The notes beneath the pieces are model-generated. The model saw nothing but the letters and a program-made list of their open reading frames with translations, searched no databases and was not told the origin of the DNA. This document shows positions 1-53,049 of a stretch of DNA of 53,049 nucleotides, in pieces (within the stretch, counting starts at the first letter, position 1; every line of letters starts with the position of its first letter). The position numbers and the translations under genes were made by a program. This DNA comes from an uncultured Bacilli bacterium (GTDB lineage: Bacteria; Bacillota_I; Bacilli_A; RF39; UBA660), in contig CANROW010000008.1 in the NCBI GenBank assembly GCA_947632345.1, positions 1-53,049 of the forward strand, written 5' to 3'.

Positions 1-3
1 ACA

Positions 4-33
4 AAAAGAGAAAAATAACTTTTCTCTTTTTAA
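4..33. terminator. intrinsic terminator-like hairpin
   Basis: aaaaagagaaaa-taac-ttttctcttttt inverted repeat with T/A runs, downstream of the minus-strand ORF ending at 75. Confidence 0.6.
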
Positions 34-74
34 TACAAGTTCTTTTTTTTGATGTCTACCATTTGGGGTTCACA

Positions 75-914
75 TCAGTCTTCCATTCTTTTTGTCTTAA
101 TATTAGTATGACTTTTTCCTAAAATATTATGGTGGACGATTCGCGATGGTCCTTTATTGACGGCATCCACCATATTAAGGATATTAGCTCGTAAATTGGT
201 AACAACCTTTTTATTAACTTTATCACGATCATATGCATTTATCGCGATGCGCAAATGTCTTGAATAATAATACAACAAATCATCATCCAATGACAAAAGA
301 TTATCTTTCCAAACCTCTAAGGCATCTTCAATCAATCCCCGCATTACACCAGCTTTATCAACTTCTAAGGCGTATTGTAAAATTTGTTCAATAGTTAAAT
401 AATACTCACCATCAATCAATTTTGGGGTCATCCCCTTCTTGATTACTTCTTTATATTCTGACAATTTTAACTTTATATCAAAATCGGTAGTATCAGCAAA
501 GCGCTCATCCTTAAGCATTCTGCGCAAAAATAATTTATCTCTACTTCTAAATAATAATTTACGAGCTCTTTCGACTTCACTCTTAACTTCTTCTAAAGCA
601 CTCGTTCTCGTCCGAATTATTTTTTTATCATCAAGTAAAATTGGTAAATATTCACGATTTTCGCTATCAGCAATAAAGGCAACTGTAAAATTGCCATTAG
701 AACTGATGTTATGTTCAGCAATATATTTAGCATTTAAATTGATGAAATCATCGATGCGTTCTTTGAATTCCGCACTTTGACGCATTTCCTCAGTACTTTT
801 ATACTCTTTTGTACAATTGTCAATCATTTTTAGAGATCCACTTAATAGAATGAGTTCGTTAACATCGTTATTAGTTCTACTATCCAATGCATAACTAAGT
901 ATAGCTTTACTCAT
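75..914 (-). CDS. hypothetical protein, divergent from lexA
   Basis: ORF; start taken as MSKAILSYALDS at 914 rather than 1097, because the longer ORF runs through the lexA promoter. Confidence 0.7.
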   Translation of the reverse strand: MSKAILSYALDSRTNNDVNELILLSGSLKMIDNCTKEYKSTEEMRQSAEFKERIDDFINLNAKYIAEHNISSNGNFTVAFIADSENREYLPILLDDKKIIRTRTSALEEVKSEVERARKLLFRSRDKLFLRRMLKDERFADTTDFDIKLKLSEYKEVIKKGMTPKLIDGEYYLTIEQILQYALEVDKAGVMRGLIEDALEVWKDNLLSLDDDLLYYYSRHLRIAINAYDRDKVNKKVVTNLRANILNMVDAVNKGPSRIVHHNILGKSHTNIKTKRMED

Positions 915-1019
915 AAAATCACTCCTACTCTTAACAATTACACATATCTTCGTTAAGAGATTATAGTAACAAATTGTGAAGCAATTGTCAATATGCATTT
1001 TATGTAATAAAACAAAAGT

Positions 1020-1048
1020 TTGACATAAACAAGTGTTTGTGATAATAT
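1020..1048 (+). promoter_or_regulatory. lexA promoter with candidate LexA operator in the spacer
   Basis: TTGACA (1020-1025), 17-nt spacer, TAATAT (1043-1048); spacer contains the palindrome AAAC-AAGT-GTTT (1027-1038), similar to the Gram-positive GAAC-N4-GTTC SOS box. Confidence 0.65.
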
Positions 1049-1073
1049 GATTTTTAGAAATGGATGTGTTTTT

Positions 1074-1691
1074 ATGGAAAAATTGACTAAACGCCAAGAA
1101 GATATCTTAAAAGCCATTAAAAAATTTATGGCCAAACATGGTTATCCACCTACGGTTCGCGAGATTGGAGCAATGTTAAATTTGCATTCACCAGCAACTA
1201 CGCATTTTCATCTCAATAAGTTAGAAGAAAAAGGTTATATTCGCAAGAATGAATCTAAAAATCGCGCTTTAGAGCTTCTCGTCCCAAACGAATTTATGGA
1301 CAAAGAAGAAAATGTTGTTGAAGTACCTTTGCTCGGTAAAATAACAGCAGGAAGTCCAATTGAAGCGATTGAAGTTCCAAATGAATATTTTGCTCTACCA
1401 GCAACTATGCTCAATGGGAAAAAAGAAGTTTTCACTTTAAGAGTCAATGGTGAATCAATGATTAATGCTGGCATCTATGATGGTGATATAATTGTTGTTG
1501 AACGAAGAAACACCGCCTCTAATGGTGAGAAAGTTGTCGCTATGACGGAAGACAATGAAGTCACAGTAAAGACATACTACAAAGAAAAAGGTCATTTTCG
1601 ATTACAACCTGAAAATGACACAATGGCTCCAATAATTCTTGATAAAGTCAGCATATTGGGTAAAGTCGTTGGACTATACAGAAAATTCTAA
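1074..1691 (+). CDS. lexA: LexA repressor
   Basis: N-terminal wHTH (LTKRQEDILKAIKKFMAKHGYPPTVREIGAMLNLHSPATTHFHLNKLEEKGYIRK), Ala-Gly cleavage site (ITAGSPIEAIE), catalytic Ser (NGESMINAGI) and Lys (TVKTYY). Confidence 0.96.
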   Translation: MEKLTKRQEDILKAIKKFMAKHGYPPTVREIGAMLNLHSPATTHFHLNKLEEKGYIRKNESKNRALELLVPNEFMDKEENVVEVPLLGKITAGSPIEAIEVPNEYFALPATMLNGKKEVFTLRVNGESMINAGIYDGDIIVVERRNTASNGEKVVAMTEDNEVTVKTYYKEKGHFRLQPENDTMAPIILDKVSILGKVVGLYRKF

Positions 1692-1726
1692 AAATTAAAA
1701 GAGAAATAATTTTCTCTTTTTTTTTA
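1692..1726. terminator. terminator between lexA and the 6S RNA candidate
   Basis: aaaagagaaataattttctctttttttt. Confidence 0.6.
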
Positions 1727-1732
1727 CAAAAA

Positions 1733-1910
1733 ATGTCCAAGAGGTAGACGTTTAACGATAAAACCCGCCCTATACCAGCAGGTGGGTGTCCATACTTAAC
1801 CTTTAGGATCCCAAAATTAATTGGTCTTCAACACGGGTTAACGATCCGAACTCCCGTATCGTCATTTAGTCGGTTTTAATAGAAAACGCCTGTCCTCCTA
1901 GACATCTTAA
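1733..1910 (-). ncRNA. ssrS: 6S RNA (SsrS) candidate
   Basis: Minus-strand transcript with long terminal stem (gtctaggaggacaggcgttt pairs with aaacgtctacctcttggac), rod-like layout of about 175 nt, 3' segment GGACACCCACCTGCTGGTATAGGGCGGG resembling the conserved 6S 3' motif, followed by a T-run. Confidence 0.65.
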
Positions 1911-1968
1911 TTGTATCATACATAAATGATTCTTCCAAGAATTTTCAATAAATTTTACACTTCTTATA

Positions 1969-2307
1969 CTATTTATTATTTATATCACTAATAATTTGTT
2001 CAATCTTGTTGCCGTATTCAATTGACTCATCAAAGATAAAGCGAAGCTCAGGAGTATGACGAATGTCAATTCTTTTGCTAATCTCACCACGAATAAATGA
2101 TTTAGCTCGCTCCAATGCTTTAATCGTTTCATCGCGTTTATCCATATCTAAAACGGTAAAATATACTTTAGCATAACTTAAATCATTAGTTATTTCGCAT
2201 CCCGTTATAGTTACAAATTTTATATTTTCATCCTTTACCTCTGTAGCAAGAATTTCACTAATTGTCTTTTCAAACGCACTACCGAGTCTATCTATTTTAA
2301 CACTCAT
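1969..2307 (-). CDS. rbfA: 30S ribosome-binding factor A
   Basis: KIDRLGSAFEKTISEILATEVKD...; position after infB. Confidence 0.9.
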   Translation of the reverse strand: MSVKIDRLGSAFEKTISEILATEVKDENIKFVTITGCEITNDLSYAKVYFTVLDMDKRDETIKALERAKSFIRGEISKRIDIRHTPELRFIFDESIEYGNKIEQIISDINNK

Positions 2308-2338
2308 GATTACACCTCAATTCTAAAAAAGAGATTAA

Positions 2339-4447
2339 TTATCTTTTAATCTCATTTAATTCATAAGCTTCAATAATATCATTTTCTTTAATATCTTGAT
2401 ATTTATCTAAAGTAATACCGCAGTCCATACCTTTATTAACTTCTTTAACTTGGTCTTTTTCTCTTTGAATAGAATTAATTTTACCAGTGTATAAAACAAC
2501 ACCATCTCTAATTAGTCGAGCATTTCCACCATTTTTTATAACTCCATCAACCACATGCGAACCAGCAATATTTCCGACTTTAGAGAACTTAAATATTTGT
2601 CTTATTTCAGCGTGACCGATGACATTCTCTTCATAAATTGGCTCAAGCATTCCTTTCATTGATGCTTCAATATCTTCAATCATCTTATAGATGATGTCGT
2701 ACAATCTTATATCGACGTTATATTCTTTAGCAAAGTCAAGTGTTTTAGCATTTGGACGGACATTAAAACCGATAATGATAGCATTACTTGCATTAGCTAG
2801 AACGATATCACTCTCAGTAATAGTTCCTACGCCACCCAAAATGACATTAACTTTTACTCCCTCTACATCAATTTTATTCAAACTCTGTTTAATAGCTTCC
2901 AAAGAACCATTGACATCGGTTTTTAAAACCACATTTACTTCCTTAACACCTGATTGAATAGCTCCAAACAAATCCTCAAGAGTCATTCCACTCTTATTGG
3001 TATCCTGTTCACGACTGCGATTTTTTCGTTGTTCAGCAACAGCCTTTGCCTGTTTTTCCGTTTCGAATGACATAAACTTATCACCGGCTGAAGGAACAGC
3101 ATTTAATCCAGTTATTTCGACAGGAGTTGATGGCAAAGCTTCAACAACGTCAATTCCACGATCATTTTTTAAGGTACGAACTTTACCAAAGGATGTACCA
3201 ACGACTACTGGATCGCCTAGACGCAATGTTCCATTTTGAACGAGAACTGTTGCCACTGTACCAACTTTTTTATCAAGACGTGACTCAATGACTGTTCCCA
3301 TTGCATAACGGTTAGGATTAGCCTTTAATTCAGCCATTTCACTGACTAAAATGATGTTTTCAAGTAGTTCTTTAATTCCTTCGTGGGTTTTCGCGGATAT
3401 CTTATTAGTTACGATATCACCACCCCATTCTTCAGGAGTTAAACCATATTCAGTTAGTTCCGTCATAATTTTTTCAATATTAGCACCTGGTTTATCAATC
3501 TTGTTAATCGCAACAATTATAGGTACTTTAGCTGCGCGAGCATGGTCAATGGCCTCTTTAGTCTGTGGCATTACTCCATCATCAGCGGCAACAATAATGA
3601 CAACGATATCCGTAACACTTGCGCCACGAGCCCGCATCTCCGTAAATGCTTCGTGACCTGGAGTATCGATAAAAGTAATCTTTTTACCATCAAGTTCGAC
3701 TTGATAAGCACCAATTGCTTGCGTAATACCTCCAGCTTCACCACTGACGACATCCGTTTTTCTAATCGCATCCAAAAGTGAGGTTTTACCATGGTCAACA
3801 TGTCCCATAATGGTGACAACAGGTGGTCTATTAACTAAGTTTTCAGCTTTTTCATTTAAATGATAATTTTCAAAATTAGATATATCAACATTCTCTTCCC
3901 GCGTTAACTCTTTACCGTAGTCAACAACTAACAACTCGGCAACTTCAAAACTCAATGGATAATTGACATTAGCCATAACCCCAAGTTTCATCAACTTTTT
4001 GATAAGTTCAGTTGCTGATACATTCAAAGTGTTAGCCAAGTCAGAGACAGTCATATCATCAACATAAATGACCTTATTATTTAGTTCTTCATCTTCATTT
4101 GATTGGAGCTTTTCGCGATGTTTATAGATCTTTTTACGCTCTTTTTGAAAGTTAGTTTTATTATTTTCAACACGATCTTTCTTAGACTTCAATTTTTCCT
4201 TTTTATTATTAGTATCTATATTGATATTATTACCAGTAATGATATTTTCAACTTTTTCTTCCAAAATATCGTCTTCAGAAACAATATAATCTTCATTATC
4301 TTGAATTTCGTTATCCAACAATATGATATCATCTTCTGTTAACATGGTTTCTTGGCTATCACATGGTATGTCTAGCTTTTTACACAACCTCATTATCTCA
4401 TCTAAACTCTTATTAACATCTATTGAATATTCTAAAATACTCATCAT
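2339..4447 (-). CDS. infB: translation initiation factor IF-2
   Basis: VTIMGHVDHGKTSLLDAIR, DTPGHEAF, NKIDK motifs; full-length. Confidence 0.97.
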   Translation of the reverse strand: MMSILEYSIDVNKSLDEIMRLCKKLDIPCDSQETMLTEDDIILLDNEIQDNEDYIVSEDDILEEKVENIITGNNINIDTNNKKEKLKSKKDRVENNKTNFQKERKKIYKHREKLQSNEDEELNNKVIYVDDMTVSDLANTLNVSATELIKKLMKLGVMANVNYPLSFEVAELLVVDYGKELTREENVDISNFENYHLNEKAENLVNRPPVVTIMGHVDHGKTSLLDAIRKTDVVSGEAGGITQAIGAYQVELDGKKITFIDTPGHEAFTEMRARGASVTDIVVIIVAADDGVMPQTKEAIDHARAAKVPIIVAINKIDKPGANIEKIMTELTEYGLTPEEWGGDIVTNKISAKTHEGIKELLENIILVSEMAELKANPNRYAMGTVIESRLDKKVGTVATVLVQNGTLRLGDPVVVGTSFGKVRTLKNDRGIDVVEALPSTPVEITGLNAVPSAGDKFMSFETEKQAKAVAEQRKNRSREQDTNKSGMTLEDLFGAIQSGVKEVNVVLKTDVNGSLEAIKQSLNKIDVEGVKVNVILGGVGTITESDIVLANASNAIIIGFNVRPNAKTLDFAKEYNVDIRLYDIIYKMIEDIEASMKGMLEPIYEENVIGHAEIRQIFKFSKVGNIAGSHVVDGVIKNGGNARLIRDGVVLYTGKINSIQREKDQVKEVNKGMDCGITLDKYQDIKENDIIEAYELNEIKR

Positions 4448-4515
4448 GCTAAATCACCTCTACTTTCTCAAATCTATATACTCTTTTATTATATGGCGGT
4501 ATTGACCATTTATAA

Positions 4516-4788
4516 CTATTTACCTATTTCTTCTTTTATATTTTCATAAACGTCATCCGTTATTTCGACTTCTAATTGTCTTTGAAGAATTTTTCCCTTT
4601 TGGGCTTTTTCTAATACTTCTAAACTCTTCTTTATATAACAACCATGTCCATTCATTTTTCCAGTTGGATCGACTAATACTTTCCCTTCTGGCGTTCTAA
4701 CAATTCTTAACAATTCATTTTTCGGTAATTTTTCACGTGTAACAACACAAGTTCGCAAAATAACCTTTTTTGTTTTCACGAAAATCAC
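4516..4788 (-). CDS. rnpM: YlxR/RnpM family RNA-binding protein
   Basis: LRTCVVTREKLPKNELLRIVRTPEGKVLVDPTGKMNGHGCYI. Confidence 0.88.
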   Translation of the reverse strand: MIFVKTKKVILRTCVVTREKLPKNELLRIVRTPEGKVLVDPTGKMNGHGCYIKKSLEVLEKAQKGKILQRQLEVEITDDVYENIKEEIGK

Positions 4789-5126
4789 TTCCTCTTTTTC
4801 ATTTTCGCGAGTGGCGCACTCTTCAAACGAAGCGTTTTTATTTTCTCTTGTTGTTCTTCCGTTGGCGGCACACCACTCTCATTTATTTCACGGAACAAAG
4901 CGTTCCATTCATCATATAAATCAGTATCATTTTTTTCAATGCAGTTTAATAAGCGATGAGCTTTTCTCGTCAAAGGTGCACCATTCTCAATAGTCTTCTT
5001 ACCATCATCACAATCCTTTTGAATGTGATGATAAGTAAGAGGATTCTTTTTATTGAGAGTGAATCCCATCCAATCGACTTCATAAGTCCCAAATTTTTCA
5101 ACAAGTTGTTTTAATACTGCATTCAT
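4785..5126 (-). CDS. HNH-nuclease-like small protein in the nusA-infB operon
   Basis: PLTYHHIQKDCDDGKKTIENGAPLTRKAHRLLNCIE resembles an HNH His-His...Asn...His layout without zinc cysteines. Confidence 0.55.
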   Translation of the reverse strand: MNAVLKQLVEKFGTYEVDWMGFTLNKKNPLTYHHIQKDCDDGKKTIENGAPLTRKAHRLLNCIEKNDTDLYDEWNALFREINESGVPPTEEQQEKIKTLRLKSAPLAKMKKRK

Positions 5127-5141
5127 AAAATCCTCCTGAAA

Positions 5142-6215
5142 TTAATCTTTAAAATTGATACCCATAGCAGCGGCTTGTTCCGTCGTCTTAATATCGATCT
5201 TGTAACGTGTCAACTTAGAAGCAAGGCGAGCATTTTGTCCTTTCTTACCAATAGCTAGTGAGAAATTATCACTATCAGCTACCACCGTACATTCCTGTTT
5301 TTTAGGATCAGTTATAATTACGTGCAAGTTTTTAGCTGGTTGAAGAGCATTTGCAATAAATACTTCTGGCTCTTTATCATATCTGACAATATCGATTTTT
5401 TCACCATTTACTTCTTCAATAATACGTGCAATCCTTGAACCTTTTTCACCAATACAAGCACCAATTGGATCAATATTAGCCTTCTCGGAGTAAACTGCTA
5501 CTTTACTACGGCTACCAGCATCACGAGCGACACTATATAGAAGGACAGATCCATCAGATAATTCTGGAATTTCATGTTCAAATAGTCTCTTTAAAAATCC
5601 ATAATGATTTCTTGACAAAAGAATAAACATTCCTTTACCACTATCGTCAACCTTGGTGACATAGGCTTTAATCTGTTTACCCATCTCAATCTTTTCACCA
5701 GGGATACATTCCTTTTTAGGCAAGATGGCGTTAATTCTTCCAATATTGATAAAGTAGTTATCAACATCCTCAAGTTCAACTGTACCAACTATTAATTCAT
5801 CCTGTTTGTCACCATATTCTTTAGCAATAGAATTTCTCTCAGCTTCACGCATCTTTTGAATGATGACTTGTTTAGCAGTTGAAGCCGCAACCCGTCCAAA
5901 ATCCTTTGGCGTTACTTCCGTATCAATTGTATCACCAACATTTAATGTCTTATTAATCTTCCGAGCATCACTCAAACTTATTTCTAAATCCAAGTCAATA
6001 TCATCATAATCGTCATCGACAACGGTTAAATAAGAATATACCTTAATATCTCCCGTCTCACGATTAATGATGATCTTTGAATTAGTCAAAGAATCAAAAT
6101 TTTTCTTATAAGCGGTGGCTAAAGCAAGTTCCATAGCTTCAAAAACCAATTCGCGATCAATTCCTTTTTCTTTGACAATCAAATCTACTGCCTTTATAAA
6201 TTCTTTACTATTCAT
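5142..6215 (-). CDS. nusA: transcription termination/antitermination protein NusA
   Basis: MNSKEFIKAVDLIVKEKGIDRELVFEAMELALATAYKK; S1/KH regions (IGACIGEKGSRIARIIEE, LAIGKKGQNARLA). Confidence 0.95.
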   Translation of the reverse strand: MNSKEFIKAVDLIVKEKGIDRELVFEAMELALATAYKKNFDSLTNSKIIINRETGDIKVYSYLTVVDDDYDDIDLDLEISLSDARKINKTLNVGDTIDTEVTPKDFGRVAASTAKQVIIQKMREAERNSIAKEYGDKQDELIVGTVELEDVDNYFINIGRINAILPKKECIPGEKIEMGKQIKAYVTKVDDSGKGMFILLSRNHYGFLKRLFEHEIPELSDGSVLLYSVARDAGSRSKVAVYSEKANIDPIGACIGEKGSRIARIIEEVNGEKIDIVRYDKEPEVFIANALQPAKNLHVIITDPKKQECTVVADSDNFSLAIGKKGQNARLASKLTRYKIDIKTTEQAAAMGINFKD

Positions 6216-6465
6216 TATTTCCATCTCCTTTAGATTTTGCATATACATCTAATATGTATTCTTCATCAATCAAATTTTCTTTGTCAATTATCGGATTAAT
6301 AATACGGGTAACCATGACTACTTTATTTAAATCAATAACAAAGTCTGCATCCAAAACAACTCGTAAAAAAGTATCATCATTTTCTTTTTCAAACTTTATT
6401 TCATCGATGTAAATACCTAAATCCTTGATTTTTTCATCAATCAATTGCTTTAGTTTTTCTTCCAT
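6208..6465 (-). CDS. rimP: short RimP-like ribosome maturation factor (N-terminal domain only)
   Basis: Position upstream of nusA; RimP-like N-terminal half (ARxINPIIDKENLIDEEYILDV), 85 aa. Confidence 0.7.
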   Translation of the reverse strand: MEEKLKQLIDEKIKDLGIYIDEIKFEKENDDTFLRVVLDADFVIDLNKVVMVTRIINPIIDKENLIDEEYILDVYAKSKGDGNNE

Positions 6466-6601
6466 ATCATCACCCCTTCAATATAAAAAGTGGAAGCTTT
6501 CTTCCACTTGATGTACTTGTATTATAACATATTTTATCAATAATACAAATAAAAAGATAAAAAATTTTAAAAAAATTAACGCCAATAACAGCGTTAAATA
6601 T

Positions 6602-6913
6602 CTATTTTTTCTTATGAATGAATATCTTGACAATGTATCCAAGGAATATTGCATACATGACGACATATGCCCATAGAAGAATTGTTTCGATGATACCACT
6701 CGTATAATTGCAAATCAAAGCTTCAATAGACGCTGGAAAATACTTATTGATTAAACTCTGCAACTCCGGTACAGGAACATTGGCCTGAATAAAATTTAAA
6801 ATTCTTAGAAAAATATCGATTATTGCAAAAGCATAGACAAAACTTGAAAAACGTCTGAAAAAAAAGACAACAATCAACAATAATACAACGACAACAACTA
6901 AATCAATATACAT
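6602..6913 (-). CDS. hypothetical membrane protein
   Basis: multiple hydrophobic segments, 103 aa. Confidence 0.6.
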   Translation of the reverse strand: MYIDLVVVVVLLLIVVFFFRRFSSFVYAFAIIDIFLRILNFIQANVPVPELQSLINKYFPASIEALICNYTSGIIETILLWAYVVMYAIFLGYIVKIFIHKKK

Positions 6914-7001
6914 TTTACAACACCTACTACTCTCTAAATTAATTATAACATTGTTTTATTAAATTTGTTAGAAAAAGAGATATTATTTTTGCATTTGACA
7001 G

Positions 7002-7619
7002 TCACTCACCGCGTTTAGCTATTTTAGAATATATGCATCCGCAAAAATCTTGACGATATAAATCATACTGCTTAGATAATTCAATGCTGCGTTTATAACC
7101 ATTTCGCTTTTTAAAATCGGCATACAAGTAATTTATGGAATACTCTTTTTCAAGTTCGGAACCAATTTCATTTAGCTTTTGGGCATCCTTATGTGGACTA
7201 ATTGACAAGGTCGTCGTAAAGTAATCAAAGCCATTTAACTTAGCATATTTAGCAGCTTCCTCTAACCGTAAACGATAACACTTAAAACATCTTTCACCAC
7301 GTTCTGGCGCATCTTCTAAACCATTAGCTATTTGCAAAAATTCTTTTGGCTCATATCTTCCTTCAACTATTTCAATTTTATTAATATGGGGAATTTCAGA
7401 AACTAATCTTTTCAATTCATTTAAACGCTTATCATATTCTTCACGCGATGAGATATTGGGATTATAAAAAAGAATTGTTATATCGAAATGATTAGTCAAA
7501 TACTCCAAGACATAAGAAGAACAAGGAGCACAACAACTATGTAGTAATAGTGTCGGTATTTTGTCCTTGTTCTCTTCTAAAATTTCTTCCATTTTTAATT
7601 GATAATTCATATCAATCAC
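7002..7619 (-). CDS. queH: epoxyqueuosine reductase QueH (DUF208)
   Basis: LLHSCCAPCSSYVLEYL, FYNPNI, GERCFKCYRLRLEEAA, FCGCIYS. Confidence 0.93.
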   Translation of the reverse strand: MIDMNYQLKMEEILEENKDKIPTLLLHSCCAPCSSYVLEYLTNHFDITILFYNPNISSREEYDKRLNELKRLVSEIPHINKIEIVEGRYEPKEFLQIANGLEDAPERGERCFKCYRLRLEEAAKYAKLNGFDYFTTTLSISPHKDAQKLNEIGSELEKEYSINYLYADFKKRNGYKRSIELSKQYDLYRQDFCGCIYSKIAKRGE

Positions 7620-7624
7620 CCTTT

Positions 7625-9367
7625 TTATTTCTTCGTACCTATCGTTTTAACCTTGGCCTTTTCTTCAGGTGGATAAACTTGTCTTTTAGCTTGGTCATTG
7701 ATTGCGTATAAGACAAAATCTTTTGGATCTTCGATGGTCTCTTTCTTCAAAATCAATTCTCCTTTTTCACCATTCAACAAACGCACTTTGCGAACAGCTA
7801 CTTGAAGCATATCATCGACAATTCTCTTTAAGCCACTAGCTCCTGCTTTTTCCTTCATTGACTTTTCAGCAATACATTCTAAAATTGTACCATCATAGAT
7901 AAGTTCGGTATTATCGACATCACTAAAAGCTTTTTCATATATTTTTAATGGTGAAATATTTGAATCAGTCAAGATAGTTACTAAATCACTTTTACTCAAT
8001 TCATTAACAACTTTTATAATTTGTAATCGACGAAGCAATTCTGGCTTTAATCCATACTTGATTAAATCCTCTGGTCCCAAGACTACTCTAGAATTATTTT
8101 CAGCATTCTTTTCTTCTTTAGAACTTTCATCAGGCGAAATGTTAAATCCTATTTGAACTTTTGTCCTTTTGTCATGCATTTCTTTCTTCTTTTGCTCGAT
8201 CAAATCTTGCGCCGCTCCGGCACAAATGAAAGTTAAATCCTTAGTATTGAAAGTAATAGATGAATCATGATAGTTCTCAGCTGGAATGACAATCTCATCA
8301 CCTTCAAGCATTTTGAACAATTCATCTTGAACATCTTGTTTGTTAATACCATTGCCAATTAATTTATCAATTTCATCAATAAAAACAATACCATGTTCGG
8401 CCTTTTGGATATCACCACCGCAAGCTGAAATGAGACTTCTTATCGCCTGTGATGTGGAATTTCCTACATAACCAGACGCCGTAGCAGTTGATGCATCAAA
8501 GAAAACAATAGGAATATCTGTATGTCTTTTTATTGACCGGACAAGCTCTGTCTTACCACAACCACTTGGACCTAAAATCAACATATTAGATTTCAATCCG
8601 TCGTGGTCATGATAATGTTTATTTTTATAAAGCATTGAAACTAGTGCTGACGCAACATGATCTTGCGCAATTACTTCAGAGCATACCATTTTTTCCAATT
8701 CATCAGGATCAAAATCATAATTGATTGGCGTAAAAGAAGTGTTTTCAGGCGTAATGGACTGATCTTCCTCAACGTCATCATCATAATCGAACATATTATA
8801 TGGTTGAACGACGACAATTGGTGTATTACCCCCAAGGGCATCACCAACTAGTTTAGCAGCCATCCGCATCATTTGTTCATTTGATAGAGCACCTACCTCT
8901 TGCATTATATCATCATTAACATCAATATTATCATTACTATGGGAATCATATTTATCCATGATATAGAATAAATTATCATCAGCCTGTTCATCATAGACAG
9001 AATACAAGAAATATGACCTAACACTACGTTCATAGACAATGAATGGATCGATTGCGACACCCTGTTCTGCCAACATGCTCAACATAACATCTTCTTCAAT
9101 TGGGAAAGCATAGAATAAAGTCCCATCATCCCAAGTGTCATAAACCATCTCATTTTCGAGTGGGCAAAGCAAATTATCTTCATCAGAACCAAATGTTGGA
9201 ATTACATCATTGACGCAACGATACTCTTCCTTCGTCTCTAAATCAGTAAAAACTTCCCGTCTAAAATCACACGTTCCCCTAATTGTCTTCACTGGTTTAT
9301 AAGCAACAACTCCTGCATCAGGATATGATGCTTCATATAAAACTGTATAATAAATTTTGTCATTCAT
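7625..9367 (-). CDS. ClpX-like AAA+ ATPase with atypical N-terminal region
   Basis: Walker A GPSGCGKTE, Walker B IVFIDEIDK, pore motif SGYVG, IGF-like motif KVQIGF; no ClpX zinc-binding N-domain. Confidence 0.88.
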   Translation of the reverse strand: MNDKIYYTVLYEASYPDAGVVAYKPVKTIRGTCDFRREVFTDLETKEEYRCVNDVIPTFGSDEDNLLCPLENEMVYDTWDDGTLFYAFPIEEDVMLSMLAEQGVAIDPFIVYERSVRSYFLYSVYDEQADDNLFYIMDKYDSHSNDNIDVNDDIMQEVGALSNEQMMRMAAKLVGDALGGNTPIVVVQPYNMFDYDDDVEEDQSITPENTSFTPINYDFDPDELEKMVCSEVIAQDHVASALVSMLYKNKHYHDHDGLKSNMLILGPSGCGKTELVRSIKRHTDIPIVFFDASTATASGYVGNSTSQAIRSLISACGGDIQKAEHGIVFIDEIDKLIGNGINKQDVQDELFKMLEGDEIVIPAENYHDSSITFNTKDLTFICAGAAQDLIEQKKKEMHDKRTKVQIGFNISPDESSKEEKNAENNSRVVLGPEDLIKYGLKPELLRRLQIIKVVNELSKSDLVTILTDSNISPLKIYEKAFSDVDNTELIYDGTILECIAEKSMKEKAGASGLKRIVDDMLQVAVRKVRLLNGEKGELILKKETIEDPKDFVLYAINDQAKRQVYPPEEKAKVKTIGTKK

Positions 9368-9448
9368 AATTACTTCCCCCTACATGAACATCAATATACA
9401 TAGAATTATTATATAACCAGATATAAAAAAAAGACAATAAAAAAATGC

Positions 9449-9634
9449 TTATTCAGCATCATTTTTCTCTACAACTTTTTTTCCTTTGTAAGAACCACAA
9501 TTTGGGCAAGCTCTATGAGGTTTAATAGCTGCTCCACATTCTTTACAAGTAACTACACCAACTGGAGTTAATGCATTGTGACTTCTTCTCATTCTTTTTC
9601 TTGTTTTTGAAACTTTTCTAAAAGGTACTGCCAT
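9449..9634 (-). CDS. rpmF: 50S ribosomal protein L32
   Basis: MAVPFRKVSKTRKRMRRSHNALT with two CxxC. Confidence 0.97.
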   Translation of the reverse strand: MAVPFRKVSKTRKRMRRSHNALTPVGVVTCKECGAAIKPHRACPNCGSYKGKKVVEKNDAE

Positions 9635-9639
9635 AGTTA

Positions 9640-10110
9640 TCACTCCTCTTTCTCATTTTCTAATAAAGCTCGGAAAGGATTATTTTTATACTTTAATTCT
9701 TCTTCACTCATTAGTTTCCAACCGTCACCACTGTATTTACTATAATCAGTTACTTCCGTATATCTAAGTGGGACCTCTAAAACAATATTTTGCCATAAAA
9801 TCTCAAGAATATCAATAGTATTTTTATTTTTTTCAAGAAAATCTTCTAAATTTTCTTCTATTTCACTAGAAAATTGATAATTGACTTCTTCAAGACTTAT
9901 GGAATCTAAAATTGTCATCGTACCAGATAGTTTTCCACGAAGAACTATTTCTTCGTTACTATCCTTTTCTATTTTGCCACAAAAATGGATTGGTTGTAAA
10001 TCAATTATATCTTGCATATGATATTTTTCTTTATCAAAAGAGAACTCTTCATCTAAAAGGATGACATCTTTGATATTAGCATATATTTCTTCTAAACTGA
10101 TGACCATCAA
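9640..10110 (-). CDS. YceD/DUF177 family protein
   Basis: position upstream of rpmF and DUF177-like sequence (GKLSGTMTILDSISLEEVNYQFSSEI). Confidence 0.8.
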   Translation of the reverse strand: MMVISLEEIYANIKDVILLDEEFSFDKEKYHMQDIIDLQPIHFCGKIEKDSNEEIVLRGKLSGTMTILDSISLEEVNYQFSSEIEENLEDFLEKNKNTIDILEILWQNIVLEVPLRYTEVTDYSKYSGDGWKLMSEEELKYKNNPFRALLENEKEE

Positions 10111-10189
10111 TCCACCTCGCGTTTAAATTATATCTTAAATATTCGATCTTTGCAACTATCTTGTTAGTGCTATTGAAGAATAAATTTTT

Positions 10190-11035
10190 TTAACGAATCT
10201 TTTTCTTCGCTGCATAGTATGGCAAGGCCGCAACACCTGCATCACCAGGTAATTGTTGTAATTTTACTACTGGTTTAATACCATTGTCTCTTATCTCATC
10301 ATAGCTTAATTGATTCCAAACATCTGGTTGATAAAAGCGATAAAAATCCTCTTTATTCAAAACGAGATTTTGGGCAACATCAATACAATCGTCTCCCTTT
10401 TCAACCCAACTATGAAGAATCTTACCACTGATTGAAGAAATGAATCCCGTTACGCCTTTAGCCTTAAGTTTACAAGTCAAATAATAAGAAAGCTCATGGC
10501 AGCGATAGCCAGCACTACTCCTTCGATTGGTGAACAATTGTTTTTGCAGGTAAGCGTCACGAAAAGAATATGTATCCGTCAATTGGTAATAAGAAATCTT
10601 CCCACACTTCGTATCAATGATGAATTCTGGTCCATCGACACACATATCTTTTATTTGACCGCCGTATAAAAAAAGATTTTGTTTCAAGCCCTTTTCTCTA
10701 TCGGAATCACTTGTCTCCTTAGTAAAACAAGTATGATTCATCATATATTTCATCGTCACTGTTTCACTGGGAATTGTCTCTTGAATAATCTCATCATAAT
10801 ATGCTAAACAACCAGCCTGTTGGCAATAATTATATATTTTAGCCAAAGTCAAATTGCCATCCTTGGCTTTTTCAATCCACCAAGAATTATCTAAAAACTT
10901 GCCATCAGGACTACAAGCTGCTTTTTTGCGCACCGAAAGCAAAACATCAATCGTCCTATCCAGCGTCGAGTTTTCCTCAACTTGATTCTCCATTAAAAAA
11001 TCGTAGATTTGGTTATCTTTGCTCACAATAGCCAC
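10190..11035 (-). CDS. hypothetical protein with transglutaminase-like Cys-His-Asp arrangement
   Basis: GYRCHELSYYLTCKLKAKGVTGFISSISGKILHSWVEKGDDCIDVAQNLVL. Confidence 0.55.
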   Translation of the reverse strand: MAIVSKDNQIYDFLMENQVEENSTLDRTIDVLLSVRKKAACSPDGKFLDNSWWIEKAKDGNLTLAKIYNYCQQAGCLAYYDEIIQETIPSETVTMKYMMNHTCFTKETSDSDREKGLKQNLFLYGGQIKDMCVDGPEFIIDTKCGKISYYQLTDTYSFRDAYLQKQLFTNRRSSAGYRCHELSYYLTCKLKAKGVTGFISSISGKILHSWVEKGDDCIDVAQNLVLNKEDFYRFYQPDVWNQLSYDEIRDNGIKPVVKLQQLPGDAGVAALPYYAAKKKIR

Positions 11036-11118
11036 CTATCCTTTTTTCGAGGCATATTATACACTATTTTTCTTTATTTGTCAAAAAAATTATGCTATCA
11101 TAACGTCAGGTGATGTAT

Positions 11119-12249
11119 ATGCCGACAGTTGGTATAATATGCGAGTATAATCCTTTTCATAATGGTCATTCGTATCATTTAAAAAAAATAAAGGAGCTTT
11201 TCCCCGAATCTTTAGTCATTGCTGTCATTTCGAATTACTTTACGCAAAGAGGTGACATCAGCATTCTATCGAAAGAAGAAAAAACGAATATTGCCTTAGA
11301 GATGGGTATCGATTTAATCGTTGAATTGCCATTCATCTTTTCCAGTCAAAGTGCCGATATCTTCGCTAAAGGAGCAATTGCGATTCTAAAAGAGTTAAAT
11401 GCCGAATATTTAGTCTTTGGTAGTGAATGTAATGATATCGAAAAATTAAAAGAAATTGCTAATATTCAATTGAACAACTCTTTTTATGAAGAATTAGTAA
11501 AAGCTTATATGGATGATGGAGTGAACTATCCAACAGCGATGAGTAAAGCTATTAAAGATGTATCAGATTTAGAAATAGATACTCCTAATGATCTATTGGG
11601 ATTATCATATGTAAAAGAAATCATAAAACAAAAAGCCAATCTTATTCCCATCACCATCAAAAGAACTAATAATTATCACGATAAAGATCTCATTTCTAAC
11701 ATTGCTTCAGCGACAGCGATTAGAGAAGCTTTAAATAAAGGAAGAGATATAAGAGATAATGTTCCCAAGATGGTTTATGAGTTCTTAAAAGAGAAACCAT
11801 CATATGATTTTTTTCCCTTCTTAAAATATAAAATATTGGTTGAAGGAAAAGATATTGCTGAGTATCAAACTGTTGACGAAGGCATTGAAAATAGAGTTAT
11901 CAATAATATCTCTAACTGTGCAACAACCGAAGAGTTGATCAATAAAATTAAAACCAAGAGATATACCTATAATAAATTGGCAAGAATGTTAATCCATATC
12001 CTTGTATCTTTAAAAAAAGAGGAAGCTAGTAACCAATCATTACATTATCTTCGCATCCTAGGTTTCAATCAGTTGGGGCGCGATTACTTAAATAGAATGA
12101 AGAAAAATACCAACCTTCCCATCATTGCCAATATCAAGAAAAAAGATGAGGAATTGTTAAAAATTGATATCAGAGCTGAAAAAATATATGATTTAATCAC
12201 AAATAATAATCCCAATAATTATAAAAATCCCCCACTAAGAACAAAGTGA
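11119..12249 (+). CDS. tmcAL: tRNA(Met) cytidine acetate ligase TmcAL
   Basis: VGIICEYNPFHNGHSYHL, ISNYFTQRGDISILSKEEK (YlbM family); exact start among early Met codons uncertain. Confidence 0.92.
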   Translation: MPTVGIICEYNPFHNGHSYHLKKIKELFPESLVIAVISNYFTQRGDISILSKEEKTNIALEMGIDLIVELPFIFSSQSADIFAKGAIAILKELNAEYLVFGSECNDIEKLKEIANIQLNNSFYEELVKAYMDDGVNYPTAMSKAIKDVSDLEIDTPNDLLGLSYVKEIIKQKANLIPITIKRTNNYHDKDLISNIASATAIREALNKGRDIRDNVPKMVYEFLKEKPSYDFFPFLKYKILVEGKDIAEYQTVDEGIENRVINNISNCATTEELINKIKTKRYTYNKLARMLIHILVSLKKEEASNQSLHYLRILGFNQLGRDYLNRMKKNTNLPIIANIKKKDEELLKIDIRAEKIYDLITNNNPNNYKNPPLRTK

Positions 12250-12268
12250 TTTATAAATAAATCACGTC
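12246..12268. terminator. terminator-like palindrome after tmcAL
   Basis: gtgatttataaataaatcac. Confidence 0.5.
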
Positions 12269-12281
12269 CAAACTTCACAAT

Positions 12282-12480
12282 TTGAATTTTCTCCTTCATA
12301 GGATAACTCTACCCTCCAGAGACCAATTTCCGATAGTCGCTACCGTACTTTTATTTTTTAATTTATTTTTAACCCATTTGTCCCATATATTTTCTAATTC
12401 CTTCCGTTAATATATTTATACTTGCATTTATATCTCTATCCATCTCATTTTTGCATTCATCACATACAAAACTTCTTATT
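12282..12480 (-). ncRNA. candidate omegaRNA overlapping the tnpB 3' end
   Basis: Minus strand downstream of tnpB: GGTAGCGACTATCGGAAATTGGTCTCTGGAGGGTAGAGTTATCCTATGAAGGAGAAAATTCAA, ending in TTCAA at 12282-12286; 5' boundary unknown. Confidence 0.6.
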
Positions 12481-13517
12481 CTTAAATCCTTTAGTTCTTT
12501 CTTTCTATTTCCACATATACTACATATCTGACTACTTGGATAATATGTATCTATTTTTATCAGCTTTTTTTTCTCCCATAGACACTTGTACTCCAATTGT
12601 CTTACTATTTCTCCTAAAGAACTATTGGCAATTCTTTTTGATAAATGATTCTTTCCTTCTTCTATCATCTCTTTTACCTTTAATGTTTCACATACGATTA
12701 TGTCATTTTCTTTTACTAACTTACTAGTTATGAAATTCGTATAATATTTCCTTGCATTTCTCAATTTCTCATAATATCTTTCTAACTTTAATATTATTTT
12801 TCTTCTATTATTACTTCCTTTTTCACTTCTTGATAATGCCTTATTATATCCTTTTATCTTTCTTTCTATCTTACCTATATTTTCTAGTGCTTTATACTTT
12901 ACTCCTTCACTTGTTATTACTAAATCTTTTACTCCCAAATCTATTCCTGTTATATATCTTGGTATTACTTCTTTATCTTCCTTTTCTTCTTCCACATTTA
13001 CACTCGCATAATATCTTTTACCAACCTTACTTATTGTGACATTAAATATTTTAAATGGGAATTCTATAAGATTTCTATATCCTCTTATTTTTAATTTTCC
13101 CATCTTTGGTAATGTTATTTCCCTTTTATTTAAATCTACTTTTATATTACTATAATTTTTATCTTTGTAACTGCTTCTTATACATACTGTTCTATATTTA
13201 TCACTATGGTTTTTCTTTTTATATTTTGGATATCCACTTCCATTATAAAAGTTTAAGTATGCTCTATCTAAATCTTCTACTGACGTTCTTAAACAAGAAC
13301 TATCTACTTCCTTTAACCATTCATTTTCTTTTGATAAAAAGGAAATATCTTTTTTCATATCCTTTAAAGTTAATATTTCATTATTTTTGTACATCAATTC
13401 TTTTTTATTTAAATAGTAATTATAAACAAATCGACTACAACCAATACACTTATTAATAAACTTTTTTTGTTCTTCTGTTGGATATAATCTAAATACATAT
13501 GCTTTATTAACTAACAT
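12369..13517 (-). CDS. tnpB: RNA-guided nuclease TnpB (IS200/IS605-type, no TnpA in window)
   Basis: RuvC-I TGIDLGVKDLVI, RuvC-II VCETLKVKEM, zinc finger CSICGN...CDEC, RuvC-III EMDRDINASINI; full length. Confidence 0.95.
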   Translation of the reverse strand: MLVNKAYVFRLYPTEEQKKFINKCIGCSRFVYNYYLNKKELMYKNNEILTLKDMKKDISFLSKENEWLKEVDSSCLRTSVEDLDRAYLNFYNGSGYPKYKKKNHSDKYRTVCIRSSYKDKNYSNIKVDLNKREITLPKMGKLKIRGYRNLIEFPFKIFNVTISKVGKRYYASVNVEEEKEDKEVIPRYITGIDLGVKDLVITSEGVKYKALENIGKIERKIKGYNKALSRSEKGSNNRRKIILKLERYYEKLRNARKYYTNFITSKLVKENDIIVCETLKVKEMIEEGKNHLSKRIANSSLGEIVRQLEYKCLWEKKKLIKIDTYYPSSQICSICGNRKKELKDLRIRSFVCDECKNEMDRDINASINILTEGIRKYMGQMG

Positions 13518-13607
13518 TTTATTCCCCCTAACAGCAACATTATAATTCAAACATATGTTTTGGTCAACAGTAAATTTACTCTTTATAGAAATTTCCTTAT
13601 AAACAAA

Positions 13608-13634
13608 ATAGAGTCAGGTCACCCTGACTTTTAT
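13608..13634 (-). terminator. pyk terminator
   Basis: gagtcaggtcaccctgactttta inverted repeat. Confidence 0.6.
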
Positions 13635-15049
13635 TATATTTTTTCAATTTTTAAGAAGTTTGTTTCATTTTCAACCGTATCGGTGTGAATACCACCAGCA
13701 ATGACAATTACATCATTTTTCTTAAGTTTTAGAATACGTGTTGCTTCTTTCCGAGCAATTTCTGCAATGCTAGACAATTCATCAACAATTGGAGCAACAC
13801 TACAATAAACGCCAAAATTGAGGGACAAACTGCGAGCGACTTTATCATTTGGACAAATCGCAATAATGATTGGATAAGGTTTTAAATTGCTGATGACGCG
13901 GGCACTATGACCTCCCATCGTCGGAACAACAATGGCTCCCGCATCAACCTCATCTATACTAGCTATGACCGCTTTGGCGATGGCCGCAGTTATAGCTTTA
14001 TCATGTTGATAATCAAATTTATAATTATAATCGTAATATTCTTCCGTCTGTTTACAAATATCACTCATGTATTTAACCGCTTCAATCGGATGTTTTCCAA
14101 CCGTTGTCTCACCACTCAACATAACAGCATCGCATCCATCTAAAACCGCGTTCGCAACATCAGACACTTCAGCTCTAGTTGGTCGACTACTCGTATACAT
14201 AGATGCTAACATTTCAGTAGCAACAATACAGAATTTGCCTTGTTCCCGACATTTTTGAATCATCACCTTTTGAAGGATTGGTAACTCCTGCATTGGGAGT
14301 TCAACTCCTAAATCGCCACGGGCTACCATAATTCCATCACTCTCAGAAATTATTTCATCCAAATTATCAATCGCTGTTTTACTCTCGACTTTAGAAATTA
14401 TTTGCATATCACTACGATTATTAGCTTTCAACAATTTGCGCACAGCTCTTATGTCTTCCGCACAAGTGACAAATGATAAAGCGATGAAATCACCATCATT
14501 GCGACAAGCATACTCAATATCTTTCTTATCTTGTTCAGATAAAAAAGGCACATCGAGTTCAATTCCTGGAGTAGCAACACCTTTATGGGATGATAAAACA
14601 CCACCATTAATGACTTCGCAAACAACTCCTTTTTTAGTATTGTCAAGGACTTTCATACTCATTAAACCATCATCAAACAACACTACATCATCTTTTTTTA
14701 ACTTATCAAGAACATTTTTGTAATTGACCGTAATTCGTTCACTATTACCGATGACATCATCTTTCACAAGACGAATCTGTTGGCCTTCAATCAGTTCAAC
14801 GCCATCGCTCTCCATCGCACCCGTTCGAAAATCAGGACCTTTCGTGTCATACATCAAACCGATATGACATCCTGTCTTTTCCCGAACCCTTTCCACCGTT
14901 TCTTTGACACTCGTATATTCATCATAGGTACCGTGAGAAAAATTGATGCGCACTACATTCATTCCCTCTTCAACTAGCCGTGTCATAACCTCTTCTTTTT
15001 GACTAGCTGGGCCAATACTACATATAATTTTCGTTCTCTTTATACTCAT
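13634..15049 (-). CDS. pyk: pyruvate kinase
   Basis: RTKIICSIGPASQKEEVMTRLVEEGMNVVRINFSHG; MVARGDLGVE; MLSGETTVGKHP. Confidence 0.97.
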   Translation of the reverse strand: MSIKRTKIICSIGPASQKEEVMTRLVEEGMNVVRINFSHGTYDEYTSVKETVERVREKTGCHIGLMYDTKGPDFRTGAMESDGVELIEGQQIRLVKDDVIGNSERITVNYKNVLDKLKKDDVVLFDDGLMSMKVLDNTKKGVVCEVINGGVLSSHKGVATPGIELDVPFLSEQDKKDIEYACRNDGDFIALSFVTCAEDIRAVRKLLKANNRSDMQIISKVESKTAIDNLDEIISESDGIMVARGDLGVELPMQELPILQKVMIQKCREQGKFCIVATEMLASMYTSSRPTRAEVSDVANAVLDGCDAVMLSGETTVGKHPIEAVKYMSDICKQTEEYYDYNYKFDYQHDKAITAAIAKAVIASIDEVDAGAIVVPTMGGHSARVISNLKPYPIIIAICPNDKVARSLSLNFGVYCSVAPIVDELSSIAEIARKEATRILKLKKNDVIVIAGGIHTDTVENETNFLKIEKI

Positions 15050-15140
15050 CAGTCATCATCCTCTATTCAACCTAATTATAGCAAAATTAAAATTCATTAA
15101 CAACATTTTTTCAGTTTCATAATTTATAGTAGGTGAAGTT

Positions 15141-15908
15141 ATGAAGTTTTGTGTAAATGACTTTACAATCTACTATGAGAAATATGGCAACGGTAATAAA
15201 AACATTTTAATACTCCCCGGTTGGGGAGACACTCGACCAACATTTAATCATTTGATCAGTCTGTTAGAAGAGATGTACACAATCTACATAATAGACTATC
15301 CTGGGTTTGGTCAAAGTCCCTTTCCTAACCGCGATTTAAAAATAGAAGATTATGCCAATCTCGTTAAAGATTTTATAAAAAATAAACAAATAGATAATCC
15401 CATCATAATTGCCCATTCCTTCGGTGGAAGAATTGTTATCGAGCTATTTACTAACCACAGAGATTTAAACATTAAAAATTTAATTCTTATAGATATTGCT
15501 GGTATTAAAGCTAAAAAGAGTTTTTATCAAAAAATGAAAGAGAAAATTTATAAAATATTGAAAAAAATAGGTAAGATTCTTCCTAAAAAATTTAGAAAGA
15601 GATATTTAGAAAAACTGATTCAGATATTTGGATCCAGTGACTATGCTGCCCTCAGTCAAAATATTCGTAACACCTTCATTAACATCATTAATCGCGATCA
15701 ACGAAATGATATTCCCAACATTGATGCTGATACCCTCATCATTTGGGGCGAAATGGATCGAGATGTACCTGTTGAAGATGGACGTTACATCAAAGAGAAC
15801 ATTAAAGATTCTGGTATTGTCATAATTCCTAAAGGTGGGCATTTTCCTTATTTAGATCACGCTTATTACGTCAACAAAATAATAATTGAATATTTAAAAA
15901 GTCTATGA
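15141..15908 (+). CDS. alpha/beta hydrolase
   Basis: LPGWGDTRPTF, AHSFGGRIVIEL nucleophile elbow, GGHFPYLDHA. Confidence 0.92.
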   Translation: MKFCVNDFTIYYEKYGNGNKNILILPGWGDTRPTFNHLISLLEEMYTIYIIDYPGFGQSPFPNRDLKIEDYANLVKDFIKNKQIDNPIIIAHSFGGRIVIELFTNHRDLNIKNLILIDIAGIKAKKSFYQKMKEKIYKILKKIGKILPKKFRKRYLEKLIQIFGSSDYAALSQNIRNTFINIINRDQRNDIPNIDADTLIIWGEMDRDVPVEDGRYIKENIKDSGIVIIPKGGHFPYLDHAYYVNKIIIEYLKSL

Positions 15909-15930
15909 CATTCATAGACTTCTTTTTATT
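15897..15930. terminator. bidirectional terminator
   Basis: aaaaagtctatgacattcatagacttcttttt. Confidence 0.7.
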
Positions 15931-17665
15931 TTAGTTTTATTCCTAAATCATTTAATTGTTTTTCGTCAACAACATTAGGAGCTTCCGTCATCAAACAAGC
16001 AGCACTAGCTGTCTTAGGGAAAGCAACTACATCACGAATATTGTCTGTATCAGCTAAAATCATAATGAGACGCTCAAGACCAATACCAACTCCACCGTGT
16101 GGAGGAGCTCCATACTTAAAGGCATCTAAGAAGAAGCCGAATTTAGCCCTTGCTTCCTCATCGGTTAGACCAATGGCATCAAAGACTTTCTTCTGCATTA
16201 CCGCATCGTGAATACGAATAGATCCACTCAATAACTCATAACCATTTAAAACGAGGTCATAGGCTCTTGAATAACAATTAGCTTTATCAGTTAAAAGCTT
16301 ATCGACATCTTGTTTGCGAGGAGATGTAAAAGGATGATGAGCGGCTACATAGCGATTCTCTTCTTCTGAAAACTCATACATTGGGAATTCTGTTACCCAC
16401 AAGAAATTGTATTTCGTTTTATCAATTAGATCTAAATCGTGTCCTAGTTTACTACGCAAAGCTCCAAGCGCTGTCTTAACGATATTCTTCTGATCCGCTA
16501 CAATCAAAACTAAGTCATTTTCCGAAAGTTCTAATCGCTCTATCAATTCTTTACTCTCATCATTAGACAATACTTTAGAAATAGAACCAGACAATTCATT
16601 AGCATTATATTTTAGATAAGATAATGCTTTAGCTTTATATATTTTAACAAAATCAGTCAATTTATCTAAATCTTTGCGTGAAAATTTATCACTGGCATTT
16701 TTTACGACTAAACAATTGATAACCCCTTTGTCATAGATGATATTTTTAAATATTTCAAAAGTTGTGTTAGCAAAGATATCGGTAATATCTTGAAGTTCCA
16801 TTCCAAAACGAGTATCTGGTTTATCACTACCAAAACGATCCATACACTCATTGTAAGTTAATCTGACAAACTTATCTAATTTAACCCCTTTAATTTCTTT
16901 GAAGATTTCTTTCATCATCTCTTCAACGACATTCCAAATATCTTCTTCTTCAATAAAACTCATCTCAATATCAATTTGTGTAAATTCAGGTTGGCGATCA
17001 GCTCGTAAATCCTCATCACGGAAACATCTAGCAATTTGAAAATACCTCTCGATGCCTCCAATCATCAAAAGTTGTTTATAGATTTGGGGAGATTGTGGCA
17101 AAGCATAAAATTTACCATTAGAAATACGTGATGGTACTAAGTAGTCTCTTGCTCCCTCTGGAGTTGATTTACATAGAATTGGTGTTTCTACTTCAATAAA
17201 TCCTAAATTTGATAAGAAATTGCGGACAATCATTGTAACGCGATGCCGAAGAATTAAATTATCTTTGATGTTCTCACGTCTAATATCCAAATAACGATAT
17301 TTCAAACGGGTATCCTCAAGAGCGGTTGTATCTTTAGATATTTCAAAGGGAATATCAATACTATTATTGATGAGTTCCATTTCACTAACTAATACTTCAA
17401 TATCACCCGTTGGCAATTTCGGATTCTTACTCTCGCGTTCACTTATCTTTCCAACGACTTTAATAACAGCTTCACTCTTTAAAATGGCAGCTACTTCATG
17501 AGCAGCATCTTCTGGTCTAACGACTAATTGAATGATACCGCTTCGATCACGTAAATCAATAAAAGTAAGTCCTCCTAGATCCCTTTTCTTTTGGACCCAT
17601 CCGTAAAGAGTTACTTCTTCTCCAACATTTTTTATATTAAAACTGGCATTCATATTTTTTTTCAT
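15926..17665 (-). CDS. aspS: aspartate--tRNA ligase
   Basis: Class II aaRS; GWVQKKRDLGGLTFIDLRDRSGIIQLV; APPHGGVGIGLERL. Confidence 0.97.
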   Translation of the reverse strand: MKKNMNASFNIKNVGEEVTLYGWVQKKRDLGGLTFIDLRDRSGIIQLVVRPEDAAHEVAAILKSEAVIKVVGKISERESKNPKLPTGDIEVLVSEMELINNSIDIPFEISKDTTALEDTRLKYRYLDIRRENIKDNLILRHRVTMIVRNFLSNLGFIEVETPILCKSTPEGARDYLVPSRISNGKFYALPQSPQIYKQLLMIGGIERYFQIARCFRDEDLRADRQPEFTQIDIEMSFIEEEDIWNVVEEMMKEIFKEIKGVKLDKFVRLTYNECMDRFGSDKPDTRFGMELQDITDIFANTTFEIFKNIIYDKGVINCLVVKNASDKFSRKDLDKLTDFVKIYKAKALSYLKYNANELSGSISKVLSNDESKELIERLELSENDLVLIVADQKNIVKTALGALRSKLGHDLDLIDKTKYNFLWVTEFPMYEFSEEENRYVAAHHPFTSPRKQDVDKLLTDKANCYSRAYDLVLNGYELLSGSIRIHDAVMQKKVFDAIGLTDEEARAKFGFFLDAFKYGAPPHGGVGIGLERLIMILADTDNIRDVVAFPKTASAACLMTEAPNVVDEKQLNDLGIKLK

Positions 17666-17685
17666 ATTTACCTCCTAATGATACT

Positions 17686-19011
17686 CTACTCATCAGTATT
17701 ATTTTCTAAGTATTTTTCTAAATCTTCATCACTGAATTCTTCTGATGAAGTCTTTTCTTCAAAGTAATATAAGATGTAATCAATTCCGACTAAAGTCTCT
17801 TCTTTAGTCTTATTATCCTTTATCTTGATGACATCGTTTTGCATTTCTTCTTCATTTAGAATAATTAAATGTTTACTGTTTAAGCGATCTGCCTGTTTAA
17901 ATTGACTCTTTAAACTGCGACCCATATATTCCATTTCCACTTTATAACCATTCATACGCAAATATTGGGTAAGACTAATCGCATACTCTTTTTCACTTTG
18001 AGATACATACATAATATAAGCATCTAATTCTTTTGCAACTGGTAATTCTATTTTTTCAAGGTCAAGCGCCATGATTAGACGACTCATTCCTAAGGCAAAA
18101 CCAATTCCTGGTGTCACTGGTCCACCAAGTAAATCAACTAAGCCATTATAACGACCACCAGCGGCTAAAACATTATTTGAACCAAAGCCATCGACTTTAG
18201 CTTCAATTTCAAAAACGACGTGATTATAATAGTCTAATCCTCTAACTAAACGTGGGTTTACTTCATACTCAACTTCTAAAAGTGTCAAATACTTTTTAAC
18301 ATCATCAAATCTCTTTTTACTCTCTTCATTTAAATAATCAAGAGTGATTGGGGCTTTTTTTAAAATGTCGCTATCCGCATCAACCTTACAATCTAGAATA
18401 CGTAAAGGATTCTTCTTAAATCTTTCTTGGCAATCCTCACATAGACAATCAATGTGTGGTTTAAAATATTCGACTAAGGCTTGACGATAATTATCCCGTG
18501 ACTCTCGATCACCCAAGGTATTAATATTTACTTTGACTTGTTGCAATCCTAAAGTTTTAAATAGATTAACGGGAATAGAAATAACTTCAGCATCAATCAT
18601 TGCATCATCACAACCTAAGACTTCAACACCAAATTGCGTAAGTTCACGATCACGTCCGGCTTGTGGGCGCTCATAACGATACATCGTTCCATTATAATAT
18701 AACTTAATAGGTTGAACACCATCACCATACATCTTATTTTCAATATAGCTACGAACAACTCCAGCCGTTCCTTCTGGTCGAAGGGTCATATTTCTATCGC
18801 CACGATCAACAAAATCATAAGTTTCTTTCGTAACAATATCGGTCGTCTCACCAACGCCGCGATGGAATAACTCACTAGCTTCAAAAATTGGTGTACGAAT
18901 ATAATCATAATTATATTTTTCCATCAAATCAGCGATAACTCCATTGACATAATTCCACTTTCTAGCTTCTTCGCCATAAAGATCATAAGTTCCCTTTGGT
19001 TTAACTATCAT
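17686..19011 (-). CDS. hisS: histidine--tRNA ligase
   Basis: MIVKPKGTYDLYGEEARKW...; GLDYYNHVVFE; start chosen with RBS gaggagg. Confidence 0.97.
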   Translation of the reverse strand: MIVKPKGTYDLYGEEARKWNYVNGVIADLMEKYNYDYIRTPIFEASELFHRGVGETTDIVTKETYDFVDRGDRNMTLRPEGTAGVVRSYIENKMYGDGVQPIKLYYNGTMYRYERPQAGRDRELTQFGVEVLGCDDAMIDAEVISIPVNLFKTLGLQQVKVNINTLGDRESRDNYRQALVEYFKPHIDCLCEDCQERFKKNPLRILDCKVDADSDILKKAPITLDYLNEESKKRFDDVKKYLTLLEVEYEVNPRLVRGLDYYNHVVFEIEAKVDGFGSNNVLAAGGRYNGLVDLLGGPVTPGIGFALGMSRLIMALDLEKIELPVAKELDAYIMYVSQSEKEYAISLTQYLRMNGYKVEMEYMGRSLKSQFKQADRLNSKHLIILNEEEMQNDVIKIKDNKTKEETLVGIDYILYYFEEKTSSEEFSDEDLEKYLENNTDE

Positions 19012-19019
19012 AATATTCC

Positions 19020-19235
19020 TCCTCATAAATAAAAAGGAAGCAACCACATAAGGACGAATATCATTCGTGGTGCCACCTTAATTCCATTAAATAATGCTTT
19101 CAAATCTTAACGCGATTACACGCCTCTACCCTTATTGAGTGTCTTCAACATAAATATCCTAAACACTTTCACCAAATGCGTTCTCTCTAAAAAGATAAAT
19201 TATATCTACTCTTCTCACATAGAAGACAATTGTAT
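19020..19235 (-). promoter_or_regulatory. T-box leader upstream of hisS-aspS
   Basis: T-box motif AAGGTGGCACCACGA (TGGCACCACGA at 19065-19075), GGTGAAAG-type stem I motif, specifier region GAA-GACAC (GACAC at 19139-19143), terminator hairpin with T-run before hisS. Confidence 0.9.
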
Positions 19236-19288
19236 TTTATCGCAAGAAAACATTTTTTTCAATATATTATTTTATTTTATCCAAAATA

Positions 19289-20149
19289 TTAAAGCAAATT
19301 AAATACTTTAATCGGTTTAATCAAGTTTCTATCTTTTTCATATACTTCGTAAATAGCCAGAACTTTTTTCTGAGAATTGATAAAAACAATTCTCTCATCC
19401 TGATAACGATTTTCTAAAACGCGCCCATTTCTAATCTTTTTCTCAAGGAAATCATCAACTTCAACCATTGGGAAATTAGACAAAGCTTCATAAAATGAAA
19501 CTAAATGGTAATTACCATTAGCGATATCTGAAAGCGTATAACTATTATCAATCGTAAAATGTCCTTGTTTGGTTCGTTTCAATTCTTTCATCGTACAAGG
19601 AATACCTAGTTTAATGCCAATATCACGAATGAGACTGCGAATATAAGTTCCTTTACTGACTGATACTTTAAATGTAAATGATTCCTTTTTCAATTCTAAT
19701 AATTCAATTGAAAAAACTTCAATTTCTCTAGTCGGTAAAGTAACTTCAATATTTTTACGAGCATATTCATATAACCTTTGACCATTTACTTTGACCGAAG
19801 AATATAGAGGGACTTCCTGAAGGCTTTTACCAACGAAACTATTTAAAACACTTATTATTTTTTCTCTATCTAAAACATAATCTTCCCGTTTTAAAACATT
19901 ACCAGTAATATCGAGAGTATTCGTAAGAATTCCTGGTTGTACTTCGGCAATATATTCTTTAGTATCACAACTGAGTAAATCAACGAGTTTTAATCCTTCG
20001 CCTAAAGCAATCACTAAAACTCCGGTAGCAAGCGGGTCAAGGGTTCCAGTATGTCCCACTCTTCCCATATCAAAAATCGAGCTTATCTTATTGACGACAT
20101 CCCGACTCGTCCAATCCTTTTCTTTATTGACAACAATTAATCCATCCAT
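19289..20149 (-). CDS. truB: tRNA pseudouridine(55) synthase
   Basis: GLIVVNKEKDWTSRDVVNKI, VGHTGTLDPLATGVL. Confidence 0.96.
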   Translation of the reverse strand: MDGLIVVNKEKDWTSRDVVNKISSIFDMGRVGHTGTLDPLATGVLVIALGEGLKLVDLLSCDTKEYIAEVQPGILTNTLDITGNVLKREDYVLDREKIISVLNSFVGKSLQEVPLYSSVKVNGQRLYEYARKNIEVTLPTREIEVFSIELLELKKESFTFKVSVSKGTYIRSLIRDIGIKLGIPCTMKELKRTKQGHFTIDNSYTLSDIANGNYHLVSFYEALSNFPMVEVDDFLEKKIRNGRVLENRYQDERIVFINSQKKVLAIYEVYEKDRNLIKPIKVFNLL

Positions 20150-20979
20150 CAGCTTCTTCTTTCCTGACACTTTGGACAATAATAAGTACCTCGTCCGCCA
20201 ATACGTGTCTTTTCAATAATACTATTACAGATCAAACATTTCTCTTTTTCTCGACAATGGACATATAAATTATTTTGAAATAAACCCGTGACACCCTCAT
20301 CAGAAGTATAACTACGAATAGTTGTACCACCTTCACTAATCGCCTTTTCTAAAGTCTTTTTGGTATTAATAATTATATTGTCCAAATCCTTTTCAACTAG
20401 TTCATTACAAGGAGTATAGGGATTGATTCTACTCAAAAACAATATTTCATCAGCATAGATATTACCAATTCCCGTAATGATTCCTTGATCCAAAATAACC
20501 GTTTTAATGGGAAGACGCTTACTCTTATATTTTTCTTCAAGATACTTATGAGTTAGATTTTTATCCCACGGCTCAAGTCCCAATTCCTGTATTGGCTTTG
20601 CTTCTTCTAATTTATCTTTAGGGACTAAATGCATTCGTCCAAACTTGCGCGTATCGTTATAGCGTAATGACGTGTTATCAGTAAAATTGAAGATGACGTG
20701 TTGATGCTTCGTCACTTCATCGTCAACCTTTTTCAAAAAGTATTTTCCTTCCATCCGCAAATGCGATAACAAACAATAATCATCTAGATGAAAGATTAAC
20801 CACTTTCCTCTTCGCGTTATATCTTTAATCGTTTGACCAGCTAAATTCTTAATGAACTCAGCGCTCGAAACATTTTCAATAATACTTGGGTAGTTAACTT
20901 CAACATCAGCTATCGTCTTTCCCAAAACCTTTCTCTTCAATGTCTCTTTAACGGTCTCAACTTCTGGTAATTCAGGCAT
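20149..20979 (-). CDS. mutM: formamidopyrimidine-DNA glycosylase
   Basis: MPELPEVETVKETL; C-terminal zinc finger CREKEKCLICNS..CPKCQ. Confidence 0.97.
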   Translation of the reverse strand: MPELPEVETVKETLKRKVLGKTIADVEVNYPSIIENVSSAEFIKNLAGQTIKDITRRGKWLIFHLDDYCLLSHLRMEGKYFLKKVDDEVTKHQHVIFNFTDNTSLRYNDTRKFGRMHLVPKDKLEEAKPIQELGLEPWDKNLTHKYLEEKYKSKRLPIKTVILDQGIITGIGNIYADEILFLSRINPYTPCNELVEKDLDNIIINTKKTLEKAISEGGTTIRSYTSDEGVTGLFQNNLYVHCREKEKCLICNSIIEKTRIGGRGTYYCPKCQERRS

Positions 20980-20996
20980 ATGATCACTTCCTACTT

Positions 20997-23627
20997 CTAT
21001 TTGGCCTCATACCAATTATTTCCTTTATTGACATCAACTTTTAATGGAACATTTAACTTATAAGTATTCTCCATAATGTCAACAATAATGTTTTCAACTT
21101 CTTCTTCCTCTTCTTTTAAAACATTAAAAACTAATTCATCATGAACTTGAATGAGCATTTTACTCTTTAAATGCCGCTTTTTAAATTCAGCATAAATCTC
21201 AATCATAGCTTTTTTCAAAATATCGGCAGCACTTCCTTGAACTGGCGTATTTTTAGCCATTCTTTCACCACTAGATCTAATCATATAATTCTTATTTTTT
21301 AGTTCATCAATGATGCGTTTACGATTCATAATCGTCTTGACATAACCATCACGATGTGCATTTTCAACAATCTTATCCATGAATTCGCGAATGCTTGGAA
21401 AAGTGTCTAAATAATCATCAATAAATCTTTTAGCACTAGCAATATCAATGTTCAAATCTTCACTTAACCCAAAGCTGCTAATTCCATATAAAATACCAAA
21501 ATTAACCGCTTTAGCTTGCCGCCGCATATTAGAATCAACTTGATCAATAGGAACACCAAATATGTCACTAGCGGTCTTAGCATGAATATCAAAACCATGT
21601 TTAAAAGCTTCAATCATATTAGTAGCATTTGACATATGAGCAAAAACCCTTAACTCAATCTGGGAATAATCACTTGATAAAAGAACTGAATTATCTTCAG
21701 GAATAAACGCTTTACGAATGATTTTTCCTTCTTCAGTCCGCACGGGAATATTTTGTAAATTAGGATTGGATGATGATAGACGTCCCGTTCTCGTCAAAGT
21801 TTGATTAAAAATAGTATGAATTCGTCCATCTTCACCAACTTCCTCCATTAAACCGACGATATAAGTATTATATAATTTGGTAACCATTCGATAATCTTCA
21901 ATGAGACTGACAACGGGATGAAGATGTCTAATCTTATCAAGAATTTCTTTACTAGTTAAATATTTATTTTTTTCATCATCTTTTTTAGCCCTCTTCGGAT
22001 AATGAATTCCCAATTTTTCAAAAAGGACCTCGCCTAATTGTTTTGGTGAAGAGATATTGAACTCACAACCACACATCGTATAAATTTCTTCCGAAATAGA
22101 TTCGATTCTCTTTTTCAATTCTTCACCAATTTGCGATAAATAATCCTTATCAACCTTAATACCAGTTATCTCCATATCAGCAAGGACTTCAACTAATGGC
22201 ATTTCTAGTTTAGAAAAAAGATTTAAATCATTTTCTTCTTCTAATTTCTTCAAGAATTCATCTCTTTTATCATAGATAAACTTAGCTTTTAAACAAGCAT
22301 TTTTAGCAATGATTTCAATATCAGGTAAATGTAATTTAGCTTCACTACCAAATTCTTGTTCATAAAAATCAACTTTATAACCATTATTATTCATTAGATA
22401 TGACATATCATCTTTAATAGTTTGATTCAATATATAAGAAGCAACCATCATATCAAAAGAAACATTGGATATACTCAAATGGTGTCTAGATAAAGCATAG
22501 ATCAATTTTTTTAAATCATAAGTATATTTGTCATAAGAACTATTTAAAATAGTTGGATTTTTCATTAAAACATCAAAAGGAATATAATAAGAAACTTCTT
22601 TATTATAAATAGACACCCCTAAAATATCCGCTTTATGATAGTTATATCCAAATAGTTCAACATAAATAGAAAAATCTGATTTAATATTGATAGAATCCAT
22701 ATCATTAACTATTTTATAATCAATATCGACGACATTTTCACGAATATTATTCTCTTTGATATCCATTTTCTTTATCAATGAATAGAATTCTAAATCATTT
22801 AATAAATCGATGTAACGAAGAGTATCAATACCATTATATTTTATTTTAGAAAAATCCGTATCAATTGGTACATCTTTATAGATAGTCGCTAAATCATAAC
22901 TCATAAAGGCCTTATCACGATCAGCGATTAACTTATCTTTTAATTTACCAGCCATTTTATCAACATTATTGTATAAATTGCCAAGAGTCCCATATTCTTG
23001 TAAGAGTTTTAGAGCTGTCTTTTCACCAACACCACTAACACCAGGAATATTGTCACTAGCATCACCCATAAGAGCTTTTAAATCAATCATACGTGGTGGT
23101 TCAATACCATAAGTATTAATGAATTCTGACCGCGTCATCCGAATTGAATCATTGGTCTTCAATAATTTGACTTCAACTTCATCATTGATCAATTGCAACA
23201 AATCCTTATCACTAGAAATAATCGTCGCATTATATTCAGGATTAAGTGTTGCCGCTTTCGCAAAAGTACCGATTATATCATCAGCTTCATAATTATCAAT
23301 TTCAAAATACTTAAAGCCCATTGCCTCAACTATTTCTTTAGCGACAGGAAATTGCACTTTCAATTCATCAGGAGTCTCACCTCGTCCACCTTTATAATCA
23401 GCATACTTCTCATGTCTAAAAGTCTTACCCTTATCAAAAGCAATCATGACATATTCTGGATTTTCTTCATTAATTATCTTATTCAACATATTGATGAGTC
23501 CATATATTGCATTAGTTGGAAAACCTTTGCTATTTTTCATCGTATTGCCATTATAGGCTGTTGCATAATAACTGCGAAATAAGATATTATTACCATCTAT
23601 TAAAAGTACTTTCTTCACATTAATCAC
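20997..23627 (-). CDS. polA: DNA polymerase I
   Basis: 5'-3' exonuclease domain, family A motifs (SSDYSQIELRVFAH, RRQAKAVNFGILYG, VHDELVF). Confidence 0.97.
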   Translation of the reverse strand: MINVKKVLLIDGNNILFRSYYATAYNGNTMKNSKGFPTNAIYGLINMLNKIINEENPEYVMIAFDKGKTFRHEKYADYKGGRGETPDELKVQFPVAKEIVEAMGFKYFEIDNYEADDIIGTFAKAATLNPEYNATIISSDKDLLQLINDEVEVKLLKTNDSIRMTRSEFINTYGIEPPRMIDLKALMGDASDNIPGVSGVGEKTALKLLQEYGTLGNLYNNVDKMAGKLKDKLIADRDKAFMSYDLATIYKDVPIDTDFSKIKYNGIDTLRYIDLLNDLEFYSLIKKMDIKENNIRENVVDIDYKIVNDMDSINIKSDFSIYVELFGYNYHKADILGVSIYNKEVSYYIPFDVLMKNPTILNSSYDKYTYDLKKLIYALSRHHLSISNVSFDMMVASYILNQTIKDDMSYLMNNNGYKVDFYEQEFGSEAKLHLPDIEIIAKNACLKAKFIYDKRDEFLKKLEEENDLNLFSKLEMPLVEVLADMEITGIKVDKDYLSQIGEELKKRIESISEEIYTMCGCEFNISSPKQLGEVLFEKLGIHYPKRAKKDDEKNKYLTSKEILDKIRHLHPVVSLIEDYRMVTKLYNTYIVGLMEEVGEDGRIHTIFNQTLTRTGRLSSSNPNLQNIPVRTEEGKIIRKAFIPEDNSVLLSSDYSQIELRVFAHMSNATNMIEAFKHGFDIHAKTASDIFGVPIDQVDSNMRRQAKAVNFGILYGISSFGLSEDLNIDIASAKRFIDDYLDTFPSIREFMDKIVENAHRDGYVKTIMNRKRIIDELKNKNYMIRSSGERMAKNTPVQGSAADILKKAMIEIYAEFKKRHLKSKMLIQVHDELVFNVLKEEEEEVENIIVDIMENTYKLNVPLKVDVNKGNNWYEAK

Positions 23628-23714
23628 CTAGACATATTATATCATAAATAAATTTATAACAAAGAAAAACAAGTATAAATTAATATACTTGTTATGTTAG
23701 AAATGTCTTACATT

Positions 23715-25928
23715 TTATCCATCTGAATTTCCCCAGAAAGTTTCAGGTTCACTATTGTTATCATTTTTTGAAGAAGGTGTTCCATTTCCAGCACTACTAG
23801 AGGAAGCTTCTGTTAGTTTATCAGAATCAACATCAACATCAACGTCAACTTCAAGACCAGGAATTGAAAGTTGGTTAGGATCAGCATCTACTTTATCTAC
23901 TTTGGCAGTGACTTCAGCTGTTTGACTTATGTTGGAATCACCAACTTTTGCTCCTAATTGTTGATTAACAGTTTGGGTTGCATCGCCAGCAGAATTGCCA
24001 ACCATAGTACCATACATTTGATTAACTATTTGAGTAATTTCTTGTTCTTTTGTTCCAATATGAGCCTCGGCAATTTGACCTACAACTTGATCTACAACTT
24101 GCTTAACAGCAGCTGGGGAATCTAACTTTCCACCATCGTCAACCACTCTCTTAACTCTTTGCTCTACTTCATCCAATGGTACATCAAGTTGTTCAGAAAC
24201 AACCTTGTGTATTTTTTGTGAAACAGTCTCCGTAGTCTCCTTACCATTTATATCTCCCTGAAGGGATGCGACCATTTTACCAGAAACATATGCTGTTGCA
24301 TTTGTTGTATTAGGATTATCAAGCTTTAGCCCCAAACTTCTAGCTGTAACGTTTGCTGCAATTACTCCATTCAAAGCTGTCGGATTTTCTCTTTTGACAA
24401 TCTCTGTAACTTCTCTAATTTCCTGACGTCTTGCATTTGTCATTAAGTCTTCGTGTCTTGAGGCCTCAATAGCAGCTTGTTCGTTTTCTTTTTTCTTAGC
24501 TTTTTCAGAATCCCTAGCCTTTTGATTACTACCATTTACAGCATCATTTTGTTCTTTCATTCCTTTATATGCTGAACCAGTAAACTGATTTGAGCCAAGA
24601 GCTGCTCCTAAAAATCCACTATTCATCCTTTTTCTCGCCTGTCCCATAGCGGCCAAACTAGGATGTTTTTCATTGAGTTTTTCCTTACTTGCATTATAAC
24701 CCTTACCTAACTTAGTTTGAGCCAAACCAGCTTTTCCCATAGCTACAGCGCCACCAACAGCAGCGCCTCCTAAAGCAAGTGCACCAACAGCAGCTCCCTT
24801 TAACATACCACCGACTTGTTTGAAGATACCACTAGCATTTCCATCTTGTTCCAAATCCAATCCAAAAATATCACCAATCAACTTTGGTAAATCAAGCATA
24901 AATCCAAGTAGCCCCATAATTATTATTGCCTTTAAAAACCAATCGTTAGTAGTTAGCAAACTTCCTTGGGCATAAACACCATCAGTTCTCATCAAAGATA
25001 TTACAAATAAAACAAACCATAAGGACAATATTCTTACGAACAACATAAAGTATGTACTTAATACCGCTTTTTTCCAAGATTTAAAGACACCATCATCTGC
25101 TCCGTTAATCATATACTCAATCATTGCAATAGGAGCTAACAATTGATACAATAACATTCTAAAAAACCTAACGACCACATCAAGACAATATTTTACCATT
25201 ATGTACAGTACATATCCTAAACAGAAAGTTGATATCAAAAAAAGATAATCAAACTGGTATTGTGCCCCAAGCCAGCCATCCAAAAACATCTTTCCTCCTA
25301 GAGATCCTAGATCATTGTTCTTAATTGCTAAATCATATGCTTTCTTATTTGCTCCCGAAGCAACTTCACTTGGATTAAGAAAGCCAGCCAAAACATAAGT
25401 TCCAATATATCTTCCACCATCAACTGACATTTTTTTAATATCCTCATACATTGATTGGGGCATAATTATTCTTTGAATCAATTGATCACTAATAACACTT
25501 TCTTGAAATTCTAAGGCTATATTAAATATTGTCGGTACAAAAATTATTCCAATTAATCCAATAATACATCTCTTAATCAAAGAAGACATTCCAAGTTTAG
25601 CATCACTAACCAAATCGGGATTAACCAAATACTTAATAACAACCATCATCAGTCTAAAAAACATAATTACTCCAATGAACATATAAACATTTCTGAGTAG
25701 TGCAGTAACTACAGCGCCATTAAACATAGTTCCATTTAATAGTGTTATAATATAGTGATATACCCTACTAATTAAATCAACTATTTTTATATCAATAAAC
25801 CAGCAAATTTTTCTTCCTAAAAACTGCCACCCTCCAAGAAAGAACCATGTAACAAATGCAAGGGAAGCAATGGATTTGAGTAATTCTAAGGTTAAAGTAA
25901 GTCCTACTGGGAAATCTAATGTGGGCAT
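23715..25928 (-). CDS. VirB6/TrbL-like polytopic membrane protein with long hydrophilic C-terminal tail
   Basis: about 7-8 hydrophobic segments over the first ~380 aa, then Gly/Ala-rich linker and low-complexity acidic/Asn/Ser tail; RBS ggaggtgag. Confidence 0.65.
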   Translation of the reverse strand: MPTLDFPVGLTLTLELLKSIASLAFVTWFFLGGWQFLGRKICWFIDIKIVDLISRVYHYIITLLNGTMFNGAVVTALLRNVYMFIGVIMFFRLMMVVIKYLVNPDLVSDAKLGMSSLIKRCIIGLIGIIFVPTIFNIALEFQESVISDQLIQRIIMPQSMYEDIKKMSVDGGRYIGTYVLAGFLNPSEVASGANKKAYDLAIKNNDLGSLGGKMFLDGWLGAQYQFDYLFLISTFCLGYVLYIMVKYCLDVVVRFFRMLLYQLLAPIAMIEYMINGADDGVFKSWKKAVLSTYFMLFVRILSLWFVLFVISLMRTDGVYAQGSLLTTNDWFLKAIIIMGLLGFMLDLPKLIGDIFGLDLEQDGNASGIFKQVGGMLKGAAVGALALGGAAVGGAVAMGKAGLAQTKLGKGYNASKEKLNEKHPSLAAMGQARKRMNSGFLGAALGSNQFTGSAYKGMKEQNDAVNGSNQKARDSEKAKKKENEQAAIEASRHEDLMTNARRQEIREVTEIVKRENPTALNGVIAANVTARSLGLKLDNPNTTNATAYVSGKMVASLQGDINGKETTETVSQKIHKVVSEQLDVPLDEVEQRVKRVVDDGGKLDSPAAVKQVVDQVVGQIAEAHIGTKEQEITQIVNQMYGTMVGNSAGDATQTVNQQLGAKVGDSNISQTAEVTAKVDKVDADPNQLSIPGLEVDVDVDVDSDKLTEASSSSAGNGTPSSKNDNNSEPETFWGNSDG

Positions 25929-25950
25929 TTATTCTCACCTCCATAATTTT

Positions 25951-27339
25951 TTATTTAAACAAGCATTCTATATATTCTATAGCGCTTATTACTTCTTTAC
26001 TATCTATTTCGTTTTCTATTTTTTCGTCACCATCTTGTATTGTAACATCCGTAATATCAATATCTCCGCCAGAATCATCTCTAACTATCTCCAATGCCAA
26101 ACTAACAATCAATGGCAAGAAGAAAATCACCATGGCTGAAATAAACCTAATTATAATTTTCTTTCTCTGTTTAGGTAAATCTTCATCTATATTACCTGAT
26201 ATTACTACTTTAGCTACATCCAAGCCACACAATACTATAAGAAGTACAGGTACAAAAATTTGGATTACGTCTATAATTTTTGAGAGTGTTTTAGCCGTTT
26301 CAGGCATAACGACATCGCAAAAATCACCAGTCAAAATATCACTTGGATCATCCACAATTCCAGCATAAACATATTGAATTGTAGTTCCCGTTGTCCCATC
26401 TCTATCATAGCACGGTGATTTATCAGTTCTACAATTCTTATACCTAATTCCATATTTATTATAATAATAAGATATGTTATTGTCAGGATCCATTGAATTT
26501 TTAGGCGAAGCATCTGATAGAGTTATAGGACGTATTATATCCGCTATTGGTTGTCCATTTTCATCAAACTTCATATTAATTAATTCTTTCGTAACTGGAT
26601 CGCCATCTATATCTTCAAGATATGTAGTTTTTTCATTTCCTTTCACAAGAATTACATTATCAAAGTATAGTATATAAATATACTCAGGGCTTGATGATAC
26701 CTGGACAACTTCTCCATCTTTCTTTTTAGCTTCTGCTTTAAAAGCAAGAATATGATTAGGTTGAACATCATCTGGTAAAACAACATTTTCAGATACTAAG
26801 CTATAGTGTTTTAGATTTTTTTTAACTTCTCCAACATTATCAGTTTTCCACCACCACATACCAGTATCAGGTTTCAATTCGTCCGCAGAAAATTCTGTAT
26901 CACCGTTTTCACTAAATTTTATATATGTAGTGCCTGGATTTGTTACGTTACCATTATCATCGAATTCTATACCTAGCGTTCCAACATGCATATATTTATG
27001 GCAGCGAAAGGTTTGGCTGTGTCCTGGTAGTTGTGTAAAATAATCAGCGAATCCACCTACAAATGTAACTATTCCAGTATTCTCATCAATTTGCTTTGTT
27101 CCTCTTAAAGGATAGTTTCTGCGATTAATTACATATTTTTCCCCAGATGTACATCCGCCATTTTGTTTACACTCCTCTGTTTGAGTTTGAGTAACTATGC
27201 TCCCATCACTGTATATACATTGTAAAGAAACAGTTCCTTCGGTTAGATTAGTAGCGTCCACCTTACAATTTCCTATAGAAAGCAACACGATTATTAATAA
27301 TATGAAAAGAACATTGTTTTTTGTCTTTAATTTTTTCAT
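25951..27339 (-). CDS. secreted Cys-containing ectodomain protein with VirB2/TrbC pilin-like C-terminus
   Basis: signal peptide MKKLKTKNNVLFILLIIVLLSIGNC; C-terminal DVIQIFVPVLLIVLCGLDVAKVVISGNIDEDLPKQRKKIIIRFISAMVIFFLPLIVSLAL (two-TM pilin-like hairpin). Confidence 0.65.
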   Translation of the reverse strand: MKKLKTKNNVLFILLIIVLLSIGNCKVDATNLTEGTVSLQCIYSDGSIVTQTQTEECKQNGGCTSGEKYVINRRNYPLRGTKQIDENTGIVTFVGGFADYFTQLPGHSQTFRCHKYMHVGTLGIEFDDNGNVTNPGTTYIKFSENGDTEFSADELKPDTGMWWWKTDNVGEVKKNLKHYSLVSENVVLPDDVQPNHILAFKAEAKKKDGEVVQVSSSPEYIYILYFDNVILVKGNEKTTYLEDIDGDPVTKELINMKFDENGQPIADIIRPITLSDASPKNSMDPDNNISYYYNKYGIRYKNCRTDKSPCYDRDGTTGTTIQYVYAGIVDDPSDILTGDFCDVVMPETAKTLSKIIDVIQIFVPVLLIVLCGLDVAKVVISGNIDEDLPKQRKKIIIRFISAMVIFFLPLIVSLALEIVRDDSGGDIDITDVTIQDGDEKIENEIDSKEVISAIEYIECLFK

Positions 27340-27497
27340 AAGTATACGATTACCCCTTTACTTTAACTCTATCATATAAATTATAAAACATATCCTGTGA
27401 TTTGACTAGAGGTAATTTTCATAAATAGACATTTTTTGTAACAACATCTTTTTGACTTTTATATTATAATATTATAGAATTATTTAAAGGTGAAAAT

Positions 27498-28388
27498 ATG
27501 AATAAAGAGGAACATGATAAGAAAAAGAAGTTTAAACTTAAGAAAAGGGTTAAATATATAATATTAGTACTTATATTAGGAATATGTATAGGTGTTTTGT
27601 CCTATTCACTTTTCAATATTTATAGATGGTATAAGGATTCTAAACATGTTGACAAAGTCAATGAGGAAATTCAAAATAATGTTGATATAAAAGAAATACC
27701 AGCTGAAGAAGAAGATAATGATGTAGTTCAAGTCGTTGAACCAGAAAAAGAGGTTGTTGAAGATAAGTCTAATCCTTATTGGGATTATATTAAGATGAAC
27801 TTAATCAATGTTGATTTATCTGAACTTGAAAAAACAAATTCTGATACAGTGGGATGGTTACAAGTCAATGGTACTAACATTAATTATCCATTTGTTCAAA
27901 CGAATAACAATGAATACTATTTGACCCATTCTTTTGATAAAACTTATAATAGTGCTGGTTGGGTATTCTTAGATTATCGCAATAATTTAGATAAAATAAG
28001 CGATATTGGAGAAATTGATCGAAATACTATCCTTTATGCTCACGCTCGTCTAGATAAAGTTATGTTTGGTACTTTAAAAAATATTCTTAAAAGTGATTGG
28101 TACAATAATAGTAATAATCACATAATTAAATTATCGACTGGTAATAAAAGTACTTTATGGCAAGTGTTCAGTGTCTATCACGTTCCAACTACTAGCGACT
28201 ATATTCAAGTAAAGTTTGATAGTGATGAAGAATTTAAATCTTGGGCTGACGCAATGCAAGCTCGTAGTTACTACAGCTTTAATACAAGTGTCAGCGAAGG
28301 TGATAAAGTTCTAACTCTTTCCACCTGTTATGGTCAAACAGAAAGAATGGTCATGCACGCTAAACTAATTAAATATTCCGACATATAA
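27498..28388 (+). CDS. class B sortase
   Basis: N-terminal TM, VGWLQVNGTNINYPFVQ..., YAHARL, TLSTCYGQTERMVMHAKL catalytic Cys/Arg. Confidence 0.92.
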   Translation: MNKEEHDKKKKFKLKKRVKYIILVLILGICIGVLSYSLFNIYRWYKDSKHVDKVNEEIQNNVDIKEIPAEEEDNDVVQVVEPEKEVVEDKSNPYWDYIKMNLINVDLSELEKTNSDTVGWLQVNGTNINYPFVQTNNNEYYLTHSFDKTYNSAGWVFLDYRNNLDKISDIGEIDRNTILYAHARLDKVMFGTLKNILKSDWYNNSNNHIIKLSTGNKSTLWQVFSVYHVPTTSDYIQVKFDSDEEFKSWADAMQARSYYSFNTSVSEGDKVLTLSTCYGQTERMVMHAKLIKYSDI

Positions 28389-28420
28389 AAAGAATCAATG
28401 ATTTGATTCTTTTCGTTTTT
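28386..28420. terminator. bidirectional terminator between sortase and topA
   Basis: aaaaagaatcaatgatttgattctttt. Confidence 0.6.
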
Positions 28421-30449
28421 ATTCTTTTACGTAGTCACACTCACTACATTTAATTGTTCCTTTATTATCAACAAGTAAACCTTTACATTTAGGACAGAGT
28501 TCTCCGGTTGGCATATCCCAAGTTGCTACTTTACATTTTGGATAGTTATTACATCCATAGAAAACCTTACCTTTTTTGCTGACTCTTTCAATAATAGTTC
28601 CCTTACATTTAGGACATTTACAAATTTCTTTAACTTCTTTTTGTTCTTTTTTGATATATTTACAAGTTGGATAATTGCTACAAGCAACAAATTCGCCATA
28701 CTTTCCTTTTCTAACGACAAGACTACTTCCGCACTCTGGACATATTTCTCCGGTTTCCTCAGGTCCTTTCTTGTCCATATTCTTAAAAGCTTTTTGAACG
28801 AGTGGTTCAAACTCATCATAAAAATGGTGTAACAAGGCTATTTCATCTTTATTAGCATCAGAGATATCATCCAAATCTTTTTCCATTTTCGCTGTATATT
28901 CAACGTTGATAATATCCGCAAAGAATTCTTGGAGTTTATCAGTTGTTTCAAAACCAATTTCAGTTGGTTTAAACTTCTTATCATCCATTACTACATATTC
29001 TCTTTCTCTAATTGTGTCGATAATCTTAGCATAGGTAGATGGTCGTCCAATACCCAATTCTTCCATTTCTTTTATGAGTTTAGCCTCGGTATATCTTGAA
29101 GGTGGTTGCGTGAAGTGTTGTTCTTTTTCGATGTCTTTGGCATCGATTCCTCCATCTTTATATTTATCTAAAGCTGGTAGAATCTTATCTTCACTATTTT
29201 CATAATCTTTATAAACTTTCAAATATCCATCAAATACTAACACTTGCCCCGTTGCCTTAAATTGGTAATTATTATCATCTAGAATTACCGTCGTGGCATT
29301 GACTTTGGCATCGGCCATAATTGAAGCAAGTGCCCTAGCATAAATCATTGAATATAGTTTATATTCATCATTCGTCAAATATTTTTTGACCTTTTCTGGA
29401 GTACGTAAAATACTAGTAGGTCTGATTGCTTCGTGAGCATCTTGAACATTTTCAGTCTTTTTATTGATTTTGGTATAACCGATATATTCTTTACCATAGT
29501 TTTCTTCAATAAAATGGTAGCCACTGCCCACAAATTCATCAGATAATCGAACTGAATCAGTTCTCATATAAGTTATGAGTCCGACTGTTTCGTTAGCTAA
29601 ATCGACTCCTTCATATAACTTTTGGGCAAGACTCATCGTTTTCTTAGAAGGGAAATTCAATTTATTGACAGCATCTTGTTGAAGAGTACTTGTTATGTAT
29701 GGTGGCCTAGCCTTTTTAGCTTTTTGCTTCGTCTCAATACTATCAATTATGAAATGTTTATCAAGTTTTGCTAAAATCGCATCAGCTTCTTGTTCAGAGT
29801 GAATTTCAATATCTTTATGATCATAATTGAAAAGTTTGGCTTCAAATTCATCGAAGATAGCCGTTATATCCCAATACTCTTCAGGAACAAAAGCTTCTAT
29901 TTCTCTCTCGCGATCAACAATTAGTTTTAGAGCTACGCTTTGTACTCGCCCAGCACTTTTACCACCAGTTTTACTTTGCATTAATTTACTCAATCTAAAA
30001 CCAATAATTCGATCCAAGATTCTTCTAGCTTCTTGTGAATGAACCAAATTTTCATCAATCTTTCGCGTATGATTAAAAGCATCAATTACTTTATCTTTCG
30101 TTATCTCGTGAAATAAGACTCTTTCATAATCTTTATCATCAATATTCAATGTATCTTTTAAATGCCAAGATATAGCTTCCCCTTCGCGGTCAGGGTCAGT
30201 TGCTAAAAAGACTTTTTCGTGATTTGAAACTTCTTTTTTCAAATCATCGATTAATTTCTTTTTTCCATCGACTGCTACATAATTTGGTTTAAAATCATTA
30301 TCTATATCGACACCTAATCCATATTTACCAGTAGTTGCTAAATCTCTTATATGTCCTTTAGATGACACTACTTTAAAATCTTTACCTAGATATTTTTCAA
30401 TAGTTCTACTCTTACTAGGAGACTCAACTATAACTAAATTTTTTGCCAT
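28419..30449 (-). CDS. topA: DNA topoisomerase I
   Basis: NLVIVESPSKSRTIEKYLG, YMRTDS; C-terminal zinc fingers. Confidence 0.97.
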   Translation of the reverse strand: MAKNLVIVESPSKSRTIEKYLGKDFKVVSSKGHIRDLATTGKYGLGVDIDNDFKPNYVAVDGKKKLIDDLKKEVSNHEKVFLATDPDREGEAISWHLKDTLNIDDKDYERVLFHEITKDKVIDAFNHTRKIDENLVHSQEARRILDRIIGFRLSKLMQSKTGGKSAGRVQSVALKLIVDREREIEAFVPEEYWDITAIFDEFEAKLFNYDHKDIEIHSEQEADAILAKLDKHFIIDSIETKQKAKKARPPYITSTLQQDAVNKLNFPSKKTMSLAQKLYEGVDLANETVGLITYMRTDSVRLSDEFVGSGYHFIEENYGKEYIGYTKINKKTENVQDAHEAIRPTSILRTPEKVKKYLTNDEYKLYSMIYARALASIMADAKVNATTVILDDNNYQFKATGQVLVFDGYLKVYKDYENSEDKILPALDKYKDGGIDAKDIEKEQHFTQPPSRYTEAKLIKEMEELGIGRPSTYAKIIDTIREREYVVMDDKKFKPTEIGFETTDKLQEFFADIINVEYTAKMEKDLDDISDANKDEIALLHHFYDEFEPLVQKAFKNMDKKGPEETGEICPECGSSLVVRKGKYGEFVACSNYPTCKYIKKEQKEVKEICKCPKCKGTIIERVSKKGKVFYGCNNYPKCKVATWDMPTGELCPKCKGLLVDNKGTIKCSECDYVKE

Positions 30450-30545
30450 TTAATCACGTCCTCACTAATTACTTATACTAATAAAATATTAATTTGTCAA
30501 CAAAACAATTCCTACATAAATGTCAAATAAAATGAAAAATAATGT

Positions 30546-31925
30546 CTAATTTTTGACATTATTTTCATTTATTAAGTCAATAAATTCTTTTTGTAATTGT
30601 TCTAAGCGCTCTTGAGTTGTTGCTTCAAAACGAGCTGTTATATTAGGACCAGTATTGCTGTATCTGACTAGAGCCCATCCATCATTAAAACTGACTCTTA
30701 CGCCATCTATCGTGTTCATTTCATAATTTTTATCTTTACAATAATTGATTACTTTTTCAACGACACTAGCTTTGATATCATCAGAAGATGGTATCTTTAT
30801 CTCTTCTGTTGAATAATAATTATTGATTCCAGCAAGCAATTGACTAGTCTTTTTATCCGTCTTACTCAATATCTCTAATAATCTTAAGCCCGCGTATAGT
30901 CCTGAATCAAAGCCTGGCCAACGATCACGGAAATAGACGTGTCCTGATAGTTCACCACCAAATGGCAAATCTTCTTCTCTAACCTTAGCCTTTGTATAAG
31001 AGTTACCTGTACGATAACAAATCGTTTCGCCACCCAATCTCTTAACTTCATCTTCAATAATTTTTGAACACTTGACGTCGTATAAAAACTTTTTATTTGC
31101 TACTTTATCAATGATATCACGTATGATGATGACCATATATTTATCAGTAGCTACATAGTTACCATTTTCATCAATGACACCTAACCTATCGCCATCACCA
31201 TCAAATCCTAATCCCACGTCAGCCTTAGTTTCAAGAACACGCTGTTTCAACATTTCTAGATTAGCTTCAACACATGGATCAGGGTGATGATTAGGAAAAG
31301 TTGGATCTGATTTTTCACAAATTATATCATAATCTATTGGAAAGTTTTTATAGACATCTTCTAAAATAGAAGTTGTCGTCCCATTTCCTGGATCCAACAC
31401 CACTTTTATTCGGCGATTACCAAAATCTAAACTCTTTTTAAATAACCCAATATATTCATCTCTTATGTCATACTTGGATATGGTTCCTAACCCTTCATCA
31501 AATTCTTGTTTAAGAGTAAAATCTAAAAATTCTGTAATCATTTCTCCTTTAGCATTTCCTCTTTCATCAAAAGAAAACTTAAAACCATTTTCATCTTTAG
31601 GATTATGACTAGCTGTTACCATAACGCCAGCTGGTATATTTAATTTTATTTGACTGTAATAATACATTGGTGTCGTAACTAAATCTAAATAGACAACATC
31701 GGTTCCGGCATCTAAAATACCCGTGACTAATGCTTTAGTCAATTCTGGTGAAGAGTAACGATTATCGTGCCCAACAACGCATCGACTCTGATTAAATTTC
31801 TTTACATAGGTTCCATAGCTTCTTCCAATTGTATAGGCTACATCCTCATTTAGATCAATGGGATATTTACCACGGATATCATAACCACGAAAAATGTATT
31901 TATTTATATCAGCTGTTATCTTCAT
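30546..31925 (-). CDS. phosphomannomutase/phosphoglucomutase
   Basis: VMVTASHNPKDENGFKFS, GFDGDGDRLGVID. Confidence 0.92.
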   Translation of the reverse strand: MKITADINKYIFRGYDIRGKYPIDLNEDVAYTIGRSYGTYVKKFNQSRCVVGHDNRYSSPELTKALVTGILDAGTDVVYLDLVTTPMYYYSQIKLNIPAGVMVTASHNPKDENGFKFSFDERGNAKGEMITEFLDFTLKQEFDEGLGTISKYDIRDEYIGLFKKSLDFGNRRIKVVLDPGNGTTTSILEDVYKNFPIDYDIICEKSDPTFPNHHPDPCVEANLEMLKQRVLETKADVGLGFDGDGDRLGVIDENGNYVATDKYMVIIIRDIIDKVANKKFLYDVKCSKIIEDEVKRLGGETICYRTGNSYTKAKVREEDLPFGGELSGHVYFRDRWPGFDSGLYAGLRLLEILSKTDKKTSQLLAGINNYYSTEEIKIPSSDDIKASVVEKVINYCKDKNYEMNTIDGVRVSFNDGWALVRYSNTGPNITARFEATTQERLEQLQKEFIDLINENNVKN

Positions 31926-31936
31926 TTTTTTCTCCT

Positions 31937-32542
31937 CTAACTTATATTACAACTATATGAATTACCTTCATAACTCATTCTTTGAACATCTAACTTCTTA
32001 ATATGCGCTTCTAACAACTCATTATTGCGCAATCCCGGATCGACTTTATAATCAATTTTAATTGTATATTTTCCTTCATTAGCAGTAACGTTTATTCCCT
32101 GTGAATCAATTTCAGATAAGGTGGCATACTCTGGTATTTCGATTTCTTCAAGTGTTATTGTTGCATCCTTATCAAGCGTTATCGTATAATTTATTTCTGT
32201 TGCGGTTACATATTCATTTGTATATGAGCTATTGATTTCTACTACATAAGAATAACCCTCTTCTTGAAAAGTTCTTTTACAAAACATATGATCTGTTCTG
32301 GCATCACTAGTTGTTGGTTCTTTTGTCTCATCAAAACGGTATGGATCATAATTAGGATCAAAACCCCTTAAAATTAGTGGTATAAAAGCTAACAAAAGAA
32401 AGCAAACTGAACCGATATAACACATCATATCTTTTTTATCCATCGGTTCCTTTGGTTGTTTATTTTTCTTGCTTTTGTCCGTCGTCTTTTGTTCTTCTTG
32501 TTTTACTTGTTCTGTAGTATTTTGATTTTTATTATCTTCCAT
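31937..32542 (-). CDS. hypothetical membrane-anchored protein
   Basis: Lys/Gln-rich N-terminus, single TM, extracellular domain with two Cys. Confidence 0.7.
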   Translation of the reverse strand: MEDNKNQNTTEQVKQEEQKTTDKSKKNKQPKEPMDKKDMMCYIGSVCFLLLAFIPLILRGFDPNYDPYRFDETKEPTTSDARTDHMFCKRTFQEEGYSYVVEINSSYTNEYVTATEINYTITLDKDATITLEEIEIPEYATLSEIDSQGINVTANEGKYTIKIDYKVDPGLRNNELLEAHIKKLDVQRMSYEGNSYSCNIS

Positions 32543-32584
32543 TTCAACACCCTCTATCTTGTTTCATTTTAGCATAAAAGACAA

Positions 32585-32614
32585 CAAAAAAAAAGTCTTT
32601 AACAGACTTTTATT
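32585..32614 (-). terminator. tig terminator
   Basis: aaaaaaagtctttaacagactttt. Confidence 0.6.
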
Positions 32615-33884
32615 TATTTTCCTCTTTTAATATATCGACTACTTTACGAATTTCCATATCATAGCTAATCATTTCAATACCACCAAAGTTCTTTAAGAAT
32701 TCTTCTTTTGGCATATTATATTTCTTAGCTAGTTCTTCTGCTTGTTTATCAGCTTCAGCTTCACTAATTTCAATTTTTTCCATCTTAGCTATTTCTTCTA
32801 ACATCAAACGATATAAAACATTCTTATATGCTTCTTTTTCTAATTGATTGCGCAAATCAGCCTCAGTAGTCTTAGTTAGTTGGTAATATAAATCAAGAGA
32901 AACACCTTGCATTTGTAATTGTTGTGAATATCTACCGAGTAATCGATCAACTTCTTCTTCCACCATTTCTTCTGGAATGTCAACTTCAACATTTTTAGCA
33001 ACCGCATCTAATAGAGAATCAACATATCTATTTTCAGCATCCATTTCTTTTTGAGCTTCAATATTAGCTTTTAGTTCTTTTTCTAATTCTTCTTTAGAAT
33101 TAACACCTTCCATTGCTAAATCTTCAAATAGTTCAGCATCAAAATCTCTTTCAATCTTTTCTTTAATCTCGTGTAATTTAACTTTGAAAACAACTTTTGC
33201 TCCCTTTAGTTCTTCACTTGGATATTCTTCTGGGAAAGTGACATTGATATCTCTTTCATCATGAGACTTCATACCGATTAATTGTTCTTCAAATCCTGGA
33301 ATAAAGGTATTACTACCAATTTCTAATTCATAGTTTTCAGCTTTACCACCATCAAAAGCAACACCATCTTTAAATCCTTCAAAATCGATAACAGCGATAT
33401 TACCATTCTCTAGTTTACCATCTTCTTTAACTCGAACTTCACCATATTTTTCAAGGATGTTCTTCATCTCACGGTCAATTTCTTCTTGGGTTACTTCAAC
33501 TTTTTCTTTTTTAACTTTTAATCCTTTATATTTCTTAACTTTTACTTCTGGTTTGGTAACAATTGTAAATTTGAATTCAACAAAATCATCAGTTACGGCG
33601 GTAACATCTAATTTAGGTTGAACAACAGGAATTAATTTAGAAGAATCCAATGCCCGTTCATAAGCAATTTGAACAACGCTATCAACAGCTGTCATCCATA
33701 GACTCTCTTTACCAAAATTCTTCTCATAAATATTTCTTGGTACTTTTCCTTTTCTAAAACCGCTGACTGTTACATCTTTTCTCTTAGCTTCAAATGCTGC
33801 ATCAACAGCTTCTTTCCATTCATTTCCTTCAATTTTAATAATTATTTCTTTTTTATTTTCAATCTTTTCTTCTTTTTTAGCCAT
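32610..33884 (-). CDS. tig: trigger factor
   Basis: VSGFRKGKVPRNIYEKNFG; FKBP-like middle domain. Confidence 0.95.
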   Translation of the reverse strand: MAKKEEKIENKKEIIIKIEGNEWKEAVDAAFEAKRKDVTVSGFRKGKVPRNIYEKNFGKESLWMTAVDSVVQIAYERALDSSKLIPVVQPKLDVTAVTDDFVEFKFTIVTKPEVKVKKYKGLKVKKEKVEVTQEEIDREMKNILEKYGEVRVKEDGKLENGNIAVIDFEGFKDGVAFDGGKAENYELEIGSNTFIPGFEEQLIGMKSHDERDINVTFPEEYPSEELKGAKVVFKVKLHEIKEKIERDFDAELFEDLAMEGVNSKEELEKELKANIEAQKEMDAENRYVDSLLDAVAKNVEVDIPEEMVEEEVDRLLGRYSQQLQMQGVSLDLYYQLTKTTEADLRNQLEKEAYKNVLYRLMLEEIAKMEKIEISEAEADKQAEELAKKYNMPKEEFLKNFGGIEMISYDMEIRKVVDILKEENK

Positions 33885-34008
33885 ACTTTCGCCTCCAACA
33901 AGTTATATTATATAATATTCTTCTTCCTTAAACAAGAAAAATATTTGGTAATGCTTTTTCACATAAAGTCATTATAAATAAAAAAAGCATATTTCTATGC
34001 TCTTGACA

Positions 34009-34476
34009 TTATTTAATTTCAGTTATTTCAATCTTGTAAACACCATTTGGGCTTTCAACTTCAACGATGTCTCCTACTTTTTTATTCAAAATAGCTTTAG
34101 CTATTGGACTCTCATTAGAAATCTTACTCATAAATGGATCAGCTTCCTGACTACCAACAATCTTATATTCATCAGTATCATCATCATCTACATATTTAAT
34201 AGCTACTGTTGAACCAATTGTTACTTTATCAGTTGCAACTTTTTCAATTATTTCAACATTTTCTAACATTTTTTCAAGTTTTTTAATGCGTCCTTCAATT
34301 TCGGCTTGTTCATTTTTAGCTGAATCATAATCAGCATTCTCTGATAAATCACCTAAAGCTCTTGCTTCTTTAATTGAAATGATATTAGCAGGCCGCTTTA
34401 CATTTATTAAATCATCTAATTCACTTTTTAATTCTTCAAGTCCCTCACGAGTTAAATATATTTTTTTATCTGTCAA
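34009..34476 (-). CDS. greA: transcription elongation factor GreA
   Basis: YLTREGLEELKSELDDLINVKRP; ALGDLSENADYDSAK. Confidence 0.97.
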   Translation of the reverse strand: MTDKKIYLTREGLEELKSELDDLINVKRPANIISIKEARALGDLSENADYDSAKNEQAEIEGRIKKLEKMLENVEIIEKVATDKVTIGSTVAIKYVDDDDTDEYKIVGSQEADPFMSKISNESPIAKAILNKKVGDIVEVESPNGVYKIEITEIK

Positions 34477-34561
34477 TTTAATGCACCTCTTTTTTAATAA
34501 TATACTTCCTACAAGATACTACATTTTAAAATTTTTGTCAAGAAAAATCCATCTTGCCAAA

Positions 34562-35698
34562 TCATTCATTTAATAGCTTGTTATAGTGAGATATAAAATA
34601 GTCATCCGTCATTCCTGCTAAAAAGTCAATAACGATTCTTTTATGATTAGTATTATTTAGATATTCAGCATTTTGTTTAGAAATGAAATCGACATAAATA
34701 TCACTATCTTCATTATTATATTCAATATCTTTTAAATATTTATCAAATAAACTATTAAATCCCTTTTTATAGTATGCTACCTCTTCTTCGGTATTAGCTT
34801 TACTATAAATGTTGTCATAGTTGAACTGTTTTAAAGCAACTATGGCTTCATATATTTCTTTACTCATTTTGATATATGGTTTTCCATAACTGTTTTCGAT
34901 GATATCATTCATAATGGTTCCTATTATATCGTGGTTGTTATCACCCAATACTCTTCTTATCTTATTGGGGATTTGTTCACGAGAAAATACTCCAATCATG
35001 ATTGCATCTTCGATATCACGTCCGATATAAGCAATGATATCAGATATGCGCACCACACATCCTTCTAGCGTCATCGGAATCAATTTCTTGGTGATTGACT
35101 TATCGGTATAACAAGCTTGGTATTCTTTCAAAAACTCTTCTTTAGTCTTAACTTTGGGATGATATTCGCCACTGACCATTTCACCATTGTGACATAAAAC
35201 GGCATCCAACACTTGAAGACTCAAATTACTGCCATCACCGCCACGGTCAATATACATATAAGTTCTTACTCCCTGAACATTATGAGCAAATATCTCGCCT
35301 AATTCCCGCTGTGATATTTCATTTAGAATTGCCTCTCCTAAATGACCAAGAGGGGTATGACCAATATCATGTCCTAAAGCGGCTGCTTCAATCAAATCTT
35401 CATTGAGATTTAACATTCGACCAAGTGTCCTAGCTACTTTACTAACTAATTGCACGTGGGTCATCCGCTTACTGATATGGTCATTATCCCGAAAAGAAAA
35501 GACTTGGGTCTTATCGGAATAACGCGTATAGGAAAGATTATAAATAATGCGATCAATATCGTGCCAAAAAGGTGGACGATAATCATCTTCAAATGGTTTA
35601 AAACGAATTACATCTTTATCCCGACAAGCATATTCACTCAAGGAATCTTGTCTTTTTTGTAATTGTTTATCAATAGCTTCTTGTATTTCTTTTTTCAT
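34562..35698 (-). CDS. HD-domain deoxyguanosinetriphosphate triphosphohydrolase-like protein
   Basis: RMTHVQLVSKVARTLGRML, EAAALGHDIGHTPLGHLGE. Confidence 0.88.
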   Translation of the reverse strand: MKKEIQEAIDKQLQKRQDSLSEYACRDKDVIRFKPFEDDYRPPFWHDIDRIIYNLSYTRYSDKTQVFSFRDNDHISKRMTHVQLVSKVARTLGRMLNLNEDLIEAAALGHDIGHTPLGHLGEAILNEISQRELGEIFAHNVQGVRTYMYIDRGGDGSNLSLQVLDAVLCHNGEMVSGEYHPKVKTKEEFLKEYQACYTDKSITKKLIPMTLEGCVVRISDIIAYIGRDIEDAIMIGVFSREQIPNKIRRVLGDNNHDIIGTIMNDIIENSYGKPYIKMSKEIYEAIVALKQFNYDNIYSKANTEEEVAYYKKGFNSLFDKYLKDIEYNNEDSDIYVDFISKQNAEYLNNTNHKRIVIDFLAGMTDDYFISHYNKLLNE

Positions 35699-35706
35699 AC
35701 TTCCTC

Positions 35707-36903
35707 CTAGACTTTGATACGCATCATCGAATAAGGTTCAATGGCAAAGGGTATGTTAACAGCAATCTTGATTATTTCTTCAGGATGACGAGCGACATCA
35801 ATTGTTTCCATATCTTCATTATACATCTTATCAATTGTAAATGTATAAGTATTTCCACTTGGCGTAAAAATTTCCACTTCATCGCCTACTTTAAAGTAGT
35901 TGCGCTCATAGAGAGTTAAAATCTTTTTCTCTTCGTCATAGCTATCAATAAGTCCTAAAAAATCTTGATTAGACAATTCTTGACGACCAGTATAGTATTG
36001 ATCTGTATGATCAGCTCTTTTATTTAAATAATGACTACTCGTTTCACGATTAGCTACTCGATCTAGAATATGATATTGTTCTTCTAAATATTCATCATTT
36101 TTACCATTTCCGTAATAGAAATCAATTATTTTGCGATAAGTACCGATGACTGTCGCTAGATAATACAATGATCGCATTCTTCCTTCCACTTTTAAACTAG
36201 TGACTCCAACATCAATTAGCTCTTTGATATGCCGTGACAAATTCAAATCTTTAGTGGCCATTGTGAACTTCACATCGCTATCATCCTCTTCAAGATTATA
36301 GGCAAAACGGCAAACTTGGGCACATCCGCCCCGATTAGAATCACGATTGGTCACATAATTTGATAGACAACAACGTCCACTATAAAAGGTACACATCGCA
36401 CCGTGGACAAATACTTCGACATCCACACCAACTTCATCAATTATTTCTTTCATTTCTGGCAAGGAAACTTCTCTAGCTAAGACTACTCTCTTTATTCCCT
36501 GCTCTTTAAAAAAGCGCACAGTATCTTTATTAGTCGTTGAATTTTGAGTGCTCAAATGAGCTTCAACATTGGGATATTTTTTGACTATATAACTTATGAT
36601 GAAAGGATCACTAATGATAAAAGCATCAATACCACATTTGACCACCTCATCAATATATTCTTCTAATCCCTCTAAGTCCTCATCATGAAAGACAATATTC
36701 AAAGTCAAATAGACCTTTTTATTGAGCTTATGGGCAAATTCACAAGCCTCTTTTATCTCCTCAATTCCAAAATTAGAAGCATTAGCTCGTAAACTATATT
36801 TTTTTCCACCAAAGTAAACAGCATCAGCTCCATATAACAAATTGACTTTTAAGCGCTCTAAATCGCCTGCTGGAGCTAATAATTCAATTCTTTTATTTAT
36901 CAT
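35707..36903 (-). CDS. U32 family peptidase (TrhP/YrrO-like)
   Basis: LLAPAGDLERLKVNLLYGADAVYFGG; HGAMCTFYSGRCCLSNYVTNRDSNRGGCAQVCR. Confidence 0.92.
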   Translation of the reverse strand: MINKRIELLAPAGDLERLKVNLLYGADAVYFGGKKYSLRANASNFGIEEIKEACEFAHKLNKKVYLTLNIVFHDEDLEGLEEYIDEVVKCGIDAFIISDPFIISYIVKKYPNVEAHLSTQNSTTNKDTVRFFKEQGIKRVVLAREVSLPEMKEIIDEVGVDVEVFVHGAMCTFYSGRCCLSNYVTNRDSNRGGCAQVCRFAYNLEEDDSDVKFTMATKDLNLSRHIKELIDVGVTSLKVEGRMRSLYYLATVIGTYRKIIDFYYGNGKNDEYLEEQYHILDRVANRETSSHYLNKRADHTDQYYTGRQELSNQDFLGLIDSYDEEKKILTLYERNYFKVGDEVEIFTPSGNTYTFTIDKMYNEDMETIDVARHPEEIIKIAVNIPFAIEPYSMMRIKV

Positions 36904-37765
36904 TCTTTTTCACCATAAAGATAGTTTTTTTAAAGAAAAAATTAGTATTATTACCAATTAAATCTTCTATTTGACCAACAACCCTTTCCTCTCTATTAGT
37001 AAATAGTTCTTTGACCAAAGGAATTAATTTTTCAGCAATATCTTCCTGCACTAGCTCATCTGAAAAAACTATGTAGTCGACAGCACTATTGGTGACAAGA
37101 CATGTTCCATTGACAAATTCGCTATTTAAAAAAGTTGTCCCCGCTGAATCTTCCTTGACAAAGAACCGATTGCTATCATCATATATCGTACATACTTCAT
37201 TATTATATATTTGATTATGAATGACATAATGATTAGTTAGCAATGTTCTTCGACTATGCGCCATTATTGGATACCCATAAGCAAACGCTAACAATTTCAT
37301 ATCTGTTTTACTCTTTATTTCATTTATCTCTTCGAGAGTTATCTCGGTTGATAAAAAAGCATAGTTAACACCTAAATCGTGATAATAATTACAAGTGTTA
37401 TAATTAGTTACCATATGGGTTTGATTCCAGACCAAGTCAAGGTTTAAATGTCTTTTATTCCGCAAATATAGAATTGATAAGTCATAAAAGAGAACGCCTT
37501 TAATACTAATTTTTTCTAGTTCACACAAACAGTTTTCTACTCGTTCCAATTCATCGTTATAAAAGTTTTTATTCATGCTGACAAAAATTTCTAAATTTGG
37601 ATACTTTTTGGTCAAGTTACTGATCTCTTCTACCGTCAATTTGACATCAAAATTAACTGACATATCTTTTAAACCAATGATTAATCCATCACAACCACAT
37701 TTTATATATTTATCTATTTTTTCACGTTTTTTAGGAACAACTAATAACTTCATAATCCACCTCAA
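36893..37765 (-). CDS. U32-like protein (YrrN-like)
   Basis: adjacent to U32 gene; CDGLIIGLKDMSVN, FVSMNKNFYNDEL, GYPIMAHSRRTLLTNHY. Confidence 0.8.
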   Translation of the reverse strand: MRWIMKLLVVPKKREKIDKYIKCGCDGLIIGLKDMSVNFDVKLTVEEISNLTKKYPNLEIFVSMNKNFYNDELERVENCLCELEKISIKGVLFYDLSILYLRNKRHLNLDLVWNQTHMVTNYNTCNYYHDLGVNYAFLSTEITLEEINEIKSKTDMKLLAFAYGYPIMAHSRRTLLTNHYVIHNQIYNNEVCTIYDDSNRFFVKEDSAGTTFLNSEFVNGTCLVTNSAVDYIVFSDELVQEDIAEKLIPLVKELFTNREERVVGQIEDLIGNNTNFFFKKTIFMVKKNDK

Positions 37766-37794
37766 ACAAATACAGTACTATTATATCATAATCA

Positions 37795-37822
37795 AAAAAA
37801 GAAGGCTATTGCCTCCTCGTTG
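37795..37822 (-). terminator. terminator overlapping the 3' end of the methyltransferase gene
   Basis: aaaaaaagaaggctattgcctcct. Confidence 0.5.
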
Positions 37823-38417
37823 ATACCGCTACTCCATCGCCAATGTCATCATAAAATTTTGTTTCATATTCTTCATTATCTTTTAAGAACTGACGATATT
37901 CTTTAATTTTACGAACCAGACCGCGCAAATTGTGACTCTTAATCTCTGATAGTTCTTTATCAACATATCCGTGAAATTTCATATTATCAGTTATGATAAA
38001 ACCATCTTGGGTCAATAATTTTTCAAATTTTTCAAAAAAACGCTGATTCTGTCCTTTGGCCGCATCGATGAAAATTAAATCAAATTCTTCATCCAATTTT
38101 ATCTCTAAAGCATCATTAAAAAGAATTGTAATGCGATCTTCTAAATCAAATTTCTTGATGTTTTTGACCGCTTCTAAATAACGAGCTTCATCTCTTTCAA
38201 CCGTTGTAATTTTTAGTTTAGGATTAGCAAGGGCCATTGATATTGCCGAAAAGCCAATTGCGGTTCCAATCTCTAAAACATTATTGATTTGATGTTTAAT
38301 GACAAAAGTAGTCAAAAAATCAATTCCCTCATCATTCATGATGGGAACATCATTTTCTTTAGCATAAATTTTTATTTCACGCATTTGCGTATATTGGTTA
38401 TCTATCATCCGAGCCAT
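37806..38417 (-). CDS. O-methyltransferase family protein (TrmR/YrrM-like)
   Basis: VLEIGTAIGFSAISMA, DLIFIDAAKGQNQRFFE. Confidence 0.88.
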   Translation of the reverse strand: MARMIDNQYTQMREIKIYAKENDVPIMNDEGIDFLTTFVIKHQINNVLEIGTAIGFSAISMALANPKLKITTVERDEARYLEAVKNIKKFDLEDRITILFNDALEIKLDEEFDLIFIDAAKGQNQRFFEKFEKLLTQDGFIITDNMKFHGYVDKELSEIKSHNLRGLVRKIKEYRQFLKDNEEYETKFYDDIGDGVAVSTRRQ

Positions 38418-39484
38418 AGTCCATCCTTCTTTAATTTATTTATTTGCGCTAAATGTTCGCTGTAAGTTTTCATAAAGTACATAAGTCCATTTTTATCAGC
38501 TACAAAATAGTAAAAATCGGTCTCAATCGGTTCTAAAACAGCCTTTATAGAAGTTTCACTGACATTAGATATTGGACCAACTGGCAATTTACCAGCCATT
38601 GAAGATACGCGCGTATTATATGGATTGACATCATTTAACTGTGCTGTAGTAAGACGAGTACTACCATCCATATCAATTTTAGAGCCATAATACGCTGTAA
38701 CATCACTTCCAAGCGACATCTTTGTTTTTAAACGATTCAAAAAGACGCTGGCAATCTTATTCCGATAATCCACTTTAGGTGCTTCTTGTTCAACCATAGA
38801 TGCTAGAGTCAGAATCTCATGAACATTATAACTACTACTATTTATTTGTGTCTCATATTTAGCTAACACTTTTTCCGTCTCATCTAACATAGTCTTAAAT
38901 ATATCTCTAACAGTGACATCTTTGTTTTTAAAATTATAAGTATTTGGATATAAATACCCCTCCAAAGAATAATAAATATCTGGATTCTTTATCGCATCAG
39001 TTATGAACCAATAATTGGCGATTAGCTCATCTAGATAAGACTCATCTTTTAATAGCGCAAAAACATCATCCTCATTATTATTAGTTCTCTTTGCAATAAT
39101 ACTTGCCACTCTGCGCATAGTAATACCTTCATTAAAAGTAATAGATATCTCATCAGGATTATAACTATTTCCTTTTTCTAAGACATCAATAATTTTCTTA
39201 AGATCCATATTTTTAGATAATTCATAAGTCGTTGCTTTCAACGTGTCCACATCATATATCTTACAATAGAAATAGAAGAAATTTGCATTTCGAATGAGAC
39301 CTTGTTCTTCAAGCATATTTCCTATCTGTTTTACTGATGCACCACTAGGTATTATAACCATTATTTTGCTATTATCGTTCTTATCGATTGCTGTCAAATT
39401 ATAATTAAATAAGCAACAGACAATCACTACCATTATCGCTGTGGAAAAGAACAAAACCATAGCTATATTTCTCAACATCTTCAT
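38405..39484 (-). CDS. mltG: endolytic transglycosylase MltG
   Basis: LTLASMVEQEAPKVDYRNKIASVFLNRL; PVGPISNVS. Confidence 0.93.
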   Translation of the reverse strand: MKMLRNIAMVLFFSTAIMVVIVCCLFNYNLTAIDKNDNSKIMVIIPSGASVKQIGNMLEEQGLIRNANFFYFYCKIYDVDTLKATTYELSKNMDLKKIIDVLEKGNSYNPDEISITFNEGITMRRVASIIAKRTNNNEDDVFALLKDESYLDELIANYWFITDAIKNPDIYYSLEGYLYPNTYNFKNKDVTVRDIFKTMLDETEKVLAKYETQINSSSYNVHEILTLASMVEQEAPKVDYRNKIASVFLNRLKTKMSLGSDVTAYYGSKIDMDGSTRLTTAQLNDVNPYNTRVSSMAGKLPVGPISNVSETSIKAVLEPIETDFYYFVADKNGLMYFMKTYSEHLAQINKLKKDGLWLG

Positions 39485-39508
39485 ACTGCTAACAAATAAC
39501 GAGCATTT

Positions 39509-39811
39509 TTATTGCTCGTTTGTCCCTTCATTATTAGGAGTTGTTTTTTTTCTTATCTCCTCTTGCAACGTATTCAATATTGTCTCAATAATTTTCCATT
39601 CTTGTTCTGTTTCAATTGGATCTAGCTTTGGATTTTCTTGTTTTGGATCATATATTGAAGCAAAAACTTGAATATTACCAGCTTCATCCCTAGTGTTATC
39701 AGTATAAACAATATAACTCTTGTTAGTCTCTTCAGAATCAAATGTGAATAGAATATCACAAACAATTTCTCTTCCTTCTTCATTAATTACTTTAAAAGTG
39801 TTATTTTCCAT
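39509..39811 (-). CDS. DUF1292 family protein
   Basis: CDILFTFDSEETNKSYIVYTDNTRDEAGNIQVFASIYDP. Confidence 0.88.
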   Translation of the reverse strand: MENNTFKVINEEGREIVCDILFTFDSEETNKSYIVYTDNTRDEAGNIQVFASIYDPKQENPKLDPIETEQEWKIIETILNTLQEEIRKKTTPNNEGTNEQ

Positions 39812-39825
39812 ATCATTAATCTCCT

Positions 39826-40239
39826 TTATTTATTCTTATCTAAATATGATTGCAAAATTATTGTTGCAGCCATACTATCTATAACTTTTTTTCTTTTTTT
39901 CCGCGATGTATCATTATTGATCAGTAGATTTTCGGCCTGTTTAGTCGTCAAACGTTCATCTTGCAAGTAAACAGGAATATGCATTCTATCTTCTAACATC
40001 TCTTTGAAGTGAAATGACAACTCACCTTTTGGGCCAATTGTATTATTCATATTTTTGGGTAATCCTAAGACAATGGCTTCAATTTGTTTTTCTTTGACAA
40101 CGCTTTCTACTTCAGCGATAAGACCTTCATATTCTTCATCATGTCTAATTATTTTATAGCTTGAGGCAATTATTCCTAATGAATCACTGATAGCCATTCC
40201 CAATGTTCGGCTACCTAAATCTAATCCTAAATACCGCAT
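39826..40239 (-). CDS. ruvX: Holliday junction resolvase-like RuvX
   Basis: MRYLGLDLGSRTLGMAISD; LQDERLTTKQAENLL. Confidence 0.95.
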   Translation of the reverse strand: MRYLGLDLGSRTLGMAISDSLGIIASSYKIIRHDEEYEGLIAEVESVVKEKQIEAIVLGLPKNMNNTIGPKGELSFHFKEMLEDRMHIPVYLQDERLTTKQAENLLINNDTSRKKRKKVIDSMAATIILQSYLDKNK

Positions 40240-40493
40240 TAATCCTTATTCATATAATCCCGAAGCAAAACTTCAATAATTTTATTTCTTTCAAGACTGG
40301 TCATTTTCTTACGCGCTTCGCGATGGGAAGAAATATACCCAGGATCACCACTCATTATATAACCGATTAACTGATTGATGGGATTATATCCTCGTTCCTC
40401 TAAAGCATCATAGACATCGTTTAGCGTTTCTCTAATCAACCTATCTTCGAACTCTTCAACATTGTAAACTGTAGTCTCATCTGCCATTGCTAT
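40239..40493 (-). CDS. ireB: IreB family regulatory phosphoprotein
   Basis: DALEERGYNPINQLIGYIMSGDPGYISSHREARKKM; start inferred at MADETTVYN. Confidence 0.92.
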   Translation of the reverse strand: MAMADETTVYNVEEFEDRLIRETLNDVYDALEERGYNPINQLIGYIMSGDPGYISSHREARKKMTSLERNKIIEVLLRDYMNKD

Positions 40494-40557
40494 CACCTCA
40501 ACTATCATCTCACTATCATTTTAACATCTTTTCTTTTAGATATCAACAAAAAGGTTT

Positions 40558-41709
40558 TTAAAACTGATGTTGAAACATCAAGAAAATCAAGAACGCAATG
40601 AGAATAATTGTAATAATACAACCATTAATTTTTTCAGATAGTGTGCTCTTATACTTTATTCCCAATCCCATAGTCGATGTAATACCAGCAACTAATCCAC
40701 CGATATGAGCAAAATTATCAATTCCTGTGGACATAAATCCTATAATTAAATTTAAAACGATCAAAGGAATGATTTGACTTTGCATAACGCCACCTAGATA
40801 AACCCGATAATGATAACCAAAGTATAGTAATGCCCCTAGTAAACCAAAAATAGCTCCACTGGCACCTACTCCTAAAAAGTTACCATTGTTTAAAGCAACG
40901 GATAATAAATTTCCAACTATACCACTTATCAAATAAACAGCTACATATTTAGTTCTTCCCAAGAAGCCTTCCAATTGTTTACCTATTACGTATAAGGCAT
41001 ACATATTGAATCCTAAATGTAAAATATTGGCGTGTAAAAACATTCCTGTAAATAGACGATAAAATTCGTGAAATTTGATGACCCCGATATTCCAAACAGC
41101 AAATGTTGACGTAACACCCGCAAAAAACATTTGACAGAAGAAAACCAAAACATTGATAGCTATTAAAACATAGGTGACATAAGGAACTTTTGGTTTAAAA
41201 ACATCATTGACCATTTGGGCATCCTTCTTATTTTTACGATTGATATCAGACGTTATTTTCATAAATAAACGCATTCCATCTTCACTAAATTTTAATTTTT
41301 TAGAGATATCAGGAAAAACTTCTTCGACAAAATCATATTTTTTGATATCATCAGTATCATACAAATAAACGGAATCAATGCCATCAACTTTTTCTAATTT
41401 GACATTATCACCAAGATCCGTAAAAATACTTAGAACTTTCATATCAAATGACAAAGTCTTTTTCTTAATTTTTTTAACAACCCGTTTTGTTTTAAACGTA
41501 TCAAAATCTAATTGTTCATTGTTGTGAACGTGTCCTGATACAATACGAATAATTTTGTATTCACTCTTTAAATTTTCCAACCAAATCTCATCTTCAGCAC
41601 CTTGAAGAATAATCGGATTATAATCTTGTTCCGTTATAAAGTAATGAAGTAGTTTCATGACTATTTCATTTTTTCTATCGATCAATTCCTCCATACTATC
41701 CCTCCACAT
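40558..41709 (-). CDS. rhomboid family intramembrane serine protease
   Basis: MFLHANILHLGFNMYALYV, GVGASGAIFGLLGAL, HIGGLVAG. Confidence 0.93.
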   Translation of the reverse strand: MWRDSMEELIDRKNEIVMKLLHYFITEQDYNPIILQGAEDEIWLENLKSEYKIIRIVSGHVHNNEQLDFDTFKTKRVVKKIKKKTLSFDMKVLSIFTDLGDNVKLEKVDGIDSVYLYDTDDIKKYDFVEEVFPDISKKLKFSEDGMRLFMKITSDINRKNKKDAQMVNDVFKPKVPYVTYVLIAINVLVFFCQMFFAGVTSTFAVWNIGVIKFHEFYRLFTGMFLHANILHLGFNMYALYVIGKQLEGFLGRTKYVAVYLISGIVGNLLSVALNNGNFLGVGASGAIFGLLGALLYFGYHYRVYLGGVMQSQIIPLIVLNLIIGFMSTGIDNFAHIGGLVAGITSTMGLGIKYKSTLSEKINGCIITIILIAFLIFLMFQHQF

Positions 41710-41751
41710 AAAATATATTATATAACATTTTTTATCAAAACGACACTACAA

Positions 41752-42636
41752 TTACTCTTCTTCAAGCATTTTTAAGTAATCTTTAAATTCTTTTGGTACA
41801 TCACTTTCAAAATATAGTTCTTTTTTAGTAATGGGATGAAGAAATCTAATACTTTTCGAATGAAGCATTTGTCCAAAAGAAGTAACTTTTTTGCTTTTGC
41901 CATAAATTGGATCATTAACAATGGGAAACCCAATATAACTCATATGCACTCTGATCTGATGGGTCCTACCCGTCTCCAATTTACATTCAATTAAGGTATT
42001 GTTTTTAAACCTTTTTAAAACGCGAAAATGCGTAATGGCATTCTTACTATTGACGTCAGTCACCATCATCTTTTGTCGGTTGTTGATATCACGACCAATT
42101 GGAGCATCAACTGTTCCGGTTTCGTGTTTGATAACGCCATCAACAATGGCAACATATATTCTCTCCACTTCTTTTTTCTTAATCATATCAGCAAGAAGTT
42201 CGTGGGTTTTATCATCTTTAGCGACAACTAATAAACCACTAGTATCCTTATCAATACGATGAACTATTCCTGGTCTAATCACATCATGCGATAAATTAAA
42301 TTTGTTCATCAAGGCATTGACTAAAGTACCAGAATAATTTCCTGGTGCTGGATGAACAACCATTCCACTAGGTTTGTTGATAATGAGCAAATACTCATCT
42401 TCATAAACAACATCTAAAGGAATGTCCTCACCTTTGATATCAATCGCGAAATCCAATGAATCATCAATGACTACTTCATCATCTAGATGTACTTTATAAC
42501 TACTATTAATCGCTTTACCATTGACCAAAATTTTTTCATTTTGAATCAAGCGCTGAATCTTGCTGCGGCTGATATCTAATTCTTCCGCCAAATAAGCATC
42601 AATTCGTATATTTTCCTTTTCGCATGTGACGTGCAT
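41752..42636 (-). CDS. rluD: RluD-type 23S rRNA pseudouridine synthase
   Basis: S4 domain, IVHRIDKDTSGLLVVAK, LETGRTHQIRVHM. Confidence 0.94.
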   Translation of the reverse strand: MHVTCEKENIRIDAYLAEELDISRSKIQRLIQNEKILVNGKAINSSYKVHLDDEVVIDDSLDFAIDIKGEDIPLDVVYEDEYLLIINKPSGMVVHPAPGNYSGTLVNALMNKFNLSHDVIRPGIVHRIDKDTSGLLVVAKDDKTHELLADMIKKKEVERIYVAIVDGVIKHETGTVDAPIGRDINNRQKMMVTDVNSKNAITHFRVLKRFKNNTLIECKLETGRTHQIRVHMSYIGFPIVNDPIYGKSKKVTSFGQMLHSKSIRFLHPITKKELYFESDVPKEFKDYLKMLEEE

Positions 42637-43204
42637 TCAACTCACTCCTAACTACATCAATAACCATTAACACAATTCCTAATACAATTAATATATCAGC
42701 AATATTAAAAACGGGATAATCATATCCTAAAATATAAAAATTTAAGAAATCGGTAACATATCCATTAAAAACGCGATCAATCAAATTACCAATAATTCCT
42801 GATAATAAAAGGCCATAATACGTAATCGCCATTTTTTTTAACTCTTCTTCCTTTTTTATGAAGAAATATACCATAATGCCCACAAAGGCACTGATAATGG
42901 CTAAAAAAGTCACATTATTTGAAAATAATCCCCAGGCCCCACCAGTATTCTTAACATTTATTATATAGAAAAAATTAGGTATTATTTCAATACCACGATT
43001 AGGAACTACTCGAAAGATACCAATTTTACCACCTTCACTGACCATTTCTGATAGACAATGGGCACAGGAAGTTAAATTAAACTGGGAACGTACGACAAAT
43101 TTTGTAATCTGATCAAGAACAATTCCTATAATTGCAATTAAATATATGTAAATTCTACTTCTTCGCAAGTCATCCTTTTTTTCCATCCAATCACCAACAC
43201 ACAT
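42599..43204 (-). CDS. lspA: lipoprotein signal peptidase
   Basis: ILDQITKFVV, NVKNTGGAWGLF, GIIGNLIDRVFNGYVTDFL, FNIADILI. Confidence 0.92.
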   Translation of the reverse strand: MCVGDWMEKKDDLRRSRIYIYLIAIIGIVLDQITKFVVRSQFNLTSCAHCLSEMVSEGGKIGIFRVVPNRGIEIIPNFFYIINVKNTGGAWGLFSNNVTFLAIISAFVGIMVYFFIKKEEELKKMAITYYGLLLSGIIGNLIDRVFNGYVTDFLNFYILGYDYPVFNIADILIVLGIVLMVIDVVRSELNARHMRKGKYTN

Positions 43205-43246
43205 ATTTTATCAAAAAAACATCTATTTGTACATATAAAAAGAGAG

Positions 43247-43486
43247 TTAAACTCTCTCGTGCATATTTACTAGGATGACATCTTCTCCTATTTTCTTAAT
43301 ATTTTCCCATCGGATTTCCGAAGCCCCATTTTTAGAGGAAAAAGAAAAGCCTCTTTTATTCTCTTCAACGATTAAAGATATAATATTACCAGTTTGTTCA
43401 TCCATTTTAACATCGACAATATTACCAATATTCTTCCCATCAGCCATATTGATGAGCGTCTTATTTTGTAAATCTGATAAAAGCAT
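43247..43486 (-). CDS. YlmC/YmxH family PRC-barrel protein
   Basis: LSDLQNKTLINMADGKNIGNIVDVKMD; EIRWENIKKIGEDVILV. Confidence 0.88.
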   Translation of the reverse strand: MLLSDLQNKTLINMADGKNIGNIVDVKMDEQTGNIISLIVEENKRGFSFSSKNGASEIRWENIKKIGEDVILVNMHERV

Positions 43487-43575
43487 TTTATCACCTAATA
43501 AATTATATTAAAAAAGAAAGAAATTCATTCTAAATAAAAACTCGAATTTATAATGATTCGAGTTCAATAAGCATT

Positions 43576-43652
43576 TGGTAGTCTGCACGGGTTTCGAACC
43601 CGTGAATGCCACCTTGAGAGGGTGGTGTGTTAAGCCACTTCACCAGCAGACC
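43576..43652 (-). tRNA. tRNA-Glu (anticodon CTC)
   Basis: Cloverleaf read by hand: GGTCTGC acceptor, CCACC-CTCTCAA-GGTGG anticodon arm, ACGGG-TTCGAAA-CCCGT T-arm, encoded CCA. Confidence 0.92.
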
Positions 43653-43756
43653 ACATATAAATGTCACAAGACATAAATATTATACCATTAAATATTGTTT
43701 TTTCAATAATTAAATTAATAAATTTTAAAATGTGCTACAATGAAGATGGTGATGAT

Positions 43757-44143
43757 ATGGATAAAAATAAAGAATTAATTCTTGATGTTTTAAAAAAATT
43801 AGACAAATCATCTTTTCGCAGTAGTTTTCATCTCAAACAAAGGGATTTATTATACATTGAAGAAAAAGGTTTAGATGAAATAAAGAAACACGCTTATGAC
43901 TTCATCAATACTCGTTTAGCTCCTAAGGCTATTTCTAATGATGGCAAACAAACACCAATGCGTGGTCATCCCGTCTTTATCGCCCAACACGCAACCGCAA
44001 CTTGTTGTCGGGGGTGTCTATATAAGTGGCACCACATTTCCAAAGATAAAGCTTTAAGTGATAATGAAGTAAATTATGTTGTTAGTATAATTATGACTTG
44101 GATAAAAAAAGAAGTTAAAAAAAACAACTCAAATAGAAATTGA
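43757..44143 (+). CDS. DUF4186-like protein
   Basis: HPVFIAQHATATCCRGCLYKWHHI; start at MDKNKELILD (ORF track start lies at the tRNA flank). Confidence 0.75.
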   Translation: MDKNKELILDVLKKLDKSSFRSSFHLKQRDLLYIEEKGLDEIKKHAYDFINTRLAPKAISNDGKQTPMRGHPVFIAQHATATCCRGCLYKWHHISKDKALSDNEVNYVVSIIMTWIKKEVKKNNSNRN

Positions 44144-44158
44144 GTTGTCTTTTTATTA
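44120..44158. terminator. bidirectional terminator
   Basis: aaaaaaacaactcaaatagaaattgagttgtcttttt. Confidence 0.7.
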
Positions 44159-45064
44159 TTTTGTCGTTGAACTATCGTTTTTTACATCCTTAAACATTTC
44201 TTCAACAGTAGTCGCAAGAGTTGCTACACTTTGTAAGTTAGATGGAACAATTATCTTTGTAGCTTTACCATCAGCCATTTTACCAATTGCTTCAAAACTC
44301 TTCAAAGCAAGAACAGATTTATCAGCTTTAGCTTCACGTAATAAGCGAATACCTTCAGCTTCGGCTTGTCTTATTTTCAACATAGCTTCAGCTTCACCTT
44401 CTGCTACTCTAATTTGAGCTTCACGGCTTGCTTCGGCTCTTAAAATAGCACTTTCTTTTTCACCTTCAGCAATTAAGATGCTTGACTTTTTCTCTCCTTC
44501 AGCTTGAAGAATCTTTTCACGTCTTTCACGTTCAGCACGCATTTGTTTCTCCATAGCTTCTTGAATATCACGTGGTGGAATAATATTTTTAACTTCAACA
44601 CGATTAATTTTAATTCCCCATGGATCTGTTGCTTCATCAAGAATAGAACGCATCTTAGCATTAATGATATCTCTTGATGTCAATGTTTGGTCAAGCTCAA
44701 GTTCACCAATGATATTACGAAGAGTTGTTGCTGTTAAATTTTCAATTGCTGTGATTGGATTTTCAACACCATAAGTATATAGTTTTGGATCAGTGATTTG
44801 ATAGTAGACAACGGTATCGATTTGCATCGTAACATTATCTTTAGTAATAACAGGTTGTGGTACGAAATCTTTAACAATTTCCTTTAGCGTTATTCTATTA
44901 GCAACGCGATCAATAAATGGTAATTTAATGTGTAATCCATTACTCCAAGTCTCAAAATAAGAACCTACTCTTTCCACAACATAAGCTTCAGCTTGTGGTA
45001 CAACACGTACACAAATGACAACAATAACAGCAATAATAACAAGTAAAATAATTAAAAAATTCAT
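44156..45064 (-). CDS. SPFH/stomatin-like protein
   Basis: VVPQAEAYVVERVGSYFETWSNGLHIKLPFIDRVA; Ala/Glu-rich coiled-coil region. Confidence 0.94.
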   Translation of the reverse strand: MNFLIILLVIIAVIVVICVRVVPQAEAYVVERVGSYFETWSNGLHIKLPFIDRVANRITLKEIVKDFVPQPVITKDNVTMQIDTVVYYQITDPKLYTYGVENPITAIENLTATTLRNIIGELELDQTLTSRDIINAKMRSILDEATDPWGIKINRVEVKNIIPPRDIQEAMEKQMRAERERREKILQAEGEKKSSILIAEGEKESAILRAEASREAQIRVAEGEAEAMLKIRQAEAEGIRLLREAKADKSVLALKSFEAIGKMADGKATKIIVPSNLQSVATLATTVEEMFKDVKNDSSTTK

Positions 45065-45067
45065 AAA

Positions 45068-45481
45068 TTATACCTCCTCTACAATTAATTTAACCCCTTC
45101 AATTTTAATTATTTTGACAGTTTTTCCAACTTCAATAGTCTTATCAGAAATAGCTGTCCATCTCTTTCCGTCCACTTTTACTTCACCAGGATTGTTTTTA
45201 GAAATCTTTTCAGTAACGATACCTTCCATATCAACTACACGATCTAGATTTGTTTTATGTTTCGTCTTGTTAAGGACTTTTTCTAATGGTTTTTTAGTAG
45301 TGATAAATAAAATTACTCCTAGGATTACAAATACTGCGAATTGGATATAAAAGTCAATCTCAAAGAACGATAAAACTAAAGCAACTAGGGCCGATGCAAT
45401 AAACCATATACTGACCAAGTTCACAGTCACAATCTCAACAATACTGAGTAAAATGACGACCATGAGCCAAAAATACTCCAT
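45068..45481 (-). CDS. NfeD-like membrane protein
   Basis: hydrophobic N-terminus and OB-like GIVTEKISKNNPGEVKVDGKRWTAIS; operon with SPFH. Confidence 0.9.
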   Translation of the reverse strand: MEYFWLMVVILLSIVEIVTVNLVSIWFIASALVALVLSFFEIDFYIQFAVFVILGVILFITTKKPLEKVLNKTKHKTNLDRVVDMEGIVTEKISKNNPGEVKVDGKRWTAISDKTIEVGKTVKIIKIEGVKLIVEEV

Positions 45482-45565
45482 ACTTTACCTCCTAAAATAA
45501 TTATACTATTTTTGACTAAAAAAGACAATATGATACTAATACATATATATGAAAAAAAGAATAGA

Positions 45566-47221
45566 TTATTCTTTAAAAAGATCTATTCTTTTAGCCATTC
45601 GTTCGCTTCCCAATATTTTTAAAATATCATAGAGATTAGGAGTCGTTGTCTTCGTTGTAAATACTACTCTGATGACGTTAGAAATATCGGCAATGCTTCC
45701 TTTATATTTATCAGGATTCTCTTTAAAACTATGCATATCTGTAGCATAATTCAAGCTCTCACTCAATTGTTTCATCTTCTCAAACCATTCTTCTTGTGAA
45801 TCATTGTAATCATAATATTTATCCATATATAAATCGATAATATTAATGGCCTCTTCGCGACTGATATTACTAGGTAATTCATAAACTCTGTCACTCTTCA
45901 TAAACAACTCATCATACATATACCAACTACCTGTTTTAATTTCACTGAGGCTAGCGTAATCTTTACGGGGCTTTTTCTTTTCTCTTTCAATGTTTAAATA
46001 AGCAATTGTCGCATCTTTGTATTTAGTGATTAAATCATAAAATTCTTCATCATACTCTTTTGACCACGCAAGGAGACGACTATACAAATCTTCTTTGCTC
46101 AAATAACTTATATAGTTTTTGGAGATGTTCAACAATTTATCCAAATCAAATAGGGATCCACTCGTCGATACCTTTTTAAAATCGAATTTGAAGTTATCAA
46201 TACTTCCCTTAGGATTAGATTGATACCAAGCTTCAAAATTGCTATTGGCAATGGTCATTAAGTATAATTGAACGACTTCGTTAGGAATTCCCAATTCGTG
46301 ATAATAACTTATTGCTGCATATGCATCTTTTCGCTTGCTGAGTTTTCTTCGCGAACTACCATCTTGAACCATAATTGGTGATAAATGAGCATACTTTGGC
46401 AATTTAAATCCCAAGGTATTAAATAGTTCAATATGTACAGGTAAAGAGCTAACCCACTCATCTCCACGAACGACGTGTGTAGTATGCATCAAATGGTCAT
46501 CAATCGCGTGAGCAAAATGATAAGTTGGTAGGCCATCAGACTTGACGATCACAATATCGAGATTGTTTTCTGGGAACTCTAACTCCCCTTTGATCAAATC
46601 TTTTATTTTAACTCGGCGCGTTATATCTCCTCTGGATTTTAATCGGATGACGTATTTTTCACCATTTTGAATTCTTCGCATTTGTTCTTCAATAGATAGA
46701 TGACGACATTTAGCAAAACTGCCATAATAACCGATTTCTTCTTTGTTGACTTCTTGCATTTGTCTAATTTCATCCAAATCTTCCGCACTACAAAAGCAAG
46801 GATAAGCAAGTCCTTTAGCAATTAAGTCCTTGACATAACACTGATAAATCTCTTTTCTTTGACTTTGAACATAAGGTCCATAATTACCAGTCTCTTTATT
46901 TTCACCGATAACGCCTTCATCAATATCAATTCCGAAATTGGTCAAATCGCGAATAATGTTTTCAATTCCGTTCTCAACTTTGCGTTGTTGATCAGTATCT
47001 TCAATACGAATATAAAAGATACCATTAGTATCCTTAGCCACTTTCGAAGCAAGAAAAGCGGCAAACAAAGATCCCATATGCACAAAGCCAGTTGGACTAG
47101 GAGCAAATCTTGAAACCACACTGCCCTCTTTTAAATCACGTTCGGGATACAATTTTTCATAATAACTGATATCTTTATCAATATTAGGAAAAATTAAATT
47201 AGCTAAGTCTTGATTATTCAT
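45566..47221 (-). CDS. gltX: glutamate--tRNA ligase
   Basis: SRFAPSPTGFVHMGSLFAAFL; RRKLSKRKDA. Confidence 0.95.
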   Translation of the reverse strand: MNNQDLANLIFPNIDKDISYYEKLYPERDLKEGSVVSRFAPSPTGFVHMGSLFAAFLASKVAKDTNGIFYIRIEDTDQQRKVENGIENIIRDLTNFGIDIDEGVIGENKETGNYGPYVQSQRKEIYQCYVKDLIAKGLAYPCFCSAEDLDEIRQMQEVNKEEIGYYGSFAKCRHLSIEEQMRRIQNGEKYVIRLKSRGDITRRVKIKDLIKGELEFPENNLDIVIVKSDGLPTYHFAHAIDDHLMHTTHVVRGDEWVSSLPVHIELFNTLGFKLPKYAHLSPIMVQDGSSRRKLSKRKDAYAAISYYHELGIPNEVVQLYLMTIANSNFEAWYQSNPKGSIDNFKFDFKKVSTSGSLFDLDKLLNISKNYISYLSKEDLYSRLLAWSKEYDEEFYDLITKYKDATIAYLNIEREKKKPRKDYASLSEIKTGSWYMYDELFMKSDRVYELPSNISREEAINIIDLYMDKYYDYNDSQEEWFEKMKQLSESLNYATDMHSFKENPDKYKGSIADISNVIRVVFTTKTTTPNLYDILKILGSERMAKRIDLFKE

Positions 47222-47387
47222 ATAACACCTCTCAAACTGAATTTTCTTCAGTCGACTAGCATATTATAGCACACATCTACCTAAAGAAACATATCTATTT
47301 TGTAAAATGCTTGGACAAACTGCTTTTCTATGATAAAATGATTATGCAAACAACAAAAAATAATTGGTTGCAGGAAAGGATATAATT

Positions 47388-48188
47388 ATGAAAAAAATAT
47401 TAATAGTTCTAACACTAGTATGTGGATGTATATTCCTAGCTGGATGTGGCAAAGAAAATGTCAAATTGAATTTTACAGAATTAGCTGAAAAAATTGATAA
47501 TCTCGAAAATAAAGAGTTTGCTCGTGTCACCGCCGCAACTCTATTAGGTGAAAAGATGGAAGGGTTAGAAGAAATCTACCAAGGTAACTTCAATAAAGAA
47601 TTTGGTATCAACGATGACAACATTGAAGAAGCTAATATAGCTATTAATCGTAGTACTAATGATATGTTCTTAATAGTTAAAGCTGTTGAAGGAAAAAAAG
47701 ATGATGTCAAAAAAGAAATAGATGCATATATGGATAGCTTAGATGAAGAAGTCAAAGCTAAAGAAACTTTTGAAGAATACGATGAATATTTAATCTATAT
47801 CGTTAATGAAAATAGTAAGAATTTGATGAAAGAAGTTAAAGATTGTCATAACAAATTATTTACAGCTCTAATGGAAGTTGATGATGATACGCTTTCACAA
47901 AAATTTGGTATTGAAAAAGATATGGTTGATGAATATCTTGCCAAAATACCAATGATGGTTGTCAATTCAAATAGTTACATCATTTTAAAACCAGCTAGTG
48001 GACAAAAAGATGCTGTTAAAGAAAAGATGAATACTTATATGGAAAATCTTGAAAATCAATGGAAGACCTATCTTCCCGATCAATATGATCTTGTTAAAAA
48101 TAGACTTGAAAAAGAATATGGTGATTATTTGATCTATATCATTTCTCAAGACAATGACGCTGTCTACGACGCAATCAAAAATGAATAA
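47388..48188 (+). CDS. lipoprotein with two tandem DUF4358-like repeats
   Basis: lipobox LAGCGK; two repeats (FNKEFGINDDNIEEANIAIN... / LSQKFGIEKDMVDEYLAKIP...). Confidence 0.85.
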   Translation: MKKILIVLTLVCGCIFLAGCGKENVKLNFTELAEKIDNLENKEFARVTAATLLGEKMEGLEEIYQGNFNKEFGINDDNIEEANIAINRSTNDMFLIVKAVEGKKDDVKKEIDAYMDSLDEEVKAKETFEEYDEYLIYIVNENSKNLMKEVKDCHNKLFTALMEVDDDTLSQKFGIEKDMVDEYLAKIPMMVVNSNSYIILKPASGQKDAVKEKMNTYMENLENQWKTYLPDQYDLVKNRLEKEYGDYLIYIISQDNDAVYDAIKNE

Positions 48189-48211
48189 AAAGAGCAGGAA
48201 AGGATAAATTT

Positions 48212-49609
48212 ATGGTATTTAGTAGCATTCCATTTATCTTTTTCTTTTTGCCTCTTTTTTTAATAATTTATTATTTGGTTCCCTTTAAGGTAAAAAATAT
48301 CATTTTACTAATTTTTAGTCTCATCTTCTATGCTTGGGGTGAACCAATATATATTCTATTGATGATCTTTTCATCAATCGTTGATTACATCAATGGGCAA
48401 TTATTAAAAAGAACTGAGAAAAAAGGAAAAAGAAAATTAATTTTAATTGAATCAATTATTGTCAATCTCTTACTATTATCTTTCTTTAAGTATAGTGATT
48501 TCTTAATTGAAAATATCAATCACTTATTTAAATTAAGTATTCATCTTCTCAACTTACCTCTACCAATTGGAATCAGTTTCTTCACTTTTCAAACGATGAG
48601 CTACACGATTGATGTCTATCGTAAAGAAGTTAAACCTGAAGATAATTTTTTCAACTTTATGGCTTATGTCTCAATGTTTCCCCAGTTGATAGCGGGACCA
48701 ATTGTCAGATATGAAACCATTCATAATGAATTAAAGGAAAGAGAAATATCTTTTAATAATTTCACAAGTGGTTTTATACGTTTTCTCGAGGGATTATTCA
48801 AAAAAGTATTAATTGCTAACACTCTCGGTGCTCTCTTTTTAGAGATCTCTACCAATTATGAAATATATTCATCAATGACTTTGATACTCGGAATAATCGC
48901 TTTTGCTTTTCAAATATATTTTGATTTTTCAGGATATAGCGATATGGCAATTGGTATTGGCAAAATGCTAGGATTCAACTATTTAGAAAATTTCAACTAT
49001 CCATATATTTCTAAAAGTATTACCGAATTCTGGCGACGTTGGCACATATCATTATCGAGCTTTTTCAAAGACTATGTCTACATTCCCCTTGGTGGTAGCC
49101 GTTGTTCAAAGCTAAAGAATATGCGCAATATCCTCATCGTTTGGTTTTTAACAGGTCTATGGCATGGTGCCAGTTGGAATTTTATTTTATGGGGATTATA
49201 TTTTGGAGTGATTCTTTTGATTGAGAAATTCATCTTAAAAAAATATTTAGAGAAATTACCCAATTTTGCCAAACATCTTTATAGCATTATTCTCATCCTA
49301 ATCGGATGGTTGATCTTTGCTTTTGACGATATCAATATTTTAGCTAGCTTTACGACTAAATTACTAGGCATAAATACTAATTTTATTGCGAACGACTTTT
49401 TCTTTCTCTTCAAGAATTACGCAATCATATTAGTTGTAGCGACTATCTTTTCAACACCATTTAGTCAAAAAATTAAAGACTTTGTCACGAGACAAAAGAA
49501 AGGAGTATATTATGTAATAATGTTTATGAGTTATGTCTTACTATTCATCGTGACTATATCCCTATTAGTAAGTGATACTTATAATCCATTCTTATATTTT
49601 AGATTCTAA
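48212..49609 (+). CDS. MBOAT family O-acyltransferase
   Basis: PIGISFFTFQTMSYTIDVYR, FWRRWHISLSSFFKDYVYIPLGG, WHGASWNFILWG. Confidence 0.95.
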   Translation: MVFSSIPFIFFFLPLFLIIYYLVPFKVKNIILLIFSLIFYAWGEPIYILLMIFSSIVDYINGQLLKRTEKKGKRKLILIESIIVNLLLLSFFKYSDFLIENINHLFKLSIHLLNLPLPIGISFFTFQTMSYTIDVYRKEVKPEDNFFNFMAYVSMFPQLIAGPIVRYETIHNELKEREISFNNFTSGFIRFLEGLFKKVLIANTLGALFLEISTNYEIYSSMTLILGIIAFAFQIYFDFSGYSDMAIGIGKMLGFNYLENFNYPYISKSITEFWRRWHISLSSFFKDYVYIPLGGSRCSKLKNMRNILIVWFLTGLWHGASWNFILWGLYFGVILLIEKFILKKYLEKLPNFAKHLYSIILILIGWLIFAFDDINILASFTTKLLGINTNFIANDFFFLFKNYAIILVVATIFSTPFSQKIKDFVTRQKKGVYYVIMFMSYVLLFIVTISLLVSDTYNPFLYFRF

Positions 49610-49611
49610 TT

Positions 49612-50721
49612 ATGGACAAAATGAATAAATTAATCGCCATTTTCATATCAATTATGATTCTATCTTTTACCTTTTTCTTCTTCGTCAGTGATAAAAAAGA
49701 ATTTTCCGAAAATGAGTTTCGCTATTTAGAAAAATTTCCTAAATTTTCAATGGCTTCTCTTTTCGATGGAAAATACATCGCAAGCATTGAGGACTACACG
49801 ACTGATCACTTTCCTATGCGTGAAGAATTAGTATCATTAAAAATAGAAGTATTTACCATCATTCAACAAAAAATGATTAATGATGTTTATCTTGCTGAAG
49901 ATGACTACTTAATCAATCGCTTTAAAAGTCCTAAAAATAGTGACAAAATCATTAAAATCATCAATCGCTTTAAAGAAGAAAATCCCGACCTTAATGTATC
50001 GATGTTACTAGCGCCAACCGCTACCAGTATCTATCAAGAATTGCTACCCAAGAATAACATTAATGCTAGTGAAAGGGATGCTATCAATTACTACTATGAC
50101 AATTTAAAAGTTAAAAAAATAGATATATATGATATCTTGATGGCTAATAAAAATAAATATCAATTGTTCTATAAGACTGATCATCACTGGACCAGTTTTG
50201 GAGCTTATTTCGCTTATTACCAATATTGTCTTGATAATGATATAAAACCTTATGAATTAAAAGAACTACATATCGATAGAGTCAGTGACGATTTTTTAGG
50301 AACACTTTATTCTAAAGTTTTCACAATTAATCAAGATAGAGATAAAATCTATAAAATAAATTTAAAAAATTATGACTTCACTCTACAATATTTAACTAAG
50401 ACAACTACTGACTTCTACCAAGAGCAATATCTACGAGAAAAAGATAAGTACTCATATTTTTTAGGGACTAACGAACCAATAATCGAAATCACTAATAACC
50501 ATTCTGATAGTACTGACGAAATACTAATCATTAAAGATAGCTACGCTAACGCCTTTATTCCTTTACTTGCCAATCACTATAAGAAAGTTCATGTCATAGA
50601 TCCAAGATATTACAATTTAAAAATAAGTGATTATCTATCTGAAAAAGGAATTACAAATGTTCTTCTCGTCTACAACATCAATAATATTGATACTGATACT
50701 GGAATAATTAATCTACAATAA
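49612..50721 (+). CDS. DHHW/AlgX-like SGNH-type protein
   Basis: TDHHWTSFGAYFAYYQY, LIIKDSYANAFIPLL. Confidence 0.92.
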   Translation: MDKMNKLIAIFISIMILSFTFFFFVSDKKEFSENEFRYLEKFPKFSMASLFDGKYIASIEDYTTDHFPMREELVSLKIEVFTIIQQKMINDVYLAEDDYLINRFKSPKNSDKIIKIINRFKEENPDLNVSMLLAPTATSIYQELLPKNNINASERDAINYYYDNLKVKKIDIYDILMANKNKYQLFYKTDHHWTSFGAYFAYYQYCLDNDIKPYELKELHIDRVSDDFLGTLYSKVFTINQDRDKIYKINLKNYDFTLQYLTKTTTDFYQEQYLREKDKYSYFLGTNEPIIEITNNHSDSTDEILIIKDSYANAFIPLLANHYKKVHVIDPRYYNLKISDYLSEKGITNVLLVYNINNIDTDTGIINLQ

Positions 50722-50737
50722 AGGATTTAACCAATTT

Positions 50738-50768
50738 AAAAGGGCATTCATCGCCCTTTTATTTTTTT
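50738..50768. terminator. bidirectional terminator
   Basis: aaaagggcattcatcgcccttttattttttt. Confidence 0.75.
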
Positions 50769-51320
50769 ATCTTTGATATCATTTAGAATTTGCATAACTT
50801 CTTCATAAACATAAGACTCTGTATTATCATTCTTATATGGTGCGACAAAATCATCTATCTCTGATAAGACTAAATCAATATTATCTTCATTAACTCTATC
50901 GTTAATTATTGCTAAACAGGTATTTTTGTATCCCCTTACAGCACAACCAGCTAGAGCTTTATAATAAGATAATTCTGGCAATTGCGATTTTTTATACAAT
51001 TCATTAGCCATTTCATCAGTTACTACTCTTGGATTATGAAGAATAATTTTATTACTTCTAAAGACGCCGTGGGGCGCTGAAACACTTGGACACTCTATTA
51101 CTTCAGCATCATTGGGTATTTCAACATCATAAATTGTATCGCCACGAACTAACCAGCGCAAAATTTTATCCTCAGTACTAAAATTAAAGCCACCCATTTC
51201 TTTGGGATCATTACTCTCAGGATGCCAATAATCAGCTATGTTAACCTCGTCTATTTTGTAAACTAAATCACTGTTAGCTCCTGATGTTCTACCAAACATA
51301 ACTTTTAAATATTTATTCAT
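50748..51320 (-). CDS. conserved-looking hypothetical protein
   Basis: MNKYLKVMFGRTSGANSDLVYKIDEVN...; RBS aggagaaag before the ATG at 51320. Confidence 0.75.
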   Translation of the reverse strand: MNKYLKVMFGRTSGANSDLVYKIDEVNIADYWHPESNDPKEMGGFNFSTEDKILRWLVRGDTIYDVEIPNDAEVIECPSVSAPHGVFRSNKIILHNPRVVTDEMANELYKKSQLPELSYYKALAGCAVRGYKNTCLAIINDRVNEDNIDLVLSEIDDFVAPYKNDNTESYVYEEVMQILNDIKDKKIKGR

Positions 51321-51339
51321 ATTCTTTCTCCTATTAATA

Positions 51340-51505
51340 ATCATTTAACATAATCATAATAACATAAAAATGATATATCAAAAAGTGTTTTTCTTTACTA
51401 TGATCTTTTACTTCTGGATATAATACTATTTTTCTACCCCCTATAATTTCCTAAATTCCACTGTTCTATAACAGCATTACTTACTTTGCCTAAAAACCTC
51501 TTCAT
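51340..51505 (-). pseudogene. frameshifted remnant of a BECR-like ORF
   Basis: MKRFLGKVSNAVIEQWNLGNYRG* (51505-51434), then a shifted frame GRKIVLYPEVKDHSKEKHFLIYH; N-terminal pattern parallels the ORF at 52032-52412. Confidence 0.45.
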
Positions 51506-51533
51506 GTCTTCACCTAATACCTCTTGTTTTTAA

Positions 51534-51561
51534 TAAAAAAAACTTACACTTTCGTATAAGT
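51534..51561 (-). terminator. intrinsic terminator of copy-1 RNA
   Basis: minus strand ACTTATAC-GAAA-GTGTAAGT followed by T8. Confidence 0.85.
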
Positions 51562-51676
51562 CCTTTTCGAGTAATAAGCCTTTGCATCACTTGGCATCTC
51601 ATCGAATCCTAAGATTCTACACTTAAACTATTGCTAGTCGCGATAGGCGATGTCTCTCTATCCTTAATTATTCTCT
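51534..51676 (-). ncRNA. candidate structured small RNA, copy 1
   Basis: between repeat-borne promoter and strong terminator; hairpins GAATC-TTAG-GATTC and ACTA-GCAA-TAGT; long-range GAGAATAA/TTATT(A)CTC. Confidence 0.45.
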
Positions 51677-51851
51677 TATAATTATAAGAATATCTGATTT
51701 CAACAATACAGTAAGCCACTACAACTCGCACAATAATATTACTATAAATGTTGTAGCAATTCAATATAGATTTTGGACAAAAAATGTTTTTTATCACTTA
51801 TATTTTATCATTACACTTCTTTTTTTTATTTTCCTATATCATAGTAAAAAA
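51675..51851 (-). repeat. upstream repeat copy 1
   Basis: near-identical core with copy 2 (aacaatacagtaagccact...acaataatattactataaatgttg...gcaattcaatatagattttggacaaaaaatgttttttat). Confidence 0.9.
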
Positions 51852-51928
51852 GGCATCCCAAGAAGCTGTTATATATACCAATTTAGAAAATTCAAACATA
51901 AAGAATTACACAATAAAATCAAGTTAAT

Positions 51929-52051
51929 TTTAAAGGAATACATTTTGGTAAAAAACTAAAAGATGAGCTGCACGAAAAAGGACAAGCTGTTTTCAAAAAG
52001 GCTTATCCTAATTTGAAGTTTATAGATATATTTAAGGAGAATTACTTTTAA
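51929..52051 (+). pseudogene. C-terminal remnant ORF
   Basis: open tail ...NFKGIHFGKKLKDELHEKGQAVFKKAYPNLKFIDIFKENYF* with no start codon or upstream coding sequence. Confidence 0.35.
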
Positions 52052-52412
52052 CTTTTATGCACTTCTTCAATTTATCAATTTTGGCTTTACTTTGTGGGTA
52101 GAAAGTAGATACATAAATTGCTTTTTTATCTAATTTTACAATTATACAAACATATTGATCAGTTTTTCCATAATACTTTAAACTATTTTTTTTAGAATCA
52201 TATTCAACATAATATGGTTTCTCAATAACTTTATCTATATTTATTAGAGTGCTGTGATAACTATCTATACTAAAAAAATCATTTGCGTGCTTATTAGTAT
52301 GTATATCAAGTTTTACCGATTGCAAAATATCTTTATTGGCATATTGAGGAATACCGTTTGACTCAGCAATAGCTTCTGAAATAGTACCAACAATTTTTAA
52401 ATTTCTTTTCAA
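52032..52412 (-). CDS. candidate BECR-fold (barnase/ColE5/RelE-like) nuclease-like protein
   Basis: KLDIHTNKHANDFFSIDSYHSTLINIDKVIEKPYYVEYDSKKNSLKYYGKTDQYVCIIVKLDKKAIYVSTFYPQSKAKIDK; TTG start at 52412 behind gaggggag, ATG at 52430 possible. Confidence 0.55.
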   Translation of the reverse strand: MKRNLKIVGTISEAIAESNGIPQYANKDILQSVKLDIHTNKHANDFFSIDSYHSTLINIDKVIEKPYYVEYDSKKNSLKYYGKTDQYVCIIVKLDKKAIYVSTFYPQSKAKIDKLKKCIKVKSNSP

Positions 52413-52433
52413 TGTTATCACTCCCCTCATCAC

Positions 52434-52463
52434 AAAAAAAGCCTACATTCATAGAATGCAGGC
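52434..52463 (-). terminator. intrinsic terminator of copy-2 RNA, directly upstream of the BECR-like ORF
   Basis: minus strand GCCTGCATTC-TAT-GAATGTAGGC followed by T7. Confidence 0.88.
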
Positions 52464-52586
52464 AATGAGTAATATGGTAGGTCTCCCAGTCCCTACTTAT
52501 ATTCTTTCGGCCTAAGCCTACTCGGACTTACTAGCAAGTAGTAAGCGTCAGTGCAAGAAGAATATTTACACCCTCAATATTACTCG
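52434..52586 (-). ncRNA. candidate structured small RNA, copy 2
   Basis: nested stems: 52577-52585/52467-52475 (GAGTAATAT/ATATTACTC), 52558-52565/52499-52506 (ATATTCTT/AAGAATAT), perfect hairpin 52527-52545 (CTTACTA-CTTGC-TAGTAAG), 52477-52481/52492-52496. Confidence 0.55.
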
Positions 52587-52876
52587 CTTATAATTATAAG
52601 AATATCTAATTTCAACATATGTCGAAAAAGATACTATAATTATCTGTTTGTAAAACAAACTCACATAATAACTTATGTGTTGCATATTGTAACACATAGA
52701 AAAATTTGTGTCAACAATACAGTAAGCCACTATCAACTTACACAATAATATTACTATAAATGTTGTTGCAATTCAATATAGATTTTGGACAAAAAATGTT
52801 TTTTATAATTTCATATTTTGTCTTATTATTCATCATTACATATATTTATGTATTTTCCTACAACATAGTAAAAAAA
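52587..52876 (-). repeat. upstream repeat copy 2 (with about 99 bp extra segment)
   Basis: homologous to 51675-51851; extra segment 52618-52716 bounded by tcaaca direct repeats. Confidence 0.9.
52686..52714 (-). promoter_or_regulatory. near-consensus sigma-A promoter in copy-2 extra segment
   Basis: TTGACA (52709-52714), 17-nt spacer, TACAAT (52686-52691) on the minus strand. Confidence 0.7.
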
Positions 52877-52933
52877 CTAGTCGTTTAGACCAGCTCTTAA
52901 ATTACATCAGACTATTTACTTAATAATTTATAA

Positions 52934-52964
52934 AAAAATAAAACCCTTATCAAATAAGGGTTAT
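52934..52964 (-). terminator. terminator downstream of tRNA-Glu
   Basis: aaaacccttatcaaataagggttat. Confidence 0.7.
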
Positions 52965-52972
52965 GTCAAATA

Positions 52973-53049
52973 TGGTGACCAGTACGGGATTCGGACCCGT
53001 GAATGCTGCCGTGAAAGGGCAGTGTGTTAAGCCACTTCACCAACTGGCC
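52973..53049 (-). tRNA. tRNA-Glu (anticodon TTC), at the window edge
   Basis: GGCCAGT acceptor, CTGCC-CTTTCAC-GGCAG anticodon arm, ACGGG-TCCGAAT-CCCGT T-arm, encoded CCA. Confidence 0.93.

Follow-up and report, generated by a model that had tools for sequence, protein, structure and literature searches.

Near the end of contig C8 (CANROW010000008.1), the minus strand of the window, by which we mean the whole 53,049-nt stretch analyzed here from an uncultured Bacilli bacterium, carries a locus that is probably a type III-like two-component module, i.e., a PBECR3 endoribonuclease together with an RNA antitoxin of the skipping-rope family. The initial annotation of this DNA, made from its letters alone, had proposed a type III-like system whose nuclease is of the barnase/RelE type, and that proposal is now supported comparatively by the assignment of the ORF to PBECR3, its predicted BECR topology, a covarying RNA, and the tracking of RNA subtypes along the protein tree. 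Membership of the RNA in skipping-rope (Rfam RF02924) was absent from that earlier reading.

Two modules of one design

The window sequence contains two modules of one design in identical order, as had been claimed (Table 1). The copy 2 ORF is intact and starts with TTG, with GGGGAG upstream, while that of copy 1 is truncated and frameshifted, which direct reading bears out: the remnant begins MKRFLGKVSNAV..., goes on as KIVLYPEVKDHSKEKH in another frame, and keeps only about the first 55 residues, across two frames, matching the intact homologue in L058.

Table 1. Coordinates of the features of the two modules within the window.
Feature	Position	Strand	Basis or remark
Copy 2 upstream/promoter region	52587-52876	(-)	repeats D1-D5; common to copy 1 and G006
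Copy 2 structured RNA, A-type, divergent skipping-rope, predicted RNA antitoxin	52467-52585	(-)	RF02924, covariation, fold z
Copy 2 intrinsic terminator, between RNA and ORF	52434-52463	(-)	10-bp stem + T7
Copy 2 ORF, standalone PBECR3 nuclease, predicted toxin	52032-52412	(-)	126 aa, TTG start
Copy 1 whole module	51345-51851	(-)	same order as copy 2
Copy 1 upstream region	51667-51851	(-)	repeats D1-D5; 84% over 152 nt
Copy 1 structured RNA, B-type, partly decayed	~51569-51675	(-)	B-type core read directly
Copy 1 terminator hairpin	~51535-51561	(-)	hairpin + T8 read directly
Copy 1 PBECR3 remnant, frameshifted, truncated	51345-51505	(-)	relative of intact L058 ORF

The upstream repeats had been called near-identical; they do align in register (78 nt at 94% and 39 nt at 92% identity), but the wording was slightly generous, the long block being 84% identical and the further blocks ranging from 71 to 87%. 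Midway through this region, copy 2 carries ~100 nt that copy 1 lacks (spacing of 1012 vs. 912), and its upstream region is 74% identical over 179 nt to that of a genus relative, G006. A promoter-like site in copy 2, TTGACA-17-TACAAT at 52714-52686, has 11 of 12 matches, and a TATAAT can be read directly ~8 nt ahead of the RNA. Between the promoter-like site and the RNA, at 52640-52690, lie the palindromes CACATAA-gtta-TTATGTG and GTTTGTTTTACAAAC, which are found in G006 too and are missing from copy 1; they are possibly an operator or hairpins.

The terminators reported as strong in both copies are present. A terminator scan places the copy 2 stem at 52463-52441, followed by T7, and returned two terminators in the region against 0.5 expected. 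The copy 1 hairpin, ACTTATAC-GAAA-GTGTAAGT followed by T8, is weaker and falls under the scanner's G+C threshold. The copy 1 RNA shows a B-type core on direct reading (GGATAGA..CTATCGCG..GATGAGATG), with its closing stem P1 down to 5 contiguous pairs. When folds were compared with those of shuffled sequences, the copy 2 RNA was better than its shuffles (z -2.28) and the copy 1 RNA was not (z +0.54), as is expected of a decaying copy. Copy 1 is a second module, of the other (B-type) subtype, whose toxin has decayed. Directly after it lies a 198-aa ORF (50748-51344) with weak similarity to DUF4866 (E 0.023). Other RNAs on the minus strand of the window are, per Rfam, a 6S RNA (1730-1907) and a T-box leader (19047-19231).

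The ORF encodes a PBECR3 nuclease

In a Pfam search the copy 2 ORF matched PBECR3 (PF18812) with an E-value of 1.2e-9 and 38.6 bits against a gathering threshold of 30, with PBECR2 as the second match, and a PBECR3 match was obtained in 20 of 20 representative relatives. An AlphaFold2 model, for which the input alignment consisted of the window protein and the PBECR domains from loci found by DNA pattern, has a mean pLDDT of 76 and a pTM of 0.69. Its elements (helices 39-46 and 49-57, then strands 68-72, 77-83, 87-94, and 99-106) follow the BECR layout, in agreement with the fold that had been suggested for this product. In a fold comparison against the PDB, HigB, YoeB, YafQ, ParE, and RelE-type toxins predominate among the ranked matches, none of which has an E-value below 0.001; the best viral fold matches include polyvalent proteins and nucleases.

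In the protein alignment (the second row of which has altered first residues, and which served conservation and family scans but not the structure model), H38 is invariant, H42 is near-invariant, and the fourth strand carries a conserved S/T-x-Y-P. A helix histidine with a strand serine or threonine is the active-site pattern given for PBECR nucleases in PMC5512222. No type III toxin was detected by Pfam or PADLOC, and the Pfam matches were to PBECR/MuF_C only. A sequence search of the PDB found no relative of the window protein, searches of NCBIfam and PHROGs gave nothing useful, and scans of viral contigs and phage records for close relatives of the protein gave nothing from the window's clade. 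Taken together, sequence and model identify the window ORF as a predicted standalone PBECR3 nuclease of the BECR fold, and we infer that it would be toxic in the window module.

The RNA is a divergent relative of skipping-rope

No Rfam family matched the locus at its gathering threshold when the window was searched. In a permissive search, the copy 2 RNA aligned to RF02924 over its full length with 16.7 bits (E 2.1), below the gathering threshold of 36.7 bits, and this weak match was kept because of the scores of its relatives. The window's order has two main RNA types, A and B, represented in the window by copy 2 and copy 1, respectively, and a smaller type C; A-type relatives score 26-29 bits and B-type relatives 32-53.5 bits, so that B-type RNAs are above or near the gathering threshold, and B- and C-type RNAs are skipping-rope RNAs by Rfam, at up to 53.5 bits. 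Judging from sequence, the A-type RNA of the window is a divergent relative of skipping-rope rather than a curated member. RF02924 is listed as an sRNA without assigned function and is shown with a pseudoknot in Rfam 14 (PMC7779021). It has a closing stem and a P2 hairpin loop that pairs with the loop of a 3' hairpin, an architecture that the module RNA probably shares.

Covariation was gauged by exchanging 5' and 3' arms between sequences in 1000 permutations, uncorrected for relatedness. This was preferred to a covariance model of our own because MAFFT misaligns the variable arms of P1 and P5. Covariation of the stems, raised as a check by the initial annotation, was seen in the A-type for P1 and P3 (0/1000 permutations as good for each) and P2 (7/1000). 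For the B-type, P1, P3, P4, and P5 each gave 0/1000, as did P1, P5, and the P2-loop/P5-loop pseudoknot of the canonical type, the last occurring in 22 different complementary forms. The A-type pseudoknot (UCUUC/GGAGA) is complementary and nearly invariant, with 276/1000 permutations as good, and that of the B-type is complementary but near-constant (125/1000). In its single-sequence minimum free energy structure, the window RNA adopts a competing pairing. Tandem Repeats Finder found no tandem repeats in the window RNA, in accordance with what had been noted by eye. A third skipping-rope RNA in the window's own genome (G000:C2:59014-59098, L121) is solitary and degenerate, scores 25 bits, and has no PBECR neighbor.

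RNA and nuclease are found together

PBECR3 was found in 56 of 385 genomes of the window's order. More than 30 short standalone PBECR3 ORFs or remnants (~120-150 residues) in that order each follow an RNA of ~120 nt and a terminator-like hairpin, and a hairpin with a T-run was found automatically at 24 of 30 homologous loci. The recurrence of the RNA-terminator-ORF architecture at more than 30 related loci indicates that the pattern in the window is not due to chance. Mapped onto the maximum-likelihood protein tree, the RNA types (A, B1, B2, C, and "none") require 5 changes, the minimum being 4, whereas shuffled types require a mean of 22 (0 of 200 shuffles as low as 5). This shows stable co-inheritance of RNA subtype and protein clade; since the genes are closely linked, it is not on its own proof of specific recognition.

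To avoid circularity, a second scan started from the RNA, with the canonical RNA core alone being searched for in 85,462 species genomes. It yielded 80 skipping-rope loci, in 69 of which the sequence 5' of the RNA extends for 450 nt or more. A PBECR-like ORF lies directly 5' of the RNA in 48 of these 69 (36 of 52 after near-duplicate removal). All 56 PBECR matches are on the strand of the RNA, and 54 of them end no more than 120 nt before the RNA core; the other two both belong to one frameshifted copy (L209). There were no other PBECR matches in 577 kb of sequence. Seven sequences went into the profile used, and a few of them are also present at the tested loci; in a Pfam cross-check, all 23 sequences of the test alignment matched PBECR2. 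About 30% of the canonical RNAs have no recognizable PBECR neighbor. In one genome, four skipping-rope RNAs of two types (L129, L138, L139, and L141) lie within 5 kb (G672:C4:8099-12977), surrounding a protein of ~206 aa, whose similarity to PemK is only weak, and a frameshifted PBECR3.

Many of the PBECR genes found in this way are standalone, and others form the C-terminus of Phage_min_cap2 (MuF) proteins in head operons, where the RNA sits between the Phage_min_cap2-PBECR gene and the scaffold gene. In polymorphic toxin genes, including those of MuF toxins, a small immunity ORF is normally found directly downstream (PMC5576092), and at the MuF-PBECR loci the RNA occupies this position.

When the search started instead from the protein, all three distinct cases of PBECR relatives on plasmids and in a phage were accompanied by the RNA. 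On a 7.4-kb plasmid of Enterococcus faecalis and Streptococcus thermophilus, a PBECR3 protein (E 1.3e-14; WP_172692014.1, annotated as "dihydroorotate dehydrogenase") has the RNA (54.7 bits) just past its stop codon; a Mycoplasmatota plasmid has the order RNA (44.8 bits), terminator, PBECR3; and a fecal phage with a PBECR relative has an RNA of 60 bits. Gene order thus varies, the RNA being on either side of the PBECR gene on plasmids and phages.

These positions bear on whether the RNA could be a cis-acting leader, i.e., a riboswitch or attenuator by which a ligand or stress would control read-through to the nuclease gene, an alternative that the initial annotation had regarded as live. The window's order of RNA, terminator, and ORF would also fit cis regulation, and the existence of an alternative pairing in the window RNA would also speak for a leader. 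A riboswitch or attenuator leader, however, is always 5' of the gene that it regulates, while the RNA comes after the PBECR gene in the majority of the RNA-first loci and in most other lineages. Furthermore, the RNA varies by protein clade rather than keeping one constant ligand-like core, and it survives beside broken nucleases and where there is no downstream nuclease gene at all, as described below. We consider a leader unlikely. The variable order, the RNAs beside broken or missing toxins, and the rarity of the reverse point instead to an RNA antitoxin.

RNAs persist where the toxin is broken or absent

A pattern for the A-type RNA had matches in 23 of 385 genomes, and its reversed control had none. 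Fifteen of the 23 RNAs are followed by PBECR3 (broken in 3), one stands in tandem before a B-type module, which resembles the arrangement in the window, and 7 are toxin-less, 3 of these loci being near-identical. Broken toxins beside a recognizable RNA are also found in window copy 1, L068, and L089. By comparison, an intact toxin of the window's clade without the RNA was seen once only (L082). Antitoxins may outlive their toxins and not vice versa, so this asymmetric loss fits an RNA antitoxin.

The same asymmetry helps to separate an antitoxin from a cofactor, guide, or trigger that would act with the nuclease in an active ribonucleoprotein rather than inhibit it. Strict pairing and subtype tracking would suit any stable ribonucleoprotein, but an obligate cofactor predicts the opposite of what is seen, as solitary intact RNAs are common and nucleases of the clade without RNA are rare; we give this possibility the same low standing as the leader. 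Somewhat less likely still is that the RNA has no antitoxin role and serves in processing or stability, or as a substrate through which the nuclease regulates its own transcript. The adjacency of the RNA to the gene, on the same strand and on either side, would agree with this, but solitary RNAs with intact helices, and an RNA beside a MuF toxin that has no immunity ORF, would be left unexplained. A type I-like antisense antitoxin acting on the toxin mRNA is very improbable, for although a small RNA does adjoin the putative toxin gene, it shares the strand of the ORF, duplexes of the start region with the cognate RNA are no better in energy than those with swapped RNAs (543 of 2000 permutations gave an energy as low), and it is structure that is conserved instead.

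Proposed mechanism

For the preferred reading of an RNA antitoxin, we propose that the upstream promoter, part of the observed architecture, would drive transcription of the RNA, and that the terminator would stop most of this transcription and so leave the RNA in excess, with occasional read-through giving the nuclease mRNA. The folded, presumably pseudoknotted RNA would bind and block the nuclease. Loss of the element, or a shut-off of host transcription, would then release the nuclease, which would cleave cellular RNA. Modules of this kind reside on prophages, on plasmids, and in small islets of the chromosome. In related phages, the RNA, which is observed after the MuF nuclease domain, may take over the part of an immunity protein in protecting the lysogen.

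Genomic context

The module lies behind tail, holin, and endolysin genes in G006 and behind endolysin-like genes in L056, L059, and L081 (names read from sequence). Elsewhere it forms a ~0.7-kb islet between other genes. The window copy adjoins a tRNA-Glu at the contig end and has beside it an apparent remnant of an endolysin terminator; we tentatively read it as cargo left by a prophage. An enrichment at tRNA integration sites was considered and rejected, as a tRNA lies within ~4 kb on each side in 11 of 34 loci, about what tRNA density would lead one to expect.

A second RNA in the longer PBECR3 clade

The other PBECR3 clade of the window's order has longer proteins and no skipping-rope RNA. 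Here a different conserved RNA follows or overlaps the 3' end of the gene (L042, L043, L044, L045, L048, L050, L060, L067, L070, and L086), with the pattern AAGAACTCTGCC..~45 nt..ACGYCCAAAACG..AGCGGTACGAGTTCTT. It consists of an outer stem with two hairpins, one of which holds ACGYCC..AAACG. In arm permutations the outer stem P1 gave 0/1000 and the inner stem P2 13/1000, and there was no match to this RNA in Rfam. This points to a more general tendency of PBECR nucleases to have RNA partners.

Relation to known systems

The module shares with the type III systems ToxIN, CptIN, and TenpIN (PMC8860590) the order of RNA, terminator, and endoribonuclease as well as, probably, a pseudoknotted RNA. 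It differs in that their toxins are of the ToxN, CptN, and TenpN families while its own is PBECR, that their RNAs are tandem repeats while its RNA is a single unit, and that most of its relatives have the reverse gene order. The module would work like type III, presuming that the RNA binds the toxin, but is not a member of ToxIN, CptIN, or TenpIN. The PBECR3 and PBECR2 phage nucleases (PF18812 and PF18810) share the sequence family, active-site pattern, and phage/MuF contexts of the window ORF; the portion of PMC5512222 that treats them predicts RNases and solo forms and describes no RNA partner. The MuF polymorphic toxins (PMC5576092) likewise have a Phage_min_cap2/MuF N-terminus, a C-terminal toxin domain, and a place in head operons, but where they have an immunity protein gene the PBECR loci have a structured RNA. 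The nearest mechanistic precedent is AbiF-RCd22 of Clostridioides difficile prophages (PMC12373285), in which a toxic phage protein is neutralized by a single ncRNA built, like that of the module, on a formerly orphan structured-RNA motif; its toxin, in contrast, is of the Abi_2/AbiD/F family and its RNA carries abiF motifs.

No paper linking skipping-rope to PBECR was found in the literature searched, the scope of which left out most preprints and the defining paper of skipping-rope, and we provisionally regard the partnership as new. If it holds, RNA-antitoxin systems would gain one new family each of toxins and of RNAs, a leading position of the RNA would cease to be the rule, and phage-borne polymorphic toxins could, as the loci suggest, have an RNA for an immunity protein. 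The chances seem to us about even that dedicated structured RNAs restrain the whole class of BECR nucleases of phages and plasmids, either skipping-rope (for standalone modules and for MuF toxins packed in phage heads, with the RNA replacing the immunity protein) or, in another PBECR3 clade, the second, multi-hairpin RNA, with solitary chromosomal skipping-rope RNAs serving as host immunity against phage nucleases. Seven loci in Clostridia (L154, L165, L172, L196, L198, L203, and L204) have very similar solitary canonical skipping-rope RNAs with unrelated neighbors, and these are possibly such host immunity RNAs.

Skipping-rope, an orphan Rfam family, would thereby receive a first proposed function that is quickly testable, and a tractable system for this exists in pCS17-A, the 7.4-kb plasmid of S. 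thermophilus. On this plasmid (L266:3923-4354) and on E. faecalis p.P4B.1 (L263), a 293-aa protein of unknown family is encoded ahead of WP_172692014.1.
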